Origin: an uncultured Bacteroidota bacterium
GTDB lineage: Bacteria; Bacteroidota; Bacteroidia; Flavobacteriales; Flavobacteriaceae
Length of the DNA: 64,000 nt
Assembly: GCA_913062555.1 (NCBI GenBank)
Contig: CAJXVU010000006.1
Location: forward strand, 51,186-115,185
Direction: 5' to 3'
Shown here piece by piece: positions 1-64,000 of the stretch. The translations under genes were made by a program, and so were the position numbers. Every line of letters starts with the position of its first letter. The first letter of the stretch is position 1. The notes beneath the pieces are model-generated. The model made no database searches and was not told the DNA's origin. It saw only the letters and a list, made by a program, of their open reading frames with translations.

Positions 1-534
1 GGTCATTTTGTAAACACTCAGTTTGCTAAGAAAATGGCTAAAATCATTAAAATATCAAAAAGAAATAATGTGCCAGATGTAGATTTGCATCAGCAGCCTT
101 TAATGGATATCAATCAAATAATGAATATGTTGCCACATAGACAACCTTTTTTATTAATTGATAAGGTTTTTGAATTGTCTACTTCTCATGTAATTGCATT
201 GAAAAATGTAACCATGAATGAAGAATTTTTCAAAGGACATTTCCCTGGAGCTCCAGTGATGCCAGGCGTTTTAATTGTTGAAGCAATGGCTCAAACAGGA
301 GGTATTTTAGTATTGAGTACCGTTCCTGATCCAGAAAACTATTTGACGTTTTTTATGAAAATGGACAATGTTAAGTTTAAACAAAAAGTTGTGCCTGGAG
401 ATACATTAATTTTTAAATGCTCGTTAATAACACCTATTAGACGTGGAATTTGCCATATGCAAGGTTATGCTTATGCAAATGGAAAACTATGTGCTGAGGC
501 TCAATTAATGGCTCAAATAACAAAGGTTAAGTAA
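1..534 (+). CDS. lpxC/fabZ: C-terminal part of bifunctional LpxC/FabZ (UDP-3-O-acyl-GlcNAc deacetylase / 3-hydroxyacyl-ACP dehydratase), truncated by window start
   Basis: Frame is open from base 1 (GHFVNTQFAKKMAK..., LpxC-like tail) into a FabZ domain (LPHRQPFLLIDKV, GHFPGAPVMPGVL). Confidence 0.9.
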   Translation, partial: GHFVNTQFAKKMAKIIKISKRNNVPDVDLHQQPLMDINQIMNMLPHRQPFLLIDKVFELSTSHVIALKNVTMNEEFFKGHFPGAPVMPGVLIVEAMAQTGGILVLSTVPDPENYLTFFMKMDNVKFKQKVVPGDTLIFKCSLITPIRRGICHMQGYAYANGKLCAEAQLMAQITKVK

Positions 535-621
535 TTTTAGATCAACAGATTGGGTTTTATATAAAAAAAAACTCAAGACGTCAACTGGATCTAACATTTT
601 AAAAATAATAAAAACAAACAG

Positions 622-1407
622 ATGAATCAACCGCTTGCATATGTTCACCCTGGCGCAAAAATCGCTAAAAATGTTGTCATAGAGCCTTTTACAACAATAC
701 ATAACAATGTCATTATTGGTGAAGGCACATGGATTGGCTCCAACGTTACCATCATGGAAGGTGCGCGTATTGGAAAGAATTGTAATATTTTCCCAGGCTC
801 TGTTATTTCAGCAATACCACAGGATTTAAAGTATAATGATGAAGATACAACCGTTGAAATTGGAAATAACGTTACCATTAGAGAATGTGTTACCATAAAC
901 AGAGGAACTACTGATAAAATGAAGACTGTTATAGGTAATAATTGCTTGATAATGGCTTATTGCCATATTGCCCATGACTGTGTTGTTGGGAATCACTGTG
1001 TCTTTTCTAATAACAGTACATTGGCTGGACATATTACAGTAGGAGACTATGTAATATTGGCAGGAATGACTGCTGTACATCAATTTTGTTCTATTGGAAA
1101 CCATGCGTTCGTCACCGGTGGTTCTTTAGTAAGAAAAGATGTGCCGCCGTTTGTAAAAGCAGGTCGAGAGCCATTATCTTATGTTGGAATCAATTCCGTA
1201 GGACTAAGACGTAGAGGATTTGAATCAGGAAAGATCAGAGAAATTCAGAATATTTATCGATTACTCTACCAACGTAATTATAATAATACCCAAGCTTCAG
1301 AAATAATTGAAGCTGAAATGGAAGCAACACCAGAGCGTGATGAAATTCTTCAGTTTATAAAAAATTCTCATAGAGGTATTATGAAAGGATACTTTAAATC
1401 AAATTAA
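622..1407 (+). CDS. lpxA: acyl-ACP--UDP-N-acetylglucosamine O-acyltransferase
   Basis: Left-handed beta-helix hexapeptide repeats, IRECVTINRGT, AHDCVVGNHC; lipid A gene context. Confidence 0.95.
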   Translation: MNQPLAYVHPGAKIAKNVVIEPFTTIHNNVIIGEGTWIGSNVTIMEGARIGKNCNIFPGSVISAIPQDLKYNDEDTTVEIGNNVTIRECVTINRGTTDKMKTVIGNNCLIMAYCHIAHDCVVGNHCVFSNNSTLAGHITVGDYVILAGMTAVHQFCSIGNHAFVTGGSLVRKDVPPFVKAGREPLSYVGINSVGLRRRGFESGKIREIQNIYRLLYQRNYNNTQASEIIEAEMEATPERDEILQFIKNSHRGIMKGYFKSN

Positions 1408-1418
1408 TATAATATAAA

Positions 1419-1985
1419 ATGGCAAGTACTTCAGATATAAGAAACGGATTGTGTATAAAATACAACCATGATATTTATAAAATTATAGAATTTTTACACG
1501 TAAAACCAGGTAAAGGCCCTGCTTTTGTAAGAACAAAAATGAAAAGCGTAACTACCGGAAAAGTTTTAGATAATACCTTTTCGGCTGGGCATAAAATAGA
1601 AGATGTTCGTGTTGAGACACATAAATTTCAGTATTTGTATCCAGAAGGAGATCTGTGTCACTTTATGAATGTTGAGGATTACAATCAAATTATGATTAGT
1701 AAAAGTACCATTGATAATCCTGGATTGATGAAAGAAGGAGAAGTTGTAACCATTATCATTAATTCTGAAGATGGGATGCCGCTTTCTGTAGATTTGCCTG
1801 CTAGTGTAATTCTAGAAGTAACAGCTACTGAACCAGGTATGAAAGGGAATACAGCAACCAATGCAACCAAGCCCGCTACAGTTGAAACTGGAGCAACTGT
1901 TATGGTGCCTTTATTTATTAATGAAGGGGATAAAATTAAAGTTGAAACCGAAAAAGGATCCTATAAAGAACGCATCAAGTCATAG
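1419..1985 (+). CDS. efp: translation elongation factor P
   Basis: HVKPGKGPAFVRTKMKSVTTGKVLDNTF is the EF-P KOW signature; 188 aa. Confidence 0.97.
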   Translation: MASTSDIRNGLCIKYNHDIYKIIEFLHVKPGKGPAFVRTKMKSVTTGKVLDNTFSAGHKIEDVRVETHKFQYLYPEGDLCHFMNVEDYNQIMISKSTIDNPGLMKEGEVVTIIINSEDGMPLSVDLPASVILEVTATEPGMKGNTATNATKPATVETGATVMVPLFINEGDKIKVETEKGSYKERIKS

Positions 1986-1997
1986 TTCATAAAATTT

Positions 1998-2933
1998 ATG
2001 AAATTTCCTCAGAAACATACCCTAAAACAAATTGCAACTATTATAGATTGTGATTTTGTTGGAGATGATAATTTTCCAGTATTGGGAATGAATGAAATAC
2101 ATGTGGTTACTCCTGGAGATATCGTTTTTGTAGATCATCCAAAATATTATGATAAAGCATTGCAGTCTGATGCTACAATCGTATTGATAAATAAAGATGT
2201 GGACTGTCCAGAAGGAAAAGCACTTCTTATCTCAGATGATCCTTTCCGGGATTTTAATAAACTAACGACATACTTCAAACCATTTCAGGCATCGAGTAAT
2301 TTCATATCTGAGACCGCCAAAATTGGTAAAGATACCGTATTACAACCCAATTGTTTTGTTGGGAATAATGTTGTTATTGGTGCGAATTGCACCATTCATG
2401 CTAATGTTAGTATTTATGACGATACAATCATTGGTGATAATGTTATAATTCATGCGAATACCGTACTAGGTTCTAGTGCGTTCTATTATAAAAATAGACC
2501 CGAGGGATTTGATCAATTAATTTCTGGTGGCCGTGTGGTTATTGAGGATAATGTAGATTTGGGAGCCTCATGTACAATAGATAGAGGTGTTACCGGTGAC
2601 ACTACGATTAAAGAAGGTTCTAAATTAGATAATCAAGTTCAAATTGGGCATGATACTGTAATAGGTAAAAAGTGTCTAATAGCCTCTCAAGTTGGAATAG
2701 CTGGATGTACAATTATAGAAGATGAAGTTACTATTTGGGGACAAGTAGGAATAACCAGTGGTGTAACTATCGGTAAAAAGGCTGTGATTTCAGCAAAGGC
2801 TGGAGTAAGTAAATCTTTAGAAGGAGGGAAAAGCTATTTTGGAATACCTGCTGATGATTTTAGAACAAAATATAAAGAGATTGCTTCCATTCGAAAAATT
2901 CCTGAAATATTAGAAAAACTTAAGGAAAAATAA
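1998..2933 (+). CDS. LpxD-like UDP-3-O-acylglucosamine N-acyltransferase (probably the second, shorter paralogue)
   Basis: LpxD-type N-terminal domain then hexapeptide repeats (GASCTIDRGVTGDTTIKEGSKLDNQVQIGH). Confidence 0.85.
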   Translation: MKFPQKHTLKQIATIIDCDFVGDDNFPVLGMNEIHVVTPGDIVFVDHPKYYDKALQSDATIVLINKDVDCPEGKALLISDDPFRDFNKLTTYFKPFQASSNFISETAKIGKDTVLQPNCFVGNNVVIGANCTIHANVSIYDDTIIGDNVIIHANTVLGSSAFYYKNRPEGFDQLISGGRVVIEDNVDLGASCTIDRGVTGDTTIKEGSKLDNQVQIGHDTVIGKKCLIASQVGIAGCTIIEDEVTIWGQVGITSGVTIGKKAVISAKAGVSKSLEGGKSYFGIPADDFRTKYKEIASIRKIPEILEKLKEK

Positions 2934-3080
2934 AGATTAATTAAAACTGGATCTGAATGTAATTATTAGAAGTTCAGTCTTAAATTAATTTTCACAAATT
3001 AAACAGTAAATAGCTTTAAAATTAAGTAACAAAAAATTACTTTTGTCAGGTCTTAATTAAATATAAAAACACAAGCACAA

Positions 3081-3953
3081 ATGAGCGTTTTAGTAAATAA
3101 AGATTCAAAGATCATAGTTCAAGGTTTTACGGGTAGTGAAGGGACTTTTCATGCTGGCCAAATGATAGAATACGGAACTAATGTTGTTGGTGGTGTAACA
3201 CCAGGAAAAGGAGGTCAATCACATTTAGATAAACCTGTTTTTAATACAGTTAAAGAAGCTGTAGATAAAGTAGGAGCAGATACAACTATAATTTTTGTAC
3301 CACCAGCATTTGCTGCTGATGCCATTATGGAAGCTGCCGATGCAGGTATTAAAGTAATTATTACAATTACCGAAGGAATTCCTGTTGCAGACATGATTAA
3401 AGCTTCAGATTACATAAAATCTAAAGATTGTCGATTGGTTGGTCCTAATTGCCCAGGGGTAATTACTCCTGAAGAAGCTAAAGTTGGAATTATGCCAGGA
3501 TTTGTATTTAAAAAGGGTAGCGTTGGTATTGTGTCAAAATCTGGTACATTGACTTATGAAGCTGCAGATCAAGTTGTAAAACAAGGGTTAGGAATCACTA
3601 CGGCAATTGGAATTGGTGGAGACCCAATTATTGGAACCACCACAAAAGAAGCTGTAGAATTATTGATCAATGATCCTGAAACCGAATGTGTAGTTATGAT
3701 TGGTGAAATTGGAGGGCAATTAGAAGGTGATGCGGCAGAATGGTATAAAAATAGCGGAAGCAAAAAGCCAGTAGTAGGATTTATTGCTGGAGAAACAGCT
3801 CCTGCAGGACGTACTATGGGTCATGCCGGTGCAATCGTTGGTGGAAGTGATGATACGGCACAAGCCAAAAAACGCATCATGAGAGAATGTGGAATTCATG
3901 TCGTTGATTCTCCTGCTGAAATTGGTAAAAAAGTTGCCGAAGTAATGGCTTAA
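3081..3953 (+). CDS. sucD: succinyl-CoA ligase, ADP-forming, alpha subunit
   Basis: [42 protein letters not shown] active-site His region. Confidence 0.97.
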
Positions 3954-3990
3954 ACATATAAATATATCAATTGTGATATATTGTTAAAAA

Positions 3991-4017
3991 CCTCACAAGA
4001 TTTTGTGAGGTTTTTTT
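3991..4017. terminator. Rho-independent terminator after sucD
   Basis: cctcacaaga ttttgtgagg followed by ttttttt. Confidence 0.85.
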
Positions 4018-4081
4018 ATTTGATGCAACTTGTATTTGCTATATTTGATTTACAACTATTTATTACACAAAATTTATACAC

Positions 4082-4828
4082 ATGAAAATATTAGAAGGTA
4101 AAACCGCAATAATTACTGGTGCAAGTAGAGGTATTGGTAAAGGAATTGCCCAAGTATTTGCTGCTCAAGGAGCAAATGTAGCATTTACATATAGTTCATC
4201 CGTAGAAGCGGCTCAAGAATTAGAAAAAGAGCTCAACGCACTAGGCGTAAAAGCTAAGGGTTACCAAAGTAATGCCGCAAGTTTCGATCAGGCTCAAGAA
4301 TTGGCTGCTGAAGTTTTAAAAGAATTTGGAAGTATAGATATTCTTATTAATAATGCTGGGATTACAAAAGATAATTTGTTGATGCGTATTAGCGAAGAAG
4401 ATTTTGACAAAGTGATTGAAGTCAATCTAAAATCGGTGTTTAACATGACCAAAGCTGTAATTCGGCCAATGATGAAACAACGCAAAGGCTCAATTATAAA
4501 TATGAGTTCTGTAGTTGGAGTAAAAGGAAATGCAGGACAAACCAATTATGCTGCTTCAAAAGCAGGGATTATTGGTTTTTCAAAGTCGGTAGCTCTTGAA
4601 TTGGGATCTCGAAATATTAGAAGTAACGTGATTGCACCTGGCTTTATAGAAACAGAAATGACTGCTAAATTAGACGAAGAGACAGTAAAAGTATGGCGTG
4701 CAGGTATTCCCTTGAAACGTGGAGGAACACCAGAGGATGTTGCTAATGTTTGCGTATTCCTTGCTAGTGATTTGTCTGCTTATATGACTGGGCAAACATT
4801 AAACGTTGATGGTGGTATGCTAACATAA
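4082..4828 (+). CDS. fabG: 3-oxoacyl-ACP reductase (SDR)
   Basis: TGASRGIGKGIA, NNAG, YAASKAG, DGGMLT C-terminus. Confidence 0.93.
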   Translation: MKILEGKTAIITGASRGIGKGIAQVFAAQGANVAFTYSSSVEAAQELEKELNALGVKAKGYQSNAASFDQAQELAAEVLKEFGSIDILINNAGITKDNLLMRISEEDFDKVIEVNLKSVFNMTKAVIRPMMKQRKGSIINMSSVVGVKGNAGQTNYAASKAGIIGFSKSVALELGSRNIRSNVIAPGFIETEMTAKLDEETVKVWRAGIPLKRGGTPEDVANVCVFLASDLSAYMTGQTLNVDGGMLT

Positions 4829-4908
4829 TTTACAGTTTGGGATTTTAGAATTATGGTTTTTAATCGCTATGATTCTCTAATTGTAGCTCGAAGTTTGGAA
4901 ATAAGATA

Positions 4909-6939
4909 ATGCAAACAGAGACATTAGTATATATTATAATTGCTGGGATAGCAGCGCTTTTATTAGCGCTGTTTCAGTATATATATAAGTCAAAAAAAAA
5001 CAAGCTAAATATTGCATTTGCTGGATTGCGATTCGTTTCAATATTTGCAATGTTGCTACTGCTTATTAATCCGAAGTTTGAAAAGGTTACTTTTTTAAAT
5101 GAAAAACCAAATTTAGCAGTTGCTGTTGATAATTCAGAGTCAATTAACCATTTAAATCAAACAGAAAATACCAATCTACTTTTAAACACAGTAAAAAATA
5201 ATGCTCTATTAAATGATCGGTTTAATATAGATTATTACGATTTTGGAACAACTTTAAAACAAACAGATTCACTTAATTTTGATGCTTCTCAAACAAATTT
5301 GGCGGCTGTTTTTAAAGACTTATCTCAAATTTACAAAAGTACTATAGCGCCAACCTTGTTATTAACTGATGGGAATCAGACTTTTGGAAATGACTATTTA
5401 TATGCTTCTGAAAATTACAAACAAGTTGTATTTCCGATAATTCTTGGGGATACAATTACCTATTCAGATTTGAAAATCCAGCAATTAAATGTCAATAAAT
5501 ATGCATATCTGAAAAATAAATTCCCCGTAGAAATTATTGCGGTCTATAATGGGAATCTAGATGTGAACACACAACTAAGGATAACTTCTGGAAATACAGT
5601 TGTATATAGGGAAAACCTAAGGTTTTCCAAAGTTCAGAATTCTCATACCATCAGTTTAACACTACCTGCAAGTAAAGTTGGTGTAAATGCGTATGTTGCT
5701 ACTGTAGTTGCGCTAAATAATGAGAAGAACACCATTAATAATACCAAGCCATTTGCGGTTGATATTATAGACCAAAAAACCAATGTAGCTATTGTTAGTT
5801 CTATTAGTCATCCAGATCTTGGAACCCTAAAAAAAGCTATAGAAAGTAATGAACAGCGCAGTGTTACTATTGTGAGACCAGATGTATTTATAAATACTAT
5901 TGACAATTATCAATTAGCGATTCTTTATCAACCAAACAGCACATTTAAAGCTGTTTTTGATATTATGGACGCTAAGGGAAGCAATAGGTTCGTAATTACA
6001 GGAACTCAAACACAATGGTCATTTTTAAATAATATTCAATCTAATTATCATCAAAAAGGAGCCTCTTTACTAGAAGAATATCAAGGGGTGAAAAACAATA
6101 ACTATTCAACATTCATACTTGAAGATTTAGATTTTGAATCGTTCCCACCACTGCAAACAGAATTTGAAGAACTAACATTTAATATACCGGAAGAAGTTAT
6201 ATTATATAAAAGTGTAAATAGAACCGTGCTGGATGAGCCTTTGATGGCTACTTTCGAATATAACAATAGGAGAGAGGCCTTGTTATTGGGAGAGAATATT
6301 TGGAAATGGAGAGCTCAAAGTTATTTGGAACATAAATCGTTTCAAAAGTTTGATGATTTCATTGGGAAGCTTGTACAATATTTAGCTACAAACTCACAAA
6401 GAAGTCGTTTAAATTTAAATTATGAGTCTTTTTATAATGGCAATGGTGATATAAAATTTACAGCTCAGTTTTTCAACAAAAATTATGTATTTGATGCTAG
6501 AGCTCGACTGAACATCACTTTAAAAGAAGTTGATTCAGGAGAAGAAACAACACTGCCATTTATTTTAAAACAAAATAATTATCAAATCGATTTAAGTCAT
6601 CTGTCTTCGGGAAAATACGATTTTACTGTAAGAGCAAATGATGCAGAAGTGACCAAATCTGGTCGAATACAGATTCTCGATTATAATGTAGAACAACAAT
6701 TTTTAAATGCGAATGTAACAAAACTACGACAACTTGCTACTAACACTTTAGGAACGAGTTATTTTATAGAAAATACATCGACTTTAATTAATGATTTATT
6801 GGAGGATTCTAGATTTGCAACCATTCAAAAACGAATTAAAAATGTTGTACCTTTAATCGATTTTAAATACCTATTAGCACTCATTGTACTTAGCTTAACA
6901 ATTGAGTGGTTTTTAAGAAAATATAACGGACTTATTTAA
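4909..6939 (+). CDS. membrane protein with vWA-like region (conserved hypothetical)
   Basis: 676 aa; N-terminal TM segments, vWA-like DNSES and LLLTDGNQT motifs, C-terminal TM. Confidence 0.65.
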   Translation: MQTETLVYIIIAGIAALLLALFQYIYKSKKNKLNIAFAGLRFVSIFAMLLLLINPKFEKVTFLNEKPNLAVAVDNSESINHLNQTENTNLLLNTVKNNALLNDRFNIDYYDFGTTLKQTDSLNFDASQTNLAAVFKDLSQIYKSTIAPTLLLTDGNQTFGNDYLYASENYKQVVFPIILGDTITYSDLKIQQLNVNKYAYLKNKFPVEIIAVYNGNLDVNTQLRITSGNTVVYRENLRFSKVQNSHTISLTLPASKVGVNAYVATVVALNNEKNTINNTKPFAVDIIDQKTNVAIVSSISHPDLGTLKKAIESNEQRSVTIVRPDVFINTIDNYQLAILYQPNSTFKAVFDIMDAKGSNRFVITGTQTQWSFLNNIQSNYHQKGASLLEEYQGVKNNNYSTFILEDLDFESFPPLQTEFEELTFNIPEEVILYKSVNRTVLDEPLMATFEYNNRREALLLGENIWKWRAQSYLEHKSFQKFDDFIGKLVQYLATNSQRSRLNLNYESFYNGNGDIKFTAQFFNKNYVFDARARLNITLKEVDSGEETTLPFILKQNNYQIDLSHLSSGKYDFTVRANDAEVTKSGRIQILDYNVEQQFLNANVTKLRQLATNTLGTSYFIENTSTLINDLLEDSRFATIQKRIKNVVPLIDFKYLLALIVLSLTIEWFLRKYNGLI

Positions 6940-6959
6940 CAAAACAATCAATAAAAAAA

Positions 6960-7775
6960 ATGGAAAAATTACCAAAAGTAGCCTTACCCGTATTAGTTGG
7001 AATAATACTTGTAATCATATTATTTTCGAAATCTGCAATTACCATAAACTCAGGTGAAGCGGGCGTATTATACAGAACGTTTGATAATGGAGTTGTAACA
7101 GATGAACCACCTTTAGGGGAAGGATTTCATTTAGTTGCACCTTGGAATAAAGTGTTTGTTTATGAAGCAAGACAACAAGAAATATTTGAAAACATGCAAG
7201 TATTGTCTTCAAACGGACTAGAAATTAAGCTGGAAGCCTCAGCATGGTTTCAACCAGATTATGCTAATTTAGGAAAATTGCATCAAGAAAAAGGACAAAG
7301 TTATGTCTCTAGAGTATTGCAACCTGCTATTCGTAGTGCTGCAAGAAGTGTTGTAGGACGTTATACTCCTGAACAATTATATTCAAGTAAGCGCGATGTT
7401 ATTCAAGATGAGATTTTCGAAGAAACTAAACTAATTGTTGGAACACAGTTCATTCAGCTTAATGAGATCTTGGTGAGAGATGTGACGCTTCCAAATACAA
7501 TCAAGGATGCGATCGAACGTAAACTGAAACAAGAACAAGAATCTTTAGAGTATGAGTTTAGATTGGTAACTGCAGCAAAAGAGGCAGAGAAAGTGATAAT
7601 AGAAGCTCAAGGTAAGGCAGATGCCAACCGTATATTAAGCGCTTCTCTTACTGATAAAATTCTACAAGACAAAGGTATTGAAGCAACATTGAAACTTGCG
7701 GAATCAACTAATAGTAAGGTGGTCGTTATTGGATCAGCTAAGGATGGCTTGCCAATTATTTTAGGAAATCAGTAA
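6960..7775 (+). CDS. prohibitin / SPFH-domain family protein
   Basis: N-terminal TM; GEAGVLYRTFDNGV, EPPLGEGFHLVAPWNKV, coiled-coil EAEKVIIEAQGKADANRILS. Confidence 0.9.
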   Translation: MEKLPKVALPVLVGIILVIILFSKSAITINSGEAGVLYRTFDNGVVTDEPPLGEGFHLVAPWNKVFVYEARQQEIFENMQVLSSNGLEIKLEASAWFQPDYANLGKLHQEKGQSYVSRVLQPAIRSAARSVVGRYTPEQLYSSKRDVIQDEIFEETKLIVGTQFIQLNEILVRDVTLPNTIKDAIERKLKQEQESLEYEFRLVTAAKEAEKVIIEAQGKADANRILSASLTDKILQDKGIEATLKLAESTNSKVVVIGSAKDGLPIILGNQ

Positions 7776-7831
7776 AAAACACAGGTCTAATTTGATAATA
7801 CTTCATTTATTTTAGAATTATTAGAAAAGAT

Positions 7832-7863
7832 TTGGATATCTAAATTTTATTTCTGAATCTTTG
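7832..7863 (+). promoter_or_regulatory. candidate promoter for his leader
   Basis: TTG (7832-7834) and aatcTTTG (7856-7863), spacing ~21 nt; partial match to Bacteroidetes TTG/TAnnTTTG elements. Confidence 0.35.
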
Positions 7864-7881
7864 ACCAGACAAAATAACAAA

Positions 7882-7938
7882 ATGAATTTTATTCAATTAC
7901 ATCATCGCCATTTTCATACTTGCACTCAAGCAGGCTGA
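7882..7938 (+). CDS. his operon leader peptide MNFIQLHHRHFHTCTQAG
   Basis: 18-aa ORF with 4 His in a stretch of 6 residues (HHRHFH), 29 nt before a strong hairpin + T tract, upstream of hisG. Confidence 0.9.
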   Translation: MNFIQLHHRHFHTCTQAG

Positions 7939-7966
7939 AGATGTATTGAATAAAACTAATATATTT

Positions 7967-7998
7967 AAACCCGTTTGAGTAAATCAAGCGGGTTTTTT
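7967..7998 (+). terminator. his operon attenuator terminator hairpin
   Basis: aaacccgtttga-gtaaa-tcaagcgggttt (12-bp stem, one G-U) followed by a T run. Confidence 0.9.
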
Positions 7999-8064
7999 AA
8001 TACAATTAACTTCGCATCAATTTACTCAAACACAATAAAAGCTTCCCGCTTTCTCGGGCATAAG

Positions 8065-8922
8065 ATGAGTAAATTAAAAATTGCAGTTCAAAAATCAGGT
8101 CGCTTACACGACGATTCTATGAAACTCCTTAGAGACATAGGAATTTCTATAGATAATGGCAAGGATCAACTTAAAGCGTCGGCAAAAAACTTCCCTTTAG
8201 AGGTGCTTTATTTGAGAAATGGGGATATCCCTCAATACCTTAGAGATGGTGTCGTAGATGCCGCTATTATTGGTAAAAATGTGCTTGTTGAAAAAGGAGA
8301 GGATATTAAAAGCATCGAAAATCTAGGGTTTTCAAAGTGTAAAGTTTCGGTAGCTGTTCCTAAATCTATGAATTATACAAATGTAAAAGATTTGGAAGGC
8401 AAACAAATAGCAACCTCATATCCAAATACGGTTTGCAAGTTTCTAACCAAAAACAATGTCAATGCTAATTTGCATATCATTAATGGGTCTGTAGAAATTG
8501 CCCCGAATATTGGATTGGCAGATGCTATTGTAGATATTGTCTCTAGTGGAAGTACATTATTTAAAAATAATCTCGTTGAAAAAGAAGTAATACTTAAGTC
8601 GGAAGCAGTGCTTGCCGTCTCACCTCAAATTTCAAGTGAGAATCAAGAACTATTATCCAAGATTCAATTCAGAATTAAGTCTGTATTAAAAGGGAGAAAC
8701 TCAAAGTATATATTATTAAATGCTCCAAATGAAAAGTTGGAAGAGATCATAAATGTACTTCCAGGAATGAAGAGTCCAACCGTATTACCTTTGGCAGAAG
8801 AGGGCTGGAGCTCGGTACATTCTGTGATAAGCAAAAATCAATTTTGGGAGATTATTGATGAACTAAAATTAAAAGGTGCCCAAGGTATACTCGTTTGTCC
8901 AATTGAAAAAATGGTATTGTAA
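8065..8922 (+). CDS. hisG: ATP phosphoribosyltransferase
   Basis: MSKLKIAVQKSGRLHDDSMKLL; the ORF-track start (7975, TTG) lies inside the attenuator hairpin, so the real start is the ATG at 8065. Confidence 0.95.
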   Translation: MSKLKIAVQKSGRLHDDSMKLLRDIGISIDNGKDQLKASAKNFPLEVLYLRNGDIPQYLRDGVVDAAIIGKNVLVEKGEDIKSIENLGFSKCKVSVAVPKSMNYTNVKDLEGKQIATSYPNTVCKFLTKNNVNANLHIINGSVEIAPNIGLADAIVDIVSSGSTLFKNNLVEKEVILKSEAVLAVSPQISSENQELLSKIQFRIKSVLKGRNSKYILLNAPNEKLEEIINVLPGMKSPTVLPLAEEGWSSVHSVISKNQFWEIIDELKLKGAQGILVCPIEKMVL

Positions 8923-10211
8923 TGAAATCAATAATAAATCCGAGTAAAGAAAACTGGTCACAGTTATTACAACGCCCAACGCAGTCCGTTGAAGAAATTG
9001 AGAATACGGTGCTTCAAATATTTAAAGATGTAGAGCAGCATGGTGATTTTGCTATTTCTAAGTATACCTCAATTTTTGATGGTGTAGATTTAAAAGAAAC
9101 AGAAGTCTCAAAAGTAGAGATTGCAAAAGCTATAGATGAAGTTTCAGAGGAAATAAAGGCTGCTATCGCTATTGCAAAACAAAATATAACAACCTTTCAC
9201 AAGGCGCAAAAAACAAGTATAAACAAACTAGAAACAATGCCAGGGGTACAATGCTGGCAAGAAAAAAGACCAATCGATAAAATTGGATTATATATTCCGG
9301 GAGGAACAGCACCTTTATTTTCTACAGTTTTAATGCTGGCAATTCCAGCACAAATAGCAGGCTGTAAGGATATTGTCCTTTGTACGCCCCCAAATTCAAA
9401 AGGCATGGTAGCTAATGAAATATTATACGCTGCTAATCTTTGTGGAGTAACCAAAATTATTAAAGTTGGTGGTATCCAAGCCATTGCTGGATTAACTTTT
9501 GGCACAGCTAAAATTCCAAAAGTCTATAAAATATTTGGTCCAGGGAATCAGTTTGTCACCGTTGCAAAACAAATGGCAACAAAGTATGGAATTGCAATAG
9601 ATATGCCTGCAGGACCGAGCGAGTTATTAGTAGTAGCAGATGATACTGCTAATGCATCATATGTGGCATCTGATTTGTTAAGTCAGGCCGAACATGGTGT
9701 GGATAGTCAGGTGATTTTAGTATCAACCTCAAAATCATTGATTACAAATGTGAGAGAAGAAATTACTACTCAATTGCAAATGTTACCACGGAAGTCGATT
9801 GCAGAAAAAGCAATTTCAAATTCTAAACTGATCTATGTGAACACTAATGATGTGGCACTCGATTTAATTAATACCTATGGACCAGAGCATTTAATTATAT
9901 GCACCGCAAGTAATGCCTTTTATTGTGACGGCATTGTAAATGCAGGATCCGTTTTTATTGGAAATTATACACCAGAAAGTGCTGGAGATTATGCCTCAGG
10001 AACAAATCACACCCTCCCAACTAATGGGTTTTCTAAGGCCTATTCTGGAGTAAATTTGGAGAGCTTTACTAAAAGCATCACTTTTCAAAACATTTCAAAA
10101 GAAGGCCTATTAAATATAGGAAACACCGTAGAAATTATGGCTGAAGCCGAAGGCTTGCAAGCACATAAAAATGCGGTTTCCATAAGATTAAAAGATATTA
10201 ATCCCACCTAA
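8922..10211 (+). CDS. hisD: histidinol dehydrogenase
   Basis: KIGLYIPGGTAPLFSTVLM, DMPAGPSE, AEHGVDSQ; TAATG overlap with hisG. Confidence 0.97.
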   Translation: MKSIINPSKENWSQLLQRPTQSVEEIENTVLQIFKDVEQHGDFAISKYTSIFDGVDLKETEVSKVEIAKAIDEVSEEIKAAIAIAKQNITTFHKAQKTSINKLETMPGVQCWQEKRPIDKIGLYIPGGTAPLFSTVLMLAIPAQIAGCKDIVLCTPPNSKGMVANEILYAANLCGVTKIIKVGGIQAIAGLTFGTAKIPKVYKIFGPGNQFVTVAKQMATKYGIAIDMPAGPSELLVVADDTANASYVASDLLSQAEHGVDSQVILVSTSKSLITNVREEITTQLQMLPRKSIAEKAISNSKLIYVNTNDVALDLINTYGPEHLIICTASNAFYCDGIVNAGSVFIGNYTPESAGDYASGTNHTLPTNGFSKAYSGVNLESFTKSITFQNISKEGLLNIGNTVEIMAEAEGLQAHKNAVSIRLKDINPT

Positions 10212-10244
10212 GTCAGAATCAGGTGAAACTCTCATTAAATTAAA

Positions 10245-11303
10245 ATGAAAACAAGCACATTCAATATTGATCAATTCATAAGACCAAGTATTAAGCAATT
10301 AAAGCCTTATACTTCTGCTAGGGACGAATATAAAGACCTCACAGAGAATATGTGTTTTCTTGATGCAAATGAAAACCCCTATGAAAATGGTGTTAATCGC
10401 TACCCTGATCCGCAACAAAGCAGCTTAAAATTAGTGCTTTCAGATTTAAAAAAATGCCCAATAGATAATATCCTTTTAGGAAATGGAAGTGATGAAGTTT
10501 TAGATTTAGTCTTCAGAGCATTTTGTGAACCTAAGCAAGATAACGTGATTACTTTACCACCAACTTATGGCATGTACGAAGTATTAGCAAACTTAAATGC
10601 TGTCGAAGTTAAACAAATACCTCTATCAAATAACTTTCAACCAAACGTTGAAGAAGTGTTAGCTATTCAAAACAAATACAGCAAATTATTGTTTTTATGT
10701 TCACCAAATAACCCTACTGCTAATAGTTTTGACAAAGACAAAGTAGTAGCATTAATCAAAAATTTTAGCGGTATTGTTGTAATTGATGAAGCCTATATTG
10801 ATTTTTCAGAGGAAGAGAGTTGGTTGAGCCGATTGGATGAATTTCCAAATTTAATAGTGACACAAACCTTATCAAAAGCATATGGGATGGCAGGTATAAG
10901 GTTAGGGATGTGTTTTGCATCTTCAGAAATTATTTCTGTATTAAATAAAATAAAGCCACCATATAATATCAACACATTAACACAACAAAAGGCTGTTTAC
11001 CAATTATCGGATAGTCAGTGTTATAATGATCAAATTAAGACCTTAAAAACGCAACGAAATGTTCTCAATAAAGCTCTGAAAACCATCAATTTTATCGAGG
11101 TCATATACCCATCAGATGCAAACTTTTTATTGGTTAAAGTTGATGATGCTTCCAAACGTTATCAACAGTTGGTGGATCTTGGCATGGTGATAAGAAACAG
11201 AACCAAACAATTGCATTGTGAAAATTGCTTAAGAATTACAGTGGGTACACCAGAAGAGAATAAGAAATTAATAGCAACACTTGTATTAATTTCTAAATCC
11301 TGA
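10245..11303 (+). CDS. hisC: histidinol-phosphate aminotransferase
   Basis: ENPYENGVNRYPDPQQ, SPNNPTAN, DEAYIDF, TQTLSKAYGMAGIRLG. Confidence 0.97.
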   Translation: MKTSTFNIDQFIRPSIKQLKPYTSARDEYKDLTENMCFLDANENPYENGVNRYPDPQQSSLKLVLSDLKKCPIDNILLGNGSDEVLDLVFRAFCEPKQDNVITLPPTYGMYEVLANLNAVEVKQIPLSNNFQPNVEEVLAIQNKYSKLLFLCSPNNPTANSFDKDKVVALIKNFSGIVVIDEAYIDFSEEESWLSRLDEFPNLIVTQTLSKAYGMAGIRLGMCFASSEIISVLNKIKPPYNINTLTQQKAVYQLSDSQCYNDQIKTLKTQRNVLNKALKTINFIEVIYPSDANFLLVKVDDASKRYQQLVDLGMVIRNRTKQLHCENCLRITVGTPEENKKLIATLVLISKS

Positions 11304-11386
11304 ATTCGTTTTAGGAGCGCATAAATTTGAAATATAATAATGAATTAATAGCCCTAAAATATGTTCAGGGAAATAAAAAAAGTATT

Positions 11387-12520
11387 ATGAAACGTGTATT
11401 ATTTATAGATAGAGACGGCACACTAATTAAAGAACCCGCTGACGAGCAAATTGACTCTTTTGCTAAGCTGAAGTTTTACCCTAAGGTATTTCAGTTTTTA
11501 GCTAAGATTTGCAAGGAATTGGATTTTGAGATTGTAATGGTTACCAATCAGGACGGATTGGGAACCGAAGCATATCCAGAAGCTGTGTTTTGGCCAATTC
11601 ACAATTTTATAATTGAGACGTTTTCTTCGGAAGGGGTTGTCTTTGAAGAACAGTTCATGGACCGAACATTCGCCAAAGACAATTCACCCAATAGAAAGCC
11701 AAATACCGGCTTATTAACCAAGTATTTTACCAATGGTTATGATTTAAAAAATTCTTATGTCATAGGCGATCGTTTAACCGATATAGAATTGGCTAAAAAC
11801 TTGGGAAGTAAAGGGGTTTTTATAAATGACAACACCAATTTTGGAACTGAGGAAATTACAGTACAGCGAGAAGCTTTAGATGCGTTTATTGCACTGGAAA
11901 CTAATGATTGGGAAGCAATTTATAAGTTTTTGAAAGCAAAAGAACGTACAGGTCAACTCTCAAGAAATACCAATGAAACTAAAATTGAGATTACATTAAA
12001 TCTCGATGGCACAGGAAAGAGTAATATAAATACAGGCCTCGCTTTTTTTGATCATATGCTCGACCAAATTGCACGTCACGGGCAATTGGATTTAGATATA
12101 AATGTTGATGGGGATTTGGAAGTTGATGAGCATCACACCATTGAAGACACCGCAATTGCATTAGGTGAATTATTTAATGAGGTTTTAGGAAATAAATTGG
12201 GCATTGAACGCTATGGATTTTATTTACCTATGGATGATTGCCTAGCTCAAGTGGGTATTGACTTTGGAGGTAGAAATTGGTTGGTGTGGGATGCCGATTT
12301 TAAGCGTGAAATGATTGGAAAAATGCCAACGGAAATGTTTTTGCACTTCTTTAAATCCTTTACGGATGGCGCCAAATGCAATTTAAATATTAAGGCAGAT
12401 GGCGTCAATGAGCATCATAAAATTGAGGCTATTTTTAAAGCCTTTGCAAAAGCCATAAAAATGGCCGTGAAAAGAGATGTTGAAAAAATGATTTTACCAT
12501 CAACAAAAGGAGTATTATAA
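11387..12520 (+). CDS. hisB: bifunctional histidinol-phosphatase / imidazoleglycerol-phosphate dehydratase
   Basis: [20 protein letters not shown] motif; [16 protein letters not shown] and [11 protein letters not shown]-track start 11327 likely too early. Confidence 0.95.
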
Positions 12521-12535
12521 ATAAATTATTGAATT

Positions 12536-13117
12536 TTGAACATTATAATTATAGATTATGGCGCTGGAAATATTAAAAGCATACAATTTGCTTTTAAACG
12601 CCTCGGTATTACTGCAGTTTTATCAAATGACCCCGATGAGATTTTAAATGCGGACAAGGTAATTTTCCCTGGAGTTGGCGAGGCCAGTAACGCCATGGAA
12701 AAGCTTAAAGAAACGGGTTTAGATGTCCTAATTCCAAATTTGAAACAACCCGTTTTAGGGATTTGCCTCGGGATGCAACTACTTTGTAAACATACAGAAG
12801 AAGGGAACACTAGAGGTTTAGGAATTTTTGATGTAGATATTAAACGATTTACAAATGCTGTGAAAGTCCCTCAAATGGGATGGAATACCATTGTTAATTT
12901 GAAATCTGAATTGTTTTCAGGAATAAAAGAAAATGAACACATGTATTTAGTGCATAGTTATTATGCCGAGCAATGCACAGAAGCCATTGCCACAACAAAT
13001 TATCAAACCAATTATGCTTCTGCATTACAACATGAAAATTTTTATGGAGTCCAATTTCATCCAGAAAAAAGCAGTACTGCAGGTGCACAAATTTTACAAA
13101 ATTTCATAAACTTATAG
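12536..13117 (+). CDS. hisH: imidazole glycerol phosphate synthase, glutaminase subunit
   Basis: IIIIDYGAGNIKS, GICLGMQLL, FYGVQFHPEKS; TTG start. Confidence 0.95.
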   Translation: MNIIIIDYGAGNIKSIQFAFKRLGITAVLSNDPDEILNADKVIFPGVGEASNAMEKLKETGLDVLIPNLKQPVLGICLGMQLLCKHTEEGNTRGLGIFDVDIKRFTNAVKVPQMGWNTIVNLKSELFSGIKENEHMYLVHSYYAEQCTEAIATTNYQTNYASALQHENFYGVQFHPEKSSTAGAQILQNFINL

Positions 13118-13164
13118 CGACTCCCTTTTAGATAGAGTTATCAATAAATAAAGCATCATATAAT

Positions 13165-13917
13165 ATGAGAGTAATACCAGCAATAGATATCATAGAAGGT
13201 AAATGTGTCCGATTGACAAAAGGAGATTATAAGACCAAGAAAATATATAATGAGAACCCTTTGGAAGTGGCCAAAATGTTTGAAGATGCTGGGATCCAAG
13301 ATTTACATGTGGTGGATTTAGATGGTGCCAAAGCAAGTCATATTGTAAATTATAAAGTGCTGGAACAAATAGCTTCAAAAACCAAATTGAATATTGATTT
13401 TGGAGGCGGATTAAAGACGAATGAAGATTTACATATCGCTTTCAATTCAGGAGCGAGCCAAATTACCGGAGGAAGTATTGCTGTGAAAAACCCAAAGATT
13501 TTCGAAGGATGGATCTCTCAATATGGATCTGATAGAATAATTTTGGGTGCCGATTGTAATAATGAAAAAATAGCGATTAATGGTTGGCAGGAAGAAAGTA
13601 CGAAAAGCGTTATTCCATTTATAGAGCGTTACCAGGAAAAAGGTATTGCATATGTGATTTGTACTGATATAGCCAAAGATGGGATGTTGGAGGGGCCTTC
13701 GTTTGAATTATACCGAAGAATTTTAAATACAGGTAATTTGTCAAATAAAGAGCAAACAAATCGCCCTTTAAAACTCATTGCCTCCGGAGGTATTTCGAGT
13801 TTTGATGAATTGCCCAAACTCGCTGAACTGGGTTGTGAAGGTGTCATTATTGGAAAAGCAATTTATGAAAACAGAATTTCATTGAAGCAATTAGAAAATT
13901 ATATAATAAATAAATAA
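13165..13917 (+). CDS. hisA: ProFAR isomerase
   Basis: [29 protein letters not shown]. Confidence 0.97.
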
Positions 13918-13968
13918 TTGTCATAGCGAGTGTCCCGAAGCAATCTGTTTTAAAAAAAAGATAAAATT

Positions 13969-14724
13969 ATGCTAACAAAACGAATTATACCCTGCTTAGA
14001 TATCAAAAATGGACGTACTGTAAAGGGCGTTAATTTTGTAGATTTAATTGATGCTGGTGATCCTGTGGAATTGGCTAGAAAATATGCTTTAGCTGGTGCA
14101 GACGAATTAGTGTTCTTAGATATCTCGGCAACGCTTGAACAAAGAAAAACAACGCTGGATATGGTATTGCATGTGGCCGAGCAAGTAAATATTCCATTTA
14201 CCGTTGGCGGGGGGATTACATCTATTGCTGATGTCGATGCCCTTTTAAAATGTGGTGCCGATAAAGTATCAGTGAATTCCTCGGCTATTAAACGTCCTGA
14301 GCTCATTGACGAATTATCCAATAAGTTTGGAAGTCAGTGTATTGTCGTAGCCATTGATGCAAAATGCGTTAATGACCAATGGATGGTGCATTTGGCTGGT
14401 GGAACCATTCCAACTGATAAAAATCTTTTTGATTGGGCTAAAGAAGTTGAGAAACGTGGTGCGGGAGAGATTCTTTTTACATCAATGAATAATGATGGTA
14501 CTAAAAATGGCTTTGCAAATGAGGCTTTAGCAAAACTATCAGAAACTTTAAACATTCCAATTATAGCCTCTGGAGGGGCAGGATCAATTCAGCATTTTGT
14601 AGATACATTTACACTTGGTAAAGCAGATGCTGCACTGGCAGCTAGTGTGTTTCATTTTGGAGAAATACCAATTTCAGAATTAAAAAAAGAATTGAACAAT
14701 AATAATATAGAAGTCCGACTTTAA
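13969..14724 (+). CDS. hisF: imidazole glycerol phosphate synthase, cyclase subunit
   Basis: [36 protein letters not shown]. Confidence 0.97.
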
Positions 14725-14759
14725 TAATCAATCCTGTTTTGGCAGGAAATAAAAAAATT

Positions 14760-15350
14760 ATGGAAATTAAATACAATAACGAAGGATTAGTACCAGCCAT
14801 CATTCAGGATGCCGAAACTAAAGCAGTATTAATGCTAGGCTATATGAATGCAGTAGCATTTCAAAAAACTTTGGAAACTAAAAAGGTGACCTTCTATAGC
14901 AGATCTAAGCAGCGATTATGGACCAAAGGGGAGGAAAGTGGAAATTTTTTAAATTTGGTCGATCTCAAAAACGACTGTGATAATGATACTTTATTAGTTT
15001 CGGTAAATCCAGAAGGACCAACCTGTCATAAAGGAACGGATACCTGTTGGAAAGAAAATAACAATCAACAATTTGGATTTTTATCTCAATTGGAAGATGT
15101 GATTCAGGATCGTAAAGAGAACGCCAATGAAGAACGTTCATATGTCGCGTCATTATTCACAAAAGGGATTAATAAAATTGCTCAAAAAGTAGGAGAAGAG
15201 GCTGTTGAAGTAGTTATTGAAGCCAAAGACAACAACGATCACTTATTTCTTGATGAAAGTGCCGATTTATTATTCCACTATTTAATTTTACTTCAAGCAA
15301 AAGGATTTAAACTCAATGATATCGTAGAAGTTCTAAAATCCAGACATTAA
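14760..15350 (+). CDS. hisIE: bifunctional phosphoribosyl-AMP cyclohydrolase / phosphoribosyl-ATP pyrophosphatase
   Basis: FYSRSKQRLWTKGEESGN; GEEAVEVVIEAK; start set to ATG at 14760 rather than TTG 14739. Confidence 0.95.
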   Translation: MEIKYNNEGLVPAIIQDAETKAVLMLGYMNAVAFQKTLETKKVTFYSRSKQRLWTKGEESGNFLNLVDLKNDCDNDTLLVSVNPEGPTCHKGTDTCWKENNNQQFGFLSQLEDVIQDRKENANEERSYVASLFTKGINKIAQKVGEEAVEVVIEAKDNNDHLFLDESADLLFHYLILLQAKGFKLNDIVEVLKSRH

Positions 15351-15389
15351 AAATTTTGTTGTGCTTTTAAATTTCTCGTACTTGTACGC

Positions 15390-16178
15390 ATGTTTAATAA
15401 GAAGTATTATTACGTTTTTAAAGTTCAGTATTTAGGCTATCGTTTTCACGGTTGGCAAAAACAACCCAAATTAAAGACGGTGCATTTAATGATAGACAGA
15501 ACTTTAAAATATATTCTGGGTGATCAAGGGTTCAAAACTTTAGGAGCCGGGCGAACAGATGCCATGGTTTCTGCACAAGAGGCTGCTTTCGAATTGTTTT
15601 TACAAAAAGAGCCTCTGGAAAATATCGATGAATTTTTAGCACTCTTCAATCATAATTTACCACAGGACATTAGGGCCTTATCCATAAAGAAAGTTGATGA
15701 ATCCTTTAATATTATAAAAGATTCAAAACTCAAGGAATATCTTTATATGTTTGCACAAGGGAATAAGTTTCACCCGTTCTGCGCACCCCTGATGACCACT
15801 ATTTTGGAACCTTTAGATATTGAACTCATGAAAAAAGGGGCACAATTATTTCAAGGGCTTCATAATTTTAAAACTTATTGTTATAAAGCTTCCGATAATG
15901 GTATTTATCATCGAGAAATTATAACTTGTGAACTCGTAGAAAATACGGTGCTTACTGCAAATTTCTTTCCAGAACAAACCTATATACTTAGAGTAAAAGG
16001 CAAGGGATTTGGACGAAACCAAATACGATTAATGATGGGAGCACTCATCAAATTGGGTAGGGGAGATATGACGCTTGATGAAATTGTAGAGAGTTTAAAA
16101 CCGGAAAGCACTGTCGTATTGGAATATATTGCTCCACCATCAGGGCTTATTCTTAATAAAATTGAATTTGAAGAGTAA
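15390..16178 (+). CDS. TruA-family tRNA pseudouridine synthase
   Basis: YLGYRFHGWQKQP, LGAGRTDAMVSA (catalytic GRTD), GKGFGRNQIRLMMGALI. Confidence 0.85.
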   Translation: MFNKKYYYVFKVQYLGYRFHGWQKQPKLKTVHLMIDRTLKYILGDQGFKTLGAGRTDAMVSAQEAAFELFLQKEPLENIDEFLALFNHNLPQDIRALSIKKVDESFNIIKDSKLKEYLYMFAQGNKFHPFCAPLMTTILEPLDIELMKKGAQLFQGLHNFKTYCYKASDNGIYHREIITCELVENTVLTANFFPEQTYILRVKGKGFGRNQIRLMMGALIKLGRGDMTLDEIVESLKPESTVVLEYIAPPSGLILNKIEFEE

Positions 16179-16245
16179 AAAGCTTTTCGTATTTTTCAGA
16201 AGAATTTCTTTTCATTTTAATTAAAGTCTAATCAAAAAAACAAAT

Positions 16246-16923
16246 ATGAGTACCACAATCCCAAAAGAAGCTTTGACTTTTTTTAATAAACTTCATAAAA
16301 ACAATAATCGAGATTGGTTTAATGAGAATAAAGCAGAATTCAAGGCTATTGAAGCAGAGGTAAAACAGTGTTATACGACCATTTATAATGGCTTGAATAC
16401 TCATGATGAAGTTGATAAAATGAAAATGTTCAGAATTTATCGCGACGTCCGATTTTCAAAAGATAAAACACCTTATAAAACCTATTTTGGGGGAAGCTTT
16501 CATCGAAAGAAGCCTGAATTGAGAGGTGGTTATTATTTACATATTGCTCCAAATAATGAAAGTTTTTTAGCCACTGGATTTTGGGAACCAAAAAAAGAAG
16601 ATCTTTTAAGAGTTCGAAAGGAATTTGAAATGGATGCTGATGATATACGGGATATTATGAAAGAAGCTTCTTTTAAAAAAATATGGGGATCGTTTGTTGG
16701 AGATGAAGTAAAGACAGCTCCCAAGGGTTTTAATAAAGAGGACAAGAATATTGATCTGATAAAAAAGAAGCAATTTATTTTCACAAAAAAAATCACGGAT
16801 ACCGAGATCACATCTCCTAATTTTTTAAGTACTGTAGATCATTCCTTTAAAATAATTCGTCCCTTCTTTGATTATATGAGCGATGTGCTCACTACCAATC
16901 TCAATGGAGAATCTTTGTTATAA
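16246..16923 (+). CDS. DUF2461 family protein
   Basis: NNRDWFNENKAEF, RIYRDVRFSKDKTPYKTYFGGSF. Confidence 0.85.
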   Translation: MSTTIPKEALTFFNKLHKNNNRDWFNENKAEFKAIEAEVKQCYTTIYNGLNTHDEVDKMKMFRIYRDVRFSKDKTPYKTYFGGSFHRKKPELRGGYYLHIAPNNESFLATGFWEPKKEDLLRVRKEFEMDADDIRDIMKEASFKKIWGSFVGDEVKTAPKGFNKEDKNIDLIKKKQFIFTKKITDTEITSPNFLSTVDHSFKIIRPFFDYMSDVLTTNLNGESLL

Positions 16924-16952
16924 AAAAAGGCTTGAGTAATCAAGCCTTTTTT
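16922..16952. terminator. bidirectional Rho-independent terminator
   Basis: aaaaaaaggcttg agtaat caagccttttttc between convergent genes. Confidence 0.85.
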
Positions 16953-16973
16953 CTTTATAAAATCTAAATTAAT

Positions 16974-17723
16974 TTAAACTTGGCTCAATCCGCCATCAAC
17001 TTCAAGTTCAACCCCATTAATATAAGAAGCTTCGTCTGAAGCTAAGAATAATGCGGCGTTTGCAATCTCTTCAGAAGATCCGAATCGTCCTAATGGAACT
17101 TGAGCTGCGAAGCCTTTCCCCATTTCCTGAACTACGTCCATAGGCAAGTCCATTTTTCCATATAATGGCGTTTCAATTGGCCCTGGAGCAATTGAATTTA
17201 CACGTATTTTACGAGATTTCAGTTCAGAGGTTAATACTCTAGAATACGCCCTTAGTGCGCCTTTACTAGCCGAGTATATCCCTAAACCTTCAAATCCTTT
17301 TTGATGTACTACAGAATTTGTGAATAAAATGGTTCCCCCATCTTTTATTGATGGCAATGCCGCTTTTATTGCTAAGATTGGTCCTTTGACATTGATATTG
17401 AAAATTTCATCAATATGTGCTTCCGTAATTTCAGAAGCAGGGATAGGTTTTGCAATACCTGCATTTAGAAACAAAATATCGATTGCCCCATAATGTTGTG
17501 TTGCCGCTTCAATAAGACGAACATTATCAGCTGCAATTGAAACATCGGCCAAAACGGTTATAAAGTCACCGTTTAATTCTTTTGCAACTTCGTCCAATGC
17601 TTCTTGACGACGTCCTGAAAGGACAACTTTTGCACCTTCTTTTAAATACAGTTTAGCTGTTGCCAAACCAATACCACTATTCGCTCCTGTAATAATGGCT
17701 ACTTTGTTTTGTAATTTATTCAT
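16974..17723 (-). CDS. SDR family oxidoreductase
   Basis: MNKLQNKVAIITGANSGIGLATA, YSASKGAL; extension to 17756 in ORF track runs into an operator palindrome. Confidence 0.9.
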   Translation of the reverse strand: MNKLQNKVAIITGANSGIGLATAKLYLKEGAKVVLSGRRQEALDEVAKELNGDFITVLADVSIAADNVRLIEAATQHYGAIDILFLNAGIAKPIPASEITEAHIDEIFNINVKGPILAIKAALPSIKDGGTILFTNSVVHQKGFEGLGIYSASKGALRAYSRVLTSELKSRKIRVNSIAPGPIETPLYGKMDLPMDVVQEMGKGFAAQVPLGRFGSSEEIANAALFLASDEASYINGVELEVDGGLSQV

Positions 17724-17737
17724 TTTATCATTTTTTA

Positions 17738-17757
17738 TTTGAAACGAACGTTTCAAA
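17738..17757. promoter_or_regulatory. operator palindrome upstream of SDR gene (likely TetR-family site)
   Basis: TTTGAAACG-AA-CGTTTCAAA, perfect 9-bp arms. Confidence 0.8.
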
Positions 17758-17772
17758 TTGGTTCAAAAAAAA

Positions 17773-18354
17773 TTAAGTTATAGTTTGTAAAATTGAATTT
17801 ACAATACTTTGTAATTGTGTTCTATCTGTAATTAAAATAGCCGTCATTCTAAATCCTTGCAACGACGAAAATAAGTACAACGCGTAGATTTTTGAAGTCT
17901 GATTTGTATTTATGTGTCCGTCTTCCTGCCCTTTTATGATTAAATCTTCCAAAAATTGGAGCGTATGACCTTGGTTTTTCTCCAAAAATACGGTTATCGC
18001 CTTCTCATGGTTTGCCATTTCAGCTTTACAATTCGTAATGAGACAACCCTTATCAAACTTTTCCAACGAAATCAGTTTGACATATAAATCAAATAAACGC
18101 TTAATGGCATCCAAAGGATCTTCGGCCCTTAATAGGGTTTTTGAAGCTTCTCTATTAAATTTAGCTTCATATACATTTAAACATTCGAGGTATAAATCTA
18201 ACTTACTTACAAACGAATTGTAAATACTAGATCGATTCAATCCAGTAGCATCTACCAGATTTTGCAGCGAAGTAGCATTGTAGCCTTTATCGTGAAAAAC
18301 TGTTGTGGCCTGCTCCAGGACTAAGGTTCTATTGAATGATTCTGTTTTTGGCAT
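17773..18354 (-). CDS. TetR/AcrR family transcriptional regulator
   Basis: VLEQATTVFHDKGYNATSLQNLVDATGLNRSSIYNSF HTH; ATG at 18354 preferred over 18399. Confidence 0.9.
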   Translation of the reverse strand: MPKTESFNRTLVLEQATTVFHDKGYNATSLQNLVDATGLNRSSIYNSFVSKLDLYLECLNVYEAKFNREASKTLLRAEDPLDAIKRLFDLYVKLISLEKFDKGCLITNCKAEMANHEKAITVFLEKNQGHTLQFLEDLIIKGQEDGHINTNQTSKIYALYLFSSLQGFRMTAILITDRTQLQSIVNSILQTIT

Positions 18355-18359
18355 TTTAA

Positions 18360-18377
18360 TTGAAATGAACGTTTCAA
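18360..18377. promoter_or_regulatory. second operator copy at tetR promoter
   Basis: TTGAAATGAACGTTTCAA, one mismatch from the core of the palindrome at 17738-17757. Confidence 0.75.
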
Positions 18378-18416
18378 AAGTATATAAAATAATTGACATG
18401 AAACGTTAAAATTTTA

Positions 18417-18839
18417 TTAAACTGCAGCTGGGAGTTCAATAGCATCTGAAACTATGGCTTGGATACTATTTATAATGCGCTCTTTTACAAGATTCATCAT
18501 CCGTTTGTTTAATGCCGATGAATTTTCAATGTAAAGCTTATATTCTTCCACAGTAAAAAGTCCTATCACCATACCTTTCATACTATTTCTGAATTTCATA
18601 TCCTTTTGAATTGAATTCTCAATATAGAAAATCCGTTTTTCGGTAGATAATTCATAAAACACATTTTTATGTTTATGAACATAATTTTTGAACACTTCAA
18701 TAAATAAATCGTCTTGGAGTTTAATTATCGGTCGCAGTACTAAATTTTGGAACCGTTCTTCTGCACTCATTTCATTGTTAATGGTAGTCGTCATGAAATC
18801 AGGACGAACACGTTTGAGATCAAAGTTTCTAGTATTCAT
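18417..18839 (-). CDS. conserved hypothetical protein
   Basis: 140-aa ORF, clean start at intergenic boundary; no domain recognised with confidence. Confidence 0.6.
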   Translation of the reverse strand: MNTRNFDLKRVRPDFMTTTINNEMSAEERFQNLVLRPIIKLQDDLFIEVFKNYVHKHKNVFYELSTEKRIFYIENSIQKDMKFRNSMKGMVIGLFTVEEYKLYIENSSALNKRMMNLVKERIINSIQAIVSDAIELPAAV

Positions 18840-18965
18840 AATGAGAAAGATTTTTACTAAAAATATAGAATCTTTAAAAGAAAATAGTTAGAAGGGCCGA
18901 TTGTTGTTAACTGTGTTATTAACAAATGGGTGGAAAAGGCTTGATTTTTACTAACAGGAATGCGT

Positions 18966-19023
18966 ATAATTAGTATTGAGAATTAAATTTTCATCTTTGA
19001 AAACTGTTCTCAATACTAATTAT
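18966..19023. repeat. long intergenic hairpin (17-bp perfect inverted repeat with nested 6-bp stem)
   Basis: ataattagtattgagaa ... ttctcaatactaattat with inner ttttca/tgaaaa. Confidence 0.8.
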
Positions 19024-19108
19024 TTAAAAAGTCACTCAAATTGACAATAGTATATAACCCAATAAATTAAAATGGACTTTAGTCAATTAAAAGCAGATGC
19101 CAAAGTTC

Positions 19109-22100
19109 TTAATCATTGACAAACTCATCATAAGTTTTAAGTACAAAGTTTTTTAGTTTTGCCTTCTTTTTTAGTTTATCAAAATCTGCTTTAGCCATGA
19201 TGAATCGTGCTTCAATAAGTTTTAAATTGGCCATTTCAGCTGGAGAGGCAACATCATAGCTTCCTGCAATTTTACTATATAAGTCAGCCATTAACTCTCT
19301 TAATTGAGGCTCGGCCGAACTCACATAATTATCCCCAGTTGTAATTACGAGCGTCTTTTTTAAAGTAGTTAATGCCATAGCGATCTTTTCTTTGGGGTTC
19401 GTTTTAAGGATTTCATCCAATTCATAAACTATATAAGCCAAAGCTTCTATCATATGATACATTTTCATAGTCACATCGTGCTTTGTTTTCCTTTCACCTA
19501 CTGATAATCCTGAATTATCATCGTATACAACTTCAAAAATTTGTTCATAAGAAGCTTTCCCTTTTGTAAGGACTGCTTTATAGGAGCCTGCTTTCACTCT
19601 TGGAGAAGCAAATCCACCATAACTGATGGTTTTCCCTTTAGCAACTTTAGGTTGATTCATAGAATAATTCCAATACACAATATTGATGCCTTTTGATTTT
19701 CCCGGACCTAAACTGGTAATTTTACGGCCTTCAAGATCTTGTATTTCCAGAGACATTTTTCCAAAAGTATGCCGTTTGGTTAGTAAATACTTTATCTGTA
19801 CAGCCCTTGAAGGATTGGCTCCAACAAATTGGGTCTCTCCTCCAAAGTTTCCTACGAAACCTCTTTGGTCTCTCATCACAGTTGGTTTGGTTTTAAAGAA
19901 ATGTACTTTTTTTAACATCACCTCTTTATTAATTTCACGAAGCGGAGAAATATCATCGATGATAATAACACCACGACCATGTGTACCCATTACCAAATCG
20001 TTTGTTTGCTTTTGAAGATCAATAAAATGCACTGCAACCGAAGGCATATTCTCGGTAAACTTGTTCCATGTATTACCGCCATTTAAAGTGATATATAGTC
20101 CAAATTCCGTTCCTAGAAACAATAAATCAGGATTGACATAATCCTCTTGTATATTTCTCACAAACCCTTGTACATCATCAGTAATAATACTTTCCCAGGT
20201 AAGACCATAATCTGTAGTTTTATAAGTATATGGAGTCATATCTCCATTGGTGTGCCCTTCAAAAACGGCATATGCTGTGGCTTTGTCGTGTGAACTCGCT
20301 TCAATATGATACACCCAGGTATGCTTTGGTAATCCCGAAATATTATCTATAGTATTGGACCATGTTTTCCCAGCATTTTTTGTGATTTGAACATTCCCAT
20401 CATCAGTACCAACCCAGATTACATCAGCATCTAAAGGTGATTCTGCAATAGTGAAAATTGTCGTATGATTTTCTGCTCCAGAATTATCCATAGAAAGGCC
20501 TCCAGAAGCTTCTTGTTGTTGTTTATTCGCGTCGTTTGTGGTTAAATCTGGAGAAATAATTGTCCAGGAATTACCCATGTCTTCAGAAATATGTAAAAAT
20601 TGACTCCCCATATAAAAGCGATCGGGTTGATGTGAACTAATTGCCATTGGCGCATTCCAATTAAAACGCAATTTAGCATGTCCAATTTGAGGCAGCGGTT
20701 GCACCGTTTTTATTAGGCTGTTATCAACATCGTATCGCCATACGTTTGCTGCACCTTGCATCTCTGAATAAATAATATTTTTGGTAGGGTGCTTTAAGAC
20801 TCTGAAACCATCACCACCACCAATTGAATTCCAATCTCTGGCATTGATACCACCACTAGAATGGGAAGGGCCATACCAGGAACCATTGTCTTGTAGTCCA
20901 CCATATATATTATAGGGTTCAGCGTTGTCTACACTGATATGATAAAATTGAGATAATGGTAAATTTTCAACAATTTCCATTGTGGTTCCTCCATTCCAAG
21001 AACGATAAACACCACCATCGGTTCCAACAAACATACGTTCAGAATCATTTTGATCAAACACAATATCATGAATGTCTCCATGCATATTTCCCAATGTACT
21101 AAAGGTTTTGCCTCCATCTCTGGATATTGAACCCGTTAATCCTGCTTTAACAACGATATCCGGATTTTTTGGGTCAACCGTTATTCTTGAAAAATAGAAC
21201 GGGCGTACGGTAATTCCAAAGTCATTGTTTAATTGTTTCCAACTAGCGCCCGCATCGGTACTTTTGTAAAGACCTTTCTTTTTTGCTGCTTCAGCCTCAA
21301 TAACAGTATATAAAATATTCGAATCTGATGGTGCAACTGCAATCGCCAAACGACCTAATTTCCCTTCTGGAAAGCCATTATGGATTTTATTCCATGTTGA
21401 TCCGCCATCTAAAGACTTGTATAGTGCACTTTTGTCACCTCCAGAGTTGAAAGACCATCCTGTTCTTCTAAATTCCCACATTGAGGCATATAGAATATTT
21501 GGATCGTTGGGATCCATAGTTAAATCGGCACAACCCGTAGTTTTATCGAGATAGAGCACTTTATTCCAGGTTGCTCCTGCATCCAGAGACTTGTAAACAC
21601 CTCGAACATCACTATCTGACCAAAGTGCACCGAGGACAGCGACATAAATTTCATCAGAATTATTAGGATTAACAATGATATTTGCAATGCGTTCAGATTT
21701 ATCAAAGCCAAGCTTTTTCCAATTCGTTCCACCGTCTATAGATTTGTACAATCCATCTCCAATAGATACACTATTACGTGTCCATGTTTCTCCTGTGCCC
21801 ACATAAATCACATTATCTGGATCATTTGGATCAATGGCAACAGCTCCAATTGATTGGCAATAATCATCAAAAACAGGATGAAATATAGTCCCGGCATCAT
21901 TCGATTTCCATACACCACCTCCCGCAGTCCCAGCATAAATGATTTTAGAATTTGTAGGGTGGATCGCTAAATCGTTTATTCTGCCACTCATTAAGGCTGG
22001 ACCAATGTGTCGTACTCTTAGATCTCCAAATAAGGCCTTCCCTCGTTTTATAGCTTCGCTTTCCTGTGCTTGAGTTGTCAACCCAGAAATCATCAATGAA

Positions 22101-22126
22101 AGAATAAGTATTATTCTAATTTTCAT
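19109..22126 (-). CDS. secreted sortilin/BNR-type beta-propeller protein ('glycosyl hydrolase' by common annotation)
   Basis: Signal peptide; repeated GGTNW/GNTW and DPNDPNxLY motifs of VPS10/BNR propellers. Confidence 0.85.
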   Translation of the reverse strand: MKIRIILILSLMISGLTTQAQESEAIKRGKALFGDLRVRHIGPALMSGRINDLAIHPTNSKIIYAGTAGGGVWKSNDAGTIFHPVFDDYCQSIGAVAIDPNDPDNVIYVGTGETWTRNSVSIGDGLYKSIDGGTNWKKLGFDKSERIANIIVNPNNSDEIYVAVLGALWSDSDVRGVYKSLDAGATWNKVLYLDKTTGCADLTMDPNDPNILYASMWEFRRTGWSFNSGGDKSALYKSLDGGSTWNKIHNGFPEGKLGRLAIAVAPSDSNILYTVIEAEAAKKKGLYKSTDAGASWKQLNNDFGITVRPFYFSRITVDPKNPDIVVKAGLTGSISRDGGKTFSTLGNMHGDIHDIVFDQNDSERMFVGTDGGVYRSWNGGTTMEIVENLPLSQFYHISVDNAEPYNIYGGLQDNGSWYGPSHSSGGINARDWNSIGGGDGFRVLKHPTKNIIYSEMQGAANVWRYDVDNSLIKTVQPLPQIGHAKLRFNWNAPMAISSHQPDRFYMGSQFLHISEDMGNSWTIISPDLTTNDANKQQQEASGGLSMDNSGAENHTTIFTIAESPLDADVIWVGTDDGNVQITKNAGKTWSNTIDNISGLPKHTWVYHIEASSHDKATAYAVFEGHTNGDMTPYTYKTTDYGLTWESIITDDVQGFVRNIQEDYVNPDLLFLGTEFGLYITLNGGNTWNKFTENMPSVAVHFIDLQKQTNDLVMGTHGRGVIIIDDISPLREINKEVMLKKVHFFKTKPTVMRDQRGFVGNFGGETQFVGANPSRAVQIKYLLTKRHTFGKMSLEIQDLEGRKITSLGPGKSKGINIVYWNYSMNQPKVAKGKTISYGGFASPRVKAGSYKAVLTKGKASYEQIFEVVYDDNSGLSVGERKTKHDVTMKMYHMIEALAYIVYELDEILKTNPKEKIAMALTTLKKTLVITTGDNYVSSAEPQLRELMADLYSKIAGSYDVASPAEMANLKLIEARFIMAKADFDKLKKKAKLKNFVLKTYDEFVND

Positions 22127-22145
22127 ATGTTTGAATTTTAAAAAT

Positions 22146-22175
22146 AAAAAAGCGCCTTTTAAAAAAGGCGCTTTT
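22146..22175. terminator. Rho-independent terminator
   Basis: aaaagcgccttttaaaaaaggcgctttt. Confidence 0.8.
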
Positions 22176-22182
22176 AATGATT

Positions 22183-22944
22183 TTAGTTTTTGATAGCTGG
22201 CGTTTTTTCAGCTTCTACAGATTTTGCAAAATCGGCATCTTCAACTTCAGGGTTTATGATTATGCTTGTAAAAGTCATTGTCATCCCCTGTATTTCTGTT
22301 GTAAACGGAAAATACAATCCGTCTACCTCCTGATAATCACTAAGTGGTGTTTTCATTAGTTGTCCTTTTGCTGGTCCAGTTGGAACCTCTGCTTCAGTTA
22401 AAATAGGAACAAATGTGTCTGTTTCAAAATAATAAAAACTTATATTAGGAACCACTTCACCTTTAATTGTATGTGGTTTTTTGGTAAGCTTTAGCTTAAA
22501 ACATTCAGTCCCTTCTTGTGTTTCTGTACCCATAAGTTCAATGGTATAGCCTTTGTCTTTATAATTTAAAAATGGATTAGGGAAATCTCTAAATTCTTCA
22601 AGAATCATTTTTGTTTCATCGGCTGGCATTTCTTCAACAGCTTGAGCCATCATATTAAACATCCAAACTTTTGTTCCATCAGTAAACAGTTGCTTTATTT
22701 TTTTACCTTGAAATTCAATTTGGGCGTACATACGTCCGTCCTTCATAGTCACCGTTTCCATTGGTATTTTCATGCCTTGTGCATTTAACTCACCTTTCAT
22801 TTTTATGCCTTGAACTTTAAGTAAATTTTCTTCGCCACCAATAGCTTCAAGATAGTTTGCTACAATTTCAGCTGCTGTTTGGGCATTACCCTGTCCTGAA
22901 AAGCTAAGCACCAATGCTAATACTAATAATCTAAAATTTCTCAT
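22183..22944 (-). CDS. secreted LolA-like / outer membrane lipoprotein-sorting family protein
   Basis: Signal peptide ending GNAQ; AAEIVANYLEAIGGEENLLKVQGIKMKGE; LolA-like architecture. Confidence 0.65.
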   Translation of the reverse strand: MRNFRLLVLALVLSFSGQGNAQTAAEIVANYLEAIGGEENLLKVQGIKMKGELNAQGMKIPMETVTMKDGRMYAQIEFQGKKIKQLFTDGTKVWMFNMMAQAVEEMPADETKMILEEFRDFPNPFLNYKDKGYTIELMGTETQEGTECFKLKLTKKPHTIKGEVVPNISFYYFETDTFVPILTEAEVPTGPAKGQLMKTPLSDYQEVDGLYFPFTTEIQGMTMTFTSIIINPEVEDADFAKSVEAEKTPAIKN

Positions 22945-23142
22945 GTTTTTATAGTGTGTGTGTTAATGTTTATTAATTGGTCACACAATGTAGTGAATTG
23001 TTACATCTGGTTTCCTCTTATTTCTAAAAAAAATGACTCAAAACAAACATAATAGAACTGAAAAGAGTTAGCTAAAATAAAAGTTAAAATGATGCCTTAT
23101 AGAAATGTATCTTTAAGATCTATAATTAATCACTTTTGTAAC

Positions 23143-23892
23143 ATGTGTTATGATATAAAAACAAGTTTAGAAACGCAATTAAAAAGGGCAATACGATTCG
23201 GGCAATTGGATGCTATCTTAGAAATTGAGGAGAAACTTCGTCCATTTTCGGAGTCAAACCTGCATCATGTTTCCGGATATGCTCATCCTAAATTATATAT
23301 CTATACCAATGAATCGCCTAAAATACCAGTCATATCATTATGGGGATTGGTCCCTAATTGGGTAAAAACTGAAGTACAGTTCTTGAAATTTTGGAATGCC
23401 ACTTTAAATGCCCGGGTTGAAACTATTTTTGAAAAACCATCTTTTAAACATTCTGCGAAACACCAACGCTGCTTGATTTATGTTGATGGCTTTTACGAAC
23501 ACCACCATTATAAAGGAAAAACCTATCCGTTTTATATAAAAAACAAAAGTGATCTACCCTTATGTTTTGCGGGACTATGGAGTGACTGGTTAAACCCTGC
23601 AACAGGCGAACTCATCAACACCTTTAGCATTGTGACGAGAAAAGGAAATCCGTTTATGGCTAAAATTCACAATAATCCCAAGTTGAAAGAACCTAGAATG
23701 CCTTTAATGCTCAATAATGAGATGGAAGCAGAGTGGTTAAACATAGCGCCATTAAGTCTCAACAAACTCGCTACACAAGCTTCAGAAATTGAGCTTTCGG
23801 CCCATACTGTTGGAAGGTTGAGAGGCAATGCATATTTGGGAAATGTAGCAGAGGTAAGTGAGCGACATAAATATGAAGAATTAGTGTTTTAA
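23143..23892 (+). CDS. SOS response-associated peptidase (SRAP/HMCES/YedK family)
   Basis: MCYDIKTS start with Cys2; LWGLVPNWV; LNARVETIFEKPSFK; CLIYVDGFYEHHH. Confidence 0.93.
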   Translation: MCYDIKTSLETQLKRAIRFGQLDAILEIEEKLRPFSESNLHHVSGYAHPKLYIYTNESPKIPVISLWGLVPNWVKTEVQFLKFWNATLNARVETIFEKPSFKHSAKHQRCLIYVDGFYEHHHYKGKTYPFYIKNKSDLPLCFAGLWSDWLNPATGELINTFSIVTRKGNPFMAKIHNNPKLKEPRMPLMLNNEMEAEWLNIAPLSLNKLATQASEIELSAHTVGRLRGNAYLGNVAEVSERHKYEELVF

Positions 23893-23952
23893 ACAATGGA
23901 CTGAATATGTATATTTGAAGGAAATATTAATTAACCCATTCAGATATAAAAG

Positions 23953-25644
23953 ATGCAAAAACAACTCATTGAATGCGTACCAAATATAAGTGAAGGACGT
24001 GATCTTGTTAAAATAAATGAAATCGCTAAAATTGTTGAAACCATTGATGGAATAAAACTTTTAGACGTAGACCCAGGAGCAGCCACTAATAGAACTGTTA
24101 TTACCTTTGTTGGTGAACCAGATCAGGTTGTTGATGCTGCGTTTTTACTAATTCAAAAGGCCGCACAACTAATTGATATGAGTAAACATACTGGAGAGCA
24201 TCCTCGTTTTGGAGCTACAGATGTTTGTCCGATGGTACCTATTTCAGGAATTACTTTAGAAGAAACAGCTACTTATGCACATAAATTAGGGGAACGTGTT
24301 GGCAAGCAATTAAACATTCCGGTATATCTTTATGAAAATGCAGCCCAAGAAGATAAACGCGTGAATTTGGCCAATTGTAGAGCTGGTGAATATGAAGGAC
24401 TTCCTAAAAAACTTTCTGACCCTGAATGGAAACCCGATTTCGGACCTGCAGAGTATAGTGATAATGTTGCGACAACTGGAGTAACAGCGATTTCTGCTCG
24501 TGATTTTCTAGTCGCTTATAATGTAAATTTAAATACCACATCAACTAGACGTGCCAATGCGATTGCTTTTGATATTAGAGAAGCAGGACGCTTTAAACGT
24601 GAAGGCAATGCTATTACAGGAAAGAAAATTTTGGATGCTAACGGGGAAGCCATTAGAGTTCCTGGAAAGCTAAAGGCAGTAAAAGGCATTGGTTGGTATA
24701 TTGACGAATATGGGATCGCACAAATCTCTTATAATCTTACTAATATTAGTATTACCTCAATGCATGTGGCCTTTGACGAAACTTGTAAAGCTGCTGATTC
24801 ACGAGGTTTACGCGTAACAGGGTCTGAACTTATTGGTTTAATTCCGTTGAAAGCCATGCTTGACGCAGGAGATTATTTCTTGAAGAAACAAAATCGTTCT
24901 TTGGGAATTTCTGAAGCTGAAAAAATTAAAATAGCAGTAAAATCTTTAGGACTTGATGATTTAAAGCCTTTTAATCCGAATGAAAAGATTATTGAATATG
25001 TATTAAAAGGCGAAACAAAACAGCTCATTGATTTAACGCTAAGCGATTTTGCTGAAGAAACAGCTGGGGAATCTATGGCTCCAGGAGGCGGATCTATATC
25101 GGCTTATGTTGGGACTTTAGGCGTGTCATTAGGGACTATGGTTGCTAATTTATCGGGACATAAAGCAGGATGGGATGACCGTTGGGAAGAATTCTCAAAT
25201 TGGGCTGTAAAAGGACAAGTTTATAAGAATAAATTATTAGCCTTGGTTGATGAAGACACCAATGCGTTTAATAAAATTATTGACGGATTTAGAATGCCAA
25301 AATCTTCTGATCAAGAAAAGGAAGATCGTGCAAATGCGATAGAAGCTGCCACAATTTATGCTACTGAAGTACCTTTAATGGTCATGGAAACGGCTTGTGA
25401 TTCAATAGAAGTGATGATGGCTATGGCTAAAATCGGATTGCAAAATTCACTTTCCGATGCTGGTGTAGGGGCATTATGCGCACGTACTGCCGTTTATGGC
25501 GCCTATTTTAATGTGCGGATTAATGCCAAAGATATTAAAGATAGAACAGCCGCAGATGCACTTTTAGGTCGTGCAAAAACGACTTTCGATAAAACTATCG
25601 CTTTAGAAAATGAGATGATTGATTATATTAATGAGAAAATCTAA
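23953..25644 (+). CDS. ftcD: bifunctional glutamate formimidoyltransferase / formimidoyltetrahydrofolate cyclodeaminase
   Basis: LIECVPNISEGRD; HPRFGATDVCPMVPI; C-terminal cyclodeaminase GESMAPGGGSISAYVGTLG. Confidence 0.95.
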   Translation: MQKQLIECVPNISEGRDLVKINEIAKIVETIDGIKLLDVDPGAATNRTVITFVGEPDQVVDAAFLLIQKAAQLIDMSKHTGEHPRFGATDVCPMVPISGITLEETATYAHKLGERVGKQLNIPVYLYENAAQEDKRVNLANCRAGEYEGLPKKLSDPEWKPDFGPAEYSDNVATTGVTAISARDFLVAYNVNLNTTSTRRANAIAFDIREAGRFKREGNAITGKKILDANGEAIRVPGKLKAVKGIGWYIDEYGIAQISYNLTNISITSMHVAFDETCKAADSRGLRVTGSELIGLIPLKAMLDAGDYFLKKQNRSLGISEAEKIKIAVKSLGLDDLKPFNPNEKIIEYVLKGETKQLIDLTLSDFAEETAGESMAPGGGSISAYVGTLGVSLGTMVANLSGHKAGWDDRWEEFSNWAVKGQVYKNKLLALVDEDTNAFNKIIDGFRMPKSSDQEKEDRANAIEAATIYATEVPLMVMETACDSIEVMMAMAKIGLQNSLSDAGVGALCARTAVYGAYFNVRINAKDIKDRTAADALLGRAKTTFDKTIALENEMIDYINEKI

Positions 25645-25680
25645 ATAAATCTTAATTAACCTAAAATAAACGACTACCAA

Positions 25681-26067
25681 ATGAATTATCATACACGAAA
25701 ATGGATAAAACCGGAAGATTTAAATCCAAACAGAACCTTATTTGGTGGTCGTTTACTAGAATGGATCGACGAGGAGGCCGCTTTATATGCCGTCGTTCAA
25801 CTTGAGAACCAGCAAATAGTAACCAAATTTATTACAGAAATTGATTTTAAAAGCTCGGCAAGAGAAGGTGATATCATTGAAATTGGGATAGAAGCCACTG
25901 CTTTTGGTAGGGCTTCATTAACACTGCGTTGTAAAGTGCGCAATATGATGACCAAAGAACTCATTATCACCATCGAGAAAATTGTAATGGTGAATATGGA
26001 TGCTAATGGCAAACCAAAACCACATGGAAAAACCAAGATTGAATTCGTAGAAGACAGACTTAAGTAA
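25681..26067 (+). CDS. acyl-CoA thioesterase (hotdog fold)
   Basis: NRTLFGGRLLEWIDEEAALYA; IDFKSSAREGDIIEI. Confidence 0.9.
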   Translation: MNYHTRKWIKPEDLNPNRTLFGGRLLEWIDEEAALYAVVQLENQQIVTKFITEIDFKSSAREGDIIEIGIEATAFGRASLTLRCKVRNMMTKELIITIEKIVMVNMDANGKPKPHGKTKIEFVEDRLK

Positions 26068-26103
26068 TTTCGCTAAGCTGCAAAAGCTTGACAAACTTTC
26101 ATA

Positions 26104-26286
26104 TATTATATCTCAGCAAAGAAAATCACGCTGCCATTGTATACTCATTGCTTGAAGAAATCTACCATGGGCTTAACTAAGGATAAGCTTATATTCGGCA
26201 ATGCGGATGATTTATAAACGCATTGGCTTTCGTAAAAATGCATCACTCTATAAACCACTCAACAACTTGATTTTATTGAGTTAAGC
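26104..26286 (+). pseudogene. decayed GNAT acetyltransferase remnant (C-terminal part)
   Basis: Broken frames: ...SLYSAMRMIYKRIGFRKNASLYKPLNNLILLS* resembles a GNAT C-terminus (xIYKRIGFRK); upstream pieces only in other frames. Confidence 0.45.
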
Positions 26287-26376
26287 ATAGTTTTGTTGCT
26301 TGTGATTAATCCCATAAAAAATGTTGACTATCGTATCCTTGATGAGCAATTCCGATACATTTTAGGCTAGTTTTTA

Positions 26377-26384
26377 TAATTTTG
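26377..26384 (+). promoter_or_regulatory. candidate -7 element of leuC promoter
   Basis: TAatTTTG matches Bacteroidetes TAnnTTTG; no clear -33 partner seen. Confidence 0.4.
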
Positions 26385-26441
26385 CGAACTTAAATTTAAC
26401 GTGCTGTTAGTTTTAATTACAGCTTAGAAATTATAGAGTTT

Positions 26442-27839
26442 ATGAGTAAAACATTGTTTGACAAAGTATGGGATTCACATGTGGTTAAATCCGTTAAAGG
26501 TGGTCCCGATGTATTTTTTATAGATCGCCATTTTATTCATGAAGTGACTAGTCCTGTCGCCTTTTTAGGCTTAAAATCTAGAGGTTTAAGCGTAATGTAT
26601 CCAGAGCGTACATTTGCAACTGCCGATCATAATACGCCAACCATCAATCAGCATTTACCTGTTGAAGATCCACTTTCGGCAAATCAATTAAAAACTTTAG
26701 AAGAAAATTCTAAATTACATGGGATTAGCCATTGGGGATTAGGACATGAAAACAATGGAATTGTTCACGTGGTAGGTCCTGAACATGGAATTACACTACC
26801 TGGAGCTACTATTGTTTGTGGAGATTCACATACATCAACACATGGTGCTTTTGGAGCAATTGCCTTTGGCATTGGAACTTCGGAAGTAGAAATGGTATTG
26901 TCTACACAATGTATTATGCAGCCAAAACCTAAAAAAATGCGCATTAATGTAAATGGGCATTTAGGGAATGGGGTAACACCTAAAGACGTGGCATTATATA
27001 TTATTGCAAAATTAACAACTTCTGGTGCAACCGGATACTTTGTAGAATATGCAGGGGATGTTTTTGAAAATATGACCATGGAAGGCCGTATGACGGTTTG
27101 TAACTTAAGTATTGAAATGGGAGCCCGTGGCGGTATGATCGCACCTGATCAGAAAACGTACAACTATTTAGAAGGTCGTTCTCAAACACCAAAAGGAGAC
27201 GCTTGGGATACAGCATTAGCCTATTGGAAAACTTTAAAGACTGATGACGATGCACAATTCGATAAAGAATTGACTTTTGTAGCTAGTGATATTGAGCCAA
27301 TGATTACTTATGGAACAAATCCAGGTATGGGAATTGGTATTTCAAAAAGTATTCCCCTTTCAGAAGCACTTGTTGGTGGAGAGAAGACTACTTATAAGAA
27401 ATCTTTGGACTATATGGGATATCATGAAAATGAACCTATGATAGGCAAACAAGTCGATTTTGTTTTCGTAGGAAGTTGTACCAATGGTAGAATTGAAGAT
27501 TTTCGTGATTTCGCATCTATTATTAAAGGTAAGCAAAAAGCAGAAAATGTGACTGCATGGCTTGTGCCAGGATCACATATTGTAGAAGCACAGATCAAAG
27601 AGGAAGGCATATTGGATATTATTACTGAAGCTGGATTCGCATTGCGTCAACCAGGATGTTCCGCGTGTTTAGCTATGAATGATGATAAAGTACCGGCTGG
27701 GAAATATGCAGTGAGTACTTCAAACAGAAACTTTGAAGGCCGTCAAGGTCCTGGATCAAGAACATTATTGGCAAGTCCGCTTGTCGCAGCGGCAGCGGCC
27801 GTTACAGGAGTAGTAACGGATCCAAGAGATTTATTATAA
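26442..27839 (+). CDS. leuC: 3-isopropylmalate dehydratase large subunit
   Basis: [48 protein letters not shown]. Confidence 0.97.
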
Positions 27840-27883
27840 TATTAATCAAAAACATCAAACTTTAAGTTTGATACCACTATAAT

Positions 27884-28480
27884 ATGGCTTACGATAAATT
27901 TAATATACTTAAAAGTACTGCAGTTCCATTACCATTGGAAAATGTAGATACCGATCAAATTATTCCTGCACGATTTTTAAAAGCGACAGAGCGTAAGGGC
28001 TTTGGAGATAATCTTTTTCGGGATTGGCGTTATAATAGCGATGATACCCCTAAAGAGAGTTTTGTATTAAACAATTCAATTTATGGCGGAAAAATACTAG
28101 TTGGTGGACGTAACTTTGGTTCAGGATCTTCAAGAGAACATGCTGCATGGGCGGTTTATGATTATGGCTTCAGATGTGTTGTGTCTAGTTTCTTTGCAGA
28201 TATTTTTAGAAATAACTGTTTGAATATTGGCGTACTACCTGTTCAGGTGAGCGCTGAGTTCTCAGAGCAAATCTTTAATGCTATCTATGACGACCCTAAT
28301 ACGGAATTGGAAATAAACCTTCCAGAACAAACCATTAGCATTTCGTCAACTAGAGCTTCGGAAACTTTCGAGATTAATTCTTATAAAAAAGAAAATTTAA
28401 CTAATGGCTTTGATGACATTGATTATTTACAAAATATAAAAGGTGAGATAGAAACTTTTGCTAAAGATCTTATCATCTAA
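27884..28480 (+). CDS. leuD: 3-isopropylmalate dehydratase small subunit
   Basis: NVDTDQIIPARFLK; GGRNFGSGSSREHAAWA. Confidence 0.97.
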   Translation: MAYDKFNILKSTAVPLPLENVDTDQIIPARFLKATERKGFGDNLFRDWRYNSDDTPKESFVLNNSIYGGKILVGGRNFGSGSSREHAAWAVYDYGFRCVVSSFFADIFRNNCLNIGVLPVQVSAEFSEQIFNAIYDDPNTELEINLPEQTISISSTRASETFEINSYKKENLTNGFDDIDYLQNIKGEIETFAKDLII

Positions 28481-30007
28481 ATGGATCAAAGGAGAATTGA
28501 AATAATGGATACCACATTACGAGATGGAGAACAAACCTCTAGCGTATCCTTTTCACCGTCGGAAAAACTAACAATTGCTAAACTTTTGTTAGAAGAATTG
28601 AAAGTTGATCGTATTGAAATAGCTTCTGCCAGAGTATCGGAAGGCGAATTTCAAGCCGTAAAAAGTATTACAAGTTGGGCTGCTAAAACCGGCTATTTGG
28701 ATGCTATTGAAGTCTTAACTTTTGTCGACAATGGTGTTTCAATTGCTTGGATGAAAGATTCCGGAGCCAAAGTTCAAAATTTATTAACCAAGGGCTCTTT
28801 AAATCATTTAACACATCAACTAAAGAAAACTTCTGAACAGCATTTTAGTGAAATTGCCAATGCCGTTAAGCAAGCACAAGATAATGGTATTGTTACCAAT
28901 GTTTATTTAGAAGATTGGAGTAATGGCATGCGAAATTCAAAAGCCTATGTTTTTGAATTCTTAGAATTTCTATCGCAACAACCCGTGAAACGTATTATGC
29001 TTCCTGATACTTTGGGAGTTTTAAGACCTGAGGAAGCTTATGAATTTGTTTCAGAAATAAAGACAAAATATCCTCATTTACATTTTGATTTCCATGCACA
29101 TAACGATTACGACTTGAGCGTATCGAATGTTATGGAAGCCCTAAAAGCTGGAGCCGACGGACTTCATCTTACTGTTAATGGGATGGGGGAGCGCGCAGGG
29201 AATGCCCCTATGGCAAGTGTTGTCGCTGTTATTAATGATTTCATGCCAAATATTCAAACTGCAGTAAATGAACAGGTTTTATTTACGGTGAGTAAATTGG
29301 TAGAAACCTTTTCGGGGTTTATGATTCCGGCAAACAAACCTGTTATTGGCGCTAATGTATTTACACAAACAGCAGGGATACATGCCGATGGAGATAATAA
29401 AAAGAATCTCTATTTTAATGATTTATTACCGGAGCGCTTCGGAAGAAAACGAAAATATGCCCTAGGTAAATCTTCAGGAAAGGCGAATATTCAGAAAAAT
29501 TTACAAGAACTCGGATTGCAATTAAACGATCAGGAGTTAAAAATGGTTACCGCCCGAATCATCGAATTGGGTGATAAGAAACAAGTGGTGACTAAAGAAG
29601 ACTTGCCCTATATCATTTCTGATGTTTTAGACAGTTATGATTATGAAGTTAATGTGTGTGTGGATTCTTATGTATTGACCCATTCTAAAGGCTTACGGCC
29701 TTCTACCACAGTGTCATTGACCATTAAAGGAAAAACTTATGAGCAAAGTGCTCAAGGTGACGGACAATTTGATGCCTTTATGAATGCCCTTCGAAAAATC
29801 TATAAGAAGGATCCTTTAACGACGCTTCCAGAGCTGATTGATTATGCAGTTAGGATTCCACCAGGAAGTCATTCTGATGCCTTATGTGAAACGATTATCA
29901 CATGGAAAACAGCAGAAAAAGAATTTAAAACCCGAGGCTTAGATTCCGATCAAACCGTATCGGCTATTAAGTCTACAGAAAAAATGTTAAATATTATTAC
30001 CAAATAA
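28481..30007 (+). CDS. 2-isopropylmalate synthase-family enzyme with C-terminal regulatory domain (IPMS or citramalate synthase)
   Basis: IMDTTLRDGEQTSSVSFS; DFHAHNDYDLSV; LeuA dimer-type C-terminal domain; abuts leuD. Confidence 0.85.
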   Translation: MDQRRIEIMDTTLRDGEQTSSVSFSPSEKLTIAKLLLEELKVDRIEIASARVSEGEFQAVKSITSWAAKTGYLDAIEVLTFVDNGVSIAWMKDSGAKVQNLLTKGSLNHLTHQLKKTSEQHFSEIANAVKQAQDNGIVTNVYLEDWSNGMRNSKAYVFEFLEFLSQQPVKRIMLPDTLGVLRPEEAYEFVSEIKTKYPHLHFDFHAHNDYDLSVSNVMEALKAGADGLHLTVNGMGERAGNAPMASVVAVINDFMPNIQTAVNEQVLFTVSKLVETFSGFMIPANKPVIGANVFTQTAGIHADGDNKKNLYFNDLLPERFGRKRKYALGKSSGKANIQKNLQELGLQLNDQELKMVTARIIELGDKKQVVTKEDLPYIISDVLDSYDYEVNVCVDSYVLTHSKGLRPSTTVSLTIKGKTYEQSAQGDGQFDAFMNALRKIYKKDPLTTLPELIDYAVRIPPGSHSDALCETIITWKTAEKEFKTRGLDSDQTVSAIKSTEKMLNIITK

Positions 30008-30011
30008 ACAT

Positions 30012-31070
30012 ATGAAATTAAATATAGCATTATTAGCAGGAGATGGAATTGGCCCTGAGGTAATCGCACAAGCCGTAAAGGTAAGTGATGCCATTGCCAC
30101 AAAGTTTAACCATGATATTACTTGGACATCTGGAATTACTGGTGCCGCAGCAATTGATGCCTGTGGAGAACCGTACCCAGATGAAACCCATGAGATTTGT
30201 ATGAATGCAGATGCGGTTTTATTTGGCGCTATTGGTCACCCGAAATATGATAACGATCCAACTGCAAAAGTACGTCCAGAACAGGGATTACTTAAAATGC
30301 GTAAAAAATTAGGTCTCTTTGCCAATGTACGCCCAACCTTTACTTTTCCCTCATTAATTGATAAATCGCCTTTAAAACGCGAGCGTATTGAAGGTACCGA
30401 TTTGGTGTTTTTAAGAGAGCTAACTGGTGGAATATACTTTGGTGAAAAAGGAAGACGTGATGGTGGTAATACAGCTTTTGATAACTGTGTGTACACCAGA
30501 GCAGAAGTGATAAGACTGGCAAAAAAAGGATTTGAATTGGCGATGACTCGTACAAAAAAATTATGCTGTGTTGATAAAGCCAATGTCCTAGAAACTTCAC
30601 GTTTATGGCGTGAAACGGTTCAGGCAATGGAGAAAGACTATCCTGAAGTGGAAGTGAGTTATGAATTTGTTGATGCTGTCGCGATGCGATTGGTACAATG
30701 GCCAAATTCATATGATGTATTGATTACCGAAAACCTATTTGGAGACATTTTAACAGATGAAGCTTCCGTAATTTCAGGATCTATGGGATTAATGCCATCG
30801 GCTTCTGTTGGTGAGCATACGGCCTTATTTGAGCCTATTCACGGCTCATATCCACAGGCGACAGGACTTGATATTGCAAATCCATTGGCAACTGTATTAT
30901 CGGCAGCCATGATGTTTGAAGATGCTTTCGGACTTACACAAGAAGCCAAAGCCATTCGTGATGTGGTAAATGCATCACTAGCAGAAGGTATTGTTACTGA
31001 AGATTTATCAGGTGACAAAAAAGCTTATAAAACTAGTGAAGTTGGGGAGTGGTTAGCTAACAACATCTAA
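30012..31070 (+). CDS. leuB: 3-isopropylmalate dehydrogenase
   Basis: LLAGDGIGPEV; ENLFGDILTDEASVISGSMGLMPSAS; FEPIHGSYPQATG. Confidence 0.97.
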   Translation: MKLNIALLAGDGIGPEVIAQAVKVSDAIATKFNHDITWTSGITGAAAIDACGEPYPDETHEICMNADAVLFGAIGHPKYDNDPTAKVRPEQGLLKMRKKLGLFANVRPTFTFPSLIDKSPLKRERIEGTDLVFLRELTGGIYFGEKGRRDGGNTAFDNCVYTRAEVIRLAKKGFELAMTRTKKLCCVDKANVLETSRLWRETVQAMEKDYPEVEVSYEFVDAVAMRLVQWPNSYDVLITENLFGDILTDEASVISGSMGLMPSASVGEHTALFEPIHGSYPQATGLDIANPLATVLSAAMMFEDAFGLTQEAKAIRDVVNASLAEGIVTEDLSGDKKAYKTSEVGEWLANNI

Positions 31071-31101
31071 GCAATACATTTTTTACTGTTATTTTAAATA
31101 T

Positions 31102-31149
31102 AAAAGCGATAAAACTGAAGACTATACTTCAATTTTATCGCTTTTTTTT
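31102..31149. terminator. bidirectional terminator between leuB and mscS-like gene
   Basis: aagcgataaaa ctgaag actata cttcaa ttttatcgctt with flanking A/T runs. Confidence 0.85.
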
Positions 31150-31167
31150 AGCTTGTAAGCTTAATTA

Positions 31168-32409
31168 TTAATTCGAAAAGTCTGCGCTTTTTGGAAGCTC
31201 ATAGATTTTTAAATCGAAATAAGGAACTGCGGCAATAATATGATCGAAGATATCAGACATGATATATTCATAATTCTGCCAGCGTTTATCACTACTAAAG
31301 GCATAAATCTCTAAGGGAATCCCTTGTGTTGATGGTGCTAACTGTCTCGCCATAATCATCATGTCCTTATTCACTGCCGGATGTTGTTCCACATAAGTCT
31401 CAATATACTTTCTAAATACTCCTATATTGGTAAGATTTCTTCCGTTTAAAGGCAAGTCTTTATTAATATTTTTATCAGAATTATAAGTATTTATATCTTC
31501 TTCACGTGTTTCTAAATATGTGGTTATAATATTAATTTTCTTGAGCTCACCAATCTCATTTGCAGAGAGATACTTGATGCTATCTAAACTAATATTTAAA
31601 GATCTTTTTATACGTCTTCCTTCTGAATTTTCCATACCACGCCAGTTTTTAAACGAGTCTGAAATCAGCGCATAAGTAGGAATAGTGGTTATGGTTTTAT
31701 CGAAATTCTGAACCTTAACAGTTGATAAATTAATCTCGATCACATCACCATCTGCACCGTATTTTTCAATAGTAATCCAATCCCCAATATGAACCATATC
31801 ATTGATAGAAACCTGAATACTTGCTACAAAGCCCAAAATGGTGTCTTTAAACATTAAAATAATAATGGCTGAAGCCGCACCAACAGTTGTGATGAACTTT
31901 AAGAACGGCGTTCCAGTAATAATTGCAAAAGCAGATAGAATCCCCAATACCCAAGCAAAAATCATAAAGACTTGAATATAGCTATCAATTGGCTTGTCTT
32001 TAAGTCGTGGTAAGGTTTTAAAATAGTCTTTCAGCGAATTTAAAATACTTCTAACAATCCACAGGGTTAATATAATTCCAAAGACCTGAAGCCCAGTTTC
32101 TACAATATTTTCAAACGATTGAAAATCGATAAACACAGCAGGAACAAGCTCTAAAGCTACAATTAACGGGATGATATGTGCAATATTACGAGGCACTTTA
32201 TTCTTTACTAGAATATCATCAAAATTGGTTTTTGATTTCTCTGCAAACTTATTAAACAGGTTAAGCAGTATTTTTCTAATAATAAAATCGACTACAAATA
32301 CCAATAGCAATACTGCTAAGCCCAGGGCTAGCATGTTCAAGTAGCGTGCAGTGTTAATAGACTGTCCTACAGAAATTAAATAGTCGTATACAAAATGTTC
32401 TAATTTCAT
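31168..32409 (-). CDS. MscS-family mechanosensitive ion channel
   Basis: Multiple TM; FLKFITTVGAASAIIILMFKDTILGFVASIQVSINDMVHIGDWI. Confidence 0.92.
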   Translation of the reverse strand: MKLEHFVYDYLISVGQSINTARYLNMLALGLAVLLLVFVVDFIIRKILLNLFNKFAEKSKTNFDDILVKNKVPRNIAHIIPLIVALELVPAVFIDFQSFENIVETGLQVFGIILTLWIVRSILNSLKDYFKTLPRLKDKPIDSYIQVFMIFAWVLGILSAFAIITGTPFLKFITTVGAASAIIILMFKDTILGFVASIQVSINDMVHIGDWITIEKYGADGDVIEINLSTVKVQNFDKTITTIPTYALISDSFKNWRGMENSEGRRIKRSLNISLDSIKYLSANEIGELKKINIITTYLETREEDINTYNSDKNINKDLPLNGRNLTNIGVFRKYIETYVEQHPAVNKDMMIMARQLAPSTQGIPLEIYAFSSDKRWQNYEYIMSDIFDHIIAAVPYFDLKIYELPKSADFSN

Positions 32410-32412
32410 AAT

Positions 32413-32706
32413 TTATGCAGCTTTTAAATATTTTTTATCGATATAGAAGGTTCCAAACGGAAGAATAGAAGCCAATAATACAAAACCAAATTGTTGATTG
32501 TTCCATTTTAAGTCTTGCCTGAGCAATACGGCAAACGCAATATAAGCTACAAATAACAAGCCATGAGGCATTCCTAGAAGTTTTACATATTGCGGATCAT
32601 TTCCAAAATATTTGATTGGTGTTGCTATTCCTAATAATAAAATATATGAGACTCCTTCTAAGAAAGCAATTAATCTAAAAATATTCAGCATTGATAACAT
32701 AAGCAT
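32413..32706 (-). CDS. DUF3817-type small membrane protein
   Basis: FRLIAFLEGVSYILLLGIATPIKY...GMPHGLLFVAY. Confidence 0.8.
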   Translation of the reverse strand: MLMLSMLNIFRLIAFLEGVSYILLLGIATPIKYFGNDPQYVKLLGMPHGLLFVAYIAFAVLLRQDLKWNNQQFGFVLLASILPFGTFYIDKKYLKAA

Positions 32707-32973
32707 TTAAATTTTGTGCAAAAATAGCTAAGCTAGGCAACATTACTTAGTTTTTAACAACTTTTTTAATGTCTGAAATTGTGGATTATATGTGGTAAAA
32801 AATAGTCAGACACAATGTAGATCACAAAAGTTCAGGCATTTAAACTTTTATTTAGTTGAATTATGTCTTAAATTTAGAGGTGCTCTTCGTTTTTGAGTAC
32901 AACCTAACAAAAATCATATTTTAACTTATGGATAGTCCTTAGTTTTATTCTATAACATAAAATCTCGAAACTC

Positions 32974-35073
32974 ATGAAAGTATTTGATGATAAACACATT
33001 AAGAATGTCGTTTTAGTAGGCGCGCATCACAGTGGTAAAACAACATTTGCCGAAACCATGCTCTTTGAAGCAGGAATAATAAATAGGCGGGGAACTGTTG
33101 AGACAAAAAATACAGTTTCAGATTATCATGAGATAGAACATGAACGGGGGATTTCGGTATTTGCGACCCCGCTACATACCGAGTGGCGTAACTACAAGAT
33201 TAATATTATTGATACCCCAGGATTGGACGATTTTTTAGGAGAAATTATATCATCCATTCGAGTTTCAGATACTATCGTTACAGTGGTTGATGCCAAAAAT
33301 GGTGTTGAAGCTGGTACCGAAATCATATGGAATTATGTAGACCGATACCTCAAACCAACGATTTTTGTGGTGAACCAAATTGATCATCCCAATGCCGATT
33401 TTGAAGATTGTTTTAAAGGGATCAAAGCATTGGTTGGGAATAATGCTGTGAAAGTTCAGTATCCTCTATTTATTGATGGGTCACTCTGTATTATTGATGT
33501 ACTCAAGATGAAACTCTATAAATTTTCGGCACAAGGAGGGAAGCCCGAGAAATTAGAAATCCCTGAGGATCAAATAGAACGCGCCAATACATTACATAAC
33601 GAATTAGTAGAAAAAGCCGCTGAAAATGATGAGGGACTATTAGATTTATTTTTTGATACAGGCACATTAAATGAGGACCAAATGCGTCAGGGAATGAAAG
33701 AAGGCATGCTGAACCATGAGCTGTTTCCAGTATTCTGTATCTCTGCACTAAAAGATATGGGAACCGGCCGAGTAATGGGCTTTATTGATAATGTAGCACC
33801 TGCTGCTGCCGACTTAAAGCCTGAGCAAAGTGTTACGGGGGATGAGATTAAGCCTATAGCTGCAGCTCCAACTTCCTTGTTTATATTTAAAACCTTATAC
33901 CTGGCCAATCTTGGTCAGGTTACTTTTTTTAAGGTGAAATCGGGAGAAGTGAAACTCAATGATAAACTTAAAAATTCAAGGACTGGAGAAACCGAAGTAA
34001 TTAATCACCTGTTTATTATGGATGGGAAGAAACGTGAAACGGTTTATAAACTAAGTGTTGGTGATATCGGTGCCACATTGAAACTGAAACATACTGAAAC
34101 CAATGACAGTTTATACAGTGGTAATAAACCTATTGGTATTAAGCCAATTCAATATCCGGAACCTAGAATTACAAAAGCTGTTTATGTTGAAAATAAAAAT
34201 GACGATGAGAAACTTACTGACGCTCTTAAAAAGCTTCACAGCCAGGATCCAACGGTTGCTGTGAGCTATTCTACAGAGTCCAAACAACAATTAGTAGGTT
34301 GCCAAGGCGAATTGCACTTAGCGACCATCAAATGGACCTTGCAAAACGTGTATCAGGTAGATGCCATATTTAAAAAGCCAAAAATAAATTATAGAGAAAC
34401 CATACAGCGCTCGTTTGCAGCTAATTATCGTCATAAAAAACAATCTGGAGGTTCCGGGCAATTTGCGCAAGTACATTTGAAAATTGAACCTTGGACGGAA
34501 GGCATGCCAGAGCCTGAAGGGTACAATATTAGAGGCAAAGAAGATCTCGATTTACCATGGGGTGGAAAACTAATTTTCTACAACTGTATTGTTGGTGGCG
34601 TGATTGATTTGCGCTATTTACCATCCATCATGAAAGGCGTATTAGAAGTGATGGAATCTGGACCGTTAACGGGTTCATATATTAGAGACGTTCGTGTAAT
34701 GGTTTATGATGGCAAAATGCACTCTGTAGATTCTAACGATATTTCCTTTAAAATTGCAGGAGCTCATGCGTTTAAAGAAGCCTTTTTAAATGCGAACCCT
34801 AAATTATTAGAACCAACACGTAAATTAACAGTACGCGTACCTGAGGATATGGTGGGTAATGTGATGACCGACTTACAATCACGACGATCCATAATTCAAG
34901 GGATTGAGAGTATAAATCATTTTCAGGTTCTGAATTGTATTACACCTGAGTCTGAGTTATTTGGCTTCTCAACCGAATTGCGATCACTTACCAAAGGTAA
35001 GGCTACATTCAGTTCACAATTTACTGATTATAAACCGGTACCTGCGAATGTGCAAAAGGCTTTATTGAATTAG
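32974..35073 (+). CDS. elongation factor G paralogue
   Basis: GAHHSGKTTFAETMLFEAG, EHERGISV, DTPGLDDF; EF-G domains III-V. Confidence 0.88.
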   Translation: MKVFDDKHIKNVVLVGAHHSGKTTFAETMLFEAGIINRRGTVETKNTVSDYHEIEHERGISVFATPLHTEWRNYKINIIDTPGLDDFLGEIISSIRVSDTIVTVVDAKNGVEAGTEIIWNYVDRYLKPTIFVVNQIDHPNADFEDCFKGIKALVGNNAVKVQYPLFIDGSLCIIDVLKMKLYKFSAQGGKPEKLEIPEDQIERANTLHNELVEKAAENDEGLLDLFFDTGTLNEDQMRQGMKEGMLNHELFPVFCISALKDMGTGRVMGFIDNVAPAAADLKPEQSVTGDEIKPIAAAPTSLFIFKTLYLANLGQVTFFKVKSGEVKLNDKLKNSRTGETEVINHLFIMDGKKRETVYKLSVGDIGATLKLKHTETNDSLYSGNKPIGIKPIQYPEPRITKAVYVENKNDDEKLTDALKKLHSQDPTVAVSYSTESKQQLVGCQGELHLATIKWTLQNVYQVDAIFKKPKINYRETIQRSFAANYRHKKQSGGSGQFAQVHLKIEPWTEGMPEPEGYNIRGKEDLDLPWGGKLIFYNCIVGGVIDLRYLPSIMKGVLEVMESGPLTGSYIRDVRVMVYDGKMHSVDSNDISFKIAGAHAFKEAFLNANPKLLEPTRKLTVRVPEDMVGNVMTDLQSRRSIIQGIESINHFQVLNCITPESELFGFSTELRSLTKGKATFSSQFTDYKPVPANVQKALLN

Positions 35074-35169
35074 TTTGAGTTAAGGTTAAAAGGCAAGTTT
35101 ACATCATGGAAAAGCTTTTGTTCATGTAACAAATAATTTAGGCTATCGTCTTATTATAAAAAATAACCG

Positions 35170-36240
35170 TTGAATTTAGACTTGCTAAAAGATATCTCTA
35201 TACTTGTTAATGCCGTAGGTGCTGGCAATTGTTTTCTATTGTCTTATGTGAACCTTCGAAAAAAAGAGCACAGCGTTAAACAATTCAGTTATACGCTTTC
35301 ATTATTGTTCTTTATTCTTGGTACAATTGTACTTAATACCATTTTCAACTTTACCGGTTACAGCAAGTTATTGTATGGTTTTGAACCGCTGACTAATGCG
35401 CTTGCTTTTGCTATTGCTCCGCTTTTGTTCTTGTATTTAAAATCAAGTGATTCTATATCAAAGCACACCAGTATTTGGTCTAAGCACCTTCTCCTTTTTT
35501 ATAGCATATTGATACTCACAATCGTTGCTATTTGGATTCCCAAAAATCCCTTTGGAGCTCTAGTGAAAATACTCATAGAAAGTAAACTAACCCGTGTACT
35601 GTGGAATGTACACTTCTTTGGATATTTAATTATAATCATCCGAGAGTTTCGAAAAAAAAACATAAACCATTGGGGAACCAAGCGAATTCTTATATGGGGA
35701 ATAGCTTCGATATGGTTTTTTAATCTATTATTTTATTTGCATAATATTTGGATCAAACCCCTTCCCAATGTTATCTATTTAAATATCACCTTATTGTTTT
35801 CAGGGATAACTTTATGGCTCTTTTATCAAAAATTTGGAGTTGTAGAAACTGGTGTTAGAGGTAAAATAAAAAAATCTAAAAAAAGACTTTTTGAAAACCA
35901 AGAAAACGACCCCATGGTGGTTATTATCAAGGATAAAAAGTATTATAATGATCCAAATTTGGACATCAGAACTTTATCCGAAGAACTCCGTTTGCCTTAT
36001 CATGAACTCAGCGCTATAATTAATAAGGAGTACAACCAAAATTTTAATGAGTTCATCAATAGCTTCCGTATTCAAGAGGTGATCCATGCACTACAAACAC
36101 AGCAACACCAGTCTTATACCATTATGGGATTGGCAGAAAAGGCTGGCTTTAAATCTGCTTCGGCATTTTATGCTGCGTTTAAAAAGGAAAAAGGAACAAC
36201 CCCCACTCACTATATTAAGCATAGTGTCAAAGCTTTGTAG
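35170..36240 (+). CDS. AraC-family regulator with N-terminal transmembrane domain
   Basis: About 7 hydrophobic helices then AraC HTH (IMGLAEKAGFKSASAFYAAFKKEKGTTPTHYIK); TTG start. Confidence 0.88.
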   Translation: MNLDLLKDISILVNAVGAGNCFLLSYVNLRKKEHSVKQFSYTLSLLFFILGTIVLNTIFNFTGYSKLLYGFEPLTNALAFAIAPLLFLYLKSSDSISKHTSIWSKHLLLFYSILILTIVAIWIPKNPFGALVKILIESKLTRVLWNVHFFGYLIIIIREFRKKNINHWGTKRILIWGIASIWFFNLLFYLHNIWIKPLPNVIYLNITLLFSGITLWLFYQKFGVVETGVRGKIKKSKKRLFENQENDPMVVIIKDKKYYNDPNLDIRTLSEELRLPYHELSAIINKEYNQNFNEFINSFRIQEVIHALQTQQHQSYTIMGLAEKAGFKSASAFYAAFKKEKGTTPTHYIKHSVKAL

Positions 36241-36344
36241 CTGTTCTGATTTGTAAATACAAACAGAGGAAACCCCAAACCTTCTTGTAAATTTCATAGT
36301 ATTGTATTGAGTTAAATCACATTCATCAATTAAATCAAAATATT

Positions 36345-37865
36345 ATGAAAACATACGCACACCTAATGGCGCTAATTCTCCTGATCACTCCATTTAACAA
36401 TGCCAATGCCCATGCCGATTGTCATTATTCAGAATCCTTAATAGATAATAATATCGCTTACGTTGTAACCATTGATAAAAACAATCATAGACTTGCAACA
36501 GTAAGCATAACTTTTAAGCCTGAAACCAACCTTTTATATATGGCTCCAGGCGCCAATCAATTACCTGATAGATGGGCTACTTTTGTTCAAAATTTAAAGG
36601 CTACTGATACTAAAGGAAATACAATTCCAATAGAAGAATTGTCTGGCGCCAAGTGGAAGTTGCAGTCGTCTCTCAATGAAAAACTAACATTGAGCTATGA
36701 GGTAAAACTAGATCACGAAGATTATAAATGGAGTGGAGGAATCGATGGCGCCGCATATGCCACAGATTGGGGTGTTTTTTATACCGGAAGATCATTACTT
36801 ATTTTAAATGATAATGATTGGACTAATATTACAGTCGATTTTATAGTACCATCTGATTGGCATGTGACCACACCATGGGATTTGGTAAAAGATGGTGCAA
36901 ACAAATTCATGGTCATCAATCAAACAGCCTTAATGGAATCAATGTTTTTTGCAGGAACACATGAAGAATTATCACTTAAAAGAGATGATTTTGAATTGGT
37001 ATTCGCGCTCGGGGGTGATGAAATTATTGCACAGAAAGAAGAATTTAAAAACCTGGCCGAGGGAGTCTTGGACTATTATATTGAATTGATGGGTAGTGTT
37101 CCAAATCCATCACCGGACAATAAATTTAAAAAATCTATTGTTATCATCAACTCTTCAACACTTACAGATGGTGAACAAATTGGTAATAATATTAGTATGT
37201 TAATTGAAAAAAATGGAGGCCCAATGTCTAAGATGATTTCTAGATTTATGTTTGCTCACGAATTTTTTCACCTGTGGAATGGGAAATCATTTTGGCCTAC
37301 CAATAACGATACTGAATGGTTTAAAGAAGGATTTACAAATTACTATACCCTAAAATCATTGTATCATGTAGGTTTTTTGGATGATGCTTCTTATTTGGAT
37401 ATATTAAACAGTTTCTTTTTTCAGCGTTATAATGCAGATAATGGCATTGGCAAAATAGCAATGACCAATGGGGCCGAAAAACATAATCATTGGGGGTTAA
37501 TCTATAGCGGAGGTCTTTTTGTTGCCATTTCACAGGATATGATCATTCGTAAAGCTACCAATAATAATAAAAACGTGGACCATTTACTGAATGGACTGTT
37601 CCAAAAATATGGAGGGACAAATGATGGATACTCTTTAGATGAACTTCGTGAATCACTTTCAGAATTAAGCGGAAAGGATCAATCTGAATTTTTCAACAGC
37701 TATATTAATGGGACAAAGAGAATTCCCATAGACAGCTATTTATCAATGGCAGCGTTAGATGCGAAAATTGAGAACGGCGCACTGAAGATAGAGAGGAAGA
37801 AGTCGGCAAATCTGCTAGAAGAAAATATGACCAAGGGATTATTTGGAATAATTGATAATAACTAA
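36345..37865 (+). CDS. secreted M61-like (glycyl aminopeptidase-like) metalloprotease
   Basis: Signal peptide; HEFFHLWNGKSF (HExxH) and EWFKEGFTNYYT. Confidence 0.8.
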   Translation: MKTYAHLMALILLITPFNNANAHADCHYSESLIDNNIAYVVTIDKNNHRLATVSITFKPETNLLYMAPGANQLPDRWATFVQNLKATDTKGNTIPIEELSGAKWKLQSSLNEKLTLSYEVKLDHEDYKWSGGIDGAAYATDWGVFYTGRSLLILNDNDWTNITVDFIVPSDWHVTTPWDLVKDGANKFMVINQTALMESMFFAGTHEELSLKRDDFELVFALGGDEIIAQKEEFKNLAEGVLDYYIELMGSVPNPSPDNKFKKSIVIINSSTLTDGEQIGNNISMLIEKNGGPMSKMISRFMFAHEFFHLWNGKSFWPTNNDTEWFKEGFTNYYTLKSLYHVGFLDDASYLDILNSFFFQRYNADNGIGKIAMTNGAEKHNHWGLIYSGGLFVAISQDMIIRKATNNNKNVDHLLNGLFQKYGGTNDGYSLDELRESLSELSGKDQSEFFNSYINGTKRIPIDSYLSMAALDAKIENGALKIERKKSANLLEENMTKGLFGIIDNN

Positions 37866-38159
37866 AGTCTTTATAAGTCGCTACAATATTAGTAGAAGTC
37901 AATAACAAATTAAGTTCAACTATCTTTGATCAGTATGCGGTCGCAAATATTTGTTTTGGTTGGGACATTAACTCAATAGCAATTTTATAGAATAATAAAA
38001 AAACCAGATTCTCATATTCCGTATTCATAAAAACACTCATTAATTAGTCTTACTGCGTGCAATAAGACCTAAAATGGGCGTATATAAATTATAATTGATG
38101 TTAAAAATCTAATCTTTGTAAATCAAATATTTCATTAGCATCAATCAATTAATAAAATT

Positions 38160-39317
38160 ATGATAAAATCACAACTTTCAAATTCAAGCGCAATCTTATT
38201 AAGATTTAAACAATTCATAGCCACACTGATTCCTGTAATTATCTGTGCCGTCATGGTATCAACTACGGCTGAAGCCCAAAACAAGGAATCCATCCCTAGA
38301 TTTATTATCACCACGGTAGCTGGGATTGGTGAAAGCGGACCTTTTGGCGATGGTGGACCGGCGTTAAAAGCGTTTATTCAGCGTCCTACAGCGGTGGCAA
38401 TCAGCAACCACGGCTATCTCTATATAGCGAACGAAAAGGATCCTCGTGTTCGAATGGTGAATCCTAAAGGCATCATCTCGACCGTAATGGGAACTGTAAA
38501 TTCTGAAGTCCAGAATGAGGATCGCTTAGCTGTTGAAACCAATTTGATGAATGCCTATGGAGTGGCTACAGACAATGATGACAACTTTTATGTTCTGAGT
38601 CGTGGGCACAGCAAGATTTTCAAAGTGGGTGCCGACGGTATCGCTCAACGCATCGTGGGTTCAGGCCAAGAAGGCTTCGATGGTGATGGGGGCCTGGCAA
38701 TAAACGCCAAGATTAAATTTTCTAACCACCTCGTGGTAGATTCAAAAGGAAACATATTCATTGCAGATACTGGGAATAACCGCATCCGAAAGGTTTCTCC
38801 CGACGGAATTATTACCACTATTGCTGGGACTGGTGAGATGGGATTCAGCGGAGATGGTGGGCCTGCCGTAGAAGCCCGATTTGCTTATCCAGTAGCTATC
38901 GCCATTGACGATCAGGGAAATGTTTACGTTGCCGACTTCAACAATCATAGGATTAGAAAGATATCTACTGATGGTATCATTAGCACGATGGGTGGTACTG
39001 GTGAATCGACATACAATGGAGATGGCATACCAGCTCTCGAGAGTAACATTGGAGAGCCCTGTGGTGTAGTTGTGGATAGCAATGGGTATATTTATATTGG
39101 GGATCAATTAAATAACCGAGTTCGAGTTATCACCCCATTAGGGATGATGTACACAGTGGCCGGCACTGGTGTGCGTGGATATAGCGGTGATGGCGGAGCG
39201 GCGGAGAAGGCACAGACATCCAATCCTGATATCATAGCCATCGACAAGGAAGATAATATATACATCCCTGATCACAGTAACGGCGTGGTGCGAAAGCTCA
39301 CTCGGATTACAGATTAA
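38160..39317 (+). CDS. secreted NHL-repeat beta-propeller protein
   Basis: Signal peptide; repeats GTGExGFSGDGGPAxxA...NNRIRKVSPDGIITTIAG. Confidence 0.88.
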   Translation: MIKSQLSNSSAILLRFKQFIATLIPVIICAVMVSTTAEAQNKESIPRFIITTVAGIGESGPFGDGGPALKAFIQRPTAVAISNHGYLYIANEKDPRVRMVNPKGIISTVMGTVNSEVQNEDRLAVETNLMNAYGVATDNDDNFYVLSRGHSKIFKVGADGIAQRIVGSGQEGFDGDGGLAINAKIKFSNHLVVDSKGNIFIADTGNNRIRKVSPDGIITTIAGTGEMGFSGDGGPAVEARFAYPVAIAIDDQGNVYVADFNNHRIRKISTDGIISTMGGTGESTYNGDGIPALESNIGEPCGVVVDSNGYIYIGDQLNNRVRVITPLGMMYTVAGTGVRGYSGDGGAAEKAQTSNPDIIAIDKEDNIYIPDHSNGVVRKLTRITD

Positions 39318-39376
39318 CCTGAGTTTTTTAGTTTTTTCTTAAAATTTATGCTCATCTATTTATTAAAATAGCGTGT

Positions 39377-39411
39377 GCGAGTAAACACTTTTTGCGCGAC
39401 ACCATAGGAGG
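39377..39411. repeat. dispersed intergenic repeat, copy 1
   Basis: gcgagtaaacactttttgcgcgac...taggagg; 20/24 identity to 58846-58869 plus shared taggagg. Confidence 0.6.
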
Positions 39412-39481
39412 TAAGCATAATGCATCTGGAATGCTTATAAATTATTTATAATGTTATATATTTATTTGAAAATAGAATTAA

Positions 39482-40345
39482 TTGAAAAAAATTCAAGAAT
39501 ATCATCTTCACAAAAATGATTACTCCAAAATTCACTTTGAAGTTAAAGAAGCTGGGCCATATTTTAAAAAAAACTTTAGCCATGCCATAAAAGCACATAG
39601 ACATAGTTTTTATCAAGTTTTATGGTTCAAAAGTGCTGGAAGACATTATGTAGATTACGAAATTGTGGAACATCCTGAAAACACTATTTTTTTTATAAAA
39701 AAAAAGCAAATACATTATTTCTGTCCAGATTCAAAAAACGAAGGCTACTTATTTCATTTTAATGATTCATTTATTAATAAGTATGACCGTGATTCTGAAA
39801 CCAAACTAAACTATTTACTTTTCACCGAAATTGGTAATGCATTTATAAATCCTTCCGAATCGCAATTAGTAAAGTTTGAGCAGCTAACCAGCCAAATATC
39901 AGAAGAGATTCAAAATAAGGACTATAATTATGTACAACAGTCTTATTATCTATTTCAATCTGTTTTAACGCTTATAGAACGTATTAAAAAGCAACAACAC
40001 GCATTAGACTATACAGTGGATGTTGATTATGAAATTGCCATACAGTTCAAACAGCTTATTGACAAACATATTAATGAATTTTTAAGTATAGATAATTTTA
40101 GTGATTTACTTGGAATTGGCTCAAAAAAATTGACTGGTATTACAAAAAAATATCTACATAACACGCCAGCGATTGTTATTCATAATAGAAAAATATTGGA
40201 AGCAAAACGGTTATTATCAAATCATAAATTATCAATAAAAGAAGTGGCATATGATTTGGGTTTTGATCAAGCCACTTATTTCACAAAGTACTTCAAAAAG
40301 CATACAGGACTAATTCCAAAAGAGTTTCAAGCGCAAATACCGTAG
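39482..40345 (+). CDS. AraC-family transcriptional regulator
   Basis: C-terminal LSIKEVAYDLGFDQATYFTKYFKKHTGLIPKEFQ; TTG start. Confidence 0.92.
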   Translation: MKKIQEYHLHKNDYSKIHFEVKEAGPYFKKNFSHAIKAHRHSFYQVLWFKSAGRHYVDYEIVEHPENTIFFIKKKQIHYFCPDSKNEGYLFHFNDSFINKYDRDSETKLNYLLFTEIGNAFINPSESQLVKFEQLTSQISEEIQNKDYNYVQQSYYLFQSVLTLIERIKKQQHALDYTVDVDYEIAIQFKQLIDKHINEFLSIDNFSDLLGIGSKKLTGITKKYLHNTPAIVIHNRKILEAKRLLSNHKLSIKEVAYDLGFDQATYFTKYFKKHTGLIPKEFQAQIP

Positions 40346-40430
40346 TTTACCATTCACTGTCTCTATTTTGCCATTTTAAATCTTTAATCTGCTACATCTT
40401 TGTAACAGAATTTTAAAACATAGATATAAA

Positions 40431-41186
40431 ATGAAAAAACAAGCACTAATTATTGGTGGAACTACTGGAATGGGAAGAGCTACCGCAGAGCGATTATTAA
40501 AAGAGGGTACAGAAGTAATAATTATTGGTAGAGCCAATAAGAATCTCGAAAAAACCGAAGCAGCACTAACTGCATTAGGCTCTGTAAAAACTGTAGCTTT
40601 GGATTTATCCAATTTAACCGAAGTTCAAGAATTTTCAAATGGCTTAAAAGAATTGTTTCCCAATTTGAAGTATTTAGTAAATGCAGCGGGTTATTTTAAT
40701 CCGATACCTTTTCTAGAACATACTGAAGCGGATTACGATATATATCATAATTTCAATAAGGCCTTCTTTTTTATTACCCAGGCTGTATCCAATATTATGA
40801 AAGAAAATGGTGGAGGATCTATTGTAAATATTGGTTCAATGTGGGCAAAACAATCTGTAAAAGCGACCCCATCTTCTGCATATTCAATGGCAAAAGCAGG
40901 AATTCATGCCTTTACACAACAACTAGCGATGGAATTGGCTGAATACAACATTAGAGTAAATGCGGTATCACCTGCAGTTGTTGTAACTCCAATTTATGGT
41001 GCCTTTATTGAAGAAGATAAAATTGAAGAAACCTTACAAGGGTTCAATGAATTTCATCCCATTGGACGTGTAGGGAGACCTGATGATATTGCAAAAACCA
41101 TTACTTTTTTGTTATCAGACGAAAGCTCATGGGTAACAGGTGCAATTTGGGATATTGATGGTGGTGTTATGGCTGGTAGAAACTAA
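40431..41186 (+). CDS. SDR family oxidoreductase
   Basis: IIGGTTGMGRATAERL, YSMAKAG, DIDGGVMAG. Confidence 0.9.
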   Translation: MKKQALIIGGTTGMGRATAERLLKEGTEVIIIGRANKNLEKTEAALTALGSVKTVALDLSNLTEVQEFSNGLKELFPNLKYLVNAAGYFNPIPFLEHTEADYDIYHNFNKAFFFITQAVSNIMKENGGGSIVNIGSMWAKQSVKATPSSAYSMAKAGIHAFTQQLAMELAEYNIRVNAVSPAVVVTPIYGAFIEEDKIEETLQGFNEFHPIGRVGRPDDIAKTITFLLSDESSWVTGAIWDIDGGVMAGRN

Positions 41187-41198
41187 ACACAAAGCATA

Positions 41199-41732
41199 AT
41201 GTTAAACGGGATAAATTTAGATGGGCTTGAACAATATGTAGCGCTCATTACAGAAAAGCCTAAGGAAGCCATTTCAAGTTATGGCATAACAGCTAAATGG
41301 TTGGGAGGTGTGAATACTGAAATAACTACACATAACCAGATGGTAGGTTCAAAAGAGATTGAAAAACATTTTAAATTTACTATTGGTGAGCCAGAAGAGT
41401 TATTGGGAAATAATGGGTATCCAACACCTCAGGATTATCTTTTAGGAGGATTGGCAGGATGTATGATGGTAGGTTTTGTAGCTGAAGCCACTTCAAAACA
41501 AATTAAATTGGAAAGCGTAGAACTTATTATTACAGGTGATTTAAATTTAAGAGGCTTTTTAAAAGTTGATAAAGATGCTCCCATAGGATTTGATGAAATT
41601 CAATTTATTTACAATGTAAAAGGTGATGGAACACAGGAAGACTATGATGCTATTATAAAAAATGTACAGCAGTTTTCACCCAATTATAGAACCATTACAG
41701 ATCAGGTAAAACTATCGGTACTAAAAGTATAG
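41199..41732 (+). CDS. OsmC family protein
   Basis: PTPQDYLLGGLAGCMMVGFVAEATSKQI; SPNYRTITDQVKLSV. Confidence 0.85.
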   Translation: MLNGINLDGLEQYVALITEKPKEAISSYGITAKWLGGVNTEITTHNQMVGSKEIEKHFKFTIGEPEELLGNNGYPTPQDYLLGGLAGCMMVGFVAEATSKQIKLESVELIITGDLNLRGFLKVDKDAPIGFDEIQFIYNVKGDGTQEDYDAIIKNVQQFSPNYRTITDQVKLSVLKV

Positions 41733-41751
41733 AGTTACTTATTACTTTATC

Positions 41752-41796
41752 AAAAAGAGAAACGGAGATTAAATTAAAATCTCCGTTTCTCTTTTT
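41752..41796. terminator. Rho-independent terminator
   Basis: agagaaacggagatt aaattaa aatctccgtttctctttttt-type hairpin. Confidence 0.85.
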
Positions 41797-41808
41797 AAAT
41801 TATAAAAT

Positions 41809-42864
41809 ATGAAACACGACGTAATTATAATAGGAGCTGGACTCACGGGTTTAACTATAGCATATTTGCTTCAAAAAAGAGGGATTAAAGCTACCCTCAT
41901 AGAGTCTAGGTCTAGAACAGGAGGTAGAATTCATACCATAGCAAACGGAAACAATTCCCATTTAGAACTAGGAGCTACTTGGTTTGGAAATAAACACACC
42001 AATTTAAAAAAATTACTAGACGACCTAAATATTGCCTATTTCGAACAATATCAAGAAGGTGAAAGTACTTTAGTTTTTAATACAATGAGTCAACCTCACA
42101 TTTTTGTGACTAATCCAAATGATGAAAAATCATATAGAATTATAAATGGAACGAAGACAATTGTTGATGAGCTTACAAGAACTTTTTCTGGTTCAGTTAT
42201 ACTAAATCAAAAGATAATACAAATCAGTGATAAGGGAAGTTATTTAGAGTTAACATCTAATAATGATATTACGTATAGCGCTAATAATGTAATAGTGACC
42301 ATTCCTCAAAAGCTTATCCCTTCTCAAATATTATTTAAACCTGAGTTACCATTAGAATTAATTGACTCCATGAAGTCAACACACACATGGATGAGTGATT
42401 CAATAAAATTCTTCCTAACATATAAAGCACCATTTTGGAGATCGGATGGTAAATCAGGAATGCTTTTTAGCCAAATTGGTCCCGTTACAGAAGTTTATGA
42501 TCATACCAATTACCAACAAAATCAATTTGCTTTGATGGGGTTTATAAATCAAAATTTAAGAAATTATTCAAAAAATGAACGCAAGGCTAAAGTTATAGCG
42601 TATTTAAGTAAATATCTGTCAATGGAAGCTAAAAATTATATGGATTATAACGAGAAAGATTGGTCTTTTGATGATAATACTTCCACAAAAGAAGCGATAG
42701 AAAGGATTAATTTTCACCCTTCATATGGAAATCCGCTCTATACGAATAAATTCATGAATGATAAGCTATATTTCGCAGGGACAGAGACTTCAAAAATATT
42801 TGGGGGCTATATGGAAGGCGCAATAATCTCTGCTCTTAATACCGTAAATCTTATTAAAAGCTGA
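41809..42864 (+). CDS. FAD-dependent amine oxidase family protein
   Basis: DVIIIGAGLTGLTIAYLLQKRG; SRTGGRIHT; C-terminal FAGTETSKIFGGYMEGAI. Confidence 0.92.
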   Translation: MKHDVIIIGAGLTGLTIAYLLQKRGIKATLIESRSRTGGRIHTIANGNNSHLELGATWFGNKHTNLKKLLDDLNIAYFEQYQEGESTLVFNTMSQPHIFVTNPNDEKSYRIINGTKTIVDELTRTFSGSVILNQKIIQISDKGSYLELTSNNDITYSANNVIVTIPQKLIPSQILFKPELPLELIDSMKSTHTWMSDSIKFFLTYKAPFWRSDGKSGMLFSQIGPVTEVYDHTNYQQNQFALMGFINQNLRNYSKNERKAKVIAYLSKYLSMEAKNYMDYNEKDWSFDDNTSTKEAIERINFHPSYGNPLYTNKFMNDKLYFAGTETSKIFGGYMEGAIISALNTVNLIKS

Positions 42865-43079
42865 TTCTTATCATATTACTGCTTCCATTGGAGATAATAT
42901 TATGATAAAATGTGTTGTCATATACCGCGTTTTCGAACTTGAATTTTATATCCAGAATGATGTAAAAAGGCAGTAATAAAATAATAAATTGATAATAATT
43001 GCACAAATTGGCTGATTTTCAATTTATTGGCGCCATCTTTGCAAAATAATAAAGTATTAATAAATTAAATTACATTACA

Positions 43080-43271
43080 ATGAGTAAAGGAACAGTAAAA
43101 TTTTTCAACGACGCTAAAGGTTTTGGATTCATCACTGAAGAAGGAGTTGAAAAAGACCACTTTGTACACATTTCTGGATTAATCGATGAGGTTAGAGAAG
43201 GCGATGAGGTAACATTTGACCTTCAAGAAGGTAACAAAGGATTAAACGCAGTAAACGTAAAAGTGAACTAA
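43080..43271 (+). CDS. cold-shock domain protein
   Basis: MSKGTVKFFNDAKGFGFITEEG..DHFVHIS. Confidence 0.96.
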   Translation: MSKGTVKFFNDAKGFGFITEEGVEKDHFVHISGLIDEVREGDEVTFDLQEGNKGLNAVNVKVN

Positions 43272-43292
43272 ATATATCTCTTTAGATTTTAG

Positions 43293-43324
43293 AAAAAAGC
43301 CCGTCCTAACAGACGGGCTTTTTT
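43293..43324. terminator. Rho-independent terminator after cold-shock gene
   Basis: aaaaaagcccgtc ctaaca gacgggctttttt. Confidence 0.9.
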
Positions 43325-43393
43325 ATTATCTAATATTTTGATTTAAATCGATTAATAAGAAGTACTTTCGCGCCTTATAAAATTTTCAGGCTT

Positions 43394-43843
43394 ATGAAGC
43401 GTATTAATGAGTACAAGAAGTTATTTGGAGTAGAAAAGGATATCGATCTAAAACTACTTAAAAAAAGTTACCGTAATTTGGTAAAAGAGTGGCATCCAGA
43501 TAAATTTCAAGATGGAGATGTATTGAAGCAAGAAGCAGAAGTACAGAGCCGCGCAATTATAGATGGTTACCATTTTTTGGTTAGCATGGCTCCTGAAACT
43601 AAAGAAAAGGACTTACCTGCATACAAAGAAACGATTTCAACTGCTGGTATTGAAGATTATCAACACAAGGGACTTTTGATGGAAATTACCTATACGGATG
43701 GCACTACCTATGAATATTTTGGAGTGACAAAACCCATATACATCAAAATGATCAACAGTGGAAACATCAATCGTTTTGCTAAACGAAATATCTACCCAAA
43801 ATTCACCCACCGCAAATCTAAAAAGACTCGAGAAGAGGCTTAA
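43394..43843 (+). CDS. J-domain protein with C-terminal KTSC domain
   Basis: LKKSYRNLVKEWHPDKFQD (HPD) and TYEYFGVTKPIYIKMINSGNINRFAKRNIYPKF. Confidence 0.85.
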   Translation: MKRINEYKKLFGVEKDIDLKLLKKSYRNLVKEWHPDKFQDGDVLKQEAEVQSRAIIDGYHFLVSMAPETKEKDLPAYKETISTAGIEDYQHKGLLMEITYTDGTTYEYFGVTKPIYIKMINSGNINRFAKRNIYPKFTHRKSKKTREEA

Positions 43844-44070
43844 TGGTGCGTGTTAGATAGTATCACCAAAATCTCAAACCGAAAAAAGGCTATCACTGAA
43901 CGCCTCTAAGTTTAGGAACATTTATACAAAAGATATTTACAAACTAATAATTTCTACATGAGCTCTTCTATGTATAATAGGAGAGAGAGACTGTTAAGCA
44001 TGGAGTATTGAGTGTAACAAAAAAAAAACATATTAGTCTTTTAATTAGTCATACTTACTAATCAAAAGAA

Positions 44071-45009
44071 ATGGAAATAAGAAAAACAATATACTGTTTG
44101 ATGCTAATTGGCTTTGTCTCTAATTCCATTTTTGCACAGCTTACCCAAAACAGAGCACATGATCCTTATCAGGCAAAATTTGTATATCAGGATTTAAAAC
44201 AATTCATAAAAGTATATCATACACTTACTGAAGATAGTGACACCATTGCAATAATTCAAAAAGACTATTTGGACAAAGGATCTCTCGGTTTAAAAGAATT
44301 CATTAGCAAATACAATCTAACAGCCAAGAGCATGGCACGAGCAATGTATAAATATCCCGATTCATATTCGAATATAAAAGATAAGTTAAACGCGCTTAAA
44401 CTTTGCGAAAGGAAGTTTTCAAAAGCGGCTTATAATAAAATAAAAGTACTCATTCCCTCGGCTGAATTTCCCCCGACTTACTACTTGGTGGCAGGGCGAA
44501 GAGGCATTGGTTCAGGATCTATTGCCGGACCACTAATATCTATTGAAAAGGATGATATTGCCGAATATTATAAAGGAAATGTGGGGACATTAGTTCATGA
44601 AATGATTCATATGCAACAATTGAGGGTTTTGAAAAAAGAGTACTTCACCATCTTTAATGAGAAAAAATCCTTGCTATCAAAATCGGTAAGAGAAGGTGTA
44701 GCGGAGTTTTATGGACAATTGATAAGTGATTTTCCAAGCTATAAAGAACAATTCTTGCCTTATTTAAATACACATGAAAAAGAACTATGGACTGCATTTA
44801 CAAGAGATGCCAAAAATAGAGATTTTGGTGATTGGTACGGAAAGCCAAATAAAGCAGGGCAACCGAATGATCTGGGCTATTTAATAGGATTAAAAATGGC
44901 AGAAGCTTATTTTAATTCCTCTAGCGATAAACAGAAAGCAAGTGAATATCTAATCTCTATAGTGGACTATGAAGCGTTTTTTTTAGCTTGTGGTTATAAT
45001 CCAGAATAG
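44071..45009 (+). CDS. secreted putative Zn protease (HEMIH; DUF2268-like)
   Basis: Signal peptide; VGTLVHEMIHMQQL and SVREGVAEFYGQL. Confidence 0.6.
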   Translation: MEIRKTIYCLMLIGFVSNSIFAQLTQNRAHDPYQAKFVYQDLKQFIKVYHTLTEDSDTIAIIQKDYLDKGSLGLKEFISKYNLTAKSMARAMYKYPDSYSNIKDKLNALKLCERKFSKAAYNKIKVLIPSAEFPPTYYLVAGRRGIGSGSIAGPLISIEKDDIAEYYKGNVGTLVHEMIHMQQLRVLKKEYFTIFNEKKSLLSKSVREGVAEFYGQLISDFPSYKEQFLPYLNTHEKELWTAFTRDAKNRDFGDWYGKPNKAGQPNDLGYLIGLKMAEAYFNSSSDKQKASEYLISIVDYEAFFLACGYNPE

Positions 45010-45035
45010 TCTAAAACTCAAAAAGCGTTTTTAAT

Positions 45036-45680
45036 TTATTCAAATGTATGACGTTGCTCTTCTGTTGAAGATGCTTTTAGCAATTGGTGAAATGTTTTTA
45101 TCGTATTAAAATCTCGAGTAATTTCTCCAGATACCGCAATTCCAGAAATACCCGTTTCTAATATAGCTTTAACATCTGCTGTTGTTATACCTCCAACACC
45201 TATGATTGGAGTGTCGGTTTTTAAAGCTTCTGAAATTGCTATATAACCGTTTAATCCTAAAACCGTACCTAAGTTGGCTTTGGTTGTTGTTAATCTGAAG
45301 GGGCCTAAACTAATATAATCTACTTCTTTAGTAATTAATGTTTCGCATTCTTGCACGGTATTTGCTGTGCCTCCAATAATTTGCCATGTGTATAAATGCG
45401 CTCTAACAATAGTAGGGCAGGTATCCGTCTGTCCTAAGTGTACCCCATCTGCTTTAGCTTCTTTTGCTATTTTATAATGATCATTAATAATTAATCTAGT
45501 TTGAAAATGAGAAGTGATTTCTCTAGCGGCCATGGCTAATTTTAAAATTTTCTTTTCTGAAACACCTTTTAAACGTAATTGCACTAATTCTGCACCAGAG
45601 GTACATGCTTTTTGGATGTTATCCAAATGCGCTTTTGGAGAACTTCCTTGAGATATATAATGTAGTTTAGGTATCATCAT
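45036..45680 (-). CDS. thiE: thiamine phosphate synthase
   Basis: LVQLRLKGVSEKK, LIINDHYKIAKEAKADGVHLGQTD, VGGITTADV. Confidence 0.93.
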   Translation of the reverse strand: MMIPKLHYISQGSSPKAHLDNIQKACTSGAELVQLRLKGVSEKKILKLAMAAREITSHFQTRLIINDHYKIAKEAKADGVHLGQTDTCPTIVRAHLYTWQIIGGTANTVQECETLITKEVDYISLGPFRLTTTKANLGTVLGLNGYIAISEALKTDTPIIGVGGITTADVKAILETGISGIAVSGEITRDFNTIKTFHQLLKASSTEEQRHTFE

Positions 45681-45742
45681 GTCTTCGTATTTTGTTAAGG
45701 GCTTATCGCTATAAGTAAGAATTGATTCTATGTATTGCCTCC

Positions 45743-46354
45743 CTACGCAGTGACTACTCTAGAATGTTCCATAAAATAGGCCTCAAAGCGTTTTAGTTTC
45801 GGATGCATTTTTTCGGAGTATAGTACATACTGGCATTTTTTAATACTTTGAGTAATCGACATAAGCGCAATATATGCGGATTGTTGAATAAGAAAATCGG
45901 CGTCGTCTATACTAAATATCTTCAATTGAGAGCTGCTTACTCCATTTGATAAAAACAACTTATTCAATGTGCCTATCGTGGAAATAAGAATGTCTATCCC
46001 TTCATAGATTTCAGATTTTTGCAGATCAATATGTAGCTTTTCATGCCCCACATAAACCCGTAAAGAATTATGTTTAGTATGTGCTAAAAAAGCATCATAT
46101 AATTCTATTGCCCTTTCCCTATTTTCTACAAGAACAATCGCCCTTGGTGTGTTTCCAACGGCTTCGCATTTCAATTTTTGTAAGGTCGTAAGTATCAATG
46201 TGGTCGTTTTGCCACTATTTTTTGCAGCATTGCAAAAAACATTGGCACCACTTTTTATTATAGGAATACTGCGACGCTGAAAAGACGTAGGTGTTGTTAT
46301 TTCTTGATCCGCTAGCATCTCTTTGATATCGGAATGTAATTTTTTAAAAGGCAT
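45743..46354 (-). CDS. single-domain DEAD-box-like protein (N-terminal RecA domain only)
   Basis: Q motif PTSFQRRSIPII, Walker A AAKNSGKTT, DDAD motif II; no C-terminal helicase domain. Confidence 0.8.
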   Translation of the reverse strand: MPFKKLHSDIKEMLADQEITTPTSFQRRSIPIIKSGANVFCNAAKNSGKTTTLILTTLQKLKCEAVGNTPRAIVLVENRERAIELYDAFLAHTKHNSLRVYVGHEKLHIDLQKSEIYEGIDILISTIGTLNKLFLSNGVSSSQLKIFSIDDADFLIQQSAYIALMSITQSIKKCQYVLYSEKMHPKLKRFEAYFMEHSRVVTA

Positions 46355-46475
46355 AGGAATTAAAGCGATTACTGTTTGGCGTAGTATTTATAATAATTAG
46401 GACAAATATACTACCTGCGATCGACATAAATGGGTGTAATTATAATATTAAAAATTGATTAATAGAAATATTGTT

Positions 46476-46506
46476 TATATTTGCAAACTGACTGGTCAGT
46501 CAGTTT
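46476..46506 (+). promoter_or_regulatory. promoter -7 (TATATTTG, 46476-46483) abutting perfect operator palindrome (46485-46506)
   Basis: AAACTGACTG-GT-CAGTCAGTTT; TTG at 46455-46457 as candidate -33. Confidence 0.8.
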
Positions 46507-46518
46507 TATATTTAGTTT

Positions 46519-47079
46519 ATGAAAGACAACCGAGAATTAATCATTGAAGTCGCCACTAAATTTTTTTCAGAAAGAGGATTTGAGAATACCTCCATGTCCA
46601 AAGTATGTGAAGCGGCCAAGGTCTCTAAAGGATTAATCTTTCATCATTTTAAAACTAAAGATGATTTATTACGAGAAATATTTAAGAAAACAACAGACCT
46701 AATTATTGAAATTAACAATACTAATCAGCAAGATTATACACCAAAGGAGGAACTGTTAGAACTTATAAATTCCTTTTTTATACAGTTGGAAAAGGACAAA
46801 TTATTCTTCCAATTGAATTTGAGTATGATCGTACAACCAAAAACGAGAATGCTGTTAAATGACTTAATACAAGAACGGTCATCATTTATTCTGCAATCAG
46901 TCAAAGGTGTTTTTGAAAAAATTGATTCTAAAAATGCGCTTATTATGAGTTATCTATTTATTGCAGAACTGGATGGAATCGCGCTTAATTATTTAGGGAT
47001 TTTTGATACCTATCCATTAGAAGAAATAAAAGCCCAATTATTACAAAAATACACAAACAATGAAATTTATAAAAACTGA
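46519..47079 (+). CDS. TetR/AcrR family transcriptional regulator
   Basis: IIEVATKFFSERGFENTSMSKVCEAAKVSKGLIFHHFKTKDDLL. Confidence 0.93.
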   Translation: MKDNRELIIEVATKFFSERGFENTSMSKVCEAAKVSKGLIFHHFKTKDDLLREIFKKTTDLIIEINNTNQQDYTPKEELLELINSFFIQLEKDKLFFQLNLSMIVQPKTRMLLNDLIQERSSFILQSVKGVFEKIDSKNALIMSYLFIAELDGIALNYLGIFDTYPLEEIKAQLLQKYTNNEIYKN

Positions 47080-47860
47080 TAATATTGAAGAAATTAATGC
47101 CTTACGAGTTGAACTATATCAAAAACTTACCGCTCCAATTGATGTCATGTGGGAAAAGCTATATATAGATTCTGCACAGCATTTCTTTATAGAAAATAAT
47201 GAAGAAAATATTGGGTACTGTTGTATTGATGATAAAGGAAGTTTGCTACAACTTTTTCTTAAAAAGGAGTATCATACTTTGATGAATAAAGTGATCACTT
47301 CTTTAATTGAAGCGAAAAAAATCAGTTCGGCAAGTTTAAGTTCTAATGAACCTATCTCATATAATACCTGTTTGCACCATTCAAAATCAATAGCCACAAA
47401 TACATTTTGTTTTCAACACTCAAATACAATAATAGACTCAAAATCTTCATTAAAATTAGAGTTAGCTCTAGAAGATAATATACCATCAATTAAATCTTTT
47501 TTAAAAGAACAAATCGGTATGGATGATACTTTTGGTTATACAGAAAATCTTGTTGCAAGAAAAGAGATCTATACGGTCACCAATAATGATGAGATCATTG
47601 CTACAAGTGAATGTAGATGGAGTGACTCTCAACCAGAGATTGCAGATTTAGGCATTATAGTGAACAAGAATCATCGAGGAAAAGGAATCGCAACGCAAGT
47701 CTTACAAATTCAAGCAAACAGGGTACTTAAAGCAAATAGAAAACCAATATGCTCAACCACTTTTGATAATATCGCTTCACGAAAAGCAATAGAACGGGCC
47801 GGTTTTTATTGTTCTAATATCATTTTTGATATGAATTTTGTTAACGATAACAACAAGTAA
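47060..47860 (+). CDS. GNAT family N-acetyltransferase
   Basis: ADLGIIVNKNHRGKGIATQVLQIQ; SRKAIERAGF; overlaps tetR by 20 nt. Confidence 0.88.
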   Translation: MKFIKTDNIEEINALRVELYQKLTAPIDVMWEKLYIDSAQHFFIENNEENIGYCCIDDKGSLLQLFLKKEYHTLMNKVITSLIEAKKISSASLSSNEPISYNTCLHHSKSIATNTFCFQHSNTIIDSKSSLKLELALEDNIPSIKSFLKEQIGMDDTFGYTENLVARKEIYTVTNNDEIIATSECRWSDSQPEIADLGIIVNKNHRGKGIATQVLQIQANRVLKANRKPICSTTFDNIASRKAIERAGFYCSNIIFDMNFVNDNNK

Positions 47861-47862
47861 TA

Positions 47863-48051
47863 ATGACAATTAATGATTTAGGATATAACGAAGCAATAGA
47901 AAAGTATAGGAAAACGGAACAAAGGCCGACTTTTGGTATTGGGGGAGTTATTTCGGAACATAAAGATCGATATACAATAAAGAATGATATTGCAGAATAA
48001 GTACTAAATAATAGAATTTTGTTTTCTGCAATCTCAGAAAACTTCGGCTAA
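47863..48051 (+). pseudogene. rsgA: decayed N-terminal fragment of ribosome small subunit-dependent GTPase A
   Basis: MTINDLGYNEAIEKYRK...GGVISEHKDRYTIKNDIAE*VLNNRILFSAISENFG*; resembles RsgA N-terminus/OB fold; in-frame TAA at 47998, no GTPase domain. Confidence 0.75.
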
Positions 48052-48094
48052 AACAGCACAAAGCCTTAAGAATTAACCTTTTATTTAATAGCTT

Positions 48095-48802
48095 TTAATT
48101 ATTAATTAACTTAATAATTTCTTTATAGGACGCTCCAATCGGAATTTCAATACCGCCAAGCAAGACAACATCTTTTGCGGTTAAAGTCGCAATTTTTTTG
48201 GTATTAATAATATAAGAACGATGGACCCTCAAAAAATAGGAAGGGAGCTTTTGAGCAAAAGTGCTTATTTTATCTTTTGTAATTATGGTCGCATTTACAG
48301 TATGAATTCTCACATAGTCCTTAATACTGTCAATAAACAGAATGTTGTTAAACTCAATTCTAATCATCTTTTTGTTTGAATTAACAAAGATGTGATCTGA
48401 TGTGATATCCATTTCTAATGATTCGCGAGAAGTTGGATGCATGGCGGCATTCAATGCCCTGTATTTATTGATAGATTTATAAAACCGAATAAAGGATATT
48501 GGCTTTAATAAATAATCAATGATATCTAATTCATAACCTTCCAATGCATATTCTCTGTAGGCAGTTGTTAATATCACCTTTGGTTGTATAGTCGTATTCT
48601 TTATGAAGTCGATACCTGTAACTACAGGCATTTGGATATCTAAAAATAGAAGGTCAACGGTAGAATCTTGAAGAAAATGTCCCGCAGCTATAGGGTTGTC
48701 AAATGTTGATACAAGTTCGAGGTCTGGCACTTGCATTATGTGTTTTTCAAGCACCTTAATGGCTAGCGGCTCATCATCTATGACCATACATTTTATTCCC
48801 AT
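48095..48802 (-). CDS. LytTR-family response regulator (module 1)
   Basis: CMVIDDEPLAIKVLEKHI receiver; C-terminal LytTR FLRVHRSYIINTKKI. Confidence 0.95.
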   Translation of the reverse strand: MGIKCMVIDDEPLAIKVLEKHIMQVPDLELVSTFDNPIAAGHFLQDSTVDLLFLDIQMPVVTGIDFIKNTTIQPKVILTTAYREYALEGYELDIIDYLLKPISFIRFYKSINKYRALNAAMHPTSRESLEMDITSDHIFVNSNKKMIRIEFNNILFIDSIKDYVRIHTVNATIITKDKISTFAQKLPSYFLRVHRSYIINTKKIATLTAKDVVLLGGIEIPIGASYKEIIKLINN

Positions 48803-48803
48803 T

Positions 48804-49952
48804 TTACGTTAAATTAATGTTTAATAATACTTGAAAATCTTTATCTGTTTTGGTGCTTTTCAAGTTATAGTTATCTTTATAGTTCAGTTCTAATTGTCGT
48901 TGTGCATTGGAAAATCCAATTCCAGAACGTGATTCATCTTCCTTATTGTCTGGACTATTAGCAAAGATCGTATTAAAAACTTTAAACGAAAGTTTTTCTT
49001 CGTTTGTGGTTAATTCAATTTGAATTACCGAGTCCTTGATAATATTACTCGCCCCGTGTTTAAAAGCGTTTTCGACAAATGAGATCAGGATTAAGGGTGC
49101 GATCATTACGGTGGGACTATGAAGATGGTATGTAAAGTTCAATGTTAACTTATTGCCATACCGTAGCGATTCCAAATCTAAATAATCCTGTATAAAGCCA
49201 ATTTCTTTTGTTAATGGAACTTCATCATCTTTACACTGATAAAGCATATAATCTAACATGTCTGATAGTTTCAAAACAACTTCAGGTGCTTTTTCAGACT
49301 GGTATAATGTTAATGCATATAAATTATTTAAAGTATTGAACAAAAAATGCGGATTTGTTTGTGCCTTTAAAAATTTAAGTTCAGTATTTGCTTTTTCTTT
49401 TTGTAAAACTTCAAGTTGATGACGTTCTTCAAAACGGTCTTTAAATGCCTTCGTCATAAACATTAAAAAAACGAATACATAGACTGATGGAAAATAAACT
49501 ACAGCCAAATGAAATGGGTCTTTTACTATTTCTAGTAAGCTTTCCTCTTCGAAGTATTCAGGAGTAAAAATTTCGGACAAGTACAGCCCTGAAAACCTTG
49601 AGAAAACTAAAAATACATATACAGATATCAAAAAAGAGCATCCAAATTTGAGATATTTCTTTTTAAATAAAAGTTTAGGAACCTGATAATAAACTAAAAA
49701 ATAACTTGCTAATAATTGGGCAGGTAAAAAACTCAAACTACTGATTAGCGTCTTTTTAACACTACCATCATTTAATGCCGCTAATACAGGTAAACTTATA
49801 ACTAATAGAAACCAAAATATGAAATGTGAAACAACCCTATTCTGAATAACCCAATCTATAAAGTTCTTTTTTTTAACCATAGCGTATAAATATATAAAAT
49901 ATGACTCTAGAATTTCTTTAAAAAAGACGAATCTTGATAATCTATTGCCCAA
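48804..49952 (-). CDS. LytS-type sensor histidine kinase (module 1)
   Basis: TM helices; FLKAQTNPHFLFNTLNNLYAL; IGFSNAQRQLELNY. Confidence 0.95.
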   Translation of the reverse strand: MGNRLSRFVFFKEILESYFIYLYAMVKKKNFIDWVIQNRVVSHFIFWFLLVISLPVLAALNDGSVKKTLISSLSFLPAQLLASYFLVYYQVPKLLFKKKYLKFGCSFLISVYVFLVFSRFSGLYLSEIFTPEYFEEESLLEIVKDPFHLAVVYFPSVYVFVFLMFMTKAFKDRFEERHQLEVLQKEKANTELKFLKAQTNPHFLFNTLNNLYALTLYQSEKAPEVVLKLSDMLDYMLYQCKDDEVPLTKEIGFIQDYLDLESLRYGNKLTLNFTYHLHSPTVMIAPLILISFVENAFKHGASNIIKDSVIQIELTTNEEKLSFKVFNTIFANSPDNKEDESRSGIGFSNAQRQLELNYKDNYNLKSTKTDKDFQVLLNINLT

Positions 49953-50141
49953 ACCATGTTTTCTACGGATTTTGAATATTTTCTGTTACTAATAGGTTTA
50001 TTTCCGCTAGTAGCTTTCGTTCATCTATTTTACAATATTTCCATTATCACTTTCGATACGTTTGTCTAAAACTAATATTAAATTGAGGAGTTAGAGGTAT
50101 AGTTGCTTCTAATGAACCGAAAATAATAGAAACTAAAAACT

Positions 50142-50900
50142 ATGAAAAACATAACACGATTAATTTATGTAGCCCTTCTATTAATAACAAGCATTAGCTT
50201 TGGACAGAACCTACCAAAATTTGTGCATGTAGAAGGCGGTACTTTTACTATGGGAGACGAAAGAGGCTTGGGCAATGAAGATCAACGACCTACCCATGAG
50301 GTTACCCTAGAGAGTTTTAATATAAGCCAAACCGAGGTTACCGTAGCCCAATATCGCTATTATTGTGATACCACAGGAGTAGCTATGCCCAAAGAACCTA
50401 GTTGGGGTTGGCAAGACAACCACCCTATGGTAAATGTAAGCTGGCGTGATGCTATGGATTATGCAGATTGGCTTTCTAATGAGCTAGACCAAGAAGTACG
50501 TCTCCCTTATGAGGCAGAATGGGAATATGCAGCACGTGGTGGTAATAAATCTAAAGGTTACAAGTACAGTGGCGCGAATAACATAGCCGATGTGAGTTGG
50601 TATGATGTTAATTCTGACAATACAACAAATGCTGTAGCTGGCAAAAAAGCCAACGAATTAGGCCTTTACGATATGAGCGGTAATACTTTAGAATGGTGCA
50701 TGGATAAATATGGAGGCTATACCAACAGCCCTAAAGATAACCCTAAAGGTGCTACTAAAGGGGATAGAAGGATCATACGTGGTGGTGGATGGCAACTTGA
50801 TCCCACTTTTAGCAGTGTTGCTTTTCGTTACGCAAGTTCCTTTACTGGTGAGTTATATGAGTATTTTGGGTTTCGGGTGGCATCGAATAAAAAAAAATAA
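50142..50900 (+). CDS. secreted SUMF1/FGE-fold protein
   Basis: Signal peptide; GGTFTMGDERGLGNEDQRPTHEVTLESFNISQTEVT; LPYEAEWEYAARGG; GFRVAS. Confidence 0.92.
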   Translation: MKNITRLIYVALLLITSISFGQNLPKFVHVEGGTFTMGDERGLGNEDQRPTHEVTLESFNISQTEVTVAQYRYYCDTTGVAMPKEPSWGWQDNHPMVNVSWRDAMDYADWLSNELDQEVRLPYEAEWEYAARGGNKSKGYKYSGANNIADVSWYDVNSDNTTNAVAGKKANELGLYDMSGNTLEWCMDKYGGYTNSPKDNPKGATKGDRRIIRGGGWQLDPTFSSVAFRYASSFTGELYEYFGFRVASNKKK

Positions 50901-51006
50901 CAAAGAAAGGCTAGCAAAAGCCCAAAAAGGCAATAATCAAATTTAACTAATTTATAAATTGAGGAATCAGTGGTCTGCCAACCTCTAATTAATACATCTA
51001 AAAACA

Positions 51007-51915
51007 ATGCATAAAGCGAATATTATTTTAATACTTTTTTTAGTGTTACTTTTAAATGCCTGCAAAGCGAACAAGCAACAGCAAACAACCAGTAATGCTG
51101 CAACTATTGAAAATTCATATCTTAATCAAACTCTACCAGGTCTAATTCCAGAAATGTTTGCTCCTGGCTTAGTTTCAACCGATAATTGGGAAGTAGGTGG
51201 TGTCTTTACACCAGATTTAAAAGAATTTTATTTCCTCAGAGAAATTGGAGAAAAGGAGGAAGATTTAAAGCAAGTATTCATGATGATTGAACAGAAAGAC
51301 AATGGAAATTGGGAAGAGTCTCAGATTTCAGGTCGGGTAGGTCAGGCTTTTATTTCACCAGATGGTAAAATCATGCATTTAGGAAGAAGGTATAAAGTGC
51401 GTACCGATTCCGGTTGGTCAGAGATTAAAAGGTTAGGGGCTCCTTATGATACCATTCCCATCATGCGAATGACGTCTTCGGCAAAAGGAACCTATGCTTT
51501 TGATGAAGCTGTGGAAGGTAGGAGTATTCTTCGTTATTCACGATTGATTAATGGCAAACGTGAAGAACCCAAACCTTTTCCCAAAGAGATTAACACCGGA
51601 AAGCACAATGCACATCCTTTTATAGCTCCTGATGAATCCTATGTTCTGTGGGACGGTCAACGAGACAATGGTCCCAGGAATGCCGAAATCTATGTGAGTT
51701 TTAAACAACCCAATGGTACATGGGGTCAAGCCATCAAACTGGGTAAAGAGATCAACACTAAAGCTTCAGAATTTGGTGCACGTGTGACCCCCGATGGAAA
51801 ATATTTATTTTTCAATAGGAATACGGGCAAAGTAAAGCCAACAGACAAATACGAAAATACAGATATCTTCTGGGTGGATGCAAAAGTTATTGAAACACTC
51901 AGGCCAAAGGACTAA
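51007..51915 (+). CDS. PD40/TolB-like propeller lipoprotein (paralogue 1)
   Basis: Lipobox LLNAC; FTPDLKEFYFLRE; PFIAPDESYVLWDGQRDNG; ends DIFWVDAKVIETLRPKD. Confidence 0.85.
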   Translation: MHKANIILILFLVLLLNACKANKQQQTTSNAATIENSYLNQTLPGLIPEMFAPGLVSTDNWEVGGVFTPDLKEFYFLREIGEKEEDLKQVFMMIEQKDNGNWEESQISGRVGQAFISPDGKIMHLGRRYKVRTDSGWSEIKRLGAPYDTIPIMRMTSSAKGTYAFDEAVEGRSILRYSRLINGKREEPKPFPKEINTGKHNAHPFIAPDESYVLWDGQRDNGPRNAEIYVSFKQPNGTWGQAIKLGKEINTKASEFGARVTPDGKYLFFNRNTGKVKPTDKYENTDIFWVDAKVIETLRPKD

Positions 51916-51931
51916 TTCATAAAGCAAAACA

Positions 51932-52840
51932 ATGAAAAAAGCACATTTTATTTTAATACTTGTATCGGTACTATTTTTAAATGCCTGTAATACTAAAAAA
52001 GAACAGACAAAAGGGAATGTTGTCTCAACTATAGAAAATCCATATCTAGGGCAGAAGCCACCAAGAATGACGCCTATTCCATTTGCACCTGGACTTGTTT
52101 CTACTGAAATTTATGAATATGATGGTGCATTTACACCTGATATGAAATCATTTTATTTTATCAGAAGAGGGGAAAAAAATATAAAATCAACTTTTTACGA
52201 ATACAAGTACAATGATACCACAGAGGTTTGGGGAAAATCAGTAGTGGCTTCTCCTTGGATTGGACGACCAGTAATTTCTCCAGACGGTAACACCATGCAT
52301 TTAGGTGATCGTTATCTAAAAAGAACTAACTCTGGATGGTCTAAAATACAAAATCTTGAGCCTCCTATTGTAAGTAATGATTCTATGTATATTATGAGGC
52401 TATCTGAGGCTGCTAACGGAACTTATTATTTTGATACTTATAAAGAGGGAGATTCAACATTCCCAATAAGGTATTCACGATTATTAAATGGAAAATATGA
52501 AGAGCCCAAAGCGTTACCCAAAGCTATAAACACTGGTGCTTTTTTAAGTCACCCTTTTATTGCTCCTGATGAATCCTATATATTATATGATGCTCAAAGG
52601 GAAAATGGTTATGGAGATGCAGATATTTATATCAGTTTTAAACAGAAAGATGGTACTTGGGGTAATGGAATTAATTTAGGTGATAAAATAAATACAGATG
52701 CTTGGGAAGCTTCTGCAAGTATAACACCCGATGGCAAATACCTTTTCTTTAGTAGAAATGTAGGCTCTGAAGATTATGAGAATGTCGATATTTTTTGGGT
52801 GGATGCTCAGATTATTGAAACACTCAGGCCTAAAGAATAA
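51932..52840 (+). CDS. PD40/TolB-like propeller lipoprotein (paralogue 2)
   Basis: Lipobox FLNAC; same motif order; ends DIFWVDAQIIETLRPKE. Confidence 0.85.
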   Translation: MKKAHFILILVSVLFLNACNTKKEQTKGNVVSTIENPYLGQKPPRMTPIPFAPGLVSTEIYEYDGAFTPDMKSFYFIRRGEKNIKSTFYEYKYNDTTEVWGKSVVASPWIGRPVISPDGNTMHLGDRYLKRTNSGWSKIQNLEPPIVSNDSMYIMRLSEAANGTYYFDTYKEGDSTFPIRYSRLLNGKYEEPKALPKAINTGAFLSHPFIAPDESYILYDAQRENGYGDADIYISFKQKDGTWGNGINLGDKINTDAWEASASITPDGKYLFFSRNVGSEDYENVDIFWVDAQIIETLRPKE

Positions 52841-52968
52841 TCCATAAAACAAATTGAGCTTCGTGGCCATTAAAAGTTATACTTCTCCCTAAGACCTACA
52901 ATTTTTTAAGAAGACCTCGTATGTTTTTTTATATTTATAGCTTCATTCTAATCTAATGAATCCTTAAA

Positions 52969-53952
52969 ATGAAAAAAAACATTCTTATTGTAATTCTATT
53001 AATCTTTGCAGGATACTTTGGCTACGACCATCTTTCTAATCAAGAAACAAGTTTTAAAAAGGACATCGAGTTTGCAGCGAATACTAATTTTGATTTTGTG
53101 GTAACTCCTATTGCTGAAAATGTTTATAGCATCGTTTCACCATCATTTGGTTTGCCTACCCCTGAAAACAAAGGCTGGAATTCCAATAGTCACTTTGTTG
53201 TTACTAAAAAAGGAGTATTGCTTTTTGATACTGGATCCTCTGAATTAATAGGGAACAAAATTAAAAGCGCCATTAAATCAGTCACTGATCAACCGGTGCG
53301 TTGGGTGATTAATTCCCACAGTCATGCCGATCATTGGCTAGGTAATGCGGCGTTTACAGATACTGGTGCTGAAATTATTTCAAGTAATGCAGCGCTGACA
53401 GCCATGAAAGAGGATGGACAGGGCGCTGTGGCATTTTATTCCCGCGTGACTAAAGGGACAATCGGAGCTACACAACTTGTATATCCGACTTTGTTATTGG
53501 GTAAAGGACAAACGCGTAATTTTGGGGGAGTAGCTGTTGAATTCATTTTCTCTAATGATGGACATTCTCCAGGAGATATTTTGATGTGGTTACCAAAACA
53601 GAAAATCATATTTGGCGGAGATGTATTAAGTTCGGATTGGATGCCGATTATTACAGGCCATGGTAATGTTCCGAATTTTATTAACACCCTATACACTATT
53701 GCAAAGTTAAACCCCACAATCGTTTTAACAGGACACGGTAAAGCCACCACGGTAAAGTCGGTAATACGAGATGCCGATTTATTATCAAGCGTTTGGACAC
53801 AAGTCAAAGCGGATTTTGGAAATGGTAAAAATCCCAATGCAACCCTGTTAGATATCAAAGCAAAACTGGGGCCAAAATATAGACTCTTATATAATGATTT
53901 CGTCACCGAAATTGAGAGACATGTTAAACTGATGTATACATTACAGCAGTAG
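52969..53952 (+). CDS. metallo-beta-lactamase-fold hydrolase
   Basis: Signal/TM N-terminus; VINSHSHADHWLGN (HxHxDH); SNDGHSPGDILMW; LTGHG. Confidence 0.92.
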   Translation: MKKNILIVILLIFAGYFGYDHLSNQETSFKKDIEFAANTNFDFVVTPIAENVYSIVSPSFGLPTPENKGWNSNSHFVVTKKGVLLFDTGSSELIGNKIKSAIKSVTDQPVRWVINSHSHADHWLGNAAFTDTGAEIISSNAALTAMKEDGQGAVAFYSRVTKGTIGATQLVYPTLLLGKGQTRNFGGVAVEFIFSNDGHSPGDILMWLPKQKIIFGGDVLSSDWMPIITGHGNVPNFINTLYTIAKLNPTIVLTGHGKATTVKSVIRDADLLSSVWTQVKADFGNGKNPNATLLDIKAKLGPKYRLLYNDFVTEIERHVKLMYTLQQ

Positions 53953-54021
53953 AAGATTTTCCTAAAAATGAAATGCTTCTAAAACATTGAGAATAAATAT
54001 TTTTCATGGAATCCAAAAAAA

Positions 54022-54087
54022 GAAGCGAAAGTGAAGCTTCACGATTTCTTATGCAATAGATCTTTATGAGTAAATGAATGTAGAATA
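54022..54087. repeat. 66-nt imperfect direct repeat, left copy
   Basis: 56/66 identical by eye to 54963-55028. Confidence 0.8.
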
Positions 54088-54098
54088 CATTAAATAAA

Positions 54099-54791
54099 TT
54101 ATTTATTTACAAATTTCACCACTTTAATTAAATCGTCTTCTTTATTTAAAGATAATTTGTTGTTACTAATATACTTAACAATAGATTCTTGACTAACTTT
54201 ATCTGATTGAAAGAGCTTAGAAAAAGACTTTTTTGACAATTTCATCTTGATTAAATTACTATCACGATATAGATAATATTTTGCCTTCTTAATATATTTA
54301 TTAGTTTTTCTATTAACCATTGGGTTTTTTGATCCTTCTGAATAGATTACACTATAATATCTATAAATTGAAAATTTATCGTTAAAAAGTAATTCGAAAA
54401 TTTGCTCCTCTTTATTGATTTTAAATATTCGAAAAACTTTATCGTTAATTACTATTTTGATTAAGTTTTCGTTATCGAATGTAAAAACAGAATTTTCATC
54501 ATAAAGAGCTTCAAGTTTACCATCATACAAGTTGATGTTTGCTCTTTTTATTTTAACCCTTCCTTTATCTTTTATATAAATAACACCTTCAGTATTCCAA
54601 TTTTCAAAATAATAAGCAGAGCCCTCAGTCTTAGTTCTTGCATTAACAAAACCAACGCCCATATTAACAAAGGCATGGACTCCAAACCCTTGTCTTGTCA
54701 CATTACTTTTATTTGACTCTTTGGCTTTCTCTTGAGCAAATGAAGGCGAAATGAACATAATTTGTATTAATAAAAAAACTATTTTTTTCAT
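54099..54791 (-). CDS. secreted hypothetical protein
   Basis: Signal peptide MKKIVFLLIQIMFISPSFAQ; no family recognised. Confidence 0.65.
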   Translation of the reverse strand: MKKIVFLLIQIMFISPSFAQEKAKESNKSNVTRQGFGVHAFVNMGVGFVNARTKTEGSAYYFENWNTEGVIYIKDKGRVKIKRANINLYDGKLEALYDENSVFTFDNENLIKIVINDKVFRIFKINKEEQIFELLFNDKFSIYRYYSVIYSEGSKNPMVNRKTNKYIKKAKYYLYRDSNLIKMKLSKKSFSKLFQSDKVSQESIVKYISNNKLSLNKEDDLIKVVKFVNK

Positions 54792-54962
54792 AACATTTCT
54801 AAAATTAATTGTACCAATATCTCGTTCAGGTAATTAGCTAACCAATAACAACTTTGTTATAGTTCTTATAGTTGAATTGTTTCTTTTGACTTTAAATATA
54901 TTCAAATATCTATATACAAAGAAAATAATCATGTTTAATTTACATATTACTACTATAGGAGG

Positions 54963-55028
54963 GAAGCCAAAGCAAAGCTTCACGCTTTCTTAAGCAATAG
55001 ATATCCATGAGTAAATGTATGTGGAATA
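54963..55028. repeat. 66-nt imperfect direct repeat, right copy
   Basis: Same orientation as 54022-54087; together they flank the orphan gene. Confidence 0.8.
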
Positions 55029-55154
55029 AAAAAAATTTGCTTAATATTTATTATTAGTATAAATTTATGTCATAACAACTATTCGTTGATAATTAAATTC
55101 CCACTACTCAAATCTAGTATTGAATAAGACTTTCTTCAAAAAATCTTATTTATA

Positions 55155-56849
55155 ATGAAGTCTTTAAAAAGGTCTAAATTTCGTCCGCTTAATTTTTTTA
55201 TTAAAAACAAAAAAACAGCCTCTTTTCTATCTGTTTTTTTAACACTACTATTTTTAAACCTGGTTATAGGTTGCTCATATTATAACGTCAGAAGTTTAAC
55301 AACTAGTTCTGAAACCATAGCAGCTCAAATAGATGAATTCTCTAAAAATCAACAATATGTTATTGTTCATGTTGGGTCAGATATTTGGCATTTAAGTAAC
55401 CTAGAAGTTAATGAAAGTGATAAATCTATAGCAGGTGTTGTTCAAGAACTGGCTTCTAAACACATATCCAAAAAGCCAAGAGAAAGTAAAACAACGCATA
55501 TTTACAAAGGTGGTAAAGACGTTTTAAATGAGGTGCATTTCTATATTACCACAAATACCACACGTAGTATTGGTGATCATACAACTATTCCTTTTTCAGA
55601 AATTAATTCAATTTCTGTAAACGATAAAAATACTGGACGAACAGTCTTAAATGTTGTTGGAGGTGTTGTTGGAACAATAGCTTTAATTTCCATAATTGCT
55701 TTGTTACTTAAGAGTTCCTGTCCGTTTATATATGTCAATAATGGAGAAGAATTTGTTTTTACTGGTGAACTCTATCCGGGAATTTTAACAGCCAATCAAC
55801 AGCGGGATGATTATTTATTACTCCCCAATATAAATGAAGTCAATAATGAATATATAATTAAGATTACTAATGAATTAAAAGAAGTTCAGCATACTGATTT
55901 CGTTCAATTAATGAAGATAAATCATCCCGATAATACAATCGTTTTGCTAGATAAATATGGAAAACCACATACGTTTTCAAATATTATTGCTCCAAATAAT
56001 GTCTTGATAGATGGCTTAAATAAAGATAAGAGTCCTGCATTAACTAAAGACAGCAATTCTTATTTGTTTAATTCAGAAATTAACAGTTCTAGTAGTAAAA
56101 GAAATATTGAACTCGAATTTAATAAGCCTAAGAATGTTGAAAATGGAAAGCTCATGTTAACAGTTAAAAACTCAATGTGGCTCGATTATGCGTTTGGAAA
56201 GTTTAATGAAAAATTTGGTGATTATTATCCGCAATTTCAAAAAGATCAACAAAAAACTTCAAACGAAAAAAGCACGAAATGGATTAACGAACAAAATATT
56301 CCATTGTCTGTGTACTTAAAAACCTCTAATGGTTGGAATTTAATAGATAGAATTAATACCGTTGGTCCAATGGCTTCAAGAGATATTGCAATCCCAATAG
56401 ATTTAAGTAGCGTCATTGGGGAAGAAGTGGTCATTAAACTTGAAACGGGGTTCATGTTTTGGGAAGTCGATTATGCAGGTATTGATTTTACTGAAAATGT
56501 TTCACTAGACATTAAATATATTAGCCCGTATGAGGCTTTGGATGGGCAAAATGAAAATGTTACTGAATTACTATCAGCGATAGATCAAAAATACTTTGTT
56601 CAGCCAAATGTAGGTGATGAAGTTGTGGTTACTTTTAAAATGAATGAAACGAATCCAGGATTAAAAAGTACGTTCTTTTTAAAAAATAGAGGGTATTATA
56701 ATTATTTAAGAAATTATGAAGGAAAGCCGGATTTCCAAAAGCTCAAATTATTTAGAGAAGCTGATGCCTTTACCGATTTTTCAAAATATGAATATGAAGC
56801 ATTAATGGATTATGAAAGTCAATTTTATGTAGCATCAAGCAGTAAATAA
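55155..56849 (+). CDS. large lipoprotein of unknown function
   Basis: Lipobox LVIGC, internal TM then SCPFIYVNNGEEFVFTGELYPG; no enzyme motif seen. Confidence 0.75.
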   Translation: MKSLKRSKFRPLNFFIKNKKTASFLSVFLTLLFLNLVIGCSYYNVRSLTTSSETIAAQIDEFSKNQQYVIVHVGSDIWHLSNLEVNESDKSIAGVVQELASKHISKKPRESKTTHIYKGGKDVLNEVHFYITTNTTRSIGDHTTIPFSEINSISVNDKNTGRTVLNVVGGVVGTIALISIIALLLKSSCPFIYVNNGEEFVFTGELYPGILTANQQRDDYLLLPNINEVNNEYIIKITNELKEVQHTDFVQLMKINHPDNTIVLLDKYGKPHTFSNIIAPNNVLIDGLNKDKSPALTKDSNSYLFNSEINSSSSKRNIELEFNKPKNVENGKLMLTVKNSMWLDYAFGKFNEKFGDYYPQFQKDQQKTSNEKSTKWINEQNIPLSVYLKTSNGWNLIDRINTVGPMASRDIAIPIDLSSVIGEEVVIKLETGFMFWEVDYAGIDFTENVSLDIKYISPYEALDGQNENVTELLSAIDQKYFVQPNVGDEVVVTFKMNETNPGLKSTFFLKNRGYYNYLRNYEGKPDFQKLKLFREADAFTDFSKYEYEALMDYESQFYVASSSK

Positions 56850-56857
56850 AATAAGCC

Positions 56858-58078
56858 ATGATAGCCGAAATTCAAGAAAAAAGAATACCACAAGAAGCAT
56901 TGATGTCAGTACCATTTGACGCTACGGATAATCGTCAAAATATCGCGGGCTTCAGAATGAAATTAATTCATATTAAGCTAAAAATAAGTTTAATAAAAAT
57001 AGCAATACGATGTTATAATAATCCTCTAGATTGGATTAAATCACTTCATTATTTAGTTAAATTAAGACGACGGTTTCTAGGAGATAATAAACTTCAAAAA
57101 TTAGTCTATTCTGGCGGCAAATATTATATGGGACTATATACCCCCGGTTGGAATAGCGCTATTTACGAGCAGTTTATGACTTCTCAGCTTAACGATTTCA
57201 AACCTTTAGATAGTGGCGTTGTAAATAGATTTAATACAATATTTTTAGCCATTACAAAGAAATGTGCTTTGCAATGCGAACATTGTTATGAATGGGATAA
57301 CTTAAATAAGAAAGAGGTTCTATCAGAACCAGAACTTCATAAAATTGTTGAAAAAATTCAAGATAAAGGAGTGAGTCAAATTCATTTATCAGGTGGCGAA
57401 CCATTACTAAAAATGGAAACTCTAATCAATGTTTTAAATCAAGCCAAGAAATCAACCGATTTTTGGGTAGCAACATCAGGATTTAAACTAACTGATAATA
57501 ATGCAAAACGTTTAAAAAAGGCTGGATTAACCGGGGTAATGATTAGTTTAGATCACTTTATTCCTGAAGTTCATAATGACTTCAGGCATTTTAAAGACGC
57601 TTATTATTGGGTGGAAGAGGCCGTGAAAAATGGAAATAATAATGAGTTGGTAACGGTTTTATCACTCTGTGCTACTCGAGATTTTATTTCTGAAGAGAAC
57701 TTAATGTCTTATATGGAATTAGCAAAAAGACTTAAGGTGTCTTTCGTTCAAATTTTGGAGCCGAAAGCAGTGGGACATTATGCCAATAAAGATGTTTCGT
57801 TGCCAACAGACCAAATTAAATTATTGGAAGATTTATTCTTAAAAATGAATTTCAGTACAGAGTATAACACTTATCCAATAATAACATATCACGGTTATTA
57901 TCAGCGTAGGCAAGGTTGTTTTAGTGCTGGAATAAAAGGCATGTATATCGATACAGATGGCGATATGAACGCTTGTCCATTTTGTCACAAGAAAACAGGA
58001 AATGTATTAGACGATGCCTTTGATAAAAACCTAGAAATATTGAAATCTGAAGGCTGTCACAGTTATAATCTCAATTAA
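56858..58078 (+). CDS. radical SAM protein with Cys-rich C-terminus
   Basis: CALQCEHCYEW (CxxxCxxC); HLSGGEPLL; C-terminal GCFSAG...DMNACPFCHKKTG. Confidence 0.92.
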   Translation: MIAEIQEKRIPQEALMSVPFDATDNRQNIAGFRMKLIHIKLKISLIKIAIRCYNNPLDWIKSLHYLVKLRRRFLGDNKLQKLVYSGGKYYMGLYTPGWNSAIYEQFMTSQLNDFKPLDSGVVNRFNTIFLAITKKCALQCEHCYEWDNLNKKEVLSEPELHKIVEKIQDKGVSQIHLSGGEPLLKMETLINVLNQAKKSTDFWVATSGFKLTDNNAKRLKKAGLTGVMISLDHFIPEVHNDFRHFKDAYYWVEEAVKNGNNNELVTVLSLCATRDFISEENLMSYMELAKRLKVSFVQILEPKAVGHYANKDVSLPTDQIKLLEDLFLKMNFSTEYNTYPIITYHGYYQRRQGCFSAGIKGMYIDTDGDMNACPFCHKKTGNVLDDAFDKNLEILKSEGCHSYNLN

Positions 58079-58086
58079 ATACAAGA

Positions 58087-58806
58087 ATGCCTATCAATGA
58101 TTTATCGCATACTGAAATTTGGATTATAGGAACTATCCTATTTATACTTCGCTATGTATTCATAGCTGGGTTATTTTTTTATATCTTATATGTATGGAAA
58201 AAGAATAGATATTCAAGTTTAAAAATTCAAAAGAAATCCCCAATACCTTCTCAAATTAGAAGAGAAGTCATTTATTCCTTGTTGACATTCATTATATATG
58301 GTAGTAGCATTTGGTTATTTTTATTATGGATTGACAATGAAGAAACCAAATTATATACAGCTGTTAGTGACCATGGTATGCTCTATTTTATAACTAGTAT
58401 TTTTTTAATGGTCATTATTCATGATACTTATTTTTACTGGACACATCGATTAATACATCACTCAAAATTATATAAATATATACACAACATACATCATAGT
58501 TTTAAAAGTCCCACGCCTTGGGCTTCATTTGCATTTCATCCTTTTGAAGCAATTATTTCGCTAGGATTTATACCCATAATATTATTTACAATACCATTTC
58601 ACCATATGGCATTAATAGTATTCATAACTTTTTTAACGGTTTACAATATTATTATTCATTTAGGTTATGCTATTCCAAGATTAAGTCAATTCAAATATTC
58701 AAATACCCCAGAGGCTCATGATTATCATCATCTTAATTCTAAAAGCAATTACGGATTATATTTTACATTCTGGGATAAAATAATGGGGACTTATTATACC
58801 AAGTAA
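58087..58806 (+). CDS. sterol desaturase / fatty acid hydroxylase family membrane protein
   Basis: HDTYFYWTHRLIHH, HNIHHSF, HDYHHLNS histidine boxes. Confidence 0.93.
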   Translation: MPINDLSHTEIWIIGTILFILRYVFIAGLFFYILYVWKKNRYSSLKIQKKSPIPSQIRREVIYSLLTFIIYGSSIWLFLLWIDNEETKLYTAVSDHGMLYFITSIFLMVIIHDTYFYWTHRLIHHSKLYKYIHNIHHSFKSPTPWASFAFHPFEAIISLGFIPIILFTIPFHHMALIVFITFLTVYNIIIHLGYAIPRLSQFKYSNTPEAHDYHHLNSKSNYGLYFTFWDKIMGTYYTK

Positions 58807-58845
58807 AATTCAAAAACTCGACCGCATAAAAATCAAATAGATAGA

Positions 58846-58904
58846 GCGAATAAACACTTTTTACACGACGACGCACGTCCGTCAAAGTCTTTTAGCCTAG
58901 GAGG
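58846..58904. repeat. dispersed intergenic repeat, copy 2
   Basis: gcgaataaacactttttacacgac...cctaggagg; compare 39377-39411. Confidence 0.6.
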
Positions 58905-58945
58905 ATAGGAGTGAAGTGGTTATTTGTGGAATTGGAATTACTATT

Positions 58946-59641
58946 TTATGATTTTGCTAAAACCTCCAATTTTTTAAAAACAACAACCTTATACATAGTA
59001 CTGACTGGGACTTTATTATTTTCAATTAACAAATGAGTTTTAGTTGCTTTTGTAACGCTGGTTAAATTGGCAATATATGATTTATGTGTCCGTTGAAAAT
59101 TCTCAGGTAATAAGCTCGTAATATTAATCAATGTTTCAGAGATCAGGTACATTCTTGCATCTGTAAAAATTTTCAAATAATTTCCAAAACTCTGAATATA
59201 CAGAATGGATGCAAATGCAATATTAACAGGCATTCCATCATGTTTTATCTGTAATTCTTCTGCTTCACTATTTTTTTCAGGTTGTGTTATTGTGGATTCT
59301 GAAACTTTGTTTATTGCCTTTAAAAAGCGCTCAAACTTTATAGGTTTCAATAAATAATCTACCACGCCATAGTTATAACTTTCTAAGGCATAGTCAGAAT
59401 AGGCTGTAGTCAAAATAACTTTCGGTGGATTGAGCATAGAACGCAAAATTTCCATCCCAGAAAGTTCTGGCATTTCAATATCTAGAAAGATGAGATCAAG
59501 GGTGTTTTTCTGCGTAAAATTGATAAACTCAATTGGATTCCCTGTACTTAATACCAATTCTAAATTGTCAATTTTAGAACAATACTCTTCGATCACTTTA
59601 CGTGCTAGTATTTCATCATCTACGATTCCAACTTTAATCAT
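58946..59641 (-). CDS. LytTR-family response regulator (module 2)
   Basis: VGIVDDEILARKVIEEYC; LytTR region FQRTHKSYIANLTSV. Confidence 0.95.
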   Translation of the reverse strand: MIKVGIVDDEILARKVIEEYCSKIDNLELVLSTGNPIEFINFTQKNTLDLIFLDIEMPELSGMEILRSMLNPPKVILTTAYSDYALESYNYGVVDYLLKPIKFERFLKAINKVSESTITQPEKNSEAEELQIKHDGMPVNIAFASILYIQSFGNYLKIFTDARMYLISETLINITSLLPENFQRTHKSYIANLTSVTKATKTHLLIENNKVPVSTMYKVVVFKKLEVLAKS

Positions 59642-60650
59642 TTCCAGTTTTTTTTAGTGTTGAAACTGATACATCAATAGATAAATCTAACTGATATATT
59701 GTTTCTCTATCATCAATTTTTAAGAGGTGAGAATTGGGATATAATAGCTTTAAACGTCTTTTTACATTTTCAAGTCCCATTCCTTTTCTTTTAGATGCAG
59801 CAACCATGGGTGGCTTTGAATTCACCACACAAAAATGAAGGGTGTTGTTTTTTATCGCAACAGAAATATCAATTGTACTCTGCTCATTGGTACTTTGAGC
59901 ACCATGTTTAATCGCATTTTCAACAAATGGAATTAGCAACATAGGAGCAATCTTTAAGTCCAACAAGTTTCCATCAATTAAAAATTCTACCGTACATCGT
60001 TTACTCAATCTCTTTTCTTCCAATAACAAATAGTTTTCTATAAATTCTAACTCTTCTTTTAATAAAACGCTGTCTTTTTTAGAACTCTCTAATTGATACC
60101 TCATTAATTCTGAGAGTTGCATAACAAGATCGGGCGTTTCTGGAGATTGCTGTCTGGCTAGTGAATAAATACTATTTAAGGAGTTGAATAAAAAATGAGG
60201 ATTCACCTGCTCTTTTAAATAGGTAAGCTCTTGCTCTTTTTGTAATTTATCTTTCTCAATATTTTTTCTTTGGATGATCATATTTCTTCTTAAAAAAAAA
60301 GCAGCCATACCAGTTCCAGTCGTATACATAAAAAAGAAAAAGAATTTAGAAATACCTGACCAATGTATCGAATTTCCTTTGAAACAAGCACCAATAATTA
60401 TGCTCCCAACAAGTAATACTCCATATAAAAAATAACGTCTCTTATCAAAGACAAAAGGAATGAAAACAAAATGATTTATCCAAATGAGGACCATAATATG
60501 AACAGCATAACTAAGGGCCCAATCAAAATAGATATACGAACTATCAAATTGATCCATATTTATCAATCCACTTAATAGTTCAAGTATGAGTACCAATAAA
60601 AAGGCTCCTATGTTAATGAGTAGTGTAAGCTTTAAAGATTTTTTAATCAT
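59634..60650 (-). CDS. LytS-type sensor histidine kinase (module 2)
   Basis: TYLKEQVNPHFLFNSLNSIYSLARQQ; GMGLENVKRRLKLLYP. Confidence 0.95.
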   Translation of the reverse strand: MIKKSLKLTLLINIGAFLLVLILELLSGLINMDQFDSSYIYFDWALSYAVHIMVLIWINHFVFIPFVFDKRRYFLYGVLLVGSIIIGACFKGNSIHWSGISKFFFFFMYTTGTGMAAFFLRRNMIIQRKNIEKDKLQKEQELTYLKEQVNPHFLFNSLNSIYSLARQQSPETPDLVMQLSELMRYQLESSKKDSVLLKEELEFIENYLLLEEKRLSKRCTVEFLIDGNLLDLKIAPMLLIPFVENAIKHGAQSTNEQSTIDISVAIKNNTLHFCVVNSKPPMVAASKRKGMGLENVKRRLKLLYPNSHLLKIDDRETIYQLDLSIDVSVSTLKKTGND

Positions 60651-60881
60651 AACCCCTTTTAGTAAAGATTTAACAAAGATACTATCAATACATACAAACT
60701 TCCATAATTTATTTACAAAAGCGGTATATCAATGACCAAATGGTTTCATCATTTAATGTTTGTGTTTATCAAGTTTAAAATCTTAAAGATGGATTATAAT
60801 TTACTTTTATCCAATATTTAATTTAAGCAAAGCCATAAAACCTATTAATAATCAATCGTTCAATTAAAAATTTTATAATTA

Positions 60882-62711
60882 ATGAAAAATATTATCTCAG
60901 TCCTCTTCATCATAATTCTTTTTCAATCATGTTCAGAAGTATCAAATACTGATACTACAACTGGTTTAATAAAAAAGGTAGAAACTGGTCTCACAACTCG
61001 GGTATACATAAAGGGCGATTCGACATGGTCCATAGAAGAACGTATGAAACACTACGGAATTCCGGGAGCCAGTATTGCAGTAATCCATAATGGTGAAATT
61101 GCATGGACAAAAGCTTACGGTGTGATGGATAAGGAAAGTCAAACTCCAGTAACAACACAAACCCTCTTCCAGGCAGCGGCTACTAGTATGCCGGTAACGG
61201 CCTATGGTGCATTACGTCTTGTAGAAGAAAAGAAACTCAGCTTAGATGAAAATATTAACAGCTATTTAAAATCCTGGAAAGTACCAGAAAATGATTTTAC
61301 CAAAGAAAAGAAAGTCACCATAAAAAATATTTTAAATCATTCTGCCGGAATACATCCTCGTGGAACGGGACGATATAGTATAAATGAAACAATTCCAACT
61401 CTTGTAGAGATACTAAACGGAACTCCTCCAGCTATAAATGACCCGATTACTGTAAATAAAGAGCCTGGTGAAAGTGTTCGTTTTGCATATGCTAGCTATG
61501 TGCCTATTCAACAAATGATGCTGGATGTTGACGGGAAAACCTTCCCAGAAATCATGCATGAACTCGTGTTACAACCCTTAGAAATGAACAACAGTACGTT
61601 TAATCAATCGCTCACAGCAGCCCAATTAAAGAAGGTAGCAACAGGTTATTTACAAGATGGCACCATGGTAGAGGGCAGAAGAAAGATCTATCCTGCATTG
61701 GCTTCAAATGGGTTATGGACAACTGCCGAGGACTATGCAAAATTTTTAAGCAATGTACAGCAAACACTGAAAGGTAAGAGCACTAAAGGATTATCGAAAG
61801 AGCTAACAGAATTAATGGGTACACCATATGGAGTGAGTAATTCTGGTTGGTCATTCACACTCGGGTTAGGGTTTCAGCTTTTTAATAGAAACGATGACAT
61901 CTACTTAAGGCATCACGGATGGAATACAGGTTTTTATGCTGAGATAATGGCTCATAGAGACAAAGGTTATGGTGTGGTAGTAATGACCAATTCTACGTTT
62001 CCGGATTTTAATGCTGAAGTGATTCGTGCTGTGGCCCAGGTCTATGATTGGGCTAATTTTGTTCCGGTACATCAAAAGATAGAAATTGAACCATCATATG
62101 CGGATGAAATTACCGGTAGATACCAATCCGACGATGTAATTGTAAAAATCTTTCAAAAGGACAATCAATTGTTTTACAAAAACATACTTGATGAACAGGG
62201 AGTAGAACTCATTAAAGTCTCGGATAGCCTTTTCGTTCGAAGAAATTCCAGTCGATTTATTCAGTTTAAACCAGATTCTAAACAGGGAGCAGTCAATTTA
62301 CAGTATCTGAATCGAAACGATGGAGCAATAATTTCAACCTTAGTTAAGGTCGCTAATAATAAAAAAAGTCCAGTAGAATTCCTTCTTGAAGACGACTTTG
62401 AAAACGCACTTATTGCCTATAAAAAATTAAAGGAGCTCGACCCCAACCATCCAACTGTTACCGAAGACTACATAAATGATATTGGTTACGATTTTTTCCA
62501 CGGGGATAGAATGACATTATCACTAAACACTTTCAAAGTTAATATGATGCTCTATCCTGATAGCTATAAAGTATATGATAGTTATGCAGAAGCCTGTATG
62601 AAAGCAGGCGACAATGATTTGGCAATTTTAAATTATTCGAAATCACTTGAATTAAACCCTCAAAATAACCTTGCAAGGAGTAAGCTTGTAGAATTGCAAA
62701 AAGCTGAATAA
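60882..62711 (+). CDS. secreted serine beta-lactamase-fold protein with C-terminal TPR; catalytic motif lost
   Basis: Lipoprotein-like N-terminus; YGIPGASIAVIHNGEIAWTKAYGV; TLFQAAATSMPVTA; TPR NDLAILNYSKSLELNPQN. Confidence 0.9.
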   Translation: MKNIISVLFIIILFQSCSEVSNTDTTTGLIKKVETGLTTRVYIKGDSTWSIEERMKHYGIPGASIAVIHNGEIAWTKAYGVMDKESQTPVTTQTLFQAAATSMPVTAYGALRLVEEKKLSLDENINSYLKSWKVPENDFTKEKKVTIKNILNHSAGIHPRGTGRYSINETIPTLVEILNGTPPAINDPITVNKEPGESVRFAYASYVPIQQMMLDVDGKTFPEIMHELVLQPLEMNNSTFNQSLTAAQLKKVATGYLQDGTMVEGRRKIYPALASNGLWTTAEDYAKFLSNVQQTLKGKSTKGLSKELTELMGTPYGVSNSGWSFTLGLGFQLFNRNDDIYLRHHGWNTGFYAEIMAHRDKGYGVVVMTNSTFPDFNAEVIRAVAQVYDWANFVPVHQKIEIEPSYADEITGRYQSDDVIVKIFQKDNQLFYKNILDEQGVELIKVSDSLFVRRNSSRFIQFKPDSKQGAVNLQYLNRNDGAIISTLVKVANNKKSPVEFLLEDDFENALIAYKKLKELDPNHPTVTEDYINDIGYDFFHGDRMTLSLNTFKVNMMLYPDSYKVYDSYAEACMKAGDNDLAILNYSKSLELNPQNNLARSKLVELQKAE

Positions 62712-62752
62712 AAACATGTCAAAAAAAGAATTCAATTAAAAAAGTATAACTA

Positions 62753-64000
62753 ATGAAAACCATTAAACTTGTAGTACTAACAATTGCTATATCGCTAAAC
62801 ACAGGCTATGCTCAAGAAAATAGTGCAAACGATGCTGGCCATCCAACTTTAGAAGATCGCTATTTTGGAGAAAAGCCACCGGGCTTAATTCCTAAACTTT
62901 TTGCTCCTAACATTGTCTCTCCAGAAGGGTTTTTTGAAGGTGGCAATTTTTCACCAGATATGAAGGAGTTCTATTTCTCTAGGAAAAATGGGAAATACGA
63001 AAAACGCACATTTTTTGTTATTCGATATGAAAATAATCGTTGGGGACACGAATCTGAGACCGATATAAAATGGCCACAATTCTCTGAGGATGGTACTATG
63101 ATATACGGTGGAAAGGAATATAGGGAACGAACTACCAATGGTTGGTCGGAACCCAAAAGTCAAGGAACATTCTTGAAAGACCAGGCACATGGTATCTCGC
63201 TTTCAGCAAATGGTACCTATTATTTTGGTTTTCGAGAAAAGGAAGGCAGGGGATATGGTTCTATCCGCTATTCACGCTTGATAAACGGCAAACGTGAAAA
63301 CCCAGTAAAAATGAGCAAGGCGATTAACACAGGAAGATTTATTGCCCATCCCTTCATTGCTCCAGATGAATCCTATTTAATGTGGGATTCTGAGAAAGAT
63401 GGCGGAAATGGTGGTAGCGACTGTTATATTAGTTTCAGGCAGAAAGATGGTTCATGGGGAGCAGCTATTAACTTGGGTGAACAAATAAATACAGCATCAG
63501 ATGAAAGTAGCCCAAGTGTAACACCCGATGGAAAATATTTAGGCTTTTCGAGGGGTGATTGGGTGGTTAAAAAAGATGGAAGTACCAATTGGGTAGGAAA
63601 AAGTTATTGGGTAGATGCTCAGATTATTGAGACCCTTAGGGCTAAATCATCGCCCTATACAATTGCTTATAATTCAATAGTAACCGGTTATGTAGAAATT
63701 TATTTAGGTGATGCAGAAGGTACATCAACTATTAAAAGTACAAATGCGAAAGGTGGCTACTTGGCTTGGTCTCCTGACGGAAAACAATTTGCTTTTTATC
63801 ACAAATATGATGACAGAAAAACATGGTCCATTCATACCATGAATATTGATGGTACGAATAGGCAGCGTTTAACTCATGAAAAAAACAAATGGGATAATTC
63901 ACCAGCATGGTCGCCTGATGGCTCAAAAATTGTTTTTGCAAGAGAATATTGGGATTCGGAAAAAAATTGGCATCCAGAAATTTGGATTATGAATGCAGAT
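62753..64000 (+). CDS. PD40/TolB-like propeller protein (paralogue 3), truncated by window end
   Basis: Open frame from ATG 62753 to window end; GEKPPGLIPKLFAPNIVSPEG, FIAPDESYLMWD, SYWVDAQIIETLRAK, then additional WSPDGKQFAF / WSPDGSKIVFA blades. Confidence 0.85.
   Translation, partial: MKTIKLVVLTIAISLNTGYAQENSANDAGHPTLEDRYFGEKPPGLIPKLFAPNIVSPEGFFEGGNFSPDMKEFYFSRKNGKYEKRTFFVIRYENNRWGHESETDIKWPQFSEDGTMIYGGKEYRERTTNGWSEPKSQGTFLKDQAHGISLSANGTYYFGFREKEGRGYGSIRYSRLINGKRENPVKMSKAINTGRFIAHPFIAPDESYLMWDSEKDGGNGGSDCYISFRQKDGSWGAAINLGEQINTASDESSPSVTPDGKYLGFSRGDWVVKKDGSTNWVGKSYWVDAQIIETLRAKSSPYTIAYNSIVTGYVEIYLGDAEGTSTIKSTNAKGGYLAWSPDGKQFAFYHKYDDRKTWSIHTMNIDGTNRQRLTHEKNKWDNSPAWSPDGSKIVFAREYWDSEKNWHPEIWIMNAD

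Follow-up and report, generated by a model that had tools for sequence, protein, structure and literature searches.

Does a LytS/LytTR pair that faces secreted proteins across a shared intergenic region control these proteins, or do the proteins also sense on its behalf? The question arises twice in the 64,000-nt stretch analysed here (the window), which is C6:51186-115185 of a 3.82 Mb draft genome and whose end is the contig end. The initial annotation had read the two loci as an envelope sensing system, in which a secreted pseudo-enzyme and surface propellers work with the cognate pair.

Layout and copies of the module

All the ORFs of both loci were found at the coordinates given by the initial annotation. 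The features are listed below.

48095..48802, minus strand: LytTR response regulator, module A (Pfam LytTR 8e-19, Response_reg 3e-15)
48804..49952, minus strand: LytS-type histidine kinase, module A (PF06580 4e-26; ORF opens at TTG)
49979..50006, plus strand: conserved element of the HK358/382 clade, TTTTCTGTTACTAATAGGTTTATTTCCG (clade alignment, 16 loci)
50057..50064, plus strand: TACGTTTG, a candidate -7 box that fits the Bacteroidota pattern TAnnTTTG (GATAnGTTTGT conserved in the HK358/382 clade)
50142..50900, plus strand: secreted FGE-like protein of the C-type-lectin-fold family (PF03781 7e-51; no FGE Cys pair)
51007..51915, plus strand: propeller 1, probable lipoprotein, LNAC (PD40; propeller alignments)
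51932..52840, plus strand: propeller 2, probable lipoprotein (PD40; AlphaFold2 pLDDT 89.9)
52969..53952, plus strand: metallo-beta-lactamase-fold protein (PF00753 4e-18; gap 128 nt), probably the last gene of operon A
58946..59641, minus strand: LytTR response regulator, module B (Pfam LytTR and Response_reg)
59634..60650, minus strand: LytS-type kinase, module B (PF06580 3e-25)
60725..60753, plus strand: conserved element of the HK338 clade, TATATCAATGACCAAATGGTTTCATCATT (identical in the C60 copy; kept in 5 loci)
60882..62711, plus strand: pseudo-beta-lactamase lipoprotein, 609 aa (PF00144 fold, SxxK lost; C-terminal TPR-like repeats from weak TPR matches)
62753..64000, plus strand: propeller joined to PD40/TolB-like repeats (PD40; cut by the contig end)

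At both loci a PF06580 kinase adjoins a Response_reg-LytTR regulator, and the two pairs are thus members of the LytS/LytTR class, on the minus strand as described initially. In module A the pair lies opposite the genes at 50142, 51007, 51932 and 52969, and in module B opposite the gene at 60882 and the propeller/TolB protein cut at 64000. The divergent secreted proteins also proved to be where they had been placed, with an FGE-sulfatase domain at 50142-50900 and PF00144 at 60882-62711. The intergenic distance of about 190-230 nt needs a correction for module A: since the 358-aa homologues begin at M25, the true kinase start is probably 49880, and the intergenic region would be nearer 260 nt. 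According to the module tables, the metallo-beta-lactamase-fold gene is not conserved in other modules.

That the propellers belong to one specific family was borne out, with PD40 in all three and the quoted motifs common to all; the other two have 57% and 44% identity to 51007-51915. There is indeed a propeller at 62753, but it is joined to PD40/TolB-type repeats instead of standing alone. The two loci do share one layout, but the source genome has three copies, the third full one being on contig C60 (L021), where LytTR and LytS genes closely like those of module B are found with a pseudo-beta-lactamase and an esterase-propeller fusion. Further propellers are an orphan on C9 (L023) and contig-end-cut copies on C88 and C23. 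Five source-genome propellers have a readable upstream region, and four of them are in modules. Between modules A and B lie a radical-SAM-like protein (56858-58078) and then a sterol-desaturase-like membrane protein (58087-58806), labels taken from a reading of the sequence only.

The propeller family and its neighbours

The propeller is about 300 aa long, and the AlphaFold2 model of 51932..52840 has five blades by strand count. No PDB sequence relative of the propeller was found. Foldseek with this model ranked TolB first by E-value at a TM-score of about 0.5, and TIGR02800 scored 53 bits for 62753-64000 against a cut-off of 343, with no score for the other propellers. TolB identity was rejected on these two results and on the missing TolB architecture. 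The module propeller resembles TolB/PD40 propellers and PorE-like proteins in its PD40 repeats and in its best Foldseek E-values (TolB), but differs in having five blades and about 300 aa, without the TolB N-terminal domain or an OmpA domain.

A scan of genome contigs gave 470 propeller relatives, and the best 79 of these 470 loci were examined (53 Bacteroidota, 26 proteobacterial); neighbouring ORFs were called mechanically and labelled with HMMs built in this analysis. Among these best 79, the propeller operon is divergent from a LytTR/LytS pair in 31 of the 53 Bacteroidota loci, and none of the 26 proteobacterial propellers is next to LytS/LytTR. From the LytTR density of the source genome (31 in 3.82 Mb), with base rates taken from listed positions and retrieved regions of that genome, about 6.5% would be expected; the binomial p of about 2e-23 ignores kinship and the selection of the 80 best matches, and reads as "far above chance" only. 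The proposed adjacency is therefore strong in Bacteroidota, where the other 22 of 53 loci have no module. The module-bearing genera include Aquimarina, Leptobacterium, Flagellimonas, Allomuricauda, Kordia and Tenacibaculum, with Roseivirga outside Flavobacteriaceae.

In six gammaproteobacterial loci (L040, L052, L075, L094, L097, L100) a divergent winged-helix regulator of about 700 aa adjoins the propeller operon; the one regulator that was scanned has a weak PD40 match. This is the same layout with another regulator type.

Propellers outside modules (L030, L046, L076, L081, L091, L093 and similar) often stand in strings of short genes that all run in one direction, and intergenic repeats recur there, e.g. 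CCAACAA...TTCATTGCT in two loci of different species. Integron cassettes were considered for these string-like loci and rejected, as a strict attC search found almost nothing; among 26 genomes, only Pseudoalteromonas luteoviolacea has an integron integrase over the curated cut-off.

Conserved intergenic elements and predicted control in trans

The kinases fall into three clades, and conservation of the intergenic regions follows these clades. The initial annotation had proposed a search of 49953-50141 and 60651-60881 for shared direct repeats, and a clear one exists, but in clade 1 (kinases of about 560 aa), while those of the two clades in the window are suggestive at most. The clade-1 repeat is TAGAGCAGTT-N10-TAGAGCAGTT, whose self-similarity peaks at offset 20 (16.6) and does not exceed 7.5 elsewhere among the offsets tested, 11-44. 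Among 301 genomes of the family, a set that overlaps the first locus set by a few genomes, all 11 clade-1 kinases of 49% identity or more have it, at a distance of 15-51 nt from the start of their ORF, and two more distant kinases (41% and 37% identity) lack it. The genes facing these 11 kinases are propeller, TolB, serine-hydrolase or BLac genes in 8 cases; TonB/outer-membrane-like genes lie opposite the clade-1 kinase in the source genome (on C7) and in two further genomes.

The conserved elements of HK358/382 and HK338, the two clades in the window, differ from that of clade 1 and have no clear direct repeat. In the HK358/382 element there is an imperfect 21-bp-spaced repeat, TTTCTGTTA (49980) and TTTCCGCTA (50001), and offset 21 ranks third among the offsets; a direct repeat in the module A element is thus no more than suggestive. 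The element at 49979-50006 is unique in the source genome at up to 3 mismatches (control 0), and that at 60725-60753 has one further match with 3 mismatches (control 0). When the three clade patterns were run on 84 loci with up to 4 mismatches, they gave 41 matches and the reversed patterns 0; since many of the 84 loci had gone into making the patterns, matches within modules are not independent, and the whole-genome scans are the independent tests. A sigma-70 promoter scan returned fewer sites than in shuffles and was uninformative.

Published LytTR sites consist of two repeats of 9-11 nt with spacers of 11-13 nt (PMC4847170). The clade-1 repeat resembles them in general form, with a 20-bp period and a spacer of 10-11 depending on the repeat boundary. 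The module's element matches no described LytTR element in the literature compared. Like YpdA/YpdB and other LytS/LytTR systems, the module has a PF06580 kinase beside a Response_reg and LytTR regulator and, clearly so in clade 1, a direct-repeat element upstream of the presumed target; it differs in the target itself, a divergent operon that encodes secreted lipoproteins of the propeller and (pseudo-)hydrolase kinds.

One propeller carries the clade-1 element away from any module. At the C9 orphan, TAGAGCAGTTCAATAGATTGTAGAGCAGTA (the clade-1 repeat with 1 mismatch) lies 204 nt upstream, together with more clade-1 promoter sequence. Among the source-genome propellers whose upstream region can be read, this one alone lacks a LytTR neighbour, its contig being free of LytTR genes for 60 kb around it; the clade-1 kinase/regulator pair of the genome is on C7, facing an outer-membrane-receptor-like gene. 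Control in trans, and with it a small regulon, is therefore predicted. Leptobacterium also has an orphan element, ahead of an alpha/beta-hydrolase-like gene with propellers beside it. Such sites were found only at L023 and L028 among the 22 module-less Bacteroidota loci, and control in trans would be an exception, because other unlinked propellers show no element.

Hydrolase partners and the role of the module

The constant part of the operon is the propeller, and its partner is swappable: a TolB-like propeller, a PF00144 serine hydrolase of about 400 aa, a PF00756 esterase, an FGE-like protein or the 609-aa beta-lactamase-TPR protein. In many loci the propeller is fused to the esterase or serine hydrolase. 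By a regex count, SxxK is intact in 32 of 37 module serine hydrolases, so modules are not generally pseudo-enzymatic; as most carry such hydrolases or esterases, the claim that a secreted pseudo-enzyme is a general part of the module had to be abandoned. The narrower claim, that both enzyme-fold proteins in the window are without catalytic residues, holds for the beta-lactamase-like protein (ATSM in place of SxxK, and YxN also lost). For the 50142 protein the missing FGE Cys pair is weak evidence, because much of the FGE fold family is without it.

In alignment the 50142 protein has no Cys at either FGE active-site position, and other module copies keep at most the second; its identification as a formylglycine-generating enzyme was rejected for this reason. 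It shares the PF03781 domain with the FGE/PvdO/GldK/TvpA fold but differs in having neither FGE Cys, and the best PDB match, its nearest solved relative, is variable protein 1 of Treponema denticola, a variable binding protein. It is better read as a putative binder than as an oxidase.

The 60882-62711 protein has the PF00144 fold by profile (E 3e-48), and PDB sequence relatives were found; its structure model (pLDDT 55.9) was too low for use. In every readable module copy of this 609-aa family SxxK is replaced (ATSM, TIGM, LLGM and similar), YxN is lost too, and most copies have a conserved Met at the old Lys position. With the SxxK nucleophile motif absent, identity as a class C beta-lactamase or PF00144 enzyme was rejected. 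When the protein was searched alone in the 301 family genomes, with the propeller not required, 9 matches passed E 1e-90. SxxK is absent in 6 of them (2 being the source-genome copies), all 6 adjoining LytS and/or propeller-module genes; it is kept in the other 3 (47-52% identity), which adjoin neither. In a tree that holds one genome twice under two names (L087 and L142), the inactive proteins form one clade (99/88) with the intact sisters outside. The family is under purifying selection, with dN/dS against the window copy of about 0.15-0.30 (NG86). One loss of catalysis followed by conservation is the simplest reading. Relative to the PF00144 family of beta-lactamases, DD-peptidases and esterases, the 609-aa protein keeps the fold and, as in the SxxK-intact sisters, the C-terminal TPR-like repeats, but it has lost both motifs and has so far been found only in LytS/propeller modules. 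Because the active site was lost once and the protein was kept, it probably serves as a binding protein.

We consider it fairly probable that a two-component system controls a surface module of hydrolase and propeller at each locus, and that some of the hydrolases have turned into binding proteins. A LytS kinase phosphorylates its LytTR regulator. Judging from conservation, the regulator would bind the element of its clade between the divergent genes (in the best-resolved clade this lies 15-51 nt upstream of the kinase ORF) and would control the divergent operon and probably its own genes too. The operon would then deliver secreted lipoproteins, presumably to the surface, as a constant propeller and a swappable partner. 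Because it is often fused to esterase or serine hydrolase, the propeller most likely positions or binds substrate for this partner. In module B the hydrolase slot holds the altered beta-lactamase fold, most likely a ligand-binding protein, and in module A the slot would be filled by the FGE-like binder.

Regulation of the operon by its pair is much better supported than sensing through the pair. Signalling to the cognate LytS by a pseudo-enzyme and propellers that have bound a ligand outside the cell seems unlikely. The single catalytic loss coincides with recruitment to LytS/propeller modules and the FGE-like protein resembles binding proteins, as this signalling would have it, but clade-1 kinases have a large extracellular-looking N-terminal part of their own, hydrolases are intact in most modules, and the pairing of kinase and cargo is loose. 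It may also be entertained, though we regard it as doubtful, that a single ancestral catalytic loss made a ligand-binding co-receptor out of a secreted hydrolase, and that this protein, with the propeller, reports the former substrate to a dedicated LytS/LytTR pair.

The modules might also be the ordinary layout of the family: LytS/LytTR pairs would face any secreted gene under their control, and the propellers would be one such cargo among many, without a joint function. Many Flavobacteriaceae pairs have secreted or outer-membrane proteins opposite them, and PF00144 hydrolases are frequent among these. In the source genome 17 of 23 readable pairs are divergent from their neighbour within 450 nt, and 13 of these 17 neighbours have a signal-like N-terminus by a crude rule that 69 of 130 background ORFs also satisfy; 13 of 44 PF00144 genes are within 3 kb of LytTR against 2.1 expected (six-fold, p 7e-8). 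The propeller module is therefore one branch of a wider association of LytS/LytTR with secreted hydrolases, and because these pairs often face secreted proteins of any kind, a link between this cargo and the signal would be putative. Nevertheless, members of this one propeller family accompany three kinase clades, are fused to enzymes and, in gammaproteobacteria, lie opposite another type of regulator, so the cargo travels as a unit, and we judge the absence of a joint function to be quite unlikely. Very improbable is that the propellers are mobile accessory genes whose LytTR link reflects shared transfer: they do keep about 55-63% identity across phyla and occur in string-like loci, but orientation, spacing and promoter element are conserved and the strict scan gave no integron attC signal.

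Forty-four PF00144 genes are very many for a 3.8 Mb genome. Related LytS kinases (L165-L169, L186) face ankyrin-like secreted proteins, followed in several loci by a PF00144 gene, which is another recurrent cargo. An anti-phage defence system was rejected, with no PADLOC match for six proteins. No account of this module was found in the open-access literature, where absence is weak evidence.

Marine Flavobacteriaceae thus carry many copies of a swappable cassette, with LytS/LytTR opposite a propeller-hydrolase operon across a shared promoter with a conserved element. For a class of regulators that is abundant yet little described (about 30 LytTR genes in the source genome), this provides a cargo, a candidate DNA-binding element and a predicted target in trans, and the conserved element makes the regulon prediction testable. 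The 609-aa family adds a case, supported by a tree, in which a serine hydrolase lost its catalytic function as it was recruited into a regulated surface module. If the co-receptor reading were true, a dead enzyme of a pathway would have been built into the signalling system that regulates this same pathway.
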